From Roseithermus sacchariphilus (GTDB taxonomy: Bacteria; Bacteroidota; Rhodothermia; Rhodothermales; MEBIC09517), in NCBI GenBank assembly GCA_003285105.1, contig CP030158.1:2766501-2830500 (forward strand): a DNA stretch of 64,000 nucleotides, in the 5' to 3' direction. The notes below the pieces were generated by a model, which searched no databases, was not told the DNA's origin, and worked only from the letters and a program-made list of their open reading frames with translations. Each line of letters starts with the position of its first letter. Positions within the stretch are counted from its first letter, which is position 1. Positions 1-64,000 of the stretch are shown piece by piece. Both the position numbers and the translations under genes were made by a program.

Positions 1-85
1 CGCGGGCGCGGTACGGATTGCCGCCGGTCAGTTCCACCAGCGCGGCGGTTTCTTTGAGGATGCGGGCGACGGCTTTGTTCGTCAT
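1..85 (-). CDS. DNA polymerase X family protein (PolX), N-terminal fragment
   Basis: The reverse strand reads an ATG at 85 followed by 27 further codons that run off the left edge. The visible peptide begins MTNKAVARIL and continues with a KETAALVELTGGNPYRAR-like segment. This matches the start of bacterial PolX (DNA polymerase/3'-5' exonuclease, a repair enzyme), whose N-terminal helix-hairpin-helix domain typically has an 'ELxGxNPFRxRAY' motif. Only 28 residues are visible, so the polymerase and PHP exonuclease domains cannot be checked. It is divergent from the protease gene at 433. The family call rests on a short but characteristic motif. Confidence 0.6.
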   Translation of the reverse strand, partial: MTNKAVARILKETAALVELTGGNPYRAR

Positions 86-432
86 GGTCGGCAGAGGGTC
101 GGCGCGTGGGGCACAGGTACGCCCGGCCGGTGCCCGCGTTTCCTCGAACCCCGGAGGCGCCTTCAGCCGCGGTGCGCCACCCGTCCCGCCCGGCATGGGC
201 GGAAGGATCACGTCGCACCCGCTTTCCGTAGCCGCAGAGATGCGCCGCGTGCCCCTTGTCCGCCGTGCCCGCCCGGCGCACTTTGTGGCCGATGGGATTG
301 CGTTCTCCATGGGAGCGCCCCGAAGGGACTGCCCCGAAGGGAGCGCCCCGGTGAGGACGCCCGGCATTTCTCATGACACGGTAGATTCGTATGTTGCGAC
401 GCAAGACGGTCAGACAGGGCAAGGAGCGCTCC
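86..432. other. Divergent intergenic region with short direct repeats
   Basis: No convincing gene lies in these 347 bases between polX (minus) and the protease (plus). The region holds a 14-bp direct repeat of the type GCGCCCCGAAGGGA at 315-328, a one-off variant at 329-342, and a partial third copy at 343-350. A promoter candidate for the protease follows at 367-397. Confidence 0.5.
367..397 (+). promoter_or_regulatory. Candidate Bacteroidota-type promoter for the S41 protease
   Basis: TTTC at 367-370 is separated by 19 bases from TATGTTGC at 390-397, resembling the TTTG/TAnnTTTG promoter of Bacteroidota. An overlapping TAGATTCG at 382-389 is a second possible -7 box. The predicted start would be about 30 bases before the ATG at 433. 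This is pattern matching only. Confidence 0.3.
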
Positions 433-2127
433 ATGAAACGATCCGGTATCCTCGCGATGGCCGCCGCCCTGATCGTGGCGGCCGGCATGCTGCTCGGGTT
501 GCAGATCGGCTCGGCGGTGTCCGGCAGCCACGCCCACGAGGCCTTGCAGAAGCTCGAAGAAGCCTATCTGCTCATCAACCGGCACTACGTGGACGAGGTC
601 GACAGCGGACGGATCGCCGAGGAGGCCATCCGCGGGATGCTCGCGGAACTCGACCCGCATTCCGTCTACATCGACGCCGAGCGGATGCGCCGGGTCAACG
701 AGGACTTCGACGCCTCGTTCGAAGGCATCGGCATCTCGTACGAACTCGTCGAAGGCCCCGACGGGCAGGACACCCTGGCCGTGTTGAACCCGTTACCCGG
801 CGGCCCCAGCGAGCAGGCCGGCCTGCGCTCCGGGGACCGGATCGTGGCCGTCGACGGGACGCCGGCCATCGGGTTCACCCACGAGGACGTGCAGCGGACG
901 CTGCGAGGCCCGCGGGGCACCCGCGTGACCGTCACCGTGCTGCGGCCCGGCTACCAGAACGAGCTGACCTTCACCATCGTCCGCGACGAGATCCCCCTCT
1001 TCACGCGCGACGCAGCCTACATGCTGGACGACCGCACCGGGTACATCAAGCTGAACCGCTTTGCCCGGACGACCTACCAGGAGTTCGTCGAGGGGCTTCA
1101 GCAGCTGCGGCGGCAGGGGATGGAGCGGCTGATCCTGGATCTGCGCGGGAACGCCGGCGGCTACATGGACATGGCGATCCGCCTCAGCGACGAGTTTCTG
1201 ACCGAAGGGCAGGTCATCGTCACCGCACGCGGTCGGCTGGCGGAGAACAACCTGGAGAGCCGCGCCCGCTCCGGCGACCTGTTCGAGCAGCAGCCCGTGA
1301 TCGTGCTCGTCGATGAGAATTCCGCCTCGGCCAGCGAGATCGTGGCCGGGGCGCTGCAGGACCATGACCGCGCGCTCATCGTGGGGCGCCGGACCTTCGG
1401 CAAGGGCCTCGTGCAGAAGCAGTTCACCCTGGCCGACGGCAGCGCCGTGCGGGTGACCATCTCGCGCTATTACACCCCCTCCGGCCGGCTCATCCAGACG
1501 CCGTACCACCACGGCGACCGGGAGGCCTACTACGAAGCCAAGGCCGAGCAGCGGCGGCACGAGGCCCACCTGAGCACCGAGGAGATCATCGAGCAGATCC
1601 CCGACTCGCTCCGCTACCGGACCGACCACGGCCGCATCGTCGGGGGCGGCGGGGGGATCCTGCCGGACGTGGTCGTGCCGCGGGATTCCGTCTCGGCGCT
1701 GATGCAGACGATCCTGGGGCGGAACCTGGAGGACGGGTTCGTGCGGGAGTGGTTCGACCATCACGGCGAGGCTCTGCGCCGCACGTACCCGGACCTGGAG
1801 GCGTTCCGGGCCGGGTTCGAGGTCGGGGATGCGATGCTGGAGGCCTTCGTGGCCTACCTGCAGGCGCACGACGTGGCCATCGTCGAGGCGCCGTTGCAGG
1901 CCGAGCAGGAAGCGGCCCGGGCCGCCGGTACGCTCTTTACGGCCGACGCCTTCGCGCAGGACCGTGCCCTGATCGCCAACGTGCTCCAGGCGCGCCTGGC
2001 CGTGCGTCTGTTCGGGCACAGCGCCCAGTATCCCATCCTCCACCGGATGGACCCCGTCGTGCAGGAGGCGATGCGGCGCTGGGGCGATGCCGGTGGCCTG
2101 GCCGCCCTCTACGCCGACCGCCGCTGA
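433..2127 (+). CDS. S41 family carboxy-terminal processing protease (CtpA-like)
   Basis: This is a periplasmic serine protease with a Ser/Lys dyad that trims or degrades proteins from their C-termini. I chose the ATG at 433 because it gives a signal-anchor start (MKRSG followed by a hydrophobic stretch to about residue 25); an in-frame ATG at 391 would add 14 charged residues. A PDZ domain occupies roughly residues 88-175. The S41 core follows, with the SASASE motif starting at Ser297 and the dyad Lys at 324 in GRRTFGKGLVQ, the usual spacing. At 564 residues it is longer than minimal CtpA; the C-terminal ~180 residues form a helical extension like those of larger Bacteroidota Ctp proteins. 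It appears monocistronic. Confidence 0.9.
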   Translation: MKRSGILAMAAALIVAAGMLLGLQIGSAVSGSHAHEALQKLEEAYLLINRHYVDEVDSGRIAEEAIRGMLAELDPHSVYIDAERMRRVNEDFDASFEGIGISYELVEGPDGQDTLAVLNPLPGGPSEQAGLRSGDRIVAVDGTPAIGFTHEDVQRTLRGPRGTRVTVTVLRPGYQNELTFTIVRDEIPLFTRDAAYMLDDRTGYIKLNRFARTTYQEFVEGLQQLRRQGMERLILDLRGNAGGYMDMAIRLSDEFLTEGQVIVTARGRLAENNLESRARSGDLFEQQPVIVLVDENSASASEIVAGALQDHDRALIVGRRTFGKGLVQKQFTLADGSAVRVTISRYYTPSGRLIQTPYHHGDREAYYEAKAEQRRHEAHLSTEEIIEQIPDSLRYRTDHGRIVGGGGGILPDVVVPRDSVSALMQTILGRNLEDGFVREWFDHHGEALRRTYPDLEAFRAGFEVGDAMLEAFVAYLQAHDVAIVEAPLQAEQEAARAAGTLFTADAFAQDRALIANVLQARLAVRLFGHSAQYPILHRMDPVVQEAMRRWGDAGGLAALYADRR

Positions 2128-2483
2128 TCGTTCGCGCGGGGGTCGATGACCGTTCGCGTGGTGGACGCCGTTTCGCAGGACGAGCGGCCGGGGAGCAACT
2201 TTGGGCCGGATGCGGTGTCTTGCCCCCTGGAACGCCCCCGTTTGCCGGGTTCGTGCGGGGTTGGCGCATTGATTCTGGCCGCTCCGGTCGATATCATGGC
2301 TGCCTCGTCACGAGCCGGCAGGTTCGTGCGCTCCGTTTCGTTCCGGGCGTGGCATTTCACGAAGGCACGTGATTATATTGGACGCCGAACCAGGTCGGGT
2401 CCGACGCGGCCTCGCGGGTCAGCCCGGGTCCCCACCCCCGTTTCCCTAACTCACCAGTCGTTTTCATCGGAGGAGTCAATCCC
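2128..2483. other. Intergenic region with candidate promoter for the ExbB operon
   Basis: These 356 bases contain no supportable gene; short ORFs here lack family features. No clear terminator follows the protease. TATATTGG at 2374-2381 resembles the Bacteroidota -7 box (TAnnTTTG) and would place a transcript start about 95 bases before the exbB ATG. A good Shine-Dalgarno sequence (GGAGGAG, about 2469-2475) precedes the ATG at 2484. Confidence 0.4.
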
Positions 2484-3215
2484 ATGGAGCTTATCAGCGT
2501 TCTCATGATGCTGCCGCAGGAGGCAGCCGCCAGCGGCGACGTGATCAACGTCCTGGTCCAGCGGTTCAATGAGGGGGGCAACTTCATGTGGCCCATTCTC
2601 ATCTGCTTGATTCTGGGTCTGGCCATTGCCTTCGAGCGCATCATCACGCTCAACCGGGCCGACATCAACACCCGCAAGTTCATCCTCGAAGTCAAGAAAG
2701 CGCTCGAGACGGGCGGGATCACGGCGGCCGAGGAAGTGTGCGCGAACACGCGCGGGCCGGTGGCCTCGGTCTTCCAGGCGGGCCTCCTGCGCCACGACGA
2801 AGGCATCGAGGCCGTCGAGAAAGCCGTCATCTCCTACGGCTCCATCGAGATGAGCTTCCTGGAGCGCGGGCTCGTCTGGCTCTCGCTCTTCATCACCATC
2901 GCCCCGATGTTCGGCTTCCTCGGGACGGTGATCGGCATGGTCGAGGCCTTCGACGCCATCGAGCAGGCCGGTGACATCTCGCCGAGCCTGGTGGCCGGTG
3001 GTATCAAGATCGCCCTGCTGACGACGGTCTTCGGCCTCATCGTGGCGATCATCCTCCAGTTCTTCTACAACTACGCCGTCTCCAAGATCGACCGGATGGT
3101 GGTGGAGATGGAAGAAGCCTCGATCGAGCTGATCGACTCGCTGGTGTTGCTGCAGGCCGGCCGGCCGCTGACGGAGCCCACGCCGAGCGTCTCCGCCGGC
3201 GGGGAGCAGTCCTGA
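2484..3215 (+). CDS. exbB: MotA/TolQ/ExbB proton channel family protein
   Basis: This is an inner-membrane proton-channel subunit that works with ExbD to energise a periplasmic partner such as TonB, or a Tol- or gliding-type machine. The 243-residue protein has three hydrophobic segments at about 35-55, 130-150 and 170-195. The conserved region from SFLERGLVWLSLF through FGFLGTVIGMVEAF to TTVFGLIVAI is typical of ExbB/TolQ. A strong GGAGGAG ribosome site precedes the ATG. It heads an operon with a small membrane protein and two ExbD proteins. No TonB or receptor gene is in the window, so the machine it powers is not settled; the ExbB name is by family. Confidence 0.88.
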   Translation: MELISVLMMLPQEAAASGDVINVLVQRFNEGGNFMWPILICLILGLAIAFERIITLNRADINTRKFILEVKKALETGGITAAEEVCANTRGPVASVFQAGLLRHDEGIEAVEKAVISYGSIEMSFLERGLVWLSLFITIAPMFGFLGTVIGMVEAFDAIEQAGDISPSLVAGGIKIALLTTVFGLIVAIILQFFYNYAVSKIDRMVVEMEEASIELIDSLVLLQAGRPLTEPTPSVSAGGEQS

Positions 3216-3348
3216 CCGGCACGGCGGCTCTCCGGGCCGCCTCCTGCCCGGCTCCTGTCCGGGATGCCCGGGTTGATGCTCCGGGGCGGCGGTGCGGTCG
3301 CCGTGCCGCCGCCCGCTCCTCAACCACCCCCGTAAGATCCAGCGATTC

Positions 3349-3621
3349 ATGGATACTCTCGTCCCCTACGCCATCATGGCCGTTCTGGCCCTCGTCGGGC
3401 TGGGCCTGCTGGCCATCGTGATTTTCGGGCTTCGGAACATTGCCTTCGGCAAGGTGAGCCCCACCTCGATCGCCATCGGTGCGGTGCCGGCCCTCCTCCT
3501 GATCGTGCTCGGCTTTGCCACCGGCGACTGGGACTGGGCGGCCATCGTCACGGTCCTCGTCACCGCCGGTTTGGCCATCCTGGCCCTGCTCATGTCCAGC
3601 ATCCGGGGCCTCTTCACCTGA
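3349..3621 (+). CDS. Small three-helix membrane protein between ExbB and ExbD
   Basis: This gene encodes 90 residues that are almost entirely hydrophobic, with predicted membrane spans at about 5-27, 38-57 and 63-83. I chose the ATG at 3349 (MDTLVPYAIM); an in-frame start at 3292 would add a basic, non-hydrophobic stretch. I do not recognise a named family. Its position between exbB and two exbD genes on the same strand suggests an accessory subunit of the same channel complex, but that is inference from context only. It could also be an independent small membrane protein carried in the operon. Confidence 0.7.
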   Translation: MDTLVPYAIMAVLALVGLGLLAIVIFGLRNIAFGKVSPTSIAIGAVPALLLIVLGFATGDWDWAAIVTVLVTAGLAILALLMSSIRGLFT

Positions 3622-3675
3622 TCCCGGCCTCCGCGCCCGGATCCGTGAACGCGCCGACCTAGAAGCCTCTTACCC

Positions 3676-4248
3676 ATGGGATTGCTCGAAAAACGTAAGC
3701 GGGAGGACGTAGAAATCCCGACCGCCTCCATGGCGGACATCGCCTTTCTGCTCCTCATCTTCTTCCTGGTGACCACCACCATCGACGTCGATACCGGCAT
3801 CGGGATGGTGTTGCCGCCGAAGCTCGACGAAACGGTCGAGCCGCCGCCCGTGCGGGAGCGCAACATGTTCAAGATCCTCGTCAACGAGGAGGGCCGGCTG
3901 CTCGTCGAGGACAAGCCGCTGCCGGTCAGCCAGTTGCGCGCCGAGGTCAAGAAGCACGTGATGAACTGCGTGCCCGACTACGGCTACGGCTGCCTCCCGG
4001 AGTACTCGGAGAGCCCCGACGACGCGGTCATCTCGATCAAGACGGCCCGGCAGACGCCCTACGACGCCTACATCCAGGTGCTCGACGAGGTCTGGATGGC
4101 CTACTTCGAGATCTGGGACAACGAGGCGCGCAAGCGCGGCTACCCCAGCTACGAAGCCTATCGGAACCAGCTGGAACCCGGCGAGGAAAACGAGATCCGC
4201 GACCTGATCAAGGCGCAGATCTCCATCGCCGAGCCGGACCCGAGCTGA
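3676..4248 (+). CDS. exbD: ExbD/TolR family biopolymer transport protein (first copy)
   Basis: The encoded ExbD-type subunit has a short cytoplasmic N-terminus, one membrane span and a periplasmic domain. The signature IPTASMADIAFLLLIFFLVTT lies at about residues 13-32 and includes the conserved membrane Asp that carries protons. At 190 residues it is longer than classic ExbD (~140). The excess lies in the C-terminal half, which has a cysteine-containing stretch near residue 97-110 and a DAYIQVLDEVWMAYFEIW segment. Long ExbD proteins of this kind are common in Bacteroidota. It follows the small membrane protein by 54 bases and precedes a second ExbD by 54 bases. Confidence 0.87.
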   Translation: MGLLEKRKREDVEIPTASMADIAFLLLIFFLVTTTIDVDTGIGMVLPPKLDETVEPPPVRERNMFKILVNEEGRLLVEDKPLPVSQLRAEVKKHVMNCVPDYGYGCLPEYSESPDDAVISIKTARQTPYDAYIQVLDEVWMAYFEIWDNEARKRGYPSYEAYRNQLEPGEENEIRDLIKAQISIAEPDPS

Positions 4249-4302
4249 TCTGCACGGCGCCTTCGTTCGCCCCTGCCTCCACCCCTCTAGCTATCCGATT
4301 CG

Positions 4303-4773
4303 ATGTCGAAGCATTTCAAGAAGAAAAGCGCCGAGACGAAGCAGGAGATCCCCACGGCCTCCCTGCCGGACATCATATTCATGCTGCTCATCTTCTTCAT
4401 GGTGACGACGGTGCTGCGGGAGACGACGGTGCAGGTCCGCACCACGCTGCCCCGCGCCGAAGCCCTGACGAAGATCGACCAGAAGCGCCTCCTGTCCTAC
4501 ATCTACATCGGCCCACGCAAGCTCAGCAACAACCGGCTGGGTGAGACGGCGGTGCAGATCGACGATGCCCTGGTCGAGGACATCTCGACCATCCGAACGA
4601 TCATGTACCGCAAGCTCGTCGAGCAGCCCAAGCTCATCGTCTCGCTGCGGGTGGACGAGGATTCGGAGATGGGTATCGTGACGGACGTGCAGCAGGAACT
4701 GCGCGAAGCCGGCACGCTGCGCATCAACTACTCGTCCCGCCGCGACGTGGCCGGGGGGACCGGGAGCGGTTGA
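4303..4773 (+). CDS. exbD: ExbD/TolR family biopolymer transport protein (second copy)
   Basis: This second ExbD-type subunit has 156 residues and is clearly different in sequence from its upstream neighbour. The motif EIPTASLPDIIFMLLIFFMVTT lies near residues 14-35 and contains the conserved membrane Asp. The periplasmic part (about 36-156) has the ExbD domain pattern with a basic N-terminal tail (MSKHFKKKS). Paired, non-identical exbD genes after one exbB are common in Bacteroidota TonB systems and suggest a heteromeric ExbD assembly. A strong intrinsic terminator lies 23 bases after the stop, so this is the last gene of the operon. Confidence 0.87.
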   Translation: MSKHFKKKSAETKQEIPTASLPDIIFMLLIFFMVTTVLRETTVQVRTTLPRAEALTKIDQKRLLSYIYIGPRKLSNNRLGETAVQIDDALVEDISTIRTIMYRKLVEQPKLIVSLRVDEDSEMGIVTDVQQELREAGTLRINYSSRRDVAGGTGSG

Positions 4774-4796
4774 GCGCGCATTCTTCAACAGAAACG

Positions 4797-4824
4797 AAAA
4801 GCCCTGCTCCGGCAGGGCTTTTTT
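4797..4824 (+). terminator. Intrinsic terminator of the ExbB/ExbD operon
   Basis: The stem GCCCTGC (4801-4807) pairs perfectly with GCAGGGC (4812-4818) around the tetraloop TCCG. It is extended by AAAA/TTTT pairing and followed by a run of six T residues (4819-4824). Confidence 0.9.
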
Positions 4825-4975
4825 ATTGGGGAACGCGCCGGGCCTGCCGGTGCGTATGACGCGCAAGGTTCCGGGCCGGCCGGAGCGGCCGTTCAGCCGG
4901 CCAGAGCGGCCGTGAGGCGTTCGCCGCCGGAGGGCCGGCGGTCCCGTCGAACCGATCACCCCAACGCACATCGTT

Positions 4976-5998
4976 ATGGCCTACACCATCACGCTGATCC
5001 CCGGCGACGGCATCGGCCCGGAAGTCGTCGAGGCAACCCTGCGCGTGCTCGACGCGACGGGGGTGGAGTTGACGTGGGACCGTCAGGACGCCGTGGGGAC
5101 GGCCGCCGTGGAGCGGTTCGGCACGCCCCTGCCGGAGCCGGTCCTGGCCTCGATCCGCCGGCACCGGGTGGCCCTCAAAGGGCCCGTCACGACGCCCGTG
5201 GGCAAGGGCTTCAAGAGCGTCAACGTGCAGCTGCGGCAGAAGCTCGACCTCTACGCCAACGTGCGCCCGTGCCTGACGCTGCCCGGCCTCCGCACGCCGT
5301 TCCAGAACGTCGATCTGGTCATCTTCCGGGAAAACACGGAGGGGCTCTACTCCGGCCTGGAACACTTCGATGAGCGCCTGCAGATCGCCGATTCGACGGC
5401 GCGGATCTCCCGGCGCGGCTCGGAGCGCATCATCCGGTTCTGCTTCCAGTATGCCCGCCGGCACGGATACGACCTCGTCACGCTGGCGCACAAGGCCAAC
5501 ATCCTGAAGCTGACCTCGGGGCTGTTCCTCTCGGTCGGGCGGGAGATCGCGGCGGAGTTCCCGGACATCACGTTCAATGACCGGATCATCGACAACATGT
5601 GCATGCAGCTCGTCATGCACCCGGAGCAGTACCAGTGCATCGTGACGACCAACCTGTTCGGGGACATCCTGAGCGACCTGGCGGCGGGGCTGGTCGGGGG
5701 GCTGGGCGTGGTGGCGGGCGCGAACATCGGCGATGAGGTGGCGGTGTTCGAGGCGGTGCACGGCAGCGCGCCGGACATCGCCGGGCAGGGCATCGCCAAC
5801 CCGACGGCGCTGATCCGTTCGGCGGAGATGATGCTACGCCACCTGGGCGAGGCGCAGGCCGCCGATGCCGTCCGCCAGGCGCTGATCGACACCTTTACCG
5901 AGGGCACCCACCTGACCCGGGACCTCGGCGGATCGGCGTCCACGATGGCCTTCGCGGACCGGGTGGCCGAGCGGGTGGCCGCCCTCCGCGCCGGATGA
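4976..5998 (+). CDS. NAD-dependent isocitrate dehydrogenase (IDH3-like)
   Basis: This enzyme oxidatively decarboxylates isocitrate to 2-oxoglutarate in the TCA cycle. It is a 340-residue member of the isocitrate/isopropylmalate dehydrogenase family, starting with the classic ITLIPGDGIGPEV. The KSVNVQLRQKLDLYANVRP segment near residues 80-98 carries the Ser-x-Asn pair that binds isocitrate, and RENTEGLYSG follows. DxxxD metal ligands are in the TTNLFGDILSDLAAGL segment and GSAPDIAGQG is near residue 262. These features favour isocitrate over 3-isopropylmalate. The length (~335) fits the short NAD-type enzymes rather than the 420-residue NADP type. No leu genes are nearby. Homoisocitrate dehydrogenase is a less likely alternative. 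Confidence 0.85.
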   Translation: MAYTITLIPGDGIGPEVVEATLRVLDATGVELTWDRQDAVGTAAVERFGTPLPEPVLASIRRHRVALKGPVTTPVGKGFKSVNVQLRQKLDLYANVRPCLTLPGLRTPFQNVDLVIFRENTEGLYSGLEHFDERLQIADSTARISRRGSERIIRFCFQYARRHGYDLVTLAHKANILKLTSGLFLSVGREIAAEFPDITFNDRIIDNMCMQLVMHPEQYQCIVTTNLFGDILSDLAAGLVGGLGVVAGANIGDEVAVFEAVHGSAPDIAGQGIANPTALIRSAEMMLRHLGEAQAADAVRQALIDTFTEGTHLTRDLGGSASTMAFADRVAERVAALRAG

Positions 5999-6067
5999 GG
6001 CCGCCGGCCCCTGTCCGACGACGTTTCGGAACGGCTCTGTTCGAATTCTGATGACCGACGTTCGGAG

Positions 6068-6493
6068 ATGATTCAGCGCATTCAATCCGTATATCTGTTG
6101 CTGGGCGCGTTGTGTGTGCTCGCGCTGCTGTTCGTGGACGGCCTGTGGACGTCGCCGGCCGCCGAAACGCTGTCCTGGTTCGGGCCGGCCGTGCTGGGGA
6201 TCGGGGCGGTGGTGGTGTTCGTGGCCGTGGCCAGCATCTTCCTCTACAAGAACCGATCGAGGCAGCGCTCGGTGATCGTCGCGTTGCAGGGGATCACCCT
6301 CGTCTTCGTGCTGGTGCTCTATGCGGGGCTCTACCTGACGGGGATGCTGGCGTCGCTCACGGCGTCCTCGGCGGCCGTCTCGCTCGTGCTCATCCTGCTC
6401 CTGCCGGTGCTGGCGTACGTGTGCTTTTTCCTGGCCCGCCGGGGGGTGGAGAAGGACATCGCGCTGGTCCGTTCGATGGATCGCCTGCGGTAG
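6068..6493 (+). CDS. DUF4293 family membrane protein
   Basis: The 141-residue protein begins MIQRIQSVYLLLGALCVLAL, the typical start of DUF4293, a family of four-helix membrane proteins largely confined to Bacteroidota and relatives. Four hydrophobic segments lie at about 7-25, 39-60, 74-95 and 100-120. The function of the family is unknown. It lies between isocitrate dehydrogenase and an EamA transporter on the same strand with gaps under 80 bases, so co-transcription is possible. The family supports the proposed lineage of the organism. Confidence 0.8.
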   Translation: MIQRIQSVYLLLGALCVLALLFVDGLWTSPAAETLSWFGPAVLGIGAVVVFVAVASIFLYKNRSRQRSVIVALQGITLVFVLVLYAGLYLTGMLASLTASSAAVSLVLILLLPVLAYVCFFLARRGVEKDIALVRSMDRLR

Positions 6494-6517
6494 CGGGCAC
6501 CGGAGGGAGGCACGCAC

Positions 6518-7426
6518 GTGACGCAGGGTCCGGCTTCTCGCCCGTTCCGGGTATATCCGATTCTGATGGTGGGGCTGCTGAGCATCTCGTTCAGCCCGAT
6601 CCTGGTGCGGTTTGCCTCGGAGGCGCCCGGCGAGGCGGTGGCCGTCTGGCGGACGGTGATGGCGACGCTGTTGCTCGCCCCGGCGGCGCTGGTGCGCATC
6701 GGCCCGGAGGTGCGTCGGTTCACGCGCAGGGAGCACGGCTTCATCGTGGCCGCCGGGGTGGTGCTGGCCTTTCATTTCATCACGTGGATCGAGTCGCTCT
6801 ACCACACCACCGTGGCGAGCGCCTCGGTGCTGGTGGCGATGAGCCCGATCTTCCTGGCGGTGCTGGGCTTTCTCTTTCTGCGGGAGCGGCTGGCGTTGCG
6901 GACGGTGGTGGCGGTGCTGGTGGCGGTGCTGGGGGCGGTGCTCATCGGGGTGGGCGATGCCGGCGATGCGCGGGCGGCCCGGGCGGTGCTGGGCAACAGC
7001 CTGGCCCTGGGCGCGGCCCTGCTGGTGAGCGTCTACCTGATCATCGGCCGCGTCGTGCGGCAGCAGACCTCCTGGCTGGCGTACGTCTTCCCGGTCTACA
7101 CGGTCGTCGCGCTGACCACCGTGGGCTTTGCCGTGCTGCGCGGGGTGCCGCTGTTCGGCTACGAGCCGGCGTTCTACGGGCTCTGCGCGCTGATGGCGCT
7201 CGGCCCGCAACTCCTCGGGCACGGCTCGATCAACTACGCCATCAAGTACTTCCCGGCCGCCATCATCGGGCTGTTGACCTTGCTGGAGCCGGTCGTGGCC
7301 TCCGTGGCGGCCTACGTGCTCTTCGGGGAGCAGCCGGGGCTCGTAGCGGCGATGGGGATGGCGCTGGTGCTGGCGGCCGTGCTGGCGGCCCTGTGGCCGC
7401 GGCGGCGGTCGGTGGCGGCATCCTGA
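6518..7426 (+). CDS. EamA/DMT family permease
   Basis: This is an inner-membrane drug/metabolite transporter with ten predicted helices in two EamA repeats (about residues 10-140 and 150-295). Recognisable segments are SFSPILVRFASEAPGEAVAVWR in the first repeat and the GLLTLLEPVVASVAAYVLFGE motif in the second, which is typical of RhaT/YdcZ-like exporters. The start is GTG at 6518 with a GGAGGGAGG ribosome site about ten bases upstream. The substrate cannot be told from sequence. It follows the DUF4293 gene by 24 bases and is convergent with the glycosyltransferase at 7438. Confidence 0.85.
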   Translation: MTQGPASRPFRVYPILMVGLLSISFSPILVRFASEAPGEAVAVWRTVMATLLLAPAALVRIGPEVRRFTRREHGFIVAAGVVLAFHFITWIESLYHTTVASASVLVAMSPIFLAVLGFLFLRERLALRTVVAVLVAVLGAVLIGVGDAGDARAARAVLGNSLALGAALLVSVYLIIGRVVRQQTSWLAYVFPVYTVVALTTVGFAVLRGVPLFGYEPAFYGLCALMALGPQLLGHGSINYAIKYFPAAIIGLLTLLEPVVASVAAYVLFGEQPGLVAAMGMALVLAAVLAALWPRRRSVAAS

Positions 7427-7437
7427 GCCCGCTCGCT

Positions 7438-8511
7438 TCAGACGGGCTCGCTGGCTGTCAGCTCGCTGGCCGTCGGCTCGAAGCAGTCCGGGGGGAGATC
7501 GCGGAAGCGACGGCGGCCCCGGAGGAAGTAGTCGACCACGATGCTGCCGCGGTAGGGGAGCGGGACGACGCGATCGCTGGGGCGGGGGCGGTCGGCAGCG
7601 AAGGCAGGCTTCATGCGGTGGGCGTCCGCGTAGGCGCGCAGGATGGCGCCGGCCTCGCCGAGGCGCCCCGTGGCGACCGCCCGGAGGATCGCCAGGCCGT
7701 CCAGGAGCAGGCGCTCCGGGAAGCGGCGGCGCCAGACGTCGGGCGGGAGGTTCTTGTAGAGCAGCAGGAGGTTGTTGCGGAAGTTGAGGTAGACCTTGCG
7801 GGCGTCCCCTTGCGGGAGGGAGCCGCCGCCGATGTGGCGGACGGCCACGCGGGGCTCGACGCCGACGCGGTACCCGTGGCGTTGCAGCCGCCAGCACAGG
7901 TCGATCTCCTCCATGTGCATGTAGAACCGCTCGTCCAGCAGGCCGGTCGTCTCCAGGGCCGAGCGTCGCAGGAGCAGGGCGGCGCCGCTGGCCCAGAAGG
8001 CGTAGCGCGCCGCGTCGTACTGCCCCTCGTCGTCCTCCATGGTGTCGAAGATGCGGCCGCGTGTGAACGGGTAGCCGTGGCGGTCGAGGAAGCCGCCGGC
8101 GGCTCCGGCGTACTCGAAGCGTGCCCGGGGGCCGACCTGCAGCAGCTTGGGCTGGAGCGCACCCAGCGCCGGCTCGGCTTCCATGCGCGCCACCAGCGGC
8201 TCCAGCCAGCCCGGCGGGACGAGCACATCGTTATTCAGCAGAAGTACGTATTTTCCCGTCGCGTACGGGAGGGCTTCGTTGTTGCCCCGGCAGAACGCCC
8301 AGTTCTCCGGGTGACGGACGATGCGGATCCCGGGAAAGGACCGGGCCACCCACTCGGCGGAACCGTCGGTGGAGGCATTGTCGGCCAGGATGATCTCCAG
8401 GTCGGGATAGGTCGAGGCCGCCACGGTCGGCAGGCAGCGTTCCAGTAACGAACGGGCGTTCCAGGTGACGATGATGACGGAAACCCGGGGAGGAGGTGAT
8501 GGGACGGGCAT
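7438..8511 (-). CDS. Glycosyltransferase family 2 (WbbL/rhamnosyltransferase-like)
   Basis: This inverting GT-A glycosyltransferase uses a nucleotide sugar and probably decorates a cell-surface glycan. The N-terminus VSVIIVTWNARSLLERCL and the NASTDGSAEW nucleotide site are near residues 10-55, and the DxD-like metal motif NNDVLVPPGW lies near residue 92. An acidic MEEIDLCWRLQRHGYRV segment near residue 190 is characteristic of GT2 enzymes of the WbbL type. The protein has 357 residues with no membrane span. It is divergent from recQ, and only 35 bases separate the two starts, so their promoters must overlap or lie inside the genes. The acceptor is unknown. Confidence 0.85.
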   Translation of the reverse strand: MPVPSPPPRVSVIIVTWNARSLLERCLPTVAASTYPDLEIILADNASTDGSAEWVARSFPGIRIVRHPENWAFCRGNNEALPYATGKYVLLLNNDVLVPPGWLEPLVARMEAEPALGALQPKLLQVGPRARFEYAGAAGGFLDRHGYPFTRGRIFDTMEDDEGQYDAARYAFWASGAALLLRRSALETTGLLDERFYMHMEEIDLCWRLQRHGYRVGVEPRVAVRHIGGGSLPQGDARKVYLNFRNNLLLLYKNLPPDVWRRRFPERLLLDGLAILRAVATGRLGEAGAILRAYADAHRMKPAFAADRPRPSDRVVPLPYRGSIVVDYFLRGRRRFRDLPPDCFEPTASELTASEPV

Positions 8512-8546
8512 GGCGCCGGGGCGAACAGCAGGTCAGGGGGACCGGT

Positions 8547-10529
8547 ATGCGTGAGGAGATCGAGCACCGCCGCGCGGAGGCTGAGGCGCTGCTGCGACGT
8601 CACTGGGGCTATGCCGGGTTCCGGCCCGGCCAGTGGGAGGCCGTGGCGGCGGTGCTGGCGGGGGAGGATGCGCTGACGGTGCTGCCCACGGGAGGGGGGA
8701 AGTCGCTGTGCTATCAGCTGCCGGCGCTCATGCAGGAGGGGCTGACCCTGGTGATCTCGCCGCTGATCGCGCTGATGCAGGATCAGGTGGCCGGCCTGCA
8801 GGCCCGCGGGATCCCGGCGGCCTTCATCAACAGCACCCTGCGGCCGGCCGAGGTCGAGCAGCGCTGGACGGATGCCGAGTTCGGGCGGTATCGCCTGCTC
8901 TACGTCGCCCCGGAGCGGTTGCAGACGGAGTGGTTCCAGGCCCGCGCGGCGCGGCTGGGGGTGACGTTGCTGGCGGTGGACGAGGCGCATTGCGTGAGCG
9001 AGTGGGGCCATCACTTCCGGCCGGCGTACCGGCGCATCGCCGAGGCGCGTCAGGCTCTGGGCGACCCGCCGATGCTGGCCGTGACGGCCACCGCCACGCC
9101 GCAGGTCCGGCAGGACATCGTCGAAGGGCTCGGCCTGCGCTCGCCGCGGGTGCTGGTGCGGGGCTTCGACCGCCCCAACGTGGTCTGGTCCATCTTCCGC
9201 ACGGACAACAAGCACGCGAAGCTGCTGGACGTGGTGCGGGGCGTGCCGGGCAGCGGCATCGTCTACGCGGCCACGCGGCAGGGAGCCGAGACCTGGGCCG
9301 ACCGGCTGGCGCAGGCGGGCGTCACCGCCGCCGCCTACCACGGCGGCCTCCCCGCGCCCGATCGCAAAGCCATCCAGGAAGCGTGGCTCTCCGGGGCCTA
9401 TCGGGTCGTCGCCGCCACCAACGCCTTCGGGATGGGCATCGACAAGCCGGACGTCCGCTTCGTCGTCCACGTGGATCTGCCGGCCTCGCTGGAGGCGTAC
9501 TACCAGGAGGCCGGGCGGGCCGGCCGCGACGGCGAGCGGGCCTACGCGGTGCTGCTCGTGCAGGAGCAGGACGTGCACACGCAGGAGGTGCTGATCGAAG
9601 AGAGCCACCCCTCGGCGGCCGACGTGCGGCGCGTCTACGACACCGTGTGCAGCCTTGCCCAGATCGCCATCGGCTCGTTGCCGGACGGCCCCGTGCAGGC
9701 CGATCTGGACCTGGTGTGTCAGGTGACCGGGTTCGGGCCGTCGAAGGTGCGCATGGCGATCGAACTGCTGGCCCGCCAGGGCGTCTGGCAGCGGGTCCCC
9801 GCCCGCCGTCACCACGGACACATCCGCTTCCTGCAATCGGCCGACGCGCTGCGGCGCTACCGGGCGTCGCTGGAAAACCGGGCCCTGGCCGACTTCATCG
9901 ACCGCCTGCTGCGCACCGTTCACGCCGACGCCTTCGCGCAGTGGTGGGAGATCGACCTGCGGCTGCTGGAGCGGCGCACGGGGCTGCCCCGCGATCGGTT
10001 GCAGCGGGGACTGGCCTACCTGCAGGAGCGCCACCTGCTGCAATGGCGGCCGCCCGGCCAGGCCGAGCAGCTGCTCTTCGCCGCGCCCCGCGCCCAGCGC
10101 GTGCCCGTGGACGACCTCGCCGTGCGCCGGGCGCGCCGGCAGGCCGAGGCACGCCTGCAGGACATGGTGCGGTATGCTCGCTCCGTCACCTGCCGCCGCC
10201 AGTTCCTCCTGGCCTATTTCGGCGAAGCGGCCCCGGCCCGCTGCGGGGCCTGCGATCTGTGCCTGGGGCGCCACCGCCCCGTCGTCATCACCACCGCCGA
10301 CGAGCCGGTGCTGCGCCAGGTGCTCCAGCACGTCGCCGACGGGTTGAGCCGGGAGGCCTGGTCTTTCCCCGAGGCCGGTTCGGCCGCCGGCCGCCTCGAC
10401 GGGCTCGTCGACTGGCTGGTGCAGGAGGGCTACCTCATCCCCCGCTCGCCCCTGGCCGGCACGTTCGACCTGACCGACAAGGCCCGCGGCTTCCTGGCCC
10501 GGTGGACCCCGCGCCCGGAGCAGGGATGA
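8547..10529 (+). CDS. recQ: RecQ family ATP-dependent DNA helicase
   Basis: RecQ is a 3'-5' helicase that unwinds forks, gaps and recombination intermediates. The GFRPGQWEAV Q-motif is near residue 24, Walker A PTGGGKS has Lys52, the DEAH box with WGHHF follows near residue 145, and motif VI GRAGRDG is near 340. The RecQ zinc-binding region is CRRQFLLAYFGE followed by three more cysteines (CGACDLC). A partial winged-helix region finishes the 660-residue protein, and there is no HRDC domain. I prefer the ATG at 8547 (MREEIE), with AGGGGG a few bases upstream. An in-frame ATG at 8496 would overlap the divergent glycosyltransferase. Confidence 0.93.
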   Translation: MREEIEHRRAEAEALLRRHWGYAGFRPGQWEAVAAVLAGEDALTVLPTGGGKSLCYQLPALMQEGLTLVISPLIALMQDQVAGLQARGIPAAFINSTLRPAEVEQRWTDAEFGRYRLLYVAPERLQTEWFQARAARLGVTLLAVDEAHCVSEWGHHFRPAYRRIAEARQALGDPPMLAVTATATPQVRQDIVEGLGLRSPRVLVRGFDRPNVVWSIFRTDNKHAKLLDVVRGVPGSGIVYAATRQGAETWADRLAQAGVTAAAYHGGLPAPDRKAIQEAWLSGAYRVVAATNAFGMGIDKPDVRFVVHVDLPASLEAYYQEAGRAGRDGERAYAVLLVQEQDVHTQEVLIEESHPSAADVRRVYDTVCSLAQIAIGSLPDGPVQADLDLVCQVTGFGPSKVRMAIELLARQGVWQRVPARRHHGHIRFLQSADALRRYRASLENRALADFIDRLLRTVHADAFAQWWEIDLRLLERRTGLPRDRLQRGLAYLQERHLLQWRPPGQAEQLLFAAPRAQRVPVDDLAVRRARRQAEARLQDMVRYARSVTCRRQFLLAYFGEAAPARCGACDLCLGRHRPVVITTADEPVLRQVLQHVADGLSREAWSFPEAGSAAGRLDGLVDWLVQEGYLIPRSPLAGTFDLTDKARGFLARWTPRPEQG

Positions 10530-10553
10530 TCCGCCCGCTCCGCCCGGACGGCC

Positions 10554-10919
10554 TCAGGGCGACGGCGGTGGCTCGGACGGACCGGCCGCGTCGGACGTGG
10601 CCGGCCGCATGCTTTCTTCCGTGAGGTGGTCCAGGACGCGGTTGTACAGCTCCAGGTAGGCATCCGGCCGCTCGACGTAGTAGCGGAGGGCCGCCTCGAA
10701 CTCCGCCGGCGTCAGGCCGTGGTGGGCCAGCACCGAGTCCCGCGTGCCGGGCGGGACGTCGTGGACGAGCGAGGCCCGGACGTCGGCCAGATGCAGGTCC
10801 GCCAGGACGGCGACCAGGGTGCTGTCCGCCACGGGCGGGTCCGGTTCGGTCACGACCGAGCAGGCGCCGGCCGTGAGCAGCACGAGCGCGAGGACGCCGC
10901 CGAGCGGAAGGTGCCGCAT
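10554..10919 (-). CDS. DUF4296 family lipoprotein
   Basis: The 121-residue protein starts MRHLPLGGVLALVLLTAGAC, a lipoprotein signal with the modified Cys at 20. The mature part has an ADLHLADVRAS helix and a YYVERPDAYLELYNRVLDHL segment, the pattern of DUF4296, a small Bacteroidota family of unknown function. The ATG at 10919 was chosen for the signal peptide; the open frame continues upstream through hisG without meaning. It ends a run of minus-strand genes (trp cluster, DUF4837, hisG) and its stop is 24 bases from the convergent recQ stop, with no obvious terminator between. Confidence 0.72.
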   Translation of the reverse strand: MRHLPLGGVLALVLLTAGACSVVTEPDPPVADSTLVAVLADLHLADVRASLVHDVPPGTRDSVLAHHGLTPAEFEAALRYYVERPDAYLELYNRVLDHLTEESMRPATSDAAGPSEPPPSP

Positions 10920-10942
10920 GGTCCGGGTCGGGAGGGGAGCGG

Positions 10943-11872
10943 TCAGGGAATGATCTTGTTCAGCGCGTACTCGATGATCCCCTCGGCGCCGGCCTGCTTG
11001 AGCCGGGGAAGCAACGTGCGCACCTGCCGCTCCTCGATGACCGTCTCGATGGCCACCCAGTCCTCCCCCATCGCCAGCGGGGAGATCGTCGGCATCCGCA
11101 GGGCCGGCAGCAGCGCCAGGATGGCCTCGGCGTCTTCGCGGCGGGCGTTCATCTTGATGCCCACCCGGCCCTCGGCCCGGATCGCCCCCTGCATCAGCAT
11201 GGCGATGCTCTCGATCTTCTGGCGCTTCCACGGGTCCTCCCAGGCCGCCTTGTTGGCGATGAGCTGCGTGTTCGAGTGCATCAGCACGTCGACGATGCGC
11301 AGGTTGTTGGCCCGGAGCGACGAGCCGGTTTCCGTCACCTCGACGATGGCGTCCACCAGGTCCGGGCACTTCGCCTCGGTGGCACCCCAGGAGAACTCGA
11401 CGTCGGCCCGGACACCGTGTTCGGCCAGCCACTTCCGCGTGATGTTGACCACCTCCGTGGCGATGCGCTTGCCTTCGAGGTCGTACACCGAGTGGATGTC
11501 CGAGGCCTCCGGGACGGCCAGCACCCAGCGCACCGGCCGCATGCTGCTCTTCGAGTAGATCAGGTCGGCGACGGGGACGACCTCCGCATCGGTCTCGATG
11601 ATCCAGTCTTTGCCCGTGATGCCGGCGTCGAAGACCCCGTCCTCGACGTAGCGCGCCATCTCCTGCGCGCGGACCAGCATGGCCGTCACTTCGTCGTCGT
11701 CGATGGAGGGGAAGTAGGAGCGCTCGCGCACGCTGAAGTGATAGCCGGCGCGGTCCATCAGCTCGAAGGTCGATTCTTGCAGGCTGCCTTTGGGCAGGCC
11801 CAGGCGCAGCACGGGCTTCTGCGCGCCGTCTTCGGAGTGCACGGCGGGTTCGGGAGTGGGATTCAGCGACAT
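10943..11872 (-). CDS. hisG: ATP phosphoribosyltransferase, long form (HisG_L)
   Basis: HisG catalyses the first committed step of histidine synthesis, joining ATP and PRPP, and is feedback-inhibited by histidine. The 309-residue length and the C-terminal ~75-residue ACT-like domain ([30 protein letters not shown] region) identify the homohexameric long form, which needs no His[10 protein letters not shown] near residue 24 and [10 protein letters not shown] near residue 83 are family motifs. No other his gene is in the window. It sits between two lipoprotein genes downstream of the trp genes, which is unusual because hisG normally heads a his operon. PRPP use is shared with TrpD upstream. Confidence 0.93.
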
Positions 11873-11902
11873 GGAAACGAAGGGTTGGTCGGAACGGATA
11901 CG

Positions 11903-13084
11903 TCAGTCGGCTTCGCGGTCGGCGCGGCGGGCCTGCTCGACGTCGGCCCGGGTGCGGAAGGTGTAGGCGATCACTTCCGTCTGCCGCAGGAATTCGCGTT
12001 TGGGGAAGTTGGGGGCGAACACCATCCCGTCGATCATGTAGATGCGGCCGCTCTGCTCGTCGTAGAAGGTGTACGTCACGAACGGCCCCCCCATACCGAA
12101 GGGCGTCACGTTGCCCGCCTCGTCGTAGCCGACCATGTGCCAGAGGCCGCGTGTTTCGAAGCCGTAGCGGCCCAGGAAGTTGATGTTCTCGGTCGTCAGC
12201 GGCCGGCGGCGGTCGATCTCGACCCATCCGCCGAGGTTGCCCTGGACGTAACGCTGCGTGAGCGAGTCGCGCGTGTCATAGATCCACGTGGGGTCGTCGA
12301 GCAGCGAGGGGTCGCCGTTTTCGATGTAGGCGATGAAGACGCTGCGCCAGGTGTCGGTGAGGATGCGCCGCAGCCAGACGAAGTTCGTCGTGTCGATGGC
12401 GATCTGGTAGTCGTGCTGGACGCTGACGGCGAAGCCGTGCCGGGCCATGAGCGTGTCTTCCAGGTCGAACTGCCGCTGCTTCTCGAACATGTCGCGTTGC
12501 AGCCGGCGGCGTTCGGCCCGGTTGAAGAGGTAGATCATGTCGTCGGCCTTGTCCAGGATGGCGTCGATCAGGCCCTCCGGCGTGGCGGCGGTGATGAAGT
12601 ACACCTGCTGGTTGCGTCGCCAGAGGTCCTCACGGGGGACGCCCACGGTGGGGACTTCGCCCGAGAGGACGGCCTCCCGCGCCTCCGGCGAGAGCGTGCT
12701 GCGGATGACTCGCGCTTCGTTAGTGCTGTCGCTCAGGGGGGCGACGAAGACGATGTTGCGCAGGCGCTTGACCCGCTCGAAGTCGGCCTCGGTGTCGAGT
12801 TCGACGGCGCGCAGCTCGAAGAGCCGTTCGGGGGTGGGCAGCGTGCCGACGTAGGCGCCCAGCGTGCTGCGCAGCGTATCGCCGACGGGGCCGTTCCAGT
12901 AGGTCGAGTCGATCACGATGACGATCTCCCCGTCCTTGCCCGAGGCCTCCGGCCGGAAGTCGCCGCCGCCGCAGCCGACGGAGGTCAGCAGCGTGCCGAA
13001 GGCCGCGCCGACGGCGAGCAGGGGAATGAGCAGGCGGGCGGTGCGTGAACGGAGGGGCGGAAGGGCAGCGGAGCGTGGCACCAT
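11903..13084 (-). CDS. DUF4837 family lipoprotein
   Basis: The 393-residue exported protein has a basic N-terminus, a hydrophobic stretch and a lipobox-like TSVGC, putting the lipidated Cys at 38. The mature region starts with an EIVIVIDSTYWNGPVGD segment and includes RNIVFVAPL and a GLWHMVGYDEAGNVTPFGMGGPF stretch. These match DUF4837, a Bacteroidota family without known function. It lies 73 bases after trpA and 30 bases before hisG on the same strand, so it may be co-transcribed with the trp genes. Nothing in it suggests a metabolic enzyme; it is probably anchored in the envelope. Confidence 0.75.
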   Translation of the reverse strand: MVPRSAALPPLRSRTARLLIPLLAVGAAFGTLLTSVGCGGGDFRPEASGKDGEIVIVIDSTYWNGPVGDTLRSTLGAYVGTLPTPERLFELRAVELDTEADFERVKRLRNIVFVAPLSDSTNEARVIRSTLSPEAREAVLSGEVPTVGVPREDLWRRNQQVYFITAATPEGLIDAILDKADDMIYLFNRAERRRLQRDMFEKQRQFDLEDTLMARHGFAVSVQHDYQIAIDTTNFVWLRRILTDTWRSVFIAYIENGDPSLLDDPTWIYDTRDSLTQRYVQGNLGGWVEIDRRRPLTTENINFLGRYGFETRGLWHMVGYDEAGNVTPFGMGGPFVTYTFYDEQSGRIYMIDGMVFAPNFPKREFLRQTEVIAYTFRTRADVEQARRADREAD

Positions 13085-13157
13085 GGTCGGGGGGGTGGGT
13101 GGTTGGGGGAAACCCGGCGCTTGAACGCGAGCGGGAAAGCCGGGTTCGACGGCCCGG

Positions 13158-13991
13158 TCAGGGGGCGGCCGCCACGTCGGCGGGCTCGCCGTATTTCAGA
13201 TGGCGCACCAGTTGCTGCACCGCCGCCAGCCGCCGGGCCGGCGTGAGCCTGGCGTCGTCCCACAGCGCCTCGATCTTCGACACCAGCGCCGAGCCGACGA
13301 TGAAGCCGTCGGTGTGGGCGCTCAGCCGCCGTGCGTCGTCGTGGGTTCGGATGCCGAAGCCGACGAGCAGCGGGTTCCGCGTCACCAGGCGCCGGACGCG
13401 CGCCAGGTAGGCCGCCACGGCGTCGACCGCCCCGAGGCCGGTGCCGGTCAGCCCGGTGATCGACACGGCATAGACGAAGGCCGTCGTCAGGGCGTCGGTC
13501 CGCGTCACGCGCTCGTCCGGGGTGTTGGGAGCGACGAGGTGGACCAGCCCCAGGCCGGTCCGCTCGGCGTCGTCGGCCAGGAGGTGGCGTTCCTCCAGCG
13601 GCAGGTCGGGCAGGATGAGGCCATCCACCCCAGAGGAGCGCGCGGCCTCGCAAAAGTTGCTCACGCCGTAGCGAAAGACGGGGTTGGCGTAGCCCATCAG
13701 CAGCACCGGCGTCTCGCTCGTGCGGCGGAAGGCCTCGACCGTGCGGAAGGCGTCGTCCAGCGTCACGCCGTGGCGGAGGGCGCGTTCGCTGGAGCGCTGG
13801 ATCGGCAGTCCCTCGGCGAGGGGATCGCTGAAGGGCATGCCCAGCTCGATGAAGTCGGCCCCGGCCTCGTCCATCGCCTGCAGCAGGGGCAGGGTGCTCT
13901 GCGGGTCGGGAAATCCGTTGGTGAGGAACAGGCCCATGGCCTTGTCTCCCCGGGCCGTGACGGCGGCAATGGCGTCGCGAATGCGGGACAT
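13158..13991 (-). CDS. trpA: Tryptophan synthase alpha subunit
   Basis: TrpA cleaves indole-3-glycerol phosphate to indole and glyceraldehyde 3-phosphate and channels indole to TrpB. The 277-residue TIM barrel has the catalytic Glu49 in [12 protein letters not shown]. The second catalytic acid, Asp60 in the Salmonella enzyme (PLADGP), is Glu here (PLAEGLP), which is conservative but unusual. [11 protein letters not shown] and the phosphate-binding [10 protein letters not shown] and GSALV motifs are present. It follows trpB by 63 bases. An additional ~15 residues at the C-terminus are not distinctive. Function is secure from context; activity with the Glu substitution is inferred. Confidence 0.95.
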
Positions 13992-14054
13992 GGGGGAAGC
14001 GGTGGGGGGTGAAGGAAGGTGCGGTCCGGCCCGGAGCGGCCGGTGGTGGAGGGG

Positions 14055-15263
14055 CTAGAGGTGTGCGGCGATGGTGTCCATGTCTTTGTCGCCCCGGCCG
14101 GAGCAGTTGACCACCACGACCTGATCCGGGCGCATCTCGGCGGCCAGGGCCGGCAGGGCGGCGAGGGCGTGAGCCGTTTCCAGCGCCGGGATGATGCCCT
14201 CGGTGCGGGAGAGCAGCTTCACGGCCTCCATGGTTTCGGCGTCGGTGGCGGCGCGGTACTGCACGCGGCCGGCGTCTTTCAGGAAGGCGTGCTCCGGCCC
14301 CACGCCCGGGTAGTCGAGCCCGGCCGAGATGGAGTGCGCCAGCTGGACCTGTCCGGCGTCGTCCTGCAGCAGGTAGCTCATCGCACCGTGGAGGATGCCC
14401 GGGCGGCCCTGCGTGAGCGTGGCCGCATGGCGGGCGTGGAGGCCTTCGCCGGCCGCCTCCACGCCGTAGAGCGCCACGTCGGCATCGTTCAGGAAGGGAT
14501 AGAAGATGCCCATCGCGTTCGAGCCTCCGCCGACGCAGGCCACCACGGCGTCCGGCGTCTCACGGCCTTCGGCCTCGGCCAGTTGCCGCCGCGTCTCCTC
14601 GCCGATGACCCGGTGGAAGTCGCGCACCATCATCGGATAGGGGTGCGGCCCCACGACCGACCCGATGATGTAGAAGGTGTCCCGCACGTTTGTCACCCAG
14701 TCCCGGATCGCCTCGTTCGTGGCGTCTTTGAGCGTCCGGCTGCCGCTGGTGACGGGGCGCACCTCGGCGCCGAGCAGCTCCATCCGGCGGACGTTGAGCC
14801 GCTGCCGTTCGGTGTCTTCGGCGCCCATGTAGACGACGCACGTCAGCCCGAACTTGGCGCACACGGTGGCCGTTGCGACGCCGTGCTGGCCGGCGCCCGT
14901 CTCGGCGATGATGCGGCGCTTGCCCATGCGCCGGGCGAGCAGGATCTGGCCGATGGTGTTGTTGATCTTGTGCGCCCCGGTGTGGCACAGGTCCTCGCGT
15001 TTCAGGTAGATCCGGGGACCGCCGAGGTGGGCGGTCAGCCGGTCGGCGAAGGTCAGCGGGGTGGGGCGGCCCACGTAGTCACGCAGCAGCGCGCGGAACG
15101 TCTCGTCGAAGGACGGATCGGTGCGGGCCTCCCGGTAGGCGGCCTTGAGCTCTTCCAGCGCGGGAATCAGGATCTCCGGCACGAACGTCCCCCCGTACGG
15201 GCCGAAGTGGCCTCGCTCGTCGGGCGCGGTGTAGGGGGTGGCCGGGGCAACGGATGCGGTCAT
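14055..15263 (-). CDS. trpB: Tryptophan synthase beta subunit
   Basis: TrpB condenses indole with serine using pyridoxal phosphate. The 402-residue protein is of the standard TrpB1 type that pairs with TrpA. The PLP lysine is Lys99 in [10 protein letters not shown], and [12 protein letters not shown] near residue 240 is the phosphate-binding glycine loop. RPTPL and GRGDKD (near the C-terminus) are also conserved. It lies between trpF and trpA with gaps of 54 and 63 bases, so the three genes are probably co-transcribed and the two subunits made together. Confidence 0.97.
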
Positions 15264-15317
15264 GAGTACGAGAAAGCAGGTGGGAGAAAGCCGGTGGCAG
15301 CGCGGGGCGGCGAGGCG

Positions 15318-15974
15318 TCAGCGCGCGTCCTCGTTCGACGCGGCGCGCAGGGCGTCGAAGGCCTCGAAGAACGCCGCGAGCCGGTCGACGTCCTTGATGC
15401 CCGGCGCCGATTCGACGCTGCTGCTGAGGTCGACGCCGTGCGGGCGCATGGTGTGGACGGCCTCGGCCACGTTGGCGGCGCCGATGCCGCCGGCCAGGAA
15501 CAGCGGGAAGTCCGCCGACAGCTCCCGGGCCAGGCGCCAGTTGAACGATTCGCCCGTGCCGCCCCAGAGGTTGGTCCGGTGCGTGTCGAGCAGGAAGTAG
15601 TCGACGCAGTCCGCGTAGGGCGCCATCAGCATCCGCAGTTGCTCGGCCGAGGCGTCGCTGACCACCGGGATCGCCTTGATGACGGGGCGGTCGATGGCGG
15701 CGCAGACGGCCGGAGGCTCGGTGCCGTGCAGCTGCACCCAGGTGAACCCCGCCTCGTCGGCGATGCGGTTGACCGTGTCGGCCGTTTCGTTGACGAAGAC
15801 GCCGACGGGCTCGGGGCCGTAGACCCACTCGATGATGGCCCGGGCCGTCTGCGGGTCCACGTAGCGCGGGCTGTCCGGGACCTGGATGAAGCCGAGGAAG
15901 TCGGCTCCGGCTCCGGCGCAGTAGCGGGCGTCCTCCAGGCGGGTGATGCCGCAGATCTTCAGTTTCAGCGTCAT
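15318..15974 (-). CDS. trpF: Phosphoribosylanthranilate isomerase
   Basis: TrpF isomerises phosphoribosylanthranilate to CdRP, the third step of Trp synthesis. It is a 218-residue TIM barrel with the catalytic Cys8 in [11 protein letters not shown] and the general-acid Asp in [16 protein letters not shown] near residue 191. GGTGESFNW and AGGIGAANV are the usual phosphate-site motifs. It is a free-standing protein, not fused to TrpC as in enterobacteria, and lies between trpC and trpB with short gaps. Confidence 0.95.
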
Positions 15975-16005
15975 GGCGGGAACGGGTCGGTGTGGGGGGA
16001 GGGCG

Positions 16006-16824
16006 TCAGCCGACGAGGCGCAGCGGCTGGTCGAGCCGGCGGCGGGTTTGCTCCATCAGGTCGGCGAGGGCCGCGCCCGGATGCGGCGCGCGCATGAACG
16101 CCTCGCCGATCAGCACGGCGTCGATGCCGTGGCGGCGCAGGTGGGCCAGCGTGTCCGCCGATTCGCCGAGGCCGCTCTCCGAGACGCGGACGACGTGGTC
16201 CGGCGCCATCGCGAACGTGCGCAGCGAGTGCTCGACGTCCACCTCGAAGGTGCGCAGGTCACGGTTGTTGACCCCGAGGATCTGGACCTGGTCGAAGTCG
16301 ATCCGCTCCAGTTCGCGGGGGTCGTAGACCTCGACGAGGCAGGAGAGCCCCAGCTCGGTGGCGGCGGCGTGGAGGTCGTAGAGCCGGGAGGCCTCCAGCG
16401 CCGCGGCGATGAGGAGCACGGCATCGGCCCCGTAGGCCCGCGCCTCGATCAGCTGGTACGGGTCGATGATGAAGTCCTTTCGCAGCAGCGGCAGGTCCAC
16501 CGTCTGCCGGACGAGGGCGAGGTTGTCGAGCGAGCCCTGGAAGTGGATCGGCTCGGTCAGGACCGAGATGGCGCGGGCGCCGCCGTGCTTGTACTGGTTG
16601 GCGAGTTCGCGGACGGGGAAGTCGGCGCGGATGAGGCCTCTGGAGGGCGAGGCCCGTTTGATTTCGGCGATGACGGCGATGGGATCGTGCCGCAGGGCCG
16701 GGGCCAGGGGCAGCGTGGGGCTGTGGAAGAACGGGCGGTCCATGAGCTGCCGGGCCGGGATGAGGGCCTTGCGGCGGGCGACGAGGGCGCGCGTGTCGTT
16801 CAGGATGGCATCGAGGATGGTCAT
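16006..16824 (-). CDS. trpC: Indole-3-glycerol-phosphate synthase
   Basis: TrpC closes the indole ring by converting CdRP to indole-3-glycerol phosphate. It is a 272-residue TIM barrel. [19 protein letters not shown] near residues 51-69 holds the catalytic Glu and Lys56, and [13 protein letters not shown] near residue 115 has the second catalytic Lys. [17 protein letters not shown] and LIGEAFMR complete the phosphate site. It stands 31 bases before trpF. A 182-base gap separates it from trpD; that gap holds a small ORF and a GC-rich hairpin. Confidence 0.96.
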
Positions 16825-16887
16825 GGTCGGAGGATCTGGCGTGAGCGATGGCAGCGGATGCGGGCATGGCCCGGTGCTGCGGGCCGG

Positions 16888-16965
16888 TCAGGACCCGCCG
16901 TGCCCGGAAGCGGCGGGCCCGCGGCTAAATCGCTCGTCGAACACGATGGGGCGGGATCGGTGCAT
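16888..16965 (-). CDS. Possible 25-codon small ORF between trpD and trpC
   Basis: Within the 182-base trpD-trpC gap the minus strand has an ATG at 16965 preceded by a clear GGAGG, stopping at 16888. The peptide (MHRSRPIVFDERFSRG and onward) has no Trp codons and no known relatives that I recognise. A stable GC-rich hairpin overlaps its 3' end: GGCCCGCCG and CGGCGGGTCC arms around 16889-16922, with no T-run after it. It may be a chance ORF, a coupling element for trpC, or part of an RNA processing site. Confidence 0.22.
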   Translation of the reverse strand: MHRSRPIVFDERFSRGPAASGHGGS

Positions 16966-17006
16966 GGTCCTCCGAGGAGCGTCTCGTCGAGGTGGGGGGA
17001 TGCGGA

Positions 17007-18053
17007 TCAGGCGGCCGGTCGCACGTCGTGCGAGGCCGCCACCAGGCGGTCGAGGGCGGCCCGGGCGGCGCCGGAGTCGATGCTCTCGCGGGCCGCGTCG
17101 AAGCAGGCCGTCAGGTCGTCGAAGCGGCCGCTCACGTAGAGCCCGTAGGCGGCGTTCAGGAGCACGACCACGCGGTGCGGGCCCCATTCGCCGTCGAGCA
17201 CCCGCCGGATGAGGGCGGCGTTGTCCTCGGCCGTGCCGCCCCGGATGGCGTCGAGCGGGAAGCGCGCCAGGCCATGCTGCTCGGGGCGGATGGTGAGGGG
17301 TTTGAGGTAGGCGTCGCGCTCCGTGGCCTGCTCCCGGGCCGAGTAGAAGAAGCCCCGGGTGGGCGCGGCGACCGAGATCTCGTCGAGGCCGTCCTGCGCG
17401 TGTACGGCCAGCACCTGCTCGGCGTCCAGCTCGGCCAGGATGGTGGCCATGCTCCGGGCCACCTCCTCGTTGAAGGCCCCCACGAGCTGCCGCCGGACGC
17501 CGGCCGGGTTGCACAGCGGCCCGAGGATGTTGAAGAACGTCCGCACCCCCAGCGTGCGCCGGATCGGCATGACGTGCTTCAGGGCCGGGTGGTAGAGCGG
17601 GGCGTAGATGAAGGCAATGCCCGCCTCGCGCAGGCACGTCTCGACCCCGTCCGGCCCCAGTTCGACCTCGACGCCGAGCGCCCGCATCACGTCCGCCGAC
17701 CCCGCGTTCGAGGAGATCGAGCGGTTGCCGTGTTTGGCGACCGTGACCCCGGCGCCGGCACAGACGAAGGCCGCCGCCGTCGAGATGTTGAACGTGCCGG
17801 ACCGGTCGCCGCCGGTGCCGCAGAGGTCGATGGCGTGGGGATCGTCCAGCCGGACCGGCACGGCATAGGCGCGCATGACGCGGGTGAAGCCGACCAGTTC
17901 GGCCGTGGTTTCGCCGCGGGCGCGCAGTCCCATCAGGAACGCGGCCACGTGTTCGGGTTCGGCCTGGCCCTGCATCATGAGGTGCATGGCCTCTTCGGCC
18001 TGGTCCTGCGTCAGGGGTTCGCCTTCGGCGATGAGGTTCAGGTACGCCTGCAT
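17007..18053 (-). CDS. trpD: Anthranilate phosphoribosyltransferase
   Basis: TrpD transfers phosphoribose from PRPP to anthranilate. I chose the ATG at 18053 (MQAYLNLIAEG), which gives 348 residues and the family's usual start. A GTG at 18080, four bases after the trpG stop, would add nine residues and is a real alternative. DLCGTGGDRSGTFNISTA is the PRPP glycine loop, and KHGNRSISSNAGSADV is the conserved anthranilate/PRPP site. It is not fused to the TrpG amidotransferase as in E. coli. Confidence 0.95.
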   Translation of the reverse strand: MQAYLNLIAEGEPLTQDQAEEAMHLMMQGQAEPEHVAAFLMGLRARGETTAELVGFTRVMRAYAVPVRLDDPHAIDLCGTGGDRSGTFNISTAAAFVCAGAGVTVAKHGNRSISSNAGSADVMRALGVEVELGPDGVETCLREAGIAFIYAPLYHPALKHVMPIRRTLGVRTFFNILGPLCNPAGVRRQLVGAFNEEVARSMATILAELDAEQVLAVHAQDGLDEISVAAPTRGFFYSAREQATERDAYLKPLTIRPEQHGLARFPLDAIRGGTAEDNAALIRRVLDGEWGPHRVVVLLNAAYGLYVSGRFDDLTACFDAARESIDSGAARAALDRLVAASHDVRPAA

Positions 18054-18084
18054 AGCGGGATGGGAGTGCGGCAGAGACACGGGT

Positions 18085-18684
<600 letters not shown>

Positions 18685-18771
18685 GATCGTGAAGGCAGGT
18701 TCGCGGATGCGGGGAGGCCGGTGGACGGACGCCGTGCTCGCCTCCCCCGGACGCCCGGCGGCAGCCACCGG

Positions 18772-19848
18772 CTAATACGTCGTGATCAGGCCGACGGCCC
18801 GGCGTGCGCGTTCCATGTAGGGGGCGGCCTGCTCGCGGGCGCGGCGGCCGCCCTCGCGCAGGATGTCCCGCACGTCGTCCGGGTGCCGGGCCAGCTCCCG
18901 CCGGCGCTCTCGGGCCTCGGCGAAGAAGTCCGAGATCATCTCGTAGAGCTCCTTCTTGGCGTGTCCGTAGCCATAGCCGCCGGCCCGGTACTTCGCCGCG
19001 ATCTCCTCGCGCCGCTCCTCCGAGGCGAACAGCTTGATGAGCGCGAAGACGTTGCACCGCTCCGGGTCCTTCGGCGCCTCCAGCGGCGTCGAGTCCGTCA
19101 CGATGCTCATCACCTTCTTCTTCAGCGTCTTGCCCTCGTCGAAGATGCCGATCGTGTTGCCGTAGCTCTTCGACATCTTTCGGCCGTCGATGCCCGGCAC
19201 CACCGCCACGTCGTCCAGGATGTAGGGCTCCGGCATGGGGAAGATGGGGTCGTCGGGCGAGGCGTAGGTCTGGTTGAACCGCTGCGCCGTGTCCCGCGTG
19301 ATCTCGATGTGCTGCTTCTGATCCGCGCCGACCGGGACGAGCGTGCCGCCGTAGATCAGGATGTCCGCTGCCTGGAGGATGGGGTAGTTGAACAGCCCGG
19401 CATTGGGCGAGAGCCCCTGCGCGATCTTGTCCTTGTAGGAAACGCCCTTTTCGAGCTGGGCCACCGGCGTGAGCGTGTAGAAGATCCAGGCGAGCTCGGT
19501 CACTTCCGGCACGTCGCTCTGGACGAACAGCGTCGCCGCGTTCGGGTCGAAGCCGAGCGCCAGGTAGTCCAGCGCCACGTCCAGCGTGTAGCGCTCCAGC
19601 GCGTCGCGGTCGCGCACGGTCGTGAGCGCGTGGTAGTTGACGATGAAGTAGTAGGCTTCGTGCCGGGTGTGGAGCGCGATGTGCTGGCGGATCGCACCGA
19701 AGTAGTTGCCCAGGTGGAGCGTGCCCGAGGGCTGGATGCCGGAGACGACGATGGTCTTCTGCGGCGAGGCCGGGCCGGACGACGGGGCCGTGCCGGACGA
19801 CGGGTCTGCGCCGGGCCGGGGCGTCGGGGCTACATCTACGTCAGCCAT
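18772..19848 (-). CDS. trpS: Tryptophanyl-tRNA synthetase
   Basis: TrpS charges tRNA-Trp. It is a class I synthetase of 358 residues with the HIGH-type motif LHLGN near residue 43 (in SGIQPSGTLHLGNYFGA) and KMSKS near residue 225 (GRKMSKSYGN). The first ~30 residues are a Pro/Ser/Ala-rich low-complexity tail rather than part of the catalytic fold. The gene sits inside the trp cluster between an unknown gene and trpG. Finding trpS next to the biosynthetic genes means that the Trp-charging enzyme could share their Trp-responsive control, but a terminator after trpE intervenes. Confidence 0.95.
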   Translation of the reverse strand: MADVDVAPTPRPGADPSSGTAPSSGPASPQKTIVVSGIQPSGTLHLGNYFGAIRQHIALHTRHEAYYFIVNYHALTTVRDRDALERYTLDVALDYLALGFDPNAATLFVQSDVPEVTELAWIFYTLTPVAQLEKGVSYKDKIAQGLSPNAGLFNYPILQAADILIYGGTLVPVGADQKQHIEITRDTAQRFNQTYASPDDPIFPMPEPYILDDVAVVPGIDGRKMSKSYGNTIGIFDEGKTLKKKVMSIVTDSTPLEAPKDPERCNVFALIKLFASEERREEIAAKYRAGGYGYGHAKKELYEMISDFFAEARERRRELARHPDDVRDILREGGRRAREQAAPYMERARRAVGLITTY

Positions 19849-19906
19849 GGGGAAGGCGGGTCGGAGTGATGGGGACGGCGAGGGTCAGACGGAGGCCGGG
19901 CGGCGG

Positions 19907-20410
19907 TCAGACGGAAGCCGGGCGGCGGCGCTTCCGGGTGATCTCGCGGAGGTAGGCCAGGCGCGCCTCGCTGTTGGCACGCACGTTGGCGAGCACGGCC
20001 TGCGTGCGGATCTGATGCTCGCGCGGCTCCAGGTCGAACTCGGCCGATACCTTTTCCAGGAAGGCCTGCTCCAGGTCGAGCAGGCGGAACAGCATCTCGT
20101 CCTCGTCCTCGCCGGCGCGAAAGGCTTCCGGGTCCAGGTCCGTCCCGCTGTAGGCGACGCCGCCCGCGCTGAAGATGGTTTCGTTGATCTTGCCGACGTC
20201 CACGCGGGCGCGCTTGAGGTGGCGTTCCAGCTCGGCCGCGATCTCCGGCGCGCCGATACGTTGCACGGCGTCGTCGTAATACAGGGTCAGCTCGATCAGC
20301 GCCTTGCTGATCGGGTTGAGGCGCTCGACGGTCTCCTCACGCGAGAGCGACCGCCCGATGCCGCCTTTCTGGAAGACGAGCTTCTTGAGGGGACGAAACG
20401 GGTTTGCCAT
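19907..20410 (-). CDS. Unknown helical protein encoded in the trp cluster
   Basis: The gene encodes 167 residues that I cannot place in a family. The sequence looks almost entirely alpha-helical and highly charged. A basic start (MANPFRPLKKLVFQKGG) precedes a helix with SKALIELTLYYDDAVQRIG, an amphipathic helix with ELERHLKRARVD, an acidic turn (GEDEDEM), a long helix with LLDLEQAFLEKVSAEFDLE, and a basic tail ending REITRKRRRPASV. There is no signal peptide, membrane span or metal motif, although the helix pattern loosely recalls ferritin-like folds. It lies 58 bases before trpS and just after the trpE terminator. The codon usage matches its neighbours and the stop and start spacing is tight, so it is very likely a real gene. 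Confidence 0.7.
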   Translation of the reverse strand: MANPFRPLKKLVFQKGGIGRSLSREETVERLNPISKALIELTLYYDDAVQRIGAPEIAAELERHLKRARVDVGKINETIFSAGGVAYSGTDLDPEAFRAGEDEDEMLFRLLDLEQAFLEKVSAEFDLEPREHQIRTQAVLANVRANSEARLAYLREITRKRRRPASV

Positions 20411-20430
20411 GGCTAGAGCGGTTGTCGAGG

Positions 20431-20464
20431 AAAAACGGGCCGGTCTAACGTCGCAGACCGGCCC
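20431..20464 (-). terminator. Intrinsic terminator between trpE and the rest of the trp cluster
   Basis: Read on the minus strand, GGGCCGGTCT (20464-20455) pairs perfectly over 10 bp with AGACCGGCCC (20446-20437), and TTTTT (20435-20431) follows. It begins 16 bases after the trpE stop and ends 20 bases before the next start codon, leaving little room for a separate promoter downstream. Confidence 0.88.
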
Positions 20465-20479
20465 AAGGTTTGGGGAGGA

Positions 20480-21982
20480 TCACAGCAAACCCTGCGAGGC
20501 CACCAGCATGGCCTGACGCAGGGCCTGCGCCTTGTTCACGGTTTCCTGGTACTCGTTGGCCGGGATGCTGTCCGCCACGATGCCGGCCCCGGCCTGGACG
20601 TAGATCCGACGTCCGTGCACCACCATGGTGCGGATGGCAATGCAGGTGTCGAGGTTGCCCGAGAAGTCGACGTAGCCGACGGCGCCGGCATACACGCCGC
20701 GCCGGGTCGGCTCCAGTTCGTCGATGATCTCCATGGCCCGCACCTTCGGCGCGCCGCTGACCGTGCCGGCGGGGAAGCAGGCCGCCAGCACGTCCATCGC
20801 TCCGCGCCGCGTCTCCAGCCGGCCCGACACGGACGAGACGATGTGCATCACGTGCGAGTACCGCTCGATGTAGGCGTACCGGTCCACCTGGACCGAGGCG
20901 AACTGGCAGACGCGCCCCAGGTCGTTGCGGCCGAGGTCGACCAGCATCAGGTGCTCGGCGCGTTCCTTCGGGTCGGCCAGCAGGTCTGCCTCGAGCTGCC
21001 GGTCCTCCTCGGGGGTGACGCCGCGCCGCCGCGTTCCGGCGATGGGCAGCACCTCGGCCCGGCCGTCCTCGACGCGCACCAGCACCTCGGGCGAGGAGCC
21101 GACCAGGGCGAAGTCGTCGAAGTCCAGGTAAAAGAGGTAGGGCGAGGGGTTCACCTGGCGCAGCGCCCGGTACAGGTTGAAGCGGTCGCCCTCGAAAGAC
21201 ATCGAGAAGCGCTGCGAGAGGACGACCTGGAAGATGTCGCCTTCGTAGATGTAGTGCCGGGCGCGCTCGACGGCGGCCTCGAAGGCGTCGCGGTCGACGT
21301 TGGAGGCCATCGTCTCGGCCGAGAGGGTGACCGGCGCGGGGTTGGGGAAGCGGTGGGTGCTCAGCACGTGGGCCAGCGCTTCGAGGCGGCTCCGGGCCTC
21401 GGCGTAGGCCGCCTCCAGGTCCGTCTCCGGGTCGATGAAGGCGCTGGCCATGAGCACCATCTGGTGCTTGACGTGGTCGAAGGCGGCCACGGTATCGTAG
21501 AAGCACCAGACGGCGTCCGGCAGCCCGAGGTCGTCTGGCGGGGCGTCCGGCAGGTGCTCGACGAGGCGGACGGCGTCGTAGCCCAGGTAGCCGACGGCGC
21601 CGCCCGTGAACCGGGGCAGCCCGGGGATGTCGGCCTCGGTGTAGCGGTCGAGCAGGTGCTGCATCACCGCAAAGACGTCCCCCTCCGGGATCGGTCCATC
21701 CAGCGGGTGGGCGCCGGTGTCTTCGATCTCGACCCGGCGGCCGCGGGCCCGTACGATGCGATACGGCCGGGTTCCCAGGAAGGAGTAGCGCGCCAGCTTC
21801 TCGCCCCCCTCCACGCTTTCGAGCAGGAAGCCGTAGGTGCCCGGCTCTCGTAGCGTCAGAAAGGCCGAGACCGGCGTCAGCAGGTCCGCGCTGAGCCGCT
21901 GGTAGACCGGCAGGACGAAGCGCGTGTGCCCGCGCCGGCGCTCCTGCTCGACGTGCCGGCAGAAAGCCTCGAAGGTCATCAT
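20480..21982 (-). CDS. trpE: Anthranilate synthase component I
   Basis: TrpE forms anthranilate from chorismate with ammonia from TrpG and is normally feedback-inhibited by Trp. It has 500 residues from the ATG at 21982 (or 21979, since two Met codons are adjacent). The upstream open frame reads through the leader region and is not coding. The N-terminal domain includes LLESVEGGEKLARYSFLG, where the LLES motif is the Trp-binding site. The C-terminal chorismate domain has VVLSQRFSM, PSPYLFYLDF, PIAGTRRRG, LVDLGRNDLGRV, PAGTVSGAPKVRAMEII and YAGAVGYVDFSGNLDTCIAIRTM. It is preceded by a complete Trp attenuator and followed by a strong terminator. Confidence 0.97.
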   Translation of the reverse strand: MMTFEAFCRHVEQERRRGHTRFVLPVYQRLSADLLTPVSAFLTLREPGTYGFLLESVEGGEKLARYSFLGTRPYRIVRARGRRVEIEDTGAHPLDGPIPEGDVFAVMQHLLDRYTEADIPGLPRFTGGAVGYLGYDAVRLVEHLPDAPPDDLGLPDAVWCFYDTVAAFDHVKHQMVLMASAFIDPETDLEAAYAEARSRLEALAHVLSTHRFPNPAPVTLSAETMASNVDRDAFEAAVERARHYIYEGDIFQVVLSQRFSMSFEGDRFNLYRALRQVNPSPYLFYLDFDDFALVGSSPEVLVRVEDGRAEVLPIAGTRRRGVTPEEDRQLEADLLADPKERAEHLMLVDLGRNDLGRVCQFASVQVDRYAYIERYSHVMHIVSSVSGRLETRRGAMDVLAACFPAGTVSGAPKVRAMEIIDELEPTRRGVYAGAVGYVDFSGNLDTCIAIRTMVVHGRRIYVQAGAGIVADSIPANEYQETVNKAQALRQAMLVASQGLL

Positions 21983-21991
21983 AGGGGGAAG

Positions 21992-22032
21992 GATAAATAA
22001 AAAAGCCCGCTGGCTCAGGGGGAGCAGCGGGC
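21992..22032 (-). terminator. Attenuator terminator in the trpE leader
   Basis: On the minus strand GCCCGCTG (22032-22025) pairs perfectly with CAGCGGGC (22012-22005) and is followed by TTTTTTATTTAT (22004-21993), ten bases before trpE. It forms the 3:4 hairpin of the attenuator. Its 5' arm region CTGCTCC (22027-22021) can instead pair with GGAGCAG (22089-22083) inside the leader peptide ORF, which would abolish termination. Confidence 0.9.
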
Positions 22033-22071
22033 CGATCTCGAGACAACGGTGTTCTCTGCGAACACGGGGCA

Positions 22072-22149
22072 CTAACGGCGCACTGCTCCGGGGGAGGACC
22101 ACCACCAGAAGCCGAAAAAATGGGCCGTATGGAGCACCGCGTTGCGCAT
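22072..22149 (-). CDS. trpL: trp operon leader peptide with three consecutive Trp codons
   Basis: A 25-codon ORF on the minus strand runs from ATG at 22149 to TAG at 22072. Residues 11-17 are FFGFWWW, and the three TGG codons occupy 22107-22099. Region 1 (TGCTCC, 22136-22131, codons 5-7) is complementary to region 2 (GGAGCA, 22089-22084), nine bases after the last Trp codon. Region 2 is also complementary to region 3 (22027-22021), the 5' arm of the terminator. A ribosome stalled on the Trp codons would leave 2 free to pair with 3, allowing read-through into trpE. A ribosome at the stop codon would cover 2, allowing termination. All elements of classical ribosome-mediated attenuation are visible. 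Confidence 0.92.
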   Translation of the reverse strand: MRNAVLHTAHFFGFWWWSSPGAVRR

Positions 22150-22154
22150 GGCCG

Positions 22155-22187
22155 GGAAGATAAGGCCGGGGTGCCGCGTGATGCAAA
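22155..22187 (-). promoter_or_regulatory. Candidate promoter of the trp leader
   Basis: On the minus strand TTTG (22187-22184) is followed after 21 bases by TATCTTCC (22162-22155), a fair match to the Bacteroidota TTTG/TAnnTTTG promoter. The -7 box ends only five bases before the trpL ATG, so the transcript would start at or next to the start codon. There is little other space, because the upstream gene's stop codon is at 22215. Confidence 0.5.
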
Positions 22188-22214
22188 TGCCGGGGCCGGG
22201 CGGTTTCGTGAAGA

Positions 22215-23315
22215 TCAGGTGGACGTGCCGGGGGGGCGGTGCTCTGCGCCCTCGTCGGCCGGGCCGGCGGCGTCGGGGGGGGTGTCGCCCGGGCCGGGGG
22301 CCGGGGCCAGCGGCGGCGTCGGGCGCGTTTTCTTGTTTCTGGGCTTGCGTGGGCGGGTGCGAATCGGGCGGACCATGTCGAGGTCCGGGTCCGGCTGCGG
22401 CGGCTCTTCCGCGGGCGGGGGCGCGCCGGGGATCGGGCCGAACTGCGGGGGCTCCATCGGGCTGACGCCCACCATCGGGTAGGCCAGTTCGATGCCGCCG
22501 TGCTCCTTGAAGCCGCGCAGAATGCTCATCGTCAGCGCGTGCTCGGTGCCCCGTCGCTTGCGCACGTCACAGAGATACCGCAGCGTCAGGCGAATGCCGT
22601 TCTCCACGATGCGCACGTAGACGAAGGGCGAGAGGATGCTGTAGTGCACCAGAAACTCGCGCGAGAGGTCGCGGATCTCGCGGGCGGCCTGCTGCTCGAC
22701 GATCTGGGCCGCCTGCCGGGCCGGGGCCAGCATGATCTCCTGCGCTGCCTCCCAGTCGCTGCGGAAGGTGACGGTGAGGGCGATCTCGTTCCAGATGAAG
22801 TTGAAGCCGTGGTTGTAGTTCAGCACCGCGTACTGGTAGACCCATCCGTTGGGGATGTGCAGCAGACGGCCGCTGCTCTGATCGGCGTCGACCCACCCGC
22901 CGACTTCCATCAGGATCGTGTGTTGCAGGCGGATGTCGACGACGTCGCCCCGCACGCCGTTGACCTCGATGCGATCTCCGCGCCGGTAGGTGCCGCGAAA
23001 GACGAGGTGCGTCCAGCCGATCAGCCCGAGCAGCACCTCGCGCAGGGCGATGGCGAGGCCGGCGCCCATGATCGTCAGGATCTGCAGCAGATCGCCGCCC
23101 CGGGGGGACCACAGCGCGAGGATGAGGACGAGGGCGACGAGGGCCGTGGTGCGGCTGAGCAGGCGCGAGGCGCGGTACTGCCGCGCCGGGTCGTCGGTGT
23201 AGCGGGGGACCAGGCGGCGCCCGATGCGCACGATGAGGACGGCCACCAGCAGCACCACCAGCGTCAGCAGGATGCGCTGAACGGTCGGGTCGCCCCAGGC
23301 GAACTCGAACGGCAT
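22215..23315 (-). CDS. MscS family mechanosensitive ion channel
   Basis: This inner-membrane channel opens under membrane tension to release solutes. The 366-residue protein has an N-terminal hydrophobic region with spans at about 11-31 and 52-68 and a third pore-lining helix near residues 75-100 (GAGLAIALREVLLGLIGW). The cytoplasmic MscS beta domain follows, with YRRGDRIEVNGVRGDVVDI near residues 112-130 and IPNGWVYQYAVLNY. It ends in a ~75-residue proline-rich, charged tail (about 290-366) that is not part of the fold. The ATG at 23315 was chosen because upstream codons lack hydrophobicity. Its 3' end lies just before the trp promoter. Confidence 0.88.
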   Translation of the reverse strand: MPFEFAWGDPTVQRILLTLVVLLVAVLIVRIGRRLVPRYTDDPARQYRASRLLSRTTALVALVLILALWSPRGGDLLQILTIMGAGLAIALREVLLGLIGWTHLVFRGTYRRGDRIEVNGVRGDVVDIRLQHTILMEVGGWVDADQSSGRLLHIPNGWVYQYAVLNYNHGFNFIWNEIALTVTFRSDWEAAQEIMLAPARQAAQIVEQQAAREIRDLSREFLVHYSILSPFVYVRIVENGIRLTLRYLCDVRKRRGTEHALTMSILRGFKEHGGIELAYPMVGVSPMEPPQFGPIPGAPPPAEEPPQPDPDLDMVRPIRTRPRKPRNKKTRPTPPLAPAPGPGDTPPDAAGPADEGAEHRPPGTST

Positions 23316-23466
23316 GGCAGGCAGGATGGGAGGGTGGGCGGGGCGAAGGTGCTCCAGCGTAGGCGATGCAGCCCAGCGATACAACCCGCCCCGTCAGAAA
23401 ACTTCGGGAAACGTTCTGCCGCGAGCGGCCGGCATCCGGCCCGGAGCGACGCCGGGCGCCGGGCGG

Positions 23467-24132
23467 CTACGTGGGCTTCTCCGCGTGGATCACCTCGGAC
23501 GGAAAGCTCCACTGGCTGACGAACGCCCGCCGGACGGGGGCGAAGCCGGCCTGTTCGCAGTAGGGCGCCACGGCCACCCCGCGGCACCCGCCCAGCAGCG
23601 GCGGGTAGAGCCGGTAGAGCCCTTCCCAGAGGTGATGGATCCACCGCGTCCCGATTGTCATGTTCATCATCACGAGCCGGCCGCCGGGCTTCAGGACCCG
23701 GTGGAACTCGCGCAGCACCGGCACGAAATCCGCCACCGGCAGGAGGTCGAACATGTACGAATTCACGAGGAGGTCGGCGTAGGCGTCCGGGTAGGGGAGG
23801 GCACGGGCGTTGCCGAGGCGGAGCCGGTAGTTCGTGCGCCCGGTACGGGCGACCCGGCGCTCGGCCCGGCGGAGCATCGCCGGCGTCAGGTCGATGCCCT
23901 CGGTCCAGCCGTGCGGGTTGGCCAGCAGCAGGTGCCGGAACGAGAGTCCCGTCCCCACGGCCACTTCCACCACCGTCTCGCCGTCCCGCACGGCCGCCCA
24001 GCCCAGCCCGAGCCGGCGCGCCCTCGCCTCGACGAGCCGGGCCAGGCCGTCGTGAACGGGAGCGATCCAGGTGTAGGTGGGCACGATCCGCGAGGGCGCC
24101 AGCCGGGCGGGGCGGATGGACTCTGTCGGCAT
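23467..24132 (-). CDS. Class I SAM-dependent methyltransferase (UbiE-like)
   Basis: The 221-residue protein has SAM-binding motif I at VVEVAVGTGLSFRHLL (about residues 51-66), an acidic motif II at EGIDLTPAML, and motif post-I NARALPYPDAYADLLVNSYMFDLL. FHRVLKPGGRLVMMNMTIG is the usual motif III. This pattern fits the UbiE/MenG-like group of small-molecule methyltransferases. The start at 24132 (MPTESIRPARL) is the first Met before the fold; the longer open frame upstream overlaps the divergent VKOR gene. The substrate cannot be assigned from sequence and no quinone genes are adjacent. Confidence 0.8.
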   Translation of the reverse strand: MPTESIRPARLAPSRIVPTYTWIAPVHDGLARLVEARARRLGLGWAAVRDGETVVEVAVGTGLSFRHLLLANPHGWTEGIDLTPAMLRRAERRVARTGRTNYRLRLGNARALPYPDAYADLLVNSYMFDLLPVADFVPVLREFHRVLKPGGRLVMMNMTIGTRWIHHLWEGLYRLYPPLLGGCRGVAVAPYCEQAGFAPVRRAFVSQWSFPSEVIHAEKPT

Positions 24133-24208
24133 GGGGCGAAGCAAGGCGGAACGGCGAGGCGGCGGCGAGGCGGCGGCGTGGCGAGAGGGAGGCGTGCGGC
24201 GTCGGCGC

Positions 24209-24239
24209 TTTCGTTCGAGGCGGACAGCGATTATTTTCC
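24209..24239 (+). promoter_or_regulatory. Candidate promoter for the VKOR-DsbA pair
   Basis: TTTC at 24209-24212 and TATTTTCC at 24232-24239 are separated by 19 bases, resembling the Bacteroidota -33/-7 promoter. This would give a leader of about 85 bases before the VKOR ATG at 24334. Confidence 0.4.
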
Positions 24240-24333
24240 GGCACGGCCCGGCAACCGGGGCCGGCCCATCGTCGGTCCGGGATCGCCTCCGATCCGCTTT
24301 GTTCCGTCCTCGCCACCCGATCTCCAGGAATCC

Positions 24334-24882
24334 ATGGCACAGCAAGGTAAGCAGTCTCCGGCCCGTCTGTCCGGGTATCACCCCACGCTCGACCGGGCGA
24401 TCTTCGTGCTGGCGATGCTGGGGGTGCTCGTGGCCGTGCATCTGTGGATCCAGCAGGGGCGCGGCTTCGCGGAGGGCTGTACCGGGTTCGGGGATGCCGG
24501 GGCCTCGGTGTTCGATTGCGGCGCCGTGGTCAGCAGCGCCGCCGGGACGTTTCTGGGCGTGTCCAACACGCTCTGGGGGCTGGTGTTCTACCTGGGCGTG
24601 GGGCTCCTGACGGCCCTGGCCGCCGTGGGACCGGCCGGCTGGCTCCGCCCGAGCAAGATGCTCCGCCTCGGGCTCGTCGGCTTCGGCTTCCTGTACTCCG
24701 CCTATCTGACCCTCTACCAGTTCACCCAGCTGGACGCCCGGTGCCTGCTCTGCCTGCTCTCGGCCGGCATCGTGACCGTCATCGCCGTCCTCGTCGTGCT
24801 GGACGCCCGCCGGGTGGAGGCACCGGCGTCGGCGGCGAAGCACCCTCCGAAGCACCGGCCCGGGAAAAAGGCCATCGCCTGA
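24334..24882 (+). CDS. Vitamin K epoxide reductase (VKOR) family protein, DsbB-like
   Basis: This quinone-linked membrane enzyme reoxidises a periplasmic DsbA-type thiol oxidase in place of DsbB. The 182-residue protein has four predicted helices (about 22-40, 78-98, 108-130 and 138-162). The catalytic CLLC motif lies at residues 137-140 and the loop cysteine pair at Cys49 and Cys62 (in GCTGFGDAGASVFDCG). The conserved Ser/Asn-Trp segment SNTLWG is near residue 77. The ATG at 24334 follows AGGAA. A DsbA-like protein is encoded 117 bases downstream, the expected partner. Unlike cyanobacterial VKORs, it is not fused to a thioredoxin domain. Confidence 0.9.
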   Translation: MAQQGKQSPARLSGYHPTLDRAIFVLAMLGVLVAVHLWIQQGRGFAEGCTGFGDAGASVFDCGAVVSSAAGTFLGVSNTLWGLVFYLGVGLLTALAAVGPAGWLRPSKMLRLGLVGFGFLYSAYLTLYQFTQLDARCLLCLLSAGIVTVIAVLVVLDARRVEAPASAAKHPPKHRPGKKAIA

Positions 24883-24999
24883 GCGGAGGACGCCCGGCAT
24901 CGGCGGTTGGGATCAGGACGGGCGGGTGCTCGTTAATCCCGGAGCCGGCTGCGGCAGGCCCCGTACCCTATCCCATGGATCGACAGCGGTAGCGTACCC

Positions 25000-25710
25000 A
25001 TGCGACATCCTTCCCGCGAATGGAAGTTCATCCTTCCGGTCATCGTCCTCACGATCGTGCTGGCCGGAGCGGACCTCTGGTATTTCAACAGCCAGGCCGG
25101 CCCGGCCGGTGCTCCGGCCGCCGTCAGCGCCGCCGGCGATTGCTTCTTCGACCCCGAGAAGAAGCCGTTCCCGAACCACCAGGCGCTGGTGACGGTCAGC
25201 GATCCGTACGCCGGCACCTACGACGCGCCGGTGACGGTGATCGAGTTCTTCGACCCGAACTGCCCGCATTGCAAGAACCTGTATCCCACGATGAAGCAGG
25301 TCGTGGCGCAGTACGGGGATCGCGCGCGCTTCGTCTTCAAGCCCATCGCGCTGCCCGGCTGGGATCACTCCGTGCCGCAGGTCCTGGCCATGTATGCGGC
25401 GGCGAAGGAGGGCAAGTTCATGCTGATGATGGAGGAGCAGATGGAGCGCCAGCAGCCCCGGACGGGCCTCTCGCTGGAGGAACTGAAGGAGATTGCTGCG
25501 GAGATCGGCATGGACCCCGAGGCCATGGCCGAGCAGGTACAGCGTGGCGAGGGCCGGGAGTACCTGCTGAGTCAGCGGCAGATGGCCGGGCAGATCGGGG
25601 TCACCGGCGTGCCGGCCGTCCTCATCAACGGCAAGTTCGTCGATGGGCGCTCCCGCACGGTCGAATGCCTGGGGGCGCTGATCGAGCAGGAAGCCGCCCG
25701 GGCGCCCTGA
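25000..25710 (+). CDS. DsbA family thiol oxidoreductase, membrane-anchored
   Basis: This periplasmic thioredoxin-fold protein introduces disulfides and is probably reoxidised by the VKOR-like protein encoded just upstream. An N-terminal anchor spans about residues 9-28, followed by a short linker. The active site CPHC is at residues 88-91 in EFFDPNCPHCKNLYP, and the cis-proline loop GVTGVPAVLING is near residue 205. A helical insertion with the acidic LSLEELKEIAAEIGMDPEAM is typical of the DsbA/BdbD group. The 236-residue size fits Gram-positive BdbD-type proteins. The pair forms a complete oxidative folding module. Confidence 0.88.
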   Translation: MRHPSREWKFILPVIVLTIVLAGADLWYFNSQAGPAGAPAAVSAAGDCFFDPEKKPFPNHQALVTVSDPYAGTYDAPVTVIEFFDPNCPHCKNLYPTMKQVVAQYGDRARFVFKPIALPGWDHSVPQVLAMYAAAKEGKFMLMMEEQMERQQPRTGLSLEELKEIAAEIGMDPEAMAEQVQRGEGREYLLSQRQMAGQIGVTGVPAVLINGKFVDGRSRTVECLGALIEQEAARAP

Positions 25711-25726
25711 CGCCGGGCGTCTCGCC

Positions 25727-25756
25727 TCCGGGGGCCTCGCTTCCGGGGGCCTCGCT
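25727..25756. repeat. 15-bp tandem direct repeat, two copies
   Basis: TCCGGGGGCCTCGCT is present twice without interruption (25727-25741 and 25742-25756), between the dsbA-like gene and its terminator. No function is apparent. Confidence 0.8.
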
Positions 25757-25780
25757 ACGCGTGAACTTTGCGCTTTATTG

Positions 25781-25813
25781 ACCCGGCTGCCCTGACAGGG
25801 AGCCGGGTCTTTT
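25781..25813 (+). terminator. Intrinsic terminator after the DsbA-like gene
   Basis: ACCCGGCT (25781-25788) pairs with AGCCGGGT (25801-25808). An inner CCCT/AGGG stem closes a three-base loop, and CTTTT follows. Confidence 0.8.
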
Positions 25814-25884
25814 CGTATGTTCGTTCTCCGAAAAGTCGTCTTACCTCCTCGGAATCTCCTCGCAACCGGACCCCTCGATTTCCG

Positions 25885-27915
25885 ATGTCTCAACCGACCT
25901 CTTCCGCCACGGCCTCAGCCACCGAACTGGACGAACGCTGCATCAACACCATCCGTTTTCTGGCGGCCGATGCCGTGCAGGAGGCCAACAGCGGCCATCC
26001 CGGTATGCCCATGGGGATGGCGCCGGCGGCCTACGTGCTCTGGACGCGGTACCTGAAGCATAACCCGAAGGACCCTGCCTGGATCAACCGGGACCGCTTC
26101 GTCCTCTCGGCCGGCCACGGCTCGATGCTGCTCTACGCGCTGCTGCACCTGACGGGCTACGACCTGCCGATGGACGAGCTCAAGCGGTTCCGGCAGTGGG
26201 GGAGCAAGACGCCGGGCCACCCGGAAGTGCACCTCACGCCGGGTGTGGAGACGACCACCGGCCCGCTCGGGCAGGGCTTTGCCAACGGCATCGGCATGGC
26301 CATCGCCGAACGGTACCTGGCCGCGCACCTGAACACGCCCGAGGCACCGGTCATCGACCACTATACCTATGCCATCGTCTCCGACGGGGATCTGATGGAG
26401 GGCATCTCGCAGGAAGCGGCCTCGCTGGCCGGTCACCTCGGCCTCGGTAAGGTCATCTACCTCTACGACGACAACCACATCTCCATCGACGGCAGCACCG
26501 ACCTGGCCTTCACCGAGGACGTGCTGGCGCGCTTCCAGGCCTACGGGTGGCACACGCAGCGCGTGGCGGACGGCAACGACCTGGCGGCCATCGACGCGGC
26601 CATCGCGGCGGCGCAGGCGGTGCCGGACAAACCCTCCCTGATTGCGGTGCGGACGGTGATCGGCTTCGGCAGCCCGAACAAGCAGGGCTCGGCGAGTGCT
26701 CACGGGGAGCCCCTCGGCGAGGAAGAACTTGCCCTCGCCAAGAAGCACCTCGGCTGGCCGGCGGACCGGAAGTTCTACGTCCCGGAGGAGGTGTACGCGG
26801 TCTTCCGCCAGGCGGTGGAGCAGGGGGCGGCCGCCCAGCGTGCCTGGGACGGCCTCGTTCAGAAGCTGGAATCGGCGGATCCGGACCGGGCCGCGCGGTT
26901 GCGCGACTGGTTCGCCGGAACGCTGCCGGAGGGCTGGGAGGACCGGCTGCCCACCTTCGAGGCCGGCAGCAAGCTGGCGACGCGGGCCGCCAGCGGCAAG
27001 GTGCTGAACGCCATCGGCCCCCTCATGGACCAGCTCATCGGCGGCTCGGCCGACCTGACGCCCTCGAACAAAACCGACATCCAGGGCCGGAAGGATTTCA
27101 GCCGGGATACGCCCGGCGGCGGCTACCTCCGCTTCGGGGTGCGCGAGCACGCGATGGCGGGGATCTGCAACGGGATCGCGCTGCATGGAGGCCTGCGGCC
27201 GTACTGCGGTACGTTCCTCATCTTCAGCGACTATATGCGCCCGAGCGTGCGGCTCAGCGCCCTGTCCGAGATCCCGGTCATCTACGTCTACACGCACGAC
27301 TCCATCGGCCTCGGGGAGGACGGCCCGACGCACCAGCCCGTCGAACACCTGATGGCCCTGCGTGCCATCCCCAACCTGACGGTGCTCCGTCCCGCCGATG
27401 CCAACGAGACGGTCGAGGCGTGGCGTGTGGCGCTCAAGCACACCGGCGGGCCGGTGGCGCTGGCACTCACCCGGCAGGGGCTGAAGACGGTCGACCGCTC
27501 CCGCTACGGGGCGGCTTCCGGGGTGCAGAAGGGGGCGTATGTGCTGCGCGACACCGAGGGCACGCCGGATGCCATCATCCTGGCTACCGGCAGCGAGGTG
27601 GAGCCCTCCCTGGCGGCCGCCGAGGCCCTGGCCGACGAAGGCGTGCAGGTGCGCGTGGTCAGCATGCCCTCCTGGGAGTTGTTCGATGCCCAGCCGGAGG
27701 CGTATCGGCGGGAGGTCCTGCCGCCCGAGGTGCGGGCGCGCGTGGCGGTCGAAGCCGGCATCACCATGGGGTGGCAGAAGTACGTCGGGCTGGAAGGCCG
27801 CATCGTGGGGTTGGACCGCTTCGGCGCCTCGGCGCCCTACCAGACGCTGATGGAGGTCTTCGGCTTCACCGCCGAGCACATCGCCGACGAGGTGCGGGCG
27901 CTGCTGAAGGCCTGA
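25885..27915 (+). CDS. tkt: Transketolase
   Basis: This thiamine-diphosphate enzyme moves two-carbon units between sugar phosphates in the pentose phosphate pathway. The 676-residue protein has all three transketolase domains. [13 protein letters not shown] is near residue 31, the ThDP/metal loop [19 protein letters not shown] is near residue 165, and the catalytic-Glu region [14 protein letters not shown] is near residue 415. A [19 protein letters not shown] substrate loop and a C-terminal domain with [12 protein letters not shown] follow. I chose the ATG at 25885 (MSQPTSS); the in-frame ATG at 25768 lies before the terminator. A TATGTTCG at 25816-25823 may be its -7 box. The CobW gene starts 14 bases downstream. 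Confidence 0.96.
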
Positions 27916-27928
27916 CCCGCCCGGTGCC

Positions 27929-28918
27929 ATGGATGACCCGGATGCCGCCGTTCCCGTGACCCTGCTGAGCGGGTTCCTGGGGGCGGGCAAGACGACCCTG
28001 CTCAATCACCTCCTCCGGCAGGCCGGTGGCCGCCGCCTGGCCGTGCTCGTGAACGACTTCGGCGATGTCAACGTCGACGCCCACCTGGTCGAGCACGTCG
28101 AGGGCGATACGCTGGCGCTGACGAACGGCTGCATCTGCTGCACCCGCCGGGATGATCTCGTAGCTGCGATGCAGGCGCTGCGGGAGCGGCCCGAGCGGCC
28201 CGAGCACATCGTCGTCGAGGCCAGCGGTGTGTCCGATCCATGGGCCATCGCCGGCACGCTGCGGCTGCCCGGCGTCCGGCCTTTCTTCCGGCTCGGCGGC
28301 GTCATCACGGTGGTCGATGCCGGGGCGGTAGCCGCCTGGCGCGATGCCGAACCGGAGGCGCTCGTGCTCGATCAGCTCCGCGCCGCCAACCTGATCGTCC
28401 TGAACAAGATTGACCTCGTCGGCGAGCCGGACCGCGACGCGGCGATGCGCTGGCTGGAGCGGCACGGAGGCGGTGCGCCGGTGCTGCCGGCCGCCTATGG
28501 CCGCGTGGACGCCGGGGTGCTCCTCGGCACCTTCGAAGCCCGGACCTCCGCAGCCGACCCGGGTCGGCCGCCGGCCGACCACCCGGCCGCCGACCACGGG
28601 GAGGCGTTCGCCACCGCTTCGTTCTACCATCCCGGCCCGATGCGCTCGTTGCCGGCCGTGCAGCAAGCCCTCCGGGCCCTGCCCGCCTCCGTGCTGCGCG
28701 GCAAGGGCTGGATCTACCTGGAAGCCCTGCCCGAGCACCGCATCCTGGTGCAGCAGGTCGGCCGCCGGATCGACTTCGAGCCGGGGCGGCCGTGGGGGAA
28801 CGAACCCCCGCACACGCGCCTGGTCTTCATCAGCCGAGGCCCCCTCGCCGTGGACGTGGACGAGGTGCTGGGCCGTGCCGCCGTTCGGGCGTCGGGCGAA
28901 GAGCCGGCTGCGCCCTGA
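27929..28918 (+). CDS. CobW/P47K (G3E) family GTPase, putative metal chaperone
   Basis: G3E GTPases of this type deliver metals, mainly Zn or Co. The 329-residue protein has Walker A GFLGAGKTTL at about 15-24, the metal-binding CxCC motif Cys68-Ile-Cys70-Cys71 in NGCICCTRRDD, an EASGVSDP switch region and NKIDL for guanine recognition near residue 156. A His/Asp-containing linker (PADHPAADHGEAF, about 213-225) could bind metal. The C-terminal CobW_C domain has GKGWIYLE. It starts 14 bases after transketolase, suggesting one transcript. The cargo is unknown; a cobalamin-binding-type protein is encoded 0.9 kb downstream, which allows but does not prove a cobalt role. Confidence 0.87.
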   Translation: MDDPDAAVPVTLLSGFLGAGKTTLLNHLLRQAGGRRLAVLVNDFGDVNVDAHLVEHVEGDTLALTNGCICCTRRDDLVAAMQALRERPERPEHIVVEASGVSDPWAIAGTLRLPGVRPFFRLGGVITVVDAGAVAAWRDAEPEALVLDQLRAANLIVLNKIDLVGEPDRDAAMRWLERHGGGAPVLPAAYGRVDAGVLLGTFEARTSAADPGRPPADHPAADHGEAFATASFYHPGPMRSLPAVQQALRALPASVLRGKGWIYLEALPEHRILVQQVGRRIDFEPGRPWGNEPPHTRLVFISRGPLAVDVDEVLGRAAVRASGEEPAAP

Positions 28919-28931
28919 ACGGACCGGGGCG

Positions 28932-29345
28932 TCACCACTCCCGCACTTCCTGGAGGGTCAGCAGGATCGACGGAGGGGTGGCCTGGAGCTGGTTGCGGAC
29001 GCTGACCTTGAACCAGCGCCAGCGCTTCGTGCCGGTCCGCAGAAGAAGCAGCCAGGAAGCCTGCTTCTTGCCGTAGCAGACCATGTCGGCGAGGTCGCGC
29101 ATGACCTGATACTGGTTCCGGGCATGCACATGGGAGAAGAAGCTGGGCTGGAGGGTGTCCTCGGGGCGATAGTCCAGCAGGCGCCGCGCAGCGGGGGAGA
29201 GCCGCCGTATGGTCCCGTCGGCCTCCAGTTCGACCAGGGGCTGCAGGGCCTCGGTGGTTTCCTGGAAGCGCTTCCAGGAAACATCGGCGTTCTCCGTCCG
29301 GGCCGGGGCGGTTGTCACGTCATCGGGCATCAGGGTCTCTTCCAT
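28932..29345 (-). CDS. Stand-alone PAS-domain protein
   Basis: The 137-residue protein consists of a short N-terminal tail and one PAS-like domain. Its ALQPLVELEADGTIRRLSPAARRLLDYRPEDTL segment is a typical PAS start, with a YQVMRDLADMVCYGKKQAS helix and a final RWRWFKVSVRNQL and SILLTLQEV beta pair. No kinase, GGDEF or HTH domain follows, so it would act by binding a ligand or a partner. The start at 29345 is fixed by a near-perfect AAGGAGGAATTCGC ribosome site, one of the best in the window. Its upstream region contains a threefold 18-bp repeat. The signal sensed is unknown. Confidence 0.75.
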   Translation of the reverse strand: MEETLMPDDVTTAPARTENADVSWKRFQETTEALQPLVELEADGTIRRLSPAARRLLDYRPEDTLQPSFFSHVHARNQYQVMRDLADMVCYGKKQASWLLLLRTGTKRWRWFKVSVRNQLQATPPSILLTLQEVREW

Positions 29346-29588
29346 GCGAATTCCTCCTTCCAGGCTCGGGTTCGATACGATGTCGGGTAGCACCACGATG
29401 TCGGGTAGCACCACGATGTCGGGTAGCACCCTTCCGCGGCCCCCTCCGGCGCCGTCGCGCCCGGGGAGCGGGTGTGTGGAGCATACGACCGGGCGACGCG
29501 GCAGACAAGGACAACGACCCGTTCTGCCATGCGTCAAACGAGGTCGCGGGTATGGTGCTTCTGGAAAATAGCAGGTGAACGAACGGAG
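29346..29588. other. Intergenic region upstream of the PAS gene
   Basis: The PAS gene and the cobalamin-binding-type gene are divergent, with 457 bases between their starts. No gene is supportable here. The part nearest the PAS gene carries the 18-bp tandem repeats, and the part nearest the plus-strand gene carries a structured element (separate entries). A short stretch around 29461-29580 shows nothing I can interpret. Confidence 0.5.
29377..29430. repeat. Three perfect 18-bp tandem repeats upstream of the PAS gene
   Basis: The unit ACGATGTCGGGTAGCACC is repeated exactly three times (29377-29394, 29395-29412 and 29413-29430), starting 31 bases upstream of the PAS start codon. Exact tandem copies of about one and three-quarter helical turns in a promoter region suggest multiple operator sites, but a neutral minisatellite is possible. 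Confidence 0.9.
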
Positions 29589-29719
29589 CCGTCCGGGAGA
29601 CACGACGCCGTCGGCTCGGCACCGCGGTAGAGGTAATGTGCACGCCGCCGGGCGCAGGTGCAAGTCTTCCGGACGGGGTTTTTCAGACAACGAGCGAGCG
29701 CCCCGTTCTGGTATACCTG
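29589..29719 (+). promoter_or_regulatory. Structured leader candidate upstream of the cobalamin-binding-type gene
   Basis: CCGTCCGGGAG (29589-29599) pairs over 11 positions (one G-U) with CTTCCGGACGG (29666-29676), closing 66 bases that contain two further small hairpins; TTTTT follows at 29679-29683. An alternative pairing, ACGGGG (29673-29678) with CCCCGT (29701-29706), would disrupt the first. GGTGCAAGTC (29657-29666) and ATACCTG (29713-29719) resemble two conserved stretches of cobalamin riboswitches, but the GGGAA and CCCGC elements are not recognisable. It may be a degenerate or different riboswitch, or an unrelated attenuator. Confidence 0.3.
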
Positions 29720-29802
29720 TGGAGGCGTGGGAACTGGGGCCCGGCCGTTGCGTGGTCCCCGGGAGCGCAGGCATGCCCGCATCCACGAACCCATTCGTCG
29801 TC

Positions 29803-30738
29803 ATGCGTATCGTTTCGTTGCTGCCGGCCGCCACGGAGTGGGTGGCCTGCTTTGGCGGCCTGCCGGATCTCGTGGGACGCTCGCACGCCTGCGACGCGCC
29901 GCCCGGCGTGCAGGCGGTGCCGGCGCTGACGCATACGGTCATCGAGGCCTCGGCCGGCTCGGCCGAGATCGATGCGGCGGTGCGCGAGCGGCACCGTCGT
30001 GCGCTCAGCCTGTTCGAGGTCGATCTGGAGCGCCTGCGGGCACTCCGGCCGGACGTGGTGCTCACGCAGGCGCAATGCGAGGTCTGTGCGGTGCCGGTGC
30101 AGGAGGTGGAAGCGGCGCTGGCCGAGGGCGATGCCGGAGGGCCCCGGCTGTTCTCCTTCACCCCGACGACCCTGCGGGAGGTGTTGCAGCAGGCCCTGCA
30201 CCTGGGCCGCGCCATCGGGCGGCTGGATGCGGCCATCGCCTACCTCGGCCGGGCCGAGCGGCGGCTCAAGCAACTCCGCGACGTGCTGGGGCTGCACAAG
30301 CGAACCGACCCGGAAACGTGGCCCTCCATCGTGTGCATCGAGTGGCTCGATCCCTTGATGGTGGCCGGGCACTGGCTGCCGGAGGTGGCCGAGATGGCCG
30401 GCGCACGGGCCCTGCTCGGGACGAAGGGCACCCCGTCGGCCTACGTCTCCTGGGACGCGATCCGCCGCGCCGACCCCGACGTGCTGGCGATCCTGCCGTG
30501 CGGCTTTTCCATCGACCGTACCCGCCGCGACCTCTCGGCCCTCACCGCACAGCCCGGCTGGGATCGCCTCCGGGCCGTACGCAGCGGGCGCGTCTTCCTC
30601 TTCGATGGGTCCGCGTACTTCAATCGCCCCGGCCCCCGGCTCTACCGCGCCATCGAACTGCTCGCCGCCGGCCTCCACGCGCTGCCGGACGACACACTCC
30701 ACACGCCGATCCGGCCGTGGGAGATGCAGCCGCTCTGA
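29803..30738 (+). CDS. Cobalamin-binding-type periplasmic-binding-fold protein (BtuF-like, no signal peptide)
   Basis: The 311-residue protein begins MRIVSLLPAATEWVACFGGL, the standard start of the BtuF/FepB-like helical-backbone binding proteins often annotated as cobalamin-binding protein. VGRSHACDAPPGVQAVPALT near residue 26 and RPDVVLTQAQCEVCAVP near residue 84 are the conserved ligand-cleft strands. SIVCIEWLDPLMVAGHWLPEVAEMAG begins the second lobe. There is no signal peptide from the ATG at 29803; a start at 29773 adds ten residues without making one. No BtuCD transporter genes are present, so it may not be part of an ABC importer here. The ligand is inferred from the family only. Confidence 0.78.
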   Translation: MRIVSLLPAATEWVACFGGLPDLVGRSHACDAPPGVQAVPALTHTVIEASAGSAEIDAAVRERHRRALSLFEVDLERLRALRPDVVLTQAQCEVCAVPVQEVEAALAEGDAGGPRLFSFTPTTLREVLQQALHLGRAIGRLDAAIAYLGRAERRLKQLRDVLGLHKRTDPETWPSIVCIEWLDPLMVAGHWLPEVAEMAGARALLGTKGTPSAYVSWDAIRRADPDVLAILPCGFSIDRTRRDLSALTAQPGWDRLRAVRSGRVFLFDGSAYFNRPGPRLYRAIELLAAGLHALPDDTLHTPIRPWEMQPL

Positions 30739-30916
30739 GGCGGAGAGCCGGGCAGCGGTTTTTCCATGAATAAAAAGCTGCACCGGGGTGTTGGCGGCCG
30801 AAGAGCACCCACGCCGGAGAAACCGGAAGGGGTACTCCTCAGTCTATGCTAGCGCCGACGCCCCACGATCCCCGTAGTACCCCGTTCGTTTCGCTGCATC
30901 GTCTGCAGATCTCTCC

Positions 30917-31969
30917 ATGAAACTCTCCGATTTCAACTACGAGTATCCCAAGAGCCTGATCGCCAAGTATCCCGCCGAACCGCGTGAGAGCGCGCGCCTG
31001 ATGGTGTTACACCGGGATACGCAGACCATCGAACACCGCTACGTGCGCGACCTGCCGGAGTACTTCTCCGACGGCGACGTGATGATCGTCAACGACACGA
31101 AGGTGTTTCCGGCACGGTTGTTCGGCAACAAGGAAAAAACCGGTGCGCGCATCGAGGTCTTCCTGCTGCGCGAGTTGAACCCGGAGAGCCGGCTCTGGGA
31201 CGTCATCGTCGATCCGGCCCGTAAGATTCGTATCGGCAACAAGCTGTACTTCGAAAACGATCTCGTGGCCGAGGTGATCGACAACACCACCTCGCGCGGG
31301 CGCACCATCCGGTTCGTCTTCGAAGGGACGAACGAGGAGCTCTATCAGAAGATCGACGAGATCGGCCAGACGCCCCTGCCGCCCTACATCAAGCGCAAGG
31401 TAGAGCCGGAGGACCGGACGCGCTACCAGACGGTCTATGCCGAGAAACGAGGGGCCGTGGCGGCGCCTACCGCCGGCCTGCACTTCACGCCCAACCTGCT
31501 CAAGCAGATCGAGGCGAAGGGGACCGACATCGTCAAGATCACGCTGCACGTCGGCCTGGGTACGTTCCGTCCCGTGGAGGTCGAGGACCTGACGAAGCAC
31601 CGGATGGATTCCGAGAACTACAGCATCTCGCAGGAGACGGCCGACCGGGTGAACAAGGCGCTGCAATCGCCCACGAACAAGGTCACGGCGATCGGGACGA
31701 CGGTCGTGCGCGCGATCGAGTCGAGCCAGGCGCTGACGGCCTCGAACCTGCTCAAGGCCAGCCGGGGCTGGACCGACAACTTCATCTATCCCCCCTACGA
31801 GTTTCGCATCACGGAGCGGCTGCTGACGAACTTCCACATGCCGAAGAGCACGCTCCTGATGCTCGTGTCGGCTTTCGCCGGGCGGGACTTCATCCTGCAC
31901 GCCTACGAGGAGGCCATCAAGGAGAAGTACCGGCTCTTCTCCTTCGGCGATGCGATGCTGATTCTCTGA
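30917..31969 (+). CDS. queA: S-adenosylmethionine:tRNA ribosyltransferase-isomerase
   Basis: QueA transfers the ribosyl part of SAM to preQ1 at the wobble base of tRNAs with GUN anticodons, making epoxyqueuosine. The 350-residue protein has the family start [29 protein letters not shown] and the [15 protein letters not shown] motif near residue 57. [16 protein letters not shown] lies near residue 176 and GLGTFRPV near 214. It begins a plus-strand run with ispD six bases after its stop, then ispF and dedA. The tRNA-Tyr gene a few kb downstream encodes a GTA anticodon, one of the enzyme's substrates. QueG, the last step, is not in the window. Confidence 0.95.
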
Positions 31970-31974
31970 AGGTC

Positions 31975-32712
31975 ATGCCCGCACGCGAGGACGGGGAGGT
32001 GGCGGTGCTGGTGCCGGCGGCCGGGCGGGGGACGCGCCTGGGAGGACCGCGCAAGCAGTTCCGCCGCCTGGGCGGTCGTACGCTGCTGGCGCAGACGCTG
32101 CACGTGTTCGAGCGCCATCCGGCCGTGCAGCATCTGGTCGTGGCCGCGCCGGCCGAGGAAACCACGTCGCTGGCTGCGGCGCTGCGGGCCGACGGGTTCA
32201 CGAAGCTATCCGCCGTCGTGGCCGGAGGGGCTTCGCGGCAGGCTTCCGTCCGGGCGGCCCTGGTGGCGGCGCCCCGGCAGGCAGGCATCGTCCTCGTGCA
32301 CGATGCCGTCCGGCCCTTCGTGCAGCCGACGCACGTGCAGGCGGTCATCGACGCGGTGCGGGAGGCCGGGGCCGCGGCGCTGGCGGTGCCGGTAACCGAT
32401 ACCGTGCGGCGCGGGCACGAGGGGGTCTTTGGCGATACGATCCCACGGGACCACCTCTACCGGATGCAGACGCCGCAGGGGTTCCGGCGCGCCTGGCTCG
32501 AGGCGGCCTTTGCCCGGGCGGAGGCGCAGGGGCAGGTCGCCACGGACGACGTGGCGCTGGTGCAGGCCTGTGGGTATGCGGTGCGCATCGTGCCGGGCAG
32601 CCCCCGCAACATGAAGATCACCACCCCCGAAGACTGGGCGCTGGCCACGGCGCTGTGGCCGCACTGGGAAGCCGAGCACGTGCGCCGGCACCCGGAGCCG
32701 CGGAACGGATGA
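31975..32712 (+). CDS. ispD: 2-C-methyl-D-erythritol 4-phosphate cytidylyltransferase
   Basis: IspD couples CTP to MEP in the non-mevalonate isoprenoid pathway. The 245-residue protein has the nucleotide-binding loop VLVPAAGRGTRLGGPRKQF at about 11-29. LVHDAVRPFVQP is near residue 103, and the RMQTPQGFR and DDVALVQ motifs lie at about 163 and 188. It begins six bases after queA and is followed 36 bases later by ispF, the usual partner in this pathway, so the two enzymes are probably made from one transcript. No Shine-Dalgarno sequence is apparent; the spacing suggests translational coupling. Confidence 0.95.
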   Translation: MPAREDGEVAVLVPAAGRGTRLGGPRKQFRRLGGRTLLAQTLHVFERHPAVQHLVVAAPAEETTSLAAALRADGFTKLSAVVAGGASRQASVRAALVAAPRQAGIVLVHDAVRPFVQPTHVQAVIDAVREAGAAALAVPVTDTVRRGHEGVFGDTIPRDHLYRMQTPQGFRRAWLEAAFARAEAQGQVATDDVALVQACGYAVRIVPGSPRNMKITTPEDWALATALWPHWEAEHVRRHPEPRNG

Positions 32713-32748
32713 TCGCTACCGGATGAACGTTATACCTCGTCGGAGATC

Positions 32749-33228
32749 ATGCGCGTAGGCATCGGATACGACGTACACCGGCTCGTGGAGGGCCGCCCGC
32801 TCACCATCGGAGGGGTGACCATTCCCCACGAAAAGGGCCTGGATGGCCACTCCGATGCCGACGTGCTGCTGCACGCCATCGCCGATGCCCTGCTCGGCGC
32901 GGCCGCCCTGGGCGACATCGGCCTGCACTTCCCGGACACCGACGCCGCCTGGAAAGACGCCGACAGCAAACGACTCCTGCAGATCGTGGGAGAGCGCGTC
33001 CGCGCGGCCGGCTACCGCGTCTCGAACATCGACGCCACCGTCGCGTTGCAGCGGCCCCGGCTGCGCCCGCACATCGAGGCGATGCGGGCCGTCGTGGCCC
33101 GGACGCTCGGCCTGGAGGCCGGGCAGGTTTCGGTCAAGGCGACGACGACGGAGCGGCTGGGCTTCGTGGGGTCCGAAGCCGGGGCCGCGGCCTATGCCGT
33201 CTGCCTCCTGCTCCCCGACGAGGCCTGA
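32749..33228 (+). CDS. ispF: 2-C-methyl-D-erythritol 2,4-cyclodiphosphate synthase
   Basis: IspF cyclises CDP-ME2P to MEcDP with release of CMP. The 159-residue protein is of full family length and begins [11 protein letters not shown], where Asp8 and His10 bind the metal. [31 protein letters not shown] provides the third ligand, and the C-terminal [12 protein letters not shown] motif near residue 132 completes the trimeric active site. IspE, the intervening enzyme, is not in the window. Confidence 0.96.
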
Positions 33229-33305
33229 CGGCGCTCTGGCTCATCCCCGGCGCTGCGGTTCGCCCTCGGCGCTGCCTCTCTTCCACCCATCGAGCGGCTC
33301 CGTCC

Positions 33306-33995
33306 GTGATCTCCCCGGGAAACATCATCACCGACTTTGCCGACTGGATGGCCGCGCTGCCGGCCGTGTGGGCCTATGCGACCATCCTCGTCATCGCCTA
33401 CGGCGAAAACGTGTTGCCACCGATACCGGGGGACATGATCGTGGTGTTCGGCGGCTATCTGGCCGGGATCGGCACGCTGGACCTCTGGGTCGTCATCGTG
33501 CTTTCCACCCTGGGAGGCGCCGCGGGCTTCATGACGATGTATGCCATCGGTTACCGGATCGGCGATGCGGTGCTGGACCCCGGGCGGCTGCGCTGGTTGC
33601 CGAAGAAGCAGATCTTCAAGGCGCAGCGCTGGCTGCACCGATGGGGGTACGGCGTGGTGCTGGCCAATCGCTTCCTCTCCGGCGCGCGCTCCGTCATTTC
33701 GCTGACCGCCGGCATGGCGCACATGCGGCCGGGACGCACGGCGCTGTTCGCCACGATCAGCGCGCTGGTATGGACCGCGCTGATCAGCGTGGCCGGATAC
33801 CAGATCGGAGAGAACTGGGAGGTCGTGGGGACGTACCTGCGCACGTACGGGCGGTTCATGGTCGCGCTGCTGCTCGTCGTCGTGGCCGTGGTGCTGCTGC
33901 GCTGGTATCGTCGCCGTCGGGCGGGCGGGGCACCGCGGGATGCCGCGGCCGGCGAGGGGGCCACGCCCGGAGAGGTCGAGACGCCGTCCGTCTGA
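33306..33995 (+). CDS. DedA family membrane protein
   Basis: DedA/VTT-domain proteins are polytopic inner-membrane proteins linked to phospholipid flipping and membrane homeostasis. The 229-residue protein has hydrophobic segments at about 16-40, 52-75, 135-160 and 170-195. The family motif YGENVLPPIPGDMIVVFGGYLAG at about 34-56 is present, followed by the amphipathic FLSGARSVISLTAGMAHM re-entrant segment. The start is GTG at 33306, since no ATG precedes the conserved region. It is probably the last gene of the queA-ispD-ispF run. The charged C-terminal tail of about 25 residues is not conserved. Confidence 0.85.
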   Translation: MISPGNIITDFADWMAALPAVWAYATILVIAYGENVLPPIPGDMIVVFGGYLAGIGTLDLWVVIVLSTLGGAAGFMTMYAIGYRIGDAVLDPGRLRWLPKKQIFKAQRWLHRWGYGVVLANRFLSGARSVISLTAGMAHMRPGRTALFATISALVWTALISVAGYQIGENWEVVGTYLRTYGRFMVALLLVVVAVVLLRWYRRRRAGGAPRDAAAGEGATPGEVETPSV

Positions 33996-34032
33996 GGGCC
34001 GGGGCGTTCATGGAACGTTCTAAAAGGTCGTG

Positions 34033-34061
34033 TTGACACCGTTGGGTGCGGTGGTTAAATT
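34033..34061 (+). promoter_or_regulatory. Strong promoter of the tRNA-tuf cluster
   Basis: TTGACA (34033-34038) and TAAATT (34056-34061) are spaced by exactly 17 bases, close to the sigma-70 consensus, and start about 42 bases before tRNA-Thr. The -10 region also reads as TAAATTCTG, resembling the Bacteroidota -7 motif. This is the best promoter match in the window. Confidence 0.75.
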
Positions 34062-34102
34062 CTGAATCTGCTCTTCGGCATCCTGTGTCACCGAAGCCCT
34101 TT

Positions 34103-34175
34103 GCTGGCGTAGCTCAACTGGTAGAGCAGCTCACTTGTAATGAGCAGGTTGGGGGTTCAAGTCCCTTCGCCAGCT
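34103..34175 (+). tRNA. tRNA-Thr (anticodon TGT)
   Basis: A complete 73-base cloverleaf has acceptor GCTGGCG (34103-34109) paired with CGCCAGC (34168-34174) and the anticodon TGT at 34136-34138 in a CTTGTAA loop. The T-loop is GTTCAAGTC. No encoded CCA is present. It is the first gene after the strong promoter. Confidence 0.95.
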
Positions 34176-34245
34176 CTTCATTTGAAATTCGAGGGGTTTC
34201 GGGCACCATGATGCCCCTGTACTTTTTATAATGGCACCCCCTGAC

Positions 34246-34327
34246 GGGCAGGTACCGAAGCGGTCAACCGGGCCAGACTGTAAATCTGGTGGCTTAGCCT
34301 TCGGAGGTTCGAATCCTCCCCTGCCCA
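34246..34327 (+). tRNA. tRNA-Tyr (anticodon GTA)
   Basis: A class II tRNA of 82 bases with a long variable arm. Acceptor GGGCAGG (34246-34252) pairs with CCTGCCC (34320-34326), the anticodon GTA is at 34280-34282, and the T-loop is GGTTCGAATCC. CCA is not encoded (next bases CGA). Its wobble G is a substrate for queuosine modification begun by QueA upstream. Confidence 0.95.
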
Positions 34328-34397
34328 CGATGCATCGGACGGGATGGGTGGCGGGCGCAAGCCCGGCTCGCCCTTCGTCTCGGCCCGCACGCGCCCG

Positions 34398-34473
34398 GCG
34401 GGAGTAGCTCAGATGGTAGAGCATCAGCCTTCCAAGCTGAGGGTCGCGGGTTCGAATCCCGTCTCCCGCTCCA
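34398..34473 (+). tRNA. tRNA-Gly (anticodon TCC), CCA encoded
   Basis: Acceptor GCGGGAG (34398-34404) pairs with CTCCCGC (34463-34469); the discriminator is T at 34470 and CCA is encoded at 34471-34473. The anticodon stem CAGCC/GGCTG-like region holds TCC in a CTTCCAA loop. The T-loop is GGTTCGAATCC. Confidence 0.94.
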
Positions 34474-34509
34474 GACATTAGCAGACCTGCGGAACGGGGT
34501 GGGCGCGCC

Positions 34510-34545
34510 GGGTGTCCCGACGGGTGTCCCGACGGGTGTCCCGAT
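34510..34545. repeat. Three 12-bp tandem repeats between tRNA-Gly and tRNA-Thr
   Basis: GGGTGTCCCGAC is repeated three times (34510-34521, 34522-34533 and 34534-34545, the last ending in T). The core GTGTCCCGAC reappears as the left arm of the terminator at 34648, which suggests derivation from that hairpin or a shared spacer function in tRNA processing. Confidence 0.85.
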
Positions 34546-34568
34546 GCGGGTGATGCAGGCAGTGACCC

Positions 34569-34640
<72 letters not shown>

Positions 34641-34647
34641 CCGCAGG

Positions 34648-34679
34648 GCGTGTCCCGACGACGTCGGGATGCGCTTTTT
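34648..34679 (+). terminator. Intrinsic terminator between the tRNA block and tuf
   Basis: GCGTGTCCCGAC (34648-34659) and GTCGGGATGCGC (34663-34674) form a 12-bp stem with two G-U pairs and a three-base loop, followed by TTTTT (34675-34679). It could separate the tRNAs from tuf, or reduce read-through. Confidence 0.8.
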
Positions 34680-34761
34680 GTTGCAGGTGCGTCTCCCCGG
34701 GCGCGCCCTCTCTTACGGATTCTCATTCACGACAGGCAGGCGTCTCAACGAGGCAAAAGCT

Positions 34762-35958
<1,197 letters not shown>

Positions 35959-36067
35959 TGAACGAGCGGTTGGCGGTCGGCACCCGGCTTCCGGGCGCGC
36001 TGGCCGCTGACGGCTGAATGCGATCATACATAGCCGGCCGCCGGATATGCGGTGTCTGCCGGCTCAC

Positions 36068-36140
<73 letters not shown>

Positions 36141-36203
36141 CCGAGAAATCGACGTCTTGCGAGGCGTCCCGTTCTCCTGCGAGAAACGCACCGGTGGTCC
36201 GGA

Positions 36204-36392
36204 ATGAATAAGATCAAGAACTACCTCGAAGAGGTCGTCAAGGAGATGCAGAAGGTGAGTTGGCCCTCCCGCAAGGAGCTGGTCGACAACACCATCGTCA
36301 CGCTCGTGGCGACGATCATGATCTCTTTGTTCATCTTCGTGGCCGACCGCGTCATCGGGTTCGTCCTCGACATCGTCTACGGGCTCGTGTAG
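36204..36392 (+). CDS. secE: Preprotein translocase subunit SecE
   Basis: SecE is an essential single-span subunit of the SecYEG channel. The 62-residue short form starts at 36204 (MNKIKNYLEEVVKEMQKVSW). The conserved amphipathic EMQKVSWPSRKEL segment is followed by one membrane helix at about residues 34-56. The in-frame upstream ATG at 36114 is inside tRNA-Trp and was rejected. It is followed by nusG, the standard secE-nusG pair. Confidence 0.93.
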   Translation: MNKIKNYLEEVVKEMQKVSWPSRKELVDNTIVTLVATIMISLFIFVADRVIGFVLDIVYGLV

Positions 36393-36435
36393 GGCGCGCG
36401 AGGACGGGCGGCAGGTCCTTCAGATGCATCAGGAT

Positions 36436-36990
36436 ATGGCGAAGACGACTGACGACATCCGCAAGTGGTATGTGCTCCGCACCTTCTCCGGGCACGAGAA
36501 GAAGGTGAAGCAATACCTGGAGCGCGAGATCGAGCGCCTGGACCTGCGGGACAAGCTCGACGAGATCATGATCCCGACGGAAACGGTCTTCGAGATGCGT
36601 GGCGGGAAGAAGCGTACGCGGGAGAAGACGTTCTTTCCGGGGTACATCATGATTCACGCGCTGCTGGACAACGAGCTGCAGCACGTCATCTCCGGGTTGC
36701 CGTCCGTCGTCGGATTTCTGGGCACCGGCAACGAGCCGACGCCCCTGCGGCCGGACGAGGTGGATCGCATCCTGGGCAAGGTGGACGAGGCGCGGGAGAT
36801 GGGTGAGCAGCCCGAGATCCCGTTCAAGCCGGGCGATGCCGTCAAGGTGATCGATGGCCCGTTCAACAACTTCACCGGCTTCGTCGAGGAGGTCTATCCC
36901 GACAAGATGAAGGTGAAGGTGATGGTGTCCATCTTTGGCCGTAAGACCCCGCTGGAACTCGATTACCTGCAGGTCGAACACGAGGAATAG
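36436..36990 (+). CDS. nusG: Transcription termination/antitermination factor NusG
   Basis: NusG binds RNA polymerase, suppresses pausing and couples it to ribosomes and Rho. The 184-residue protein has an N-terminal NGN domain (KWYVLRTFSGHEKKV near residue 9, KTFFPGYIMIH near 65) and a C-terminal KOW domain with FKPGDAVKVIDGPFNNFTGFVEEV at about 130-153. I chose the ATG at 36436 (MAKTTDD); an ATG at 36424 would add MHQD and cannot be excluded. It lies between secE and rplK. Confidence 0.95.
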   Translation: MAKTTDDIRKWYVLRTFSGHEKKVKQYLEREIERLDLRDKLDEIMIPTETVFEMRGGKKRTREKTFFPGYIMIHALLDNELQHVISGLPSVVGFLGTGNEPTPLRPDEVDRILGKVDEAREMGEQPEIPFKPGDAVKVIDGPFNNFTGFVEEVYPDKMKVKVMVSIFGRKTPLELDYLQVEHEE

Positions 36991-37164
36991 AGCCGGTGAC
37001 ATTCCGGCCGAGGCCGGCCCTGGTGGCTTTTCGATGAAGGCGGAACCCCCGCTCCATCGCAGCATAGGCTGGCCCCCGATACCGCGTATCCTCCACTCAT
37101 CATAGAAGCGGGAGCCCGGCACGGGTCGGTATGACCGGCAGGGCGTTTGCACCGCGGGAGCATC

Positions 37165-37605
37165 ATGGCAAAAAAAGTAGACGGCTACATCAAGCTGCAG
37201 ATCAAGGCGGGCCAGGCCAACCCGGCTCCGCCCATCGGGCCGGCGCTCGGCCAGCACGGGGTGAACATCATGGACTTCTGCAAGCAGTTCAATGCGGCCA
37301 CGCAGGACCGCATGGGGCTGGTGCTGCCCGTGGTGATCACCGTCTATGCCGACAAGTCGTTCTCCTTCATCGTCAAGAGCCCGCCGGCGGCCGTGCTGCT
37401 CAAGAAGGCGGCCGGCATCGAAAAGGGCGCCAGCGACCCGCTGCGGCAGAAAGTGGGCACGGTCACCTGGGACGATTGTGTCGAGATCGCCCGGCAGAAG
37501 ATGGCCGACCTGAACGCCTACGACGAGCAGCACGCGGCCCGGATGATTGCCGGTACGGCACGCTCGATGGGCATCGTCGTCGAGGGGCAGCCCGAGTCCC
37601 TGTAA
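37165..37605 (+). CDS. rplK: 50S ribosomal protein L11
   Basis: L11 forms part of the GTPase-associated centre on 23S rRNA and is needed for RelA activation. The 146-residue protein has the N-terminal [35 protein letters not shown] region and the rRNA-binding C-terminal domain ending near [10 protein letters not shown]. The ATG at 37165 was chosen over the ATG at 37147 because MAKKVDGYI is the family's standard start. It lies 174 bases after nusG and 144 bases before rplA. Confidence 0.97.
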
Positions 37606-37749
37606 TCGTGTCCGTATCCCCGCCTGCCGCATGAGGGCGGGCGGAGCGTCGTGGCCGGAGGCGGCCCGGTGTTCGTGTGCGGATCCTTTCATCTGCGGGA
37701 GCCGGTGGTCTTACAGGCCGGCGTTAGAACCGCACAGACCCTCCTTGCT

Positions 37750-38460
37750 ATGGCAAAAAAGGGAAAACGTTACCGTGAGGCGCTGGCGCGAATCCAGGAG
37801 GCCGGTGGGCCCTTTGGCCTGGACGATGCCGTGCGCCTGGTCAAGGAAACGGCCGGAGCCAAATTCGACGAGTCGGTCGACATCGACCTGCGGCTGGGGG
37901 TCGATCCTCGCCGGGCCGATCAGATGGTCCGGGGTACCGTCACACTCCCCCATGGAACGGGGAAGACGGTGCGGGTGCTCGTGCTGGCCAGCGAAGGCAA
38001 GCAGGCCGAAGCCCGCGAGGCCGGGGCCGATTATGTGGGCCTCGACGACCTGATCGAGAAGATTCAGAAAGAGAACTGGGCCGACTACGACGTGGTCATC
38101 GCCACGCCGGACGTGATGGGTAAGGTGGGCCGGCTGGGCCGCTTCCTCGGGCCGCGCGGGCTCATGCCCAACCCGAAGAGCGGGACGGTCACGATGGACG
38201 TGGGGGAGACGGTGCGGCAGGTCAAGGCCGGTAAGATCGACTTTCGCGTCGACAAGTTCGGCAACCTGCACGCGTCCGTCGGGAAGGCTTCGTTCAGCGA
38301 GGAGCAGCTCCGCGACAATGCGCAGGCGTTCCTTCGGGAGGTGATGCGGTTGCGGCCGTCGGCGGCCAAAGGCACGTACGTGCGCTCGGTCACGCTGTCC
38401 ACGACGATGGGCCCGCCGGTTCCGGTGGATCGCAACGCCGTCGTGAGCAGCGCTCGCTAA
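37750..38460 (+). CDS. rplA: 50S ribosomal protein L1
   Basis: L1 builds the mobile L1 stalk at the E site and in many bacteria represses its own operon by binding the mRNA leader. The 236-residue protein has KGKRYREAL at its start, [26 protein letters not shown] near residue 48, and [15 protein letters not shown] near residue 133. The 144-base gap before it contains short complementary stretches (for example GGTCT near 37709 and AGACC near 37737) that could form an L1-binding or processing structure; this is only a suggestion. Confidence 0.97.
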
Positions 38461-38498
38461 CCTCCGCGTCTCCTCGAACCGCCAAGCCGTAGAGAACC

Positions 38499-39026
38499 AT
38501 GCCTCTGACGAGAGATCAAAAAGCGCAGGCCGTCGACGAGATCGTCGCGCTGCTGGAAGCCACGCCCACGGTGTATCTGACCGACTATGCGGGCCTCACC
38601 GTGGAGCAAGCCAATGCGCTGCGCAATCAGTTTCGGGAAGCCGGCGTCCAGTTCAAGGTGCTGAAGAACACCCTGGTGCGTCTGGCGATGGAGCGCATCG
38701 GGGGATACGATGCCCTCTTCGAAAGCCTCAACGGCCCGACGGCCGTGGCCTTCAGCGAGGAGCCCTCGGCGCCGGCCCGTGTCATCAAGAAGTTTACCCA
38801 GGAAAACGACCTGAGCGTTCCAGGCCTCAAGGCGGCCTACGTGGACGGTGCCGTTTATGGCGAGGACGCCCTCGAGATCCTGGCCACGCTCAAGTCGAAG
38901 GATGAGCTGATCGGAGACATCCTGGGGCTGCTGCTGGCGCCGATCAACAACGTGATCGGTGGGCTGCAGGCTCAGGGTGGCAACCTGGTCGGAGCGCTCA
39001 AAACCCTGGCCGAGCGCGAGGGATAG
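38499..39026 (+). CDS. rplJ: 50S ribosomal protein L10
   Basis: L10 anchors the L7/L12 dimers to the ribosome stalk. The 175-residue protein has the TPTVYLTDYAGLTVEQANALRNQFREAGVQFKVLKNTLVRLA region at its start, GPTAVAFS near residue 82 and a C-terminal helix that binds L7/L12. It follows rplA by 38 bases and precedes rplL by 99 bases, the standard order. Confidence 0.97.
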   Translation: MPLTRDQKAQAVDEIVALLEATPTVYLTDYAGLTVEQANALRNQFREAGVQFKVLKNTLVRLAMERIGGYDALFESLNGPTAVAFSEEPSAPARVIKKFTQENDLSVPGLKAAYVDGAVYGEDALEILATLKSKDELIGDILGLLLAPINNVIGGLQAQGGNLVGALKTLAEREG

Positions 39027-39125
39027 TCCCTCCCATCCAGGCCTTCGTCTATCACATCCACCCTTAATGCGCAGCGTAGCTTTCGAACCGGAAGGCCGAG
39101 ACCGCTGCAGGAGGACATCGAACCC

Positions 39126-39506
39126 ATGGCAGACATCAAAGAACTCGCGGAACAGCTGGTCAACCTGACCATCAAAGAGGCCAACGAACTGGCCAAGCTG
39201 CTAGAAGAAGAGTACGGCATCAAGCCGGCGGCGGCCGCCGTGGCCGTGGCCGGTCCTGCGGCCGGTGGCGACGGAGCTCCGGCCGCCGAGGAAAAGACGG
39301 AGTTCGACGTCGAGCTCAAGGCCGTTGGCGGCAACAAGATCGCCGTCATCAAGGTCGTGCGCAGCCTCACCGGCCTGGGCCTGAAAGAGGCCAAGGAACT
39401 CGTCGACGGGGCCCCGAGCATGGTCAAGGAAGGGGTGCCGAAGGAAGAAGCCGAGCAGATCAAGGCGCAGCTCGAAGAGGCCGGGGCCGAAGTCGAACTG
39501 AAATAA
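39126..39506 (+). CDS. rplL: 50S ribosomal protein L7/L12
   Basis: L7/L12 forms the flexible stalk that recruits translation factors. The 126-residue protein has an N-terminal dimer domain ([23 protein letters not shown]), an Ala/Gly hinge at about 35-52, and the C-terminal factor-binding domain with [28 protein letters not shown]. An AGGAGG ribosome site lies about 15 bases before the ATG. A terminator-like hairpin follows before rpoB, which could lower rpoBC expression relative to the ribosomal proteins. Confidence 0.97.
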
Positions 39507-39565
39507 CCCCCGTGCGCCGACGGCTGTTGGGCTTTCCCCGGCGGCAAGAACCGCAAGCTGACAGG

Positions 39566-39600
39566 CCAAAGCCGACTCTCATCCGGGGGTCGGCTTTTGG
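39566..39600 (+). terminator. Terminator or attenuator between rplL and rpoB
   Basis: AAAGCCGAC (39568-39576) pairs with GTCGGCTTT (39589-39597), extended by CC/GG, with TTTT in the 3' arm. Partial termination here would make the rpoBC genes less expressed than rplJL, as attenuators in this location do in other bacteria. Confidence 0.6.
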
Positions 39601-39778
39601 CACTTGATACCAAACAGAGGGGCTGCGTCGACGGGGCAGGGAGCGTCCTGATCCTGAAACAAGACCCGGCCCGCCGCGTTGGCAAAACGTTTAGCGCTGC
39701 CGCGCCCACCCGTAGCGCTCGGCCGCCGTGCCAACCGCTTCCGCCTCAGCGTCACCTACCAACCAATGTGCCTCGCTT

Positions 39779-43618
<3,840 letters not shown>

Positions 43619-43621
43619 GGT

Positions 43622-43718
43622 AGCTGTTGGCTGTTCGCTGTTGGCGGTGCGCCGTCCGGCATCGGGCGCGGGCCGCCGACACCAACAGCCGATAGCCGAT
43701 AGCCAATAGCCAACAGCT
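43622..43718. repeat. Degenerate heptad repeats forming an inverted repeat between rpoB and rpoC
   Basis: The right arm is four tandem 7-mers (AGCCGAT, AGCCGAT, AGCCAAT, AGCCAAC) at 43687-43714. The left arm is the same motif on the opposite strand (GTTGGCT-type units, 43622-43648). The outer 11 bases, AGCTGTTGGCT (43622-43632) and AGCCAACAGCT (43708-43718), pair perfectly. The whole 108-base intergenic region is nearly filled by it. Confidence 0.85.
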
Positions 43719-43727
43719 CCAATACTT

Positions 43728-48035
<4,308 letters not shown>

Positions 48036-48061
48036 TCCCGCTCCACCCGATCCACACACCG

Positions 48062-48096
48062 AGGCCCCGGTTGCACGCGCGCAGCCGGGGCCTTCT
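48062..48096 (+). terminator. Probable terminator after rpoC
   Basis: AGGCCCCGG (48062-48070) pairs with CCGGGGCCT (48085-48093) around an inner GC/GC element, followed by only TTCT. The long stem suggests a terminator although the T-run is weak. Confidence 0.65.
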
Positions 48097-48111
48097 GGTG
48101 TTCATGACCCA

Positions 48112-48143
48112 CCCGGTCCCGTCACCGTGCTCGCGGGACCGGG
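48112..48143. other. 10-bp perfect hairpin between convergent rpoC and the DUF5916 gene
   Basis: CCCGGTCCCG (48112-48121) is the exact inverted copy of CGGGACCGGG (48134-48143) around a 12-base loop. It lies seven bases beyond the end of the minus-strand gene, has no T-run on either side, and may stabilise or terminate either transcript. Confidence 0.6.
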
Positions 48144-48149
48144 CCGGGG

Positions 48150-50420
48150 TCAGAGCAGGAAGGTGTAGGTGTATTTCAGCAGCAGCGTGCGGGACTGGCT
48201 GAACGGCAACGCCGGGGCATGGGGGTCCAGCGGGTCGCGGTCCAGGTTCATGCCCTCGTTGTAGACGAGGTACAGGTCGTTGCCCTCGCGCGGGTTGTAC
48301 CGGACCCGCAGGTTCGTCGAGGCCTGCGAGGTGCTGCTGTTCACCTGCAAGAAGAGGCTGGCCGTGAGCGAGCGGTTCAGGGCGGACCGGATGCGGATGC
48401 GCGCCACGTGGGCGGTGAACGTGTCTCCGGCCGCGTCGACGTGGTTGTAGCTATAGTCGATACCCAGCGCCAGGTGGGCGCTCAGGGTCCAGACCGGCGC
48501 CAGGAGGGCCGATACCCGCGTGCCGCCGAAGTAGCCCCCGGCCTGTCCTTCGGCTTCGAGCCGTAGCGGGCGCCCCTGTGCGGTGGTCCACTCGGTGGAG
48601 ACGTCGTAGAACCGGTAGGCCCCGGCGGGGATCGTGACGGCGTCGTCGCCAATGGTGAAGGCTTCCGCCAGGAATTCGCGGTTCAGGGCCAGGGTGAGGG
48701 CGGTGCGGCCGCCGGCGCGCGTCACCCCTTCCCAGCCCAGCCGGACCGTATTCGTCTCCAGCGCCCAGTCCTGCGGATGCCAGAGCGAGGCCCAGTCCGG
48801 CCCGCGCCAGACGAATTCGAGGCGGTTGGTCAGCGTCTGGCTCTGCAGGATTCCCGCCTCGGGAAACCACGTGTAGTCGATGCGATGCCCGTAGCGATGG
48901 ATGCCGGTGCGCAGGACGAACCCCACGGCCGGGTCGAAGCCGGCGCCCAGGTGGGTGAACGAGGCGCCGCCGCCCAGCCCGCGCCGGATGCGCCGCCGCA
49001 GCAGGAGCGAGAGCAAGCCGCTCTGCGAGGCCACGGCCTCCGGGGAAGCGCTGTATCCGAGCTTGATCTGGTGGAAGAACGAGCGGCCGAGGTCCAGGTC
49101 GGCGTCGCCGGCCAGCACGAGGTTGTAGGTGCCGTCGAAGTCCGTCCGGGAGGTGGCCAGCCCGCCGACGTAGGCTCCCAGGCCGGGCAGGTCGTGCTTC
49201 AGGCGTAAGACGCCGAAGTTTTCGGAGGGCCGGTGCAGCGAGTCGACCGTGGCCCGGCCCGTCTGCATGTTCAGCAGGCCGATCTCCCAGGCCCCCATCC
49301 GGCCCGTCAGGCGGGCGCCGCCCAGGATGGGGATGGGCTCGCCCTCGGCAATGCCGATCTGTCGGCTCTGAAACAGCCGCTGGGGGCCGCCCGGCAGGTT
49401 GTACTCGAACAGGTCGGCCCGCTCCTGAAAGAAATCGCGCTTCTCGGGGAAGAACAGAGAGAAGCGCGTGAGGTTGACCTGCTGGTCGTCGGCCTCGACC
49501 TGGGCGAAGTCGGTGTTGGCCGTCACGTCGAGCGTCAGGTTGCTCGTCAGGCTGTACTTCAGGTCGAGGCCGAGTTCATGGACGGCGTTCCGGTCGGCGG
49601 TGTAGGCCCGGCCGTCGGGGGTGAGGCGCGGCTCCCGCCCGAAGCCGCCGAGCGCGTAGGGTTTGACGTAGAGCGGACGGGCCGCCGCGATGCCGGTGAA
49701 GCGCACCGGCAGGGCCTGGCTCGGCTTGTAGGCGCTGTAGGACCAGTCGTTGGGGATGGGAGGATAGACGTCATACTCGGCCGTGCGGGCCAGATACCGC
49801 CAGAGGATCAGGCCCATCTCCACGCTCCCGTCCGGCGCCGGGACGAAGCGCAGGCTGGAAAAGGGGATGCGGATCTCGGCCGTCCAGCCCTGCGCGTCGA
49901 TCCGGGTGGCGGCATCCCAGAACGTGTTCCAGTCCGTGTTCCAGGGTTCCCGGCCCCCGCCGCCTTCGGCATCGTTGGCGATGGCGATGTCGGTACGGAC
50001 CCCCGCGGGTGACACGATGAAGCCGACGGCCGTCTGGTCGTCGTCGAACGTGTCGAGGATCAGGGCGATGCCGTCCTGGTCCGGGGTGTACGAATCCCGT
50101 TCCAGCGTGCGAGCGGTGATGCGCTGCGGATCCGATTCCCACACGCGGGCGGCCAGGTAGAGGGCATCGGCGTCGTAGGCGATCCACATGGCCGTGCGCT
50201 CCGACGGCGGAGCCCCCTCGTGGGGGACCTGCTGGTAGAAGGCCTCGATGGGCGGCAGGGTGCGCCAGGGTGCCTCGTCCAGGCTGCCGTCGAGGCGGAT
50301 GGCGGTGTCATGGAGCCGGTGAGGTTGGAGCGGCTCCGGGACGTCCGGGGCGAAAGGCGGCCGGGTCGGGCCGACGGCCAGCATCAAACTCAGGAGGGGG
50401 ATGCACAGCGCCATGAACAC
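48150..50420 (-). CDS. DUF5916 outer-membrane protein with N-terminal CBM9-like domain
   Basis: The 756-residue exported protein has a signal peptide (MFMALCIPLLSLMLAVG). A CBM9-like beta-sandwich spans about residues 30-240 (IRLDGSLDEAPWRTLPPI, LYLAARVWESDP and WTAEIRIPFSSLRF). The DUF5916 C-terminal region follows and looks like a transmembrane beta-barrel of many short alternating strands. It contains the conserved SLFFPEKRDFFQERADLFEY stretch and ends YTYTFLL, with a terminal aromatic/hydrophobic residue pattern usual for barrels. The function of DUF5916 proteins is unknown; a carbohydrate-linked surface role is plausible from the first domain. A TATGTTTT at 50449-50456 is a candidate -7 box. 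Confidence 0.82.
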   Translation of the reverse strand: MFMALCIPLLSLMLAVGPTRPPFAPDVPEPLQPHRLHDTAIRLDGSLDEAPWRTLPPIEAFYQQVPHEGAPPSERTAMWIAYDADALYLAARVWESDPQRITARTLERDSYTPDQDGIALILDTFDDDQTAVGFIVSPAGVRTDIAIANDAEGGGGREPWNTDWNTFWDAATRIDAQGWTAEIRIPFSSLRFVPAPDGSVEMGLILWRYLARTAEYDVYPPIPNDWSYSAYKPSQALPVRFTGIAAARPLYVKPYALGGFGREPRLTPDGRAYTADRNAVHELGLDLKYSLTSNLTLDVTANTDFAQVEADDQQVNLTRFSLFFPEKRDFFQERADLFEYNLPGGPQRLFQSRQIGIAEGEPIPILGGARLTGRMGAWEIGLLNMQTGRATVDSLHRPSENFGVLRLKHDLPGLGAYVGGLATSRTDFDGTYNLVLAGDADLDLGRSFFHQIKLGYSASPEAVASQSGLLSLLLRRRIRRGLGGGASFTHLGAGFDPAVGFVLRTGIHRYGHRIDYTWFPEAGILQSQTLTNRLEFVWRGPDWASLWHPQDWALETNTVRLGWEGVTRAGGRTALTLALNREFLAEAFTIGDDAVTIPAGAYRFYDVSTEWTTAQGRPLRLEAEGQAGGYFGGTRVSALLAPVWTLSAHLALGIDYSYNHVDAAGDTFTAHVARIRIRSALNRSLTASLFLQVNSSTSQASTNLRVRYNPREGNDLYLVYNEGMNLDRDPLDPHAPALPFSQSRTLLLKYTYTFLL

Positions 50421-50448
50421 GGGGCGGAAGAAGCGGGTGGAAGGGGCG

Positions 50449-50456
50449 AAAACATA
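50449..50456 (-). promoter_or_regulatory. Candidate -7 box for the DUF5916 gene
   Basis: TATGTTTT on the minus strand (50456-50449) resembles TAnnTTTG and lies 29 bases upstream of the ATG. A -33 element at the right distance is not clear. Confidence 0.25.
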
Positions 50457-50516
50457 CGAACGGGGCGGCTCCGGGACCGTGACGATGCAAAAAAATAAGC
50501 AGCCTCCGCGTCGGGA

Positions 50517-51695
50517 TCAGGGGGGCGCGGTGCGCGGGCGGACGATCCCGGCGGCCAGCGACACCAGCACACAGGACGCCACCACGAGGGCGAGGCCGAC
50601 CGTCAGCGACGTGGCTTCGGCGACGAAGCCGATGAGGGGAGGCCCTCCGAGCAACCCCACGTAGCCGGTGGTGGTGACGGCCGCCAGGGCCGTGCCCGGA
50701 TGGACGCCGGGCGTGCGGCCGGCCGCCGTGTAGAGCACCGGGATGGCATTGGCCAGCCCGAGGCCGACGCAGCCGAACCCGGCGATGGCGGCCAACGGCT
50801 CCCGGACGAGCAGCGCCAGCCCCAGCCCCACGGCGGTGAACCCGGCCCCGACGCGCATCACCCGCACGGCGCCGAAGCGCTCCACCAGCCCGTCGCCCAG
50901 CACGCGTCCCAGCGCCATCAGCAGCGAGAACGCGGCGAAGCCCGTCGCCGCCAGGCCGGGGCCGGCCTCCAGCACCTGCCGCAGGTAGAGCGCGCTCCAG
51001 TCGTACATCGACCCTTCGGACATCATGACCAGGAAGGCGAGCAGGCCCAGCCCCAGCAGGGCCCCGGAGGGCCGGGCCACGAACGGGCCGGTACGGACGG
51101 CGTCGACGGAGCGAGGCAGGAGGTGGGGCAGCGCCCAGAGGGCCGGCACGAGGAACAGCGCGGCCGCCGCCAGCACATGGGTCCGGGGGGCGATGCCCAG
51201 CGACAGCAGCGCCGCCCCCAGGGTGGCTCCCGCCAGCCCGCCGAGGCTGAACAGCCCGTGGAAGGAGGACATGATGGAGCGCCCGTAGAGCCGCTGGCAG
51301 GCCACCGCCTGCGCGTTCATGCTGATGTCCAGGCTGCCGTTGATCAGCCCGAAGGCGAACAGCGCGGCCGCCTGCAGCCCGACGCTGCGGGGCCAGAGCA
51401 ACAGCGGCAGCGCCAGGCAGGCCAGCACGGCCGAGACGCGTGTGATGACCTGGCTGCCCACCCGCGGGATCAGCAGTCCCGTGGCCGGCATCGCCACGAG
51501 CGCGCCGCACCCCAGGCTCAGCAGCACCAGGCCCAGCACCCCCTCGCTCAGCTCCAGCGCAGCGTGGACCGTGGGGATGTGCGTGACCCAGGTGGCGATG
51601 CCGGCGCCGTTGACGAAAAAGATCACCGACACGCTGAGCCGGGCGGCCCGCAGCGCGCGCCGGTCGTGGGGCAGAACGGGTTCGGAGGCGGACAC
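50517..51695 (-). CDS. MFS transporter (YbjJ-like)
   Basis: This major facilitator protein of 392 residues has about 12 hydrophobic segments. It begins with an ARLSVSVIFFVNGAGIATWVTHIPTVHAAL helix 1 and the GLVLLSLGCGALVAMPATGLLIPRVG segment (motif A region), features of the YbjJ-like MFS group. I prefer the GTG at 51695 (VSASEPVLPHDRR). A TTG at 51785 extends the frame by 30 Pro/Arg-rich residues that look non-coding and overlaps a promoter-like TATCTTGG. The substrate is unknown. It is divergent from the FKBP gene. Confidence 0.82.
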   Translation of the reverse strand: MSASEPVLPHDRRALRAARLSVSVIFFVNGAGIATWVTHIPTVHAALELSEGVLGLVLLSLGCGALVAMPATGLLIPRVGSQVITRVSAVLACLALPLLLWPRSVGLQAAALFAFGLINGSLDISMNAQAVACQRLYGRSIMSSFHGLFSLGGLAGATLGAALLSLGIAPRTHVLAAAALFLVPALWALPHLLPRSVDAVRTGPFVARPSGALLGLGLLAFLVMMSEGSMYDWSALYLRQVLEAGPGLAATGFAAFSLLMALGRVLGDGLVERFGAVRVMRVGAGFTAVGLGLALLVREPLAAIAGFGCVGLGLANAIPVLYTAAGRTPGVHPGTALAAVTTTGYVGLLGGPPLIGFVAEATSLTVGLALVVASCVLVSLAAGIVRPRTAPP

Positions 51696-51781
51696 AGCGG
51701 GCGAGGTGCGGCAGCAGGGACCCGCGCAGCGCCGGGCCGCGTCGGTCTGGCCGCCATGGATTCCGGGCGGTTCGAGCGGCC

Positions 51782-51789
51782 CCAAGATA
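51782..51789 (-). promoter_or_regulatory. Candidate -7 box for the MFS gene
   Basis: TATCTTGG on the minus strand matches seven of eight positions relevant to TAnnTTTG and would start transcription near 51775, about 80 bases before the GTG start. No good -33 element is seen. Confidence 0.3.
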
Positions 51790-51937
51790 GCGATCCGGCC
51801 GGGCCGGGGGAGCCGGGCGGCCGGCCTTCAAGAAAAATCTGGCGAGGCCGCAGAATGGAGGACCGCGGGGGGATCCGCGCCCCGGGATGCTCTTATAAGC
51901 ACGCCCATCACTTCATCACAGAGACGGTACCCCCTTC

Positions 51938-52768
51938 ATGTCTACACACCACGTTTCGCGGAGCTTGCCGGTGCTGCTGCTGAGCCTGGCCATCGTACTC
52001 GGGGCCTGCGAGCAGGAGCCCGAGGTCGTCACCACCGAAAGCGGGCTGCAATACATCGAACTGGAGAGAGGCGACGGCGAGCATCCACAGCCCGGCCAGG
52101 TCGTCAAGGTGCACTACCGCGGCCAGGTCCAGGGAGACAGCACCATCTTCGATGATTCGTACGAACGGGGCGTCCCGCTGTACTTCCCCGTCGGCTCCGA
52201 CCGGATCATTCCCGGGTGGGACGAGGGCATTCAGCTGATGCGCGTCGGCGGGAAGGCCCGCCTGATCATGCCGCCCGAGCTGGCCTTCGGTGAGCAGGGG
52301 TACGCCGGGGTGATTCCCCCCAACGCCACGCTCGTCTTCGACGTCGAGTTGCTCGACGTGCAGGAAGGCGCGCCGGAGGCGCCGACCGAGGTGCCGGAGG
52401 GTGACCTCCAGATGCTAGAGGGCGGCGTGGCCTACGTGGATCTGGTCGAGGGCGAAGGCGAGCCCCTGCAGGAGGGCGACCGGGCCACGGTCCACTACAC
52501 CGGCTGGTTGCAGGAAGGGGGCAAGTTCGACAGTTCGCTCGACAACGGCCGCCCGTTCACCTTCGTCGTCGGCGGCAACGTCATCGAAGGGTGGAGCCGG
52601 GGCGTCGTGGGCATGAAGGTCGGCGGCAAGCGGCAGATCGTGATTCCGCCGGATCTGGCCTACGGCGAGCAGGGCGCCGGCCCCATCCCGCCGAACGCCA
52701 CGCTCGTCTTCGAGGTCGAACTGCTCGACCGCGAACCGGCCCCGCCGCTCCCGGACACCACGAACTGA
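51938..52768 (+). CDS. Lipoprotein with two FKBP-type peptidyl-prolyl isomerase domains
   Basis: This envelope folding catalyst accelerates cis/trans isomerisation at proline. The 276-residue protein has a lipoprotein signal with lipobox LGAC (Cys24). FKBP domain 1 spans about residues 35-141 (GQVVKVHYRGQVQGDSTIFDDSY, FPVGSDRIIPGWDEGIQLMRVGGKARLIMPPELAFGEQGY). Domain 2 spans about 160-265 (GDRATVHYTGWLQEGGKFDSSLDNG, GWSRGVVGMKVGGKRQIVIPPDLAYGEQGAG). Domain 2 keeps the aromatic pocket residues more completely than domain 1. The tail is Pro-rich. Such proteins act in the periplasm on outer-membrane proteins. Confidence 0.9.
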   Translation: MSTHHVSRSLPVLLLSLAIVLGACEQEPEVVTTESGLQYIELERGDGEHPQPGQVVKVHYRGQVQGDSTIFDDSYERGVPLYFPVGSDRIIPGWDEGIQLMRVGGKARLIMPPELAFGEQGYAGVIPPNATLVFDVELLDVQEGAPEAPTEVPEGDLQMLEGGVAYVDLVEGEGEPLQEGDRATVHYTGWLQEGGKFDSSLDNGRPFTFVVGGNVIEGWSRGVVGMKVGGKRQIVIPPDLAYGEQGAGPIPPNATLVFEVELLDREPAPPLPDTTN

Positions 52769-52800
52769 TCCGGGGCGGAGCGCGCCGCTGCGCTCGGGCC

Positions 52801-53073
52801 TCATTCCACGCGGGACGAGTCGCGCCCGGCGGCGGTGGAATCCGCGGCCGCCGCGGCCGAGTCCGCCCGTGCCTGTAGGCGAGCCCGCGCGTCTTCGACC
52901 TGTTCGAGGACGCGCGGGTCGGTGGCGTAGTGGCGCAGCAGGAGCACGCTGGCCACGGCGGTGCCCAGCACGCCGAGCAGGGCGGCCACGACGAGCAGGC
53001 GGGAGGCGGTGCGGCTGAGCGGGCGGATGTCCGGGCGGCGAGGCGCTTCGGGGCGATCGGCGTCGGCAGGCAT
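52801..53073 (-). CDS. Small single-span membrane protein with coiled-coil tail
   Basis: The gene encodes 90 residues with a charged N-terminus (MPADADRPEAPRRPD), one predicted membrane helix at about 26-47 (LLVVAALLGVLGTAVASVLLL) and a C-terminal Ala/Glu/Arg-rich helix (VLEQVEDARARLQARADSAAAA) that looks like a coiled coil. I do not recognise a family. It lies 69 bases after pepT on the same strand and is probably co-transcribed. It is short and of biased composition, but the span and spacing support it as a real gene. Confidence 0.5.
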   Translation of the reverse strand: MPADADRPEAPRRPDIRPLSRTASRLLVVAALLGVLGTAVASVLLLRHYATDPRVLEQVEDARARLQARADSAAAAADSTAAGRDSSRVE

Positions 53074-53142
53074 TGGCGGGGGCGGCTGGAGGATGAGAGG
53101 CCGGGACCGGCCTGGTACGGGCCCGAGATCGACGGGTCGGCG

Positions 53143-54408
53143 TCAGGCCCCGTGCCGGCCCCAGTAGTGCAGGAGGGCCTTCGTGAAAGCCAGCGAACGC
53201 TCCAGGTTCTGCACCGTGTTCCACTCGAAGGTGCTGTGGTAGTCGTAGCCGCCGTTGAACACGTTGGGCGTGGGCAGGCCCATCTCCGAGAGCCGCGCCC
53301 CGTCGGTTCCGCCCCGGACGAGCTGCTCCGTCAGGCGGATGCCCATGGACTGCGCGGCGCCGTGGGCGAAGGTGATGACCCGCGGGTCCGCGGCCTCGAT
53401 GTACGCGCGCATGTTCTTGTACTGATCCTCGATCGTCAGGTCGATCTGCGCCTTCGGATACTTGAGGCGGAGCGCGTCGGCCAGCCGGTGCAGGAGGTCC
53501 TTGCGGCGGGCCAGCCCGTCCTCGCTGAAGTCCCGCAGGATCACCTCCACCGACGCCTCGGACGGGTCCCCGGCGGCCAGGTGGTGCGGGTGCAGGTACC
53601 CGGCGCGGCCGTCGGTCGTCTCCGGCGCCTCCGTGGGCGGTAGCGCGGCGATGAACTCGGCCAGGATGCGCACCGCATTGACCATCACGTCCCGCGCATA
53701 GCCCGGATGCACCATCACGCCCCGGACGGTCAGCACCGCCCGGGCCGCGTTGAACGTCTCGACCGAGAGGCTGTCGATGCCGCTGCCGTCGAGTGTGTAG
53801 CCCACGTCCGCCCCGAGGCGGTCCAGGTCCAGCCGGTCCACGCCCCGGCCGATCTCTTCGTCGACGGTGAAGCAGAGACGGACGGTGGGGCGCGGGGTGT
53901 CGTCGTGCAGCAGGTCGGCGGCGAGCTGGACGAGGATGGCCACGCCGGCTTTGTCGTCGCTGCCCAGCAGCGTGGTGCCGTCGCTGGTGATCAGGTCCTC
54001 GCCCACGTGATCGAGCAGGGCGGGTTGACGGGCCGGATCGAGCCGGACGTCCGGGTTGCCCGGCAGCGCGATCACCCCGCCGTCGTACCGCCGGTGGATC
54101 ACCGGCTTCACCCCTGCCCCGGATTCGTCCGGCGAGGTGTCCATGTGCGCCAGGAGGGCGACGACGGGCAGGCGGGCGGCTTCCTCCGGGGGGAGCGGCG
54201 AGGGCAGCGTGGCATAGACGTACCCGAAGTCGTCCATGGCCGCATCGGGCAGCCCGATGGCCTGCAACTCGTCCACGAGCAGCCGGCCCAGGTCTTTCTG
54301 TTTCTCGGTGGACGGGGTGGTTGGCGAGCGAGGGTCCGACTGCGTGTCGATCTGCACGTAGCGAAGGAATCGCTGAGCGACGGGAGGGAGCGAATCCGGG
54401 GCGGTCAT
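53143..54408 (-). CDS. pepT: Peptidase T (tripeptide aminopeptidase)
   Basis: PepT is a cytosolic M20-family dizinc aminopeptidase that removes the N-terminal residue from tripeptides. The 421-residue protein has RFLRYVQIDTQSDP at its start and VALLAHMDTSPD with the first zinc His near residue 86. GSDDKAGVAILV holds the bridging Asp, and CFTVDEEIGRGVDRLDLDRLGAD holds the catalytic Glu pair near residue 181. DRLGADVGYTLDG and GTDGARLSEMGLPTPNVFNGG are typical of PepT. It follows the glycosidase lipoprotein gene by 19 bases. Confidence 0.94.
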   Translation of the reverse strand: MTAPDSLPPVAQRFLRYVQIDTQSDPRSPTTPSTEKQKDLGRLLVDELQAIGLPDAAMDDFGYVYATLPSPLPPEEAARLPVVALLAHMDTSPDESGAGVKPVIHRRYDGGVIALPGNPDVRLDPARQPALLDHVGEDLITSDGTTLLGSDDKAGVAILVQLAADLLHDDTPRPTVRLCFTVDEEIGRGVDRLDLDRLGADVGYTLDGSGIDSLSVETFNAARAVLTVRGVMVHPGYARDVMVNAVRILAEFIAALPPTEAPETTDGRAGYLHPHHLAAGDPSEASVEVILRDFSEDGLARRKDLLHRLADALRLKYPKAQIDLTIEDQYKNMRAYIEAADPRVITFAHGAAQSMGIRLTEQLVRGGTDGARLSEMGLPTPNVFNGGYDYHSTFEWNTVQNLERSLAFTKALLHYWGRHGA

Positions 54409-54427
54409 CGGAAGGTCTTTGCAGAGG

Positions 54428-55366
54428 CTATTCGCAATAGGTTACCAGGGCCGACATCACCTCGCGCTGGAGGGTGTCGCCGGCGGGCCGGTTCAGTAGC
54501 GTGCCGCGCACGACGAGCGAGGAGGAGCCTCCACCGTCCAGGTTGATCGCATCCACGGCGCCGACGTCGCGCATCAGCACGGCCAGCTCGTCGAGGCGAA
54601 CGCCGCGGCTCTCCGGCTGGCGGCCATCGACGACCATCAGGATGAGGGCGCCGTCCCGGGTGCGGCCGGCCGCCGTGCGCGGGTGTGTCTTCGGAATGGA
54701 CGTGCCGAAGAACACCTCTTCGTCGTCCGTCACCCGGATCGCCCCGTCCACGAGGAGGGCGGGGCCGGCGCCGAGGGCATCCCGGACGAGCCACGGTTCG
54801 GCCGTGGCGGAGAGCGCGGCGGGCGCGTCCGGGCGGTTCGGCACCGGCTCGGACCAGCGCAGGATGGCACCGTCCTGCGCGGCGGCCCATCCCATCTCGA
54901 TGGTGCCGTCCTCTCGGAAGCCGATGGCGGCCCGGACGGCCTCGAACGTCAGCGAATCACGCTGGAAGGTGGTCGAGGGAGTGGCCAGGACGGCCCGGTC
55001 GTGGACGAGGAGGCCGACGTGCTCGGCCGGGGTGCGCTTCATCGTGAAATAGCCGCCGTTGGCCACCACACACACGCCCGGGTCCCGGGCAAAGCTCGAT
55101 GCAGACTCCCGGCGATCCTCCTCATCGGACACCACGACGCGCGTCGTGATGGCCGGGTCGGGTTCGTCGATGCGGACGTACCAGGCCCGCAGGGGAAGCG
55201 AGTCGTTGCGGCCGGCATAGACCCGGATGCCGTCCGGCAGAAGCGCCTGGAGCGAGTCGATGGGCTGCCAGTGCATGGGCAGCGGGGTCGCGGGAGGGGG
55301 TGGGGTACAACCGACGAGCAGGCTCAGCAGCAGGGCCGGAACGACGAAGCGCCAGATACGGAGCAT
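54428..55366 (-). CDS. Phosphodiester glycosidase-type (NAGPA/DUF2233) lipoprotein
   Basis: Proteins with this domain resemble the uncovering enzyme that removes N-acetylglucosamine from phosphodiesters; bacterial members are thought to act on cell-wall or surface phosphoglycans. The 312-residue protein starts at 55366 (MLRIWRFVV), with a lipoprotein signal ending LLVGC (Cys20). The in-frame start at 55456 lacks a signal. The conserved VVANGGYFTMKRTPAEHVGLLV near residue 118 and the C-terminal AVDAINLDGGGSSSLVVRG near residue 274 are the family's signature. It heads a minus-strand run with pepT and a small membrane protein. Confidence 0.85.
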   Translation of the reverse strand: MLRIWRFVVPALLLSLLVGCTPPPPATPLPMHWQPIDSLQALLPDGIRVYAGRNDSLPLRAWYVRIDEPDPAITTRVVVSDEEDRRESASSFARDPGVCVVANGGYFTMKRTPAEHVGLLVHDRAVLATPSTTFQRDSLTFEAVRAAIGFREDGTIEMGWAAAQDGAILRWSEPVPNRPDAPAALSATAEPWLVRDALGAGPALLVDGAIRVTDDEEVFFGTSIPKTHPRTAAGRTRDGALILMVVDGRQPESRGVRLDELAVLMRDVGAVDAINLDGGGSSSLVVRGTLLNRPAGDTLQREVMSALVTYCE

Positions 55367-55543
55367 GAGCAGAGAGGGTGGAGGATGTGCGATACCGGAC
55401 GCGGTGCCGTGGATGATAGGCGATGCGACACGCAACGGCATCCCCTCCACCCGCATCGCGCACGGGCGGTTCCGCAGGCCGTGGTGAAACCCTACCCGCC
55501 GGAATACGTAGCGCCACCCCCACCGAGGTATCCGAGGAGCACC

Positions 55544-56449
55544 ATGACCCGACTCGCACGTGTTTCGTATGCCCTGGCGGCCCTGCTGCTAGCCGTCGCG
55601 GCCGCGCCGGTCACACCGGCCCGGGCCGCCTTCCCCGACATCCGGGACATCGTCAAAGAATCCTTCGACGTGCGTCCGGGCGGGGTGCTGCGGGTCGATA
55701 TGGACCACGGCAACCTGGAGATCGAAGCCGGCCGCGGCCGCACGGTGCAGGTCGAGGTCGAGCGGATCGTGCGGGCCGGCTCACGAGAGGAGGCCGAGGA
55801 GGTCCTCCGCCGGCACGACCTCGACCTCTCGGCCGACACCGACGACGTGCAGATCCGCTCGCGATACCACGAGCCTTCCCGCTTCTGGGGCGAGCGAAAC
55901 CGCCTCAAGGTGACGATCCGGGTGCGGGTCCCCATCGAGTACCACGTCGAGTTCGCCACCGGCATGGGCAACGTCTGGATCGCCGACCTCGAAGGGCGGA
56001 TCGAAGGCAAGACCGGCGCGGGCAACATCGAGATCGAAGCCATCCGCGGCGAGGTCGAGCTGCGGTCGGGGTCGGGGAACATCACCGTCGAAGCCGTGGA
56101 CGGGTTCGTGGAGGCGGCCACCGGGGCCGGTAACATCGCCGTCCGCGGGGTGTGCGGGGCGATGGAGCTGAACACCGGCGCCGGCAACGTCGAGGCCGAC
56201 CTCACCTGCCAGCCCGAAGACGACTCGGTCTTTACCTCCGGGGCCGGCAACGTGACCGTGTACGTGGATACCGAGATCCGCTGCAACGTCGATGCCGTGG
56301 CGGGGATGGGCACGGCGCGCACGGACTTCCCGCTCCGGGTGGAAGGCCGCTGGATGAAGAAGTCCTTCGAGGGCCGCATCAACGGTGGCGGGCCGGAGCT
56401 GCGGCTGCGGGCCGGCGTCGGCAACGTGACGCTGTTGCGCCGACCGTAA
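55544..56449 (+). CDS. Exported DUF4097-type beta-repeat protein
   Basis: The 301-residue protein has a signal peptide (MTRLARVSYALAALLLAVAAA, cleavage after ARA near residue 28). The body is a series of short repeats centred on TGAGN or SGSGN followed by alternating hydrophobic residues. Examples are KTGAGNIEIEAIRG, RSGSGNITVEAVDG, ATGAGNIAVRGV, NTGAGNVEADL, TSGAGNVTVYV and VGNVTLL, each about 17-24 residues apart. This matches the DUF4097 family of putative adhesin-like right-handed beta-solenoids. Function is unknown; a surface or periplasmic binding role is plausible. It is divergent from the glycosidase gene and is followed 104 bases later by tetR. Confidence 0.82.
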   Translation: MTRLARVSYALAALLLAVAAAPVTPARAAFPDIRDIVKESFDVRPGGVLRVDMDHGNLEIEAGRGRTVQVEVERIVRAGSREEAEEVLRRHDLDLSADTDDVQIRSRYHEPSRFWGERNRLKVTIRVRVPIEYHVEFATGMGNVWIADLEGRIEGKTGAGNIEIEAIRGEVELRSGSGNITVEAVDGFVEAATGAGNIAVRGVCGAMELNTGAGNVEADLTCQPEDDSVFTSGAGNVTVYVDTEIRCNVDAVAGMGTARTDFPLRVEGRWMKKSFEGRINGGGPELRLRAGVGNVTLLRRP

Positions 56450-56478
56450 CCGGCCGTCGTCTTTTCCTTCACCATCTC

Positions 56479-56518
56479 TTGACAGGCCGCCCCCTGCATC
56501 GTAGCTTAACAGTGTTAA
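56479..56518 (+). promoter_or_regulatory. tetR promoter with overlapping palindromic operator
   Basis: TTGACA (56479-56484) and TAGCTT (56502-56507) are 17 bases apart. A perfect 13-base palindrome, TTAACAGTGTTAA (56506-56518), begins inside the -10 box and covers the predicted start site. This is the layout expected of an autorepressed TetR gene whose start codon lies 36 bases further on. Confidence 0.65.
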
Positions 56519-56553
56519 CCTCTCGTGGGTAGCCTGGAGCGGCAGGAGCCGGC

Positions 56554-57252
56554 ATGGAACGATCGCGGACATCGGAGGCGGACCTTCGGCGTGCCATCCT
56601 GGACACGGCGCGTCACCTGCTCGTGCGGGAGGGATACAAGAGCCTGACGATGCGCCGCATCGCGCGGGCGATCGGCTACAGCGCCACCGCCATCTACCTG
56701 CACTTTGACAACAAGGACGCGCTGTTCCACGCCCTGATCGAGGAAGGCATGGAGCGGCTGTATGCGGCGTTCCGGGAGGCCGTGGCCCGCCATCCCGACG
56801 ACCCCGTGCAGCGCCTCCAGGCGCTGTGCCGGGCCTACGTGGCGTTCGGGCTCGACCAGGCGGAGTATTACGAGATCATGTTCATGGCGCACCCGGAGCA
56901 CATGGAGCGATACCCCGCCGAAAAGTACCGCCGAGCCCGGCGCAACCTGGACCTCCTGGCCGAGACGCTGGCCGACGGACACGCCCGCGGGATGCTCGAT
57001 GCGCCGGAGCCGCGCGTCGGGGCCAGCATCGTCTGGTCCTCGCTCCACGGGGCGGTGTCGCTGCTCCTGGCCCACCGGGTCGACGTGCGGATCGCGCCGG
57101 AGGTGTTCATCCACGCGGCCATCGCGCACACCATCCACGGCTTCCTGCCGGTCCGCGAAGCCCCGGGCATCCCGCCGGACATCCCGCCGGCCCTTCCGTT
57201 TGCCGATGGGGCCTGGAAGCGCTTTTTTGGAGGAGACGGAGAGGCTGCTTGA
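56554..57252 (+). CDS. TetR/AcrR family transcriptional regulator, probable beta-oxidation repressor
   Basis: The 232-residue protein has an N-terminal TetR DNA-binding domain (about 8-57: DLRRAILDTARHLLVREGYKSLTMRRIARAIGYSATAIYLHF). The helical ligand domain includes YYEIMFMAHPEHMERYP and matches the WHG-type C-terminal region of many such regulators. It begins a plus-strand run of fatty-acid degradation genes, in the place occupied by FadR-type TetR repressors elsewhere, so a long-chain acyl-CoA may be its ligand. A palindrome over its own promoter suggests autoregulation. The ligand and the targets are inferred from context only. Confidence 0.83.
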   Translation: MERSRTSEADLRRAILDTARHLLVREGYKSLTMRRIARAIGYSATAIYLHFDNKDALFHALIEEGMERLYAAFREAVARHPDDPVQRLQALCRAYVAFGLDQAEYYEIMFMAHPEHMERYPAEKYRRARRNLDLLAETLADGHARGMLDAPEPRVGASIVWSSLHGAVSLLLAHRVDVRIAPEVFIHAAIAHTIHGFLPVREAPGIPPDIPPALPFADGAWKRFFGGDGEAA

Positions 57253-57313
57253 ACGATGATCGAGGCGGAGTGCCGGGCCGCGTCGCCCGTGCCTTCGTGT
57301 ATACCCACCGCAC

Positions 57314-59224
57314 ATGACCATCGCCATGGCTCGTCGCATCTACACCGCCCCGCCCGATAGCGGGCAGGTCGTGTTGGGGAAGACCCTGCCGGACCTGCTC
57401 TATGAAGCCTGCGAGCGGTATGCCGACACGCAGACCTTCTACGAGCTACGAGGCGACGGGTGGATTCCCGTCTCGCTGGCGTCGTTTCGGGAGCAGGCGG
57501 AAGACCTTGCGCTCGGACTGCGGGGGTTGCCGCTGGAGCGGGGCGATCGCGTCGCGATGTTCATGGAGAGCGACGTGCCGTTCTGCATCGTCGACATGGC
57601 CTGCCTGCTCGGCGGCCTGATCGACGTCCCCATCTACCTGACGCACGCCGCGGAGGCGCTACAGTACGTCATCGCCCACGCCGAGGCCCGGGCGCTGGTC
57701 GTCTCGAACCTCACTCTGCTGGCGCAGATCGCCCCGGTGCTGCGGGATACGCCGACCGTCGAGACGGTCATCGTCGGCGAGCTCGAGCCCGGGGGCCGCG
57801 TGCCGGTGCTGCCCGAGCACGTCCGGCTGGCGACGCTCCGGGAGATGCAGGCCGAAGGGCGGGGCGTGCGGGCCGCCGACCCGGGGCGCCTGGCTTCGCT
57901 ACGTGCTCAGATTCACCCGCACGACGTTGCCACCATCATCTACACGAGCGGTACGACGGGAACGCCCAAGGGCGTCGTGCTCACGCACGAAAACATCTCG
58001 TTCAACGCGCTGACCTCGTTCAGCGGTCTGGCGGGCTACACGGATGGGGAGGAGGTGGGGGCTTCCTTCCTGCCCCTGACGCACATCTTCGCCCGCACGC
58101 TGCAATACGGGTACCTGGCCACCGGGTCGACCGTCTACTTCACCCGCCCGGATCGGCTGTCGAAAGACCTGCAGCGCATTCGCCCGACCTTCTTCGCCAC
58201 GGTGCCGCGGGTGATCGAGAAGGTCTACGGGCGGATCCTGGAACGGGCCACGACCCTGAAGGGGGCGCAGAAGCAGATCCTGAACTGGGCCATCGCTCTG
58301 GCCCGGCGCTACGAGCTGGGCCGCGAGCCGAAGGGCTTCTACAAGGCGCAACTCGCCCTGGCCGACCGGCTCGTCTACGTCAAGTGGCGAGAGGCGCTGG
58401 GCGGGCGCATCAAGTACATCATCTCCGGGGGGGCCGCCCTCAGCGGGGATCTCGCCAACTTCTTCGCCGCCGCCGGCATCCCGATCCTGCAGGGCTATGG
58501 CCTGACCGAGACGAGCCCGGTCATCACCTACAACCGTCCCTACCTCAACCGCGCCGGCACGGTCGGGGTGCCGCTGCCCGGCGTGGAGGTGATGATCGCC
58601 GACGACGGGGAGATCCTCACACGCGGGCCGCATGTGATGAAAGGCTACTTCCGCGACGAGGAACGCACGCGGGAGGTGATCGACGACGAGGGCTGGTTCC
58701 ACACGGGCGACATCGGAGAGTTCACCGACGAGGGCTTCCTCCGCATCACCGACCGCAAGAAGGATATGTTCAAGCTCTCCACGGGCAAATACGTCGTCCC
58801 GCAGCCCCTGGAGAACCGCCTCGTCACCGAGCCGCTGGTCGAGCAGGCGGTGGTGGTGGGCAGCGGCTACAAGTTCTGTACGGCGATCATCTTCCCCGAG
58901 GAAGACGCGCTGCGAACGTTTGCGGCGTCGCGGGGGCTCGATCCCGCCATGCCGCTGGAGCAGCTCGTGCGTGAGCCGGTGGTGCTGGCTCGCTACCAGG
59001 AGCTGGTGGACAGGGCCAACGAGGGCATGGATCACTGGATGCAGATCAAACGCTTTGCGCTGGTGCCGGCCCACCTGACCGTGGAGAACGGGATGCTCAC
59101 GCCCACGCTCAAGGTGCGGCGCTCCCGCGTGCGCGAGGCCTTCGCCGACGTGATCCGTTCACTCTACGACGGCGAGGCCCCCGAGCCCCGGACGGCGGAA
59201 CCGCTGGCCGCCGGGGCCTCCTGA
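57314..59224 (+). CDS. fadD: Long-chain acyl-CoA synthetase (AMP-dependent)
   Basis: This enzyme activates long-chain fatty acids to acyl-CoA via an acyl-AMP intermediate, feeding beta-oxidation. The 636-residue protein has the AMP-binding P-loop [19 protein letters not shown] near residue 210, the [10 protein letters not shown] motif near 396, and the A8 region [37 protein letters not shown] near 456-492. The C-terminal hinge and conserved Lys region follow with [12 protein letters not shown]. The length and the [12 protein letters not shown] segment suit FACS-type ligases. A second Met at 57326 could also be the start. It follows tetR by 61 bases. Confidence 0.92.
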
Positions 59225-59277
59225 CGCGGGGACGCTCGGCCCCCGCGGCCATCAACCCGATACGACGACTTCTTCCC

Positions 59278-60645
59278 ATGCCCATGGATTTCAATCAGAT
59301 GGGCCGGCTCCTGAAGCTGGCCGAAACGGTCGACCTCGACCAGGTCATGCACCTGGCCGAGAAAGTGGATCTGGCCGAGGTGATCCAGGCCATTGCCGGG
59401 CTGGATCAGGCGACGCTGGACGCCATGGTGAAGATGCTGAAGCGGCAGGCCAACGGGCAGTCCCACCCCCCGCCTCCCGTCGACGGCGACTTCTACCGCA
59501 TCGCCGATCTGCTGACCGACGAGCAGCGGGCGGTGCAGCAGCGCGTCCGGCGATTCATGGAAACCGAGGTGCAGCCCATCATCAACGAGTACTGGCAGCG
59601 CGACGAATTCCCGAAACGACTCCTGCCCGCCTTCCGCGAGCTGGATCTGATCCGGGCCATCTTCAACGACGACGGCTCCCGCAAACCCGGGGCGTCGCTG
59701 ACCGAGGGCATCGCCACCATGGAGATGGCCCGCGTGGACGTGTCGACGGCGACGTTCTTCGGCGTGCATGCCGGGCTGGCCATCTGGTCCATCCTGCTCG
59801 GCGGGTCCGACGCGCAGGTGCGGGCCTGGCTGCCGAAGCTGCTCGACATGGAGGTGATCGGGGCGTTCGGGCTGACCGAGCCGGAGGTGGGCTCGGCGGT
59901 GGCGGGGGGGCTGACCACCACCTGCCGCCGGGACGGGGACGCCTGGGTCCTCAACGGCGAGAAAAAGTGGATCGGCAACGCCACGTTCGCGGACGTGATC
60001 GTCATCTGGGCGCGGGAGGAGGCATCCGGCGCGGTGCGCGGCTTCCTGGTGCGCCCGGACAACCCGGGCTACCACGTCGAAAAGATCCAGGGCAAGATCG
60101 CGTTGCGGGCCGTCGAGAACGGCCACATCACGCTGACCGACTGCCGCGTGCCGGAGGCGGACCGCCTGCAGAAGGTGGACACCTGGCGCACGGTGGCCGA
60201 CGTGTTGCGGGCCACGCGGGCAGGGGTAGCCTGGCAGGGCGTCGGCTGTGCGATGGGCGCCTACGAGCACTCGCTGCGCTATGCCCGCGAGCGCAGGCAG
60301 TTCGGGCGGCCCATCGGGCGCTTCCAGCTCATCCAGGACAAGCTCGTCTTCATGCTGGGCAACGTGACGGCCATGCAGACCCTCTGCGTCCGCCTGGCGC
60401 AGTTGCAGGATGCCGGCCTGATGCGGGACGAGCATGCCTCGCTGGCCAAGGTCTTCACGGCGGCGCGCTGCCGGGACACGGTGGCCCTCGCCCGGGACCT
60501 CCACGGCGGCAACGGCATCCTGCTGGATCACCACGTGGCCCGGCACTTCTGCGACACCGAAGCCATCTACAGCTACGAAGGCACCAACGAAATCAACTCG
60601 CTCGTCGTGGGCCGGGCCATTACCGGGGAGAGCGCCTTCGTCTGA
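59278..60645 (+). CDS. Acyl-CoA dehydrogenase with N-terminal helical extension
   Basis: This FAD enzyme introduces the 2,3-double bond into acyl-CoA. The 455-residue protein has a normal acyl-CoA dehydrogenase core from about residue 75 ([20 protein letters not shown]). [16 protein letters not shown] is the FAD/substrate loop near 196, and [25 protein letters not shown] near 337. The putative catalytic Glu is in [19 protein letters not shown] near 435, as in the glutaryl-CoA dehydrogenase subgroup. About 70 extra N-terminal residues form an amphipathic helix repeat ([22 protein letters not shown]). Substrate length cannot be told; the glutaryl-CoA subgroup resemblance is a caution. Confidence 0.88.
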
Positions 60646-60716
60646 CCGCCCCGGCTACGGCGGGCCGGCCCGCCCCCTGCACGCCATCCTTCGAGATCTC
60701 AGACCCTTCACATCCC

Positions 60717-63128
<2,412 letters not shown>

Positions 63129-63183
63129 CGGTCGGCCGGTAGCCGGCCGCCGTCCACATCCATCCTTGAGAGAGCATTCCGTC

Positions 63184-64000
63184 ATGCAAGCAACCAATGC
63201 CTATATCGTAAGCAGCGTCCGTACCGCCGTCGGCAAGGCGAAGCGCGGGACGCTGCGGGCCGTCCGGCCCGAGGAGATGGGCGCCGTGGCCGTCCGCGGT
63301 GCCCTGGCCCGCGTCGACGGGCTCGCCCCCGAGCAGGTCGACGACGTCATCATGGGCTGTGCCTTTCCCGAAGGCCCGCAGGGGATGAACGTGGGCCGCA
63401 TCATCGCCCAGAAAGCCGGGCTGCCGGACACCGTCCCGGGCGCCACGGTCAACCGCTTTTGCTCGTCCGGGCTGCAGACCATCGCCATGGCGACGCAGGC
63501 CATCATGGCCGGCCATGCCGAGGTGATCGTGGCCGGGGGCACCGAGTCGATGAGCCTCGTGCCCATGTCCGGCTTCTACTTCCAGCCGGATCCGGGGCTG
63601 GTGGAGGAGGACATCGACGTGTACGTGTCGATGGGGATCACGGCGGAGAACCTGGCCGAGAAGTACGGCATCACGCGGGACGAGGCCGACCGCTTCGCGC
63701 TGCAATCGCACCAGCGCGCCATCGACGCCATCGACAGCGGCCGCTTCGAGGAGGAGATCGTGCCGCTGCCCGTGCACGAGGTCGTCTATGCGGACGGGGC
63801 GGCGCAGCCGTGGGAGACGACGTTCACGGTCGACGAAGGCCCGCGCCGGGATACGAGCCTGGAGGCGCTGGCCAGCCTGCGGCCGGTCTTCAAGCAGGGC
63901 GGCACGGTGACGGCCGGCAACGCCTCGCAGACCTCCGACGGGGCGGCGGCGACGGTGGTGATGAGCGAACGCATGGTCCACGAACTGGGCATCGAGCCGC
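63184..64000 (+). CDS. fadA: Acetyl-CoA acyltransferase (thiolase), partial
   Basis: Thiolase cleaves 3-ketoacyl-CoA to acetyl-CoA and a shortened acyl-CoA, the last step of beta-oxidation. The first 272 codons are visible before the window ends. The reactive Cys93 is in VNRFCSSGLQTIAMATQAI, preceded by SSVRTAVGKAKRGTL, and AGGTESMSLVP follows near residue 117. KQGGTVTAGNASQTSDGAAATVVMS near 238 is the substrate loop with the conserved Asn; the C-terminal His and second Cys lie beyond the window. The ATG at 63184 gives the standard start. The order fadN-fadA matches other Gram-positive and Bacteroidota operons. Confidence 0.95.
   Translation, partial: MQATNAYIVSSVRTAVGKAKRGTLRAVRPEEMGAVAVRGALARVDGLAPEQVDDVIMGCAFPEGPQGMNVGRIIAQKAGLPDTVPGATVNRFCSSGLQTIAMATQAIMAGHAEVIVAGGTESMSLVPMSGFYFQPDPGLVEEDIDVYVSMGITAENLAEKYGITRDEADRFALQSHQRAIDAIDSGRFEEEIVPLPVHEVVYADGAAQPWETTFTVDEGPRRDTSLEALASLRPVFKQGGTVTAGNASQTSDGAAATVVMSERMVHELGIEP

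Follow-up and report, generated by a model that had tools for sequence, protein, structure and literature searches.

A predicted tryptophan attenuator upstream of trpE in Roseithermus sacchariphilus and other Rhodothermales

Results

We analyzed the trpE locus of Roseithermus sacchariphilus within a 64,000-nucleotide stretch of its genome, referred to here as the window. trpE (20480-21982, minus strand; Pfam PF00425 and PF04715) codes for anthranilate synthase component I and is the gene expected to be controlled; TrpE is 72-74% identical to its nearest relatives, and judged by its best named relatives the organism is a member of Rhodothermales. The minus strand from 22187 to 21993 was read by inspection and with a script. 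It contains, in order, a promoter-like TTG/TATCTT pair, a leader open reading frame (ORF), a region complementary to the 5' arm of a hairpin, the hairpin itself and a U-run. The TTG (22184-22186) is a -33-type promoter element within TTTGCATCAC (22187-22178), and its position is kept across leaders. The -7-type element TATCTTCC (22155-22162) resembles the Bacteroidota motif TAnnTTTG. Its end is separated from the leader ATG by 5 nt, and the box predicts a transcription start at about 22149-22152.

The leader ORF (22072-22149, minus strand, as are all elements of the leader) has 25 codons, encodes MRNAVLHTAHFFGFWWWSSPGAVRR and stops at a UAG codon (22074-22072). Its putative regulatory run of three Trp codons, TGGTGGTGG, occupies 22099-22107. 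Region 1 (GGTGCTCC, 22131-22138) can pair with region 2 (GGAGCAGTGCGCCG, 22076-22089), which forms the end of the ORF immediately 5' of the stop codon; ACGGC at 22128-22124, near region 1, is a second possible partner of GCCGT. Region 3 (CGGCCCGCTGCTCC, 22021-22034) is the antiterminator partner of region 2, and its 22033-22025 part doubles as the 5' arm of the terminator, whose 3' arm is region 4 (CAGCGGGCT, 22004-22012). The U-run TTTTTTATTTAT (21993-22004) is the predicted premature 3' end. The trpE ATG at 21982 begins 11 nt downstream of it.

An earlier note on this DNA had described the leader ORF at 22149-22072, the TGG run at 22107-22099, TGCTCC at 22136-22131, GGAGCAG at 22089-22083 (nine bases past the last Trp codon), CTGCTCC at 22027-22021 and a terminator stem with a U-run. 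Direct reading and script location found every one of these in place, with the stem arms at 22033-22025 and 22012-22004 and the U-run at 22004-21993. The pairing of regions 2 and 3 (2:3) is also present, and the length of seven given for it was too short: 13 of 14 positions pair (one as G-U) between 22089-22076 and 22034-22021.

We examined the conservation of this arrangement by searching for TrpE in 60 genomes, the window's own and 59 relatives from the same order, and reading 50 trpE upstream regions. Thirty-six of these regions, from 13 families, contain a leader ORF with Trp codons, a GC-rich hairpin and a U-run. The Trp codons are arranged as WW, W.W or WWW, with two spaced Trp codons in one leader. 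The earlier note had proposed looking in relatives for a conserved leader ORF with compensatory changes, and the outcome was positive, with covariation in both the 3:4 and 2:3 pairings at these loci. No leader was seen in the upstream regions of the other 14 loci, where trpE is intact. Five of them belong to genus g15 in family f15, three to f4 (every locus of that family), three to f5, two to f14 and one to f2.

The leader peptides are very diverse (MRHVAYHSAHYFGWWWFSPAAVGRARA, MTTDTLRAWTWWHPASAMGAQSRHA and MKIGIGHMSAQNSWWWHVRNRCNGYML are examples), and the Trp codons, the stop position and the terminator are retained. TGGTGG is the most conserved block in the ORF part of the alignment, and the T run after the hairpin is conserved as well. 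Substitutions number 54, 63 and 79 at the three codon positions, a mild third-position excess that is inadequate alone as proof of translation. Of 69 ATGs picked solely for following a promoter box, 67 share an open frame with the Trp run, compared with 27 of 141 other nearby ATGs. The leaders had been selected for WW or W.W codons, their ATG was sometimes chosen by hand, and loci within one family are not independent. The conserved frame, rather than conservation of the peptide, suggests that the leader is translated.

When 114 genomes of the order were searched with a covariance model built from the alignment, 90 gave a hit at E<=0.01 and about 70 (counted from the table) did so at E<=1e-6; hits weaker than the latter threshold may be plain terminators. 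The sole strong match in the window's own genome is the trpE leader, at 87 bits for a sequence that was in the training set of the model, and the next match scores 24 bits. We inspected the two best of these secondary matches (24 bits and less), and neither contained a convincing Trp leader.

Terminators before the next gene are common, and a gene for a mechanosensitive channel-like (mscS-like) protein lies just upstream on the same strand, ending at 22215. The hairpin could simply be the intrinsic terminator of that gene, and the Trp-rich ORF a chance frame. We consider this explanation exceedingly improbable. A promoter-like element sits between the mscS-like gene and the hairpin, and the leader is conserved also where mscS was not detected upstream. 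The Trp-rich ORF, the promoter spacing and the complementarity between leader end and terminator are conserved over 13 families, and a chance frame is contradicted by the conserved frame together with the 2:3 covariation.

The earlier note had also proposed that the 1:2, 2:3 and 3:4 pairings exclude one another. The window leader folds with a z-score of -3.1, and none of 200 shuffles was as stable. None of 200 shuffles of the leader end gave a 2:3 pairing as strong as its own. The weakest of the three pairings in the window is 1:2, originally described with 6 bp (p 0.025); it reaches significance individually in 12 of 36 leaders. Region 1 aligns poorly, and its weak to moderate support comes from per-leader and family-combined statistics. 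Combining one test across the 13 families by Fisher's method gave p values of 2e-9 for 2:3 and 3e-4 for 1:2. The 2:3 pairing between a leader's own arms has an energy of -22.7 kcal/mol, compared with -18.2 kcal/mol when arms are swapped between families.

Covariation was assessed in an alignment of 32 leaders. In the terminator arms (regions 3 and 4), 94% of cells are paired and double changes occur in 6 of 9 pairs; the stem has 29 double-changed cells, compared with 10 after shuffling, and no slid register is comparable. The antiterminator has 27 double-changed cells, compared with 14 after shuffling, and its covariation score was attained in 1 of 500 shuffles but in none of the slid registers. 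Regions 2 and 3 read GCAGTGGG and CCCACTGC in L017 (f3) and L005 (f11), and TAACGGG and CCCGTTA in L038 (f5). By eye, the antiterminator of f13 takes in sequence 5' of the terminator, pairing GCGGGTCaAGAGTC with GACTCTgGACCCGC in L014, and L014 and L016 differ by a compensated A-T to G-C exchange. The 2:3 and 3:4 arms covary, and the 1:2 pairing holds statistically across families while being weak in single genomes.

We also folded the leaders in states that a translating ribosome would impose. When the ribosome was placed on the Trp codons and the RNA ended before region 4, the 2:3 pairing was part of the minimum-energy fold for 34 of 36 leaders; shuffled sequences gave a mean of 17 and a maximum of 23. 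The corresponding window fold, at -27.5 kcal/mol, contains the antiterminator. With the ribosome at the stop codon and region 2 covered, folding forms the terminator in all 36 leaders. Equilibrium folding of the stalled state displaced the terminator in just 3 of 36 leaders (control mean 0.6), and the terminator is favored even with region 2 free in most leaders, including that of the window. Because the terminator wins at equilibrium in most stalled-state leaders, antitermination must be kinetic. The decision in E. coli trp attenuation is likewise kinetic.

The strong GC-rich stem and U-run are near universal in the leaders and are accompanied by the competing antiterminator pairing. These features argue against control at another level than intrinsic termination in cis, in which the stalled ribosome would affect trpE translation or Rho access, or the peptide or a small RNA would act in trans. 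The short distance from U-run to trpE in the window would suit such a mechanism, and a trans role has been reported for a trp leader peptide, peTrpL of Sinorhizobium meliloti (PMC7298713). The distance from terminator to trpE ranges from 5 to 114 nt among leaders, a poor fit to a mechanism that needs a fixed distance, and we regard control at another level as very unlikely.

Promoter placement is a recurrent feature of these leaders. Nearly all families have a TAnCTT/TAnnTT box a few nt before the leader ATG and a TTG about 20 nt further upstream. When 81 leaders from across the phylum were scored, a good box lay 2-11 nt before the ATG in 71 of them (mean of 6.3 after shuffling). Of those 71 leaders, 66 have a TTG about 17-22 nt before the box. 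The same test upstream of trpE itself was positive in 1 of 36. A scan for sigma-70-type promoters found none in the trp region, as expected given a promoter of the Bacteroidota type. Our assignment of the -7-type element is based on the promoter consensus of Bacteroides fragilis and B. thetaiotaomicron, and in the latter the element is centered seven nt upstream of the start site (PMC7366714). This placement, applied to a box 2-11 nt before the ATG, predicts that the leaders have 5' UTRs of only about 0-5 nt. Lengths under 10 nt are uncommon in B. thetaiotaomicron, accounting for about 3.7% of 5' UTRs (PMC7366714). Judging from the promoter placement, the leader mRNA is probably leaderless or nearly so.

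We compared these leaders to trpE upstream regions outside the order. In families f16, f17 and f18 of the same class and in many other families of the phylum, trpE has a WW or WWW leader upstream, in most cases together with a terminator. None was found at 14 of the 60 out-of-order loci sampled (f19, f22, f25, f32, f38, f39, f41 and one of f21). Clear 2:3 pairing was seen in f16, most of f18 and f27, and the same test detected none in f24. A trp attenuator with a leaderless leader peptide, on which a ribosome could load once the 5' end of the RNA emerges, is likely to be present across much of the phylum, including Rhodothermales.

Two further leaders were noted at other genes. In f9, L207 (G031:C8, about 203-310) is a second Trp leader that ends ARPARWWWHGRRGSGRYIA and has the same promoter placement. 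It precedes a DAHP synthase-like gene, with a trpE-like paralogue in the same contig stretch. In f12, L205 (G039:C6, about 170-325) is a candidate aromatic leader, STPYSGYWFMRSAGRRHSG, with a terminator before a chorismate mutase/prephenate dehydratase-like gene, and may be a Phe/Tyr attenuator. The f24 leaders (L155-L168) are rich in Phe and Tyr besides Trp (NKYFGFTWAWFWF, for example), and L160 gave a sub-threshold match to the Rfam family Phe_leader (31.7 of 55 bits).

The Phe codons that the earlier note saw beside the Trp run are present in the window as FFGF, before the run, and Phe is not conserved as a feature across relatives. Such codons could add a Phe response to the Trp response, since a ribosome stalled on them would cover region 1 too, and Phe or Tyr adjoins the Trp run in several leaders (f1, f3, f7 and f24). 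The excess of Phe and Tyr before the run is mild (21 of 272 residues, compared with 11 of 298 after it, taking one leader per family), and many leaders have none. A mixed aromatic attenuator is therefore improbable, if less so than the alternatives discussed above. His, Thr and Asn are commoner than Phe or Tyr before the Trp run, and the His codons can be read as part of region 1.

Downstream of trpE in the window lie orfX (19907-20410, minus strand), coding for a 167-amino-acid protein with no Pfam match, and trpS (18772-19848, minus strand), whose product matches PF00579 (class I tRNA synthetase, W/Y) and is assigned as tryptophanyl-tRNA synthetase by sequence and context. Most relatives with downstream sequence share the order trpE, orfX, trpS, and at loci long enough to show them trpG and trpD come next. 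L031 (f8) shows no orfX, and L032 (f4) has neither orfX nor trpS. The presence of trpS and the 167-amino-acid protein gene inside the trp cluster (18772-20410), kept in most Rhodothermales examined, is an unusual placement for trpS; the named out-of-order loci mostly proceed from trpE to trpG without it. A candidate attenuator has been described before a trpS gene in Streptomyces avermitilis (PMC1262725). A tRNA-Trp gene (anticodon CCA; 36068-36142, plus strand) lies in the same window, near a small cluster of tRNA genes for Thr, Tyr, Gly and Thr (34103-34642).

If trpS is co-transcribed with trpE, a switch responding to charged tRNA-Trp would control Trp-tRNA synthetase as well. In the window, a strong terminator-like hairpin (12 bp followed by TTTTT; 20465-20436, minus strand) directly follows trpE, and no comparable hairpin was found after trpE in the relatives examined. 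Because this hairpin separates trpE from orfX, control in the window may be confined to trpE.

Discussion

The trpE leader of R. sacchariphilus is, with high probability, a classical four-segment, ribosome-mediated trp transcription attenuator, read from a Bacteroidota-type promoter with an mRNA that starts at or a few bases before the AUG. We infer the transcription start site, the stalling, the termination and the response to Trp from the arrangement of its elements. The signal would most likely be charged tRNA-Trp. When it is ample, a ribosome would pass UGG-UGG-UGG, reach the UAG codon and cover region 2, so that regions 3 and 4 pair and RNA polymerase stops at the U-run, at about 21993-22004. 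When it is scarce, the ribosome would stall on the Trp codons and cover region 1, region 2 would capture region 3 before region 4 is made, and trpE would be transcribed because no terminator forms. If the leader is not translated, the 1:2 pairing would leave 3:4 free and termination would prevail.

We compared the Rhodothermales leaders to known trp leaders. Like the E. coli trp leader (Rfam RF00513), they have a short ORF with consecutive Trp codons before trpE and four segments with alternative 2:3 and 3:4 pairings, a GC-rich terminator and a U-run. The RF00513 cut-off of 41 bits was not reached by the window (15.5 bits) or by the best of eight relatives (23.9 bits). In E. coli, trpL is preceded by a 5' leader that carries a Shine-Dalgarno site, and a Trp repressor is present in addition. 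Unlike at trpL, there is no space here for a ribosome-binding site between the promoter box and the ATG. If confirmed, the leaderless placement may be a variant of the known attenuator type.

The earlier note regarded such leaders as well described in Proteobacteria; they are not confined to that group, given the leaders found here across much of the phylum, the trp attenuators of the Actinobacteria Corynebacterium and Streptomyces (PMC1262725) and the Bacteroidete tryptophan peptide leader RNA of Weinberg et al. 2010 (RF01692, Bacteroid-trp; PMC2864571). Like ours, the actinobacterial attenuators combine two or three UGG codons with a competing conserved triple and a GC-rich terminator followed by a U-run; they differ in belonging to another phylum and having the core gGCC-rGCy-GGCC. 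RF01692 is a Trp leader of the same broad phylum (in the GTDB sense). Unlike it, the Rhodothermales leaders have the arm core GCCCRCTGC/GCAGYGGGC. The RF01692 cut-off of 49 bits was exceeded at two sampled f28 loci and in 0 of 113 genomes of the order, and the window was not listed at E up to 10.

Literature searches on trp attenuation in Rhodothermus, Salinibacter or Flavobacteria found nothing relevant. Attenuators of Bacteroidetes may already be listed in older work of the Gelfand and Lyubetsky groups (2004, 2010; cited in PMC1262725 and PMC4833913), and we therefore make no claim of priority for the phylum. Because the leaders tested fall below the cut-offs of RF00513 and RF01692, yet the predicted mechanism is textbook and RF01692 covers Bacteroidetes leaders, we conclude that the Rhodothermales leaders form an undescribed clade within a known type of switch.

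These results extend a textbook mechanism to a clade outside Rfam, in an order whose genomes gave no match to the described families of trp leaders, and provide a ready regulatory annotation for trpE in Rhodothermales. Attenuation requires a ribosome close behind RNA polymerase. If the leaderless reading is true, translation and transcription would be linked from the first nucleotides of the RNA in bacteria where Shine-Dalgarno sites are mostly lacking, and the constant spacing from promoter to AUG suggests how such bacteria may time this coupling. The trpE leader also offers a tractable system in which to study the coupling of transcription and translation in bacteria other than Proteobacteria.
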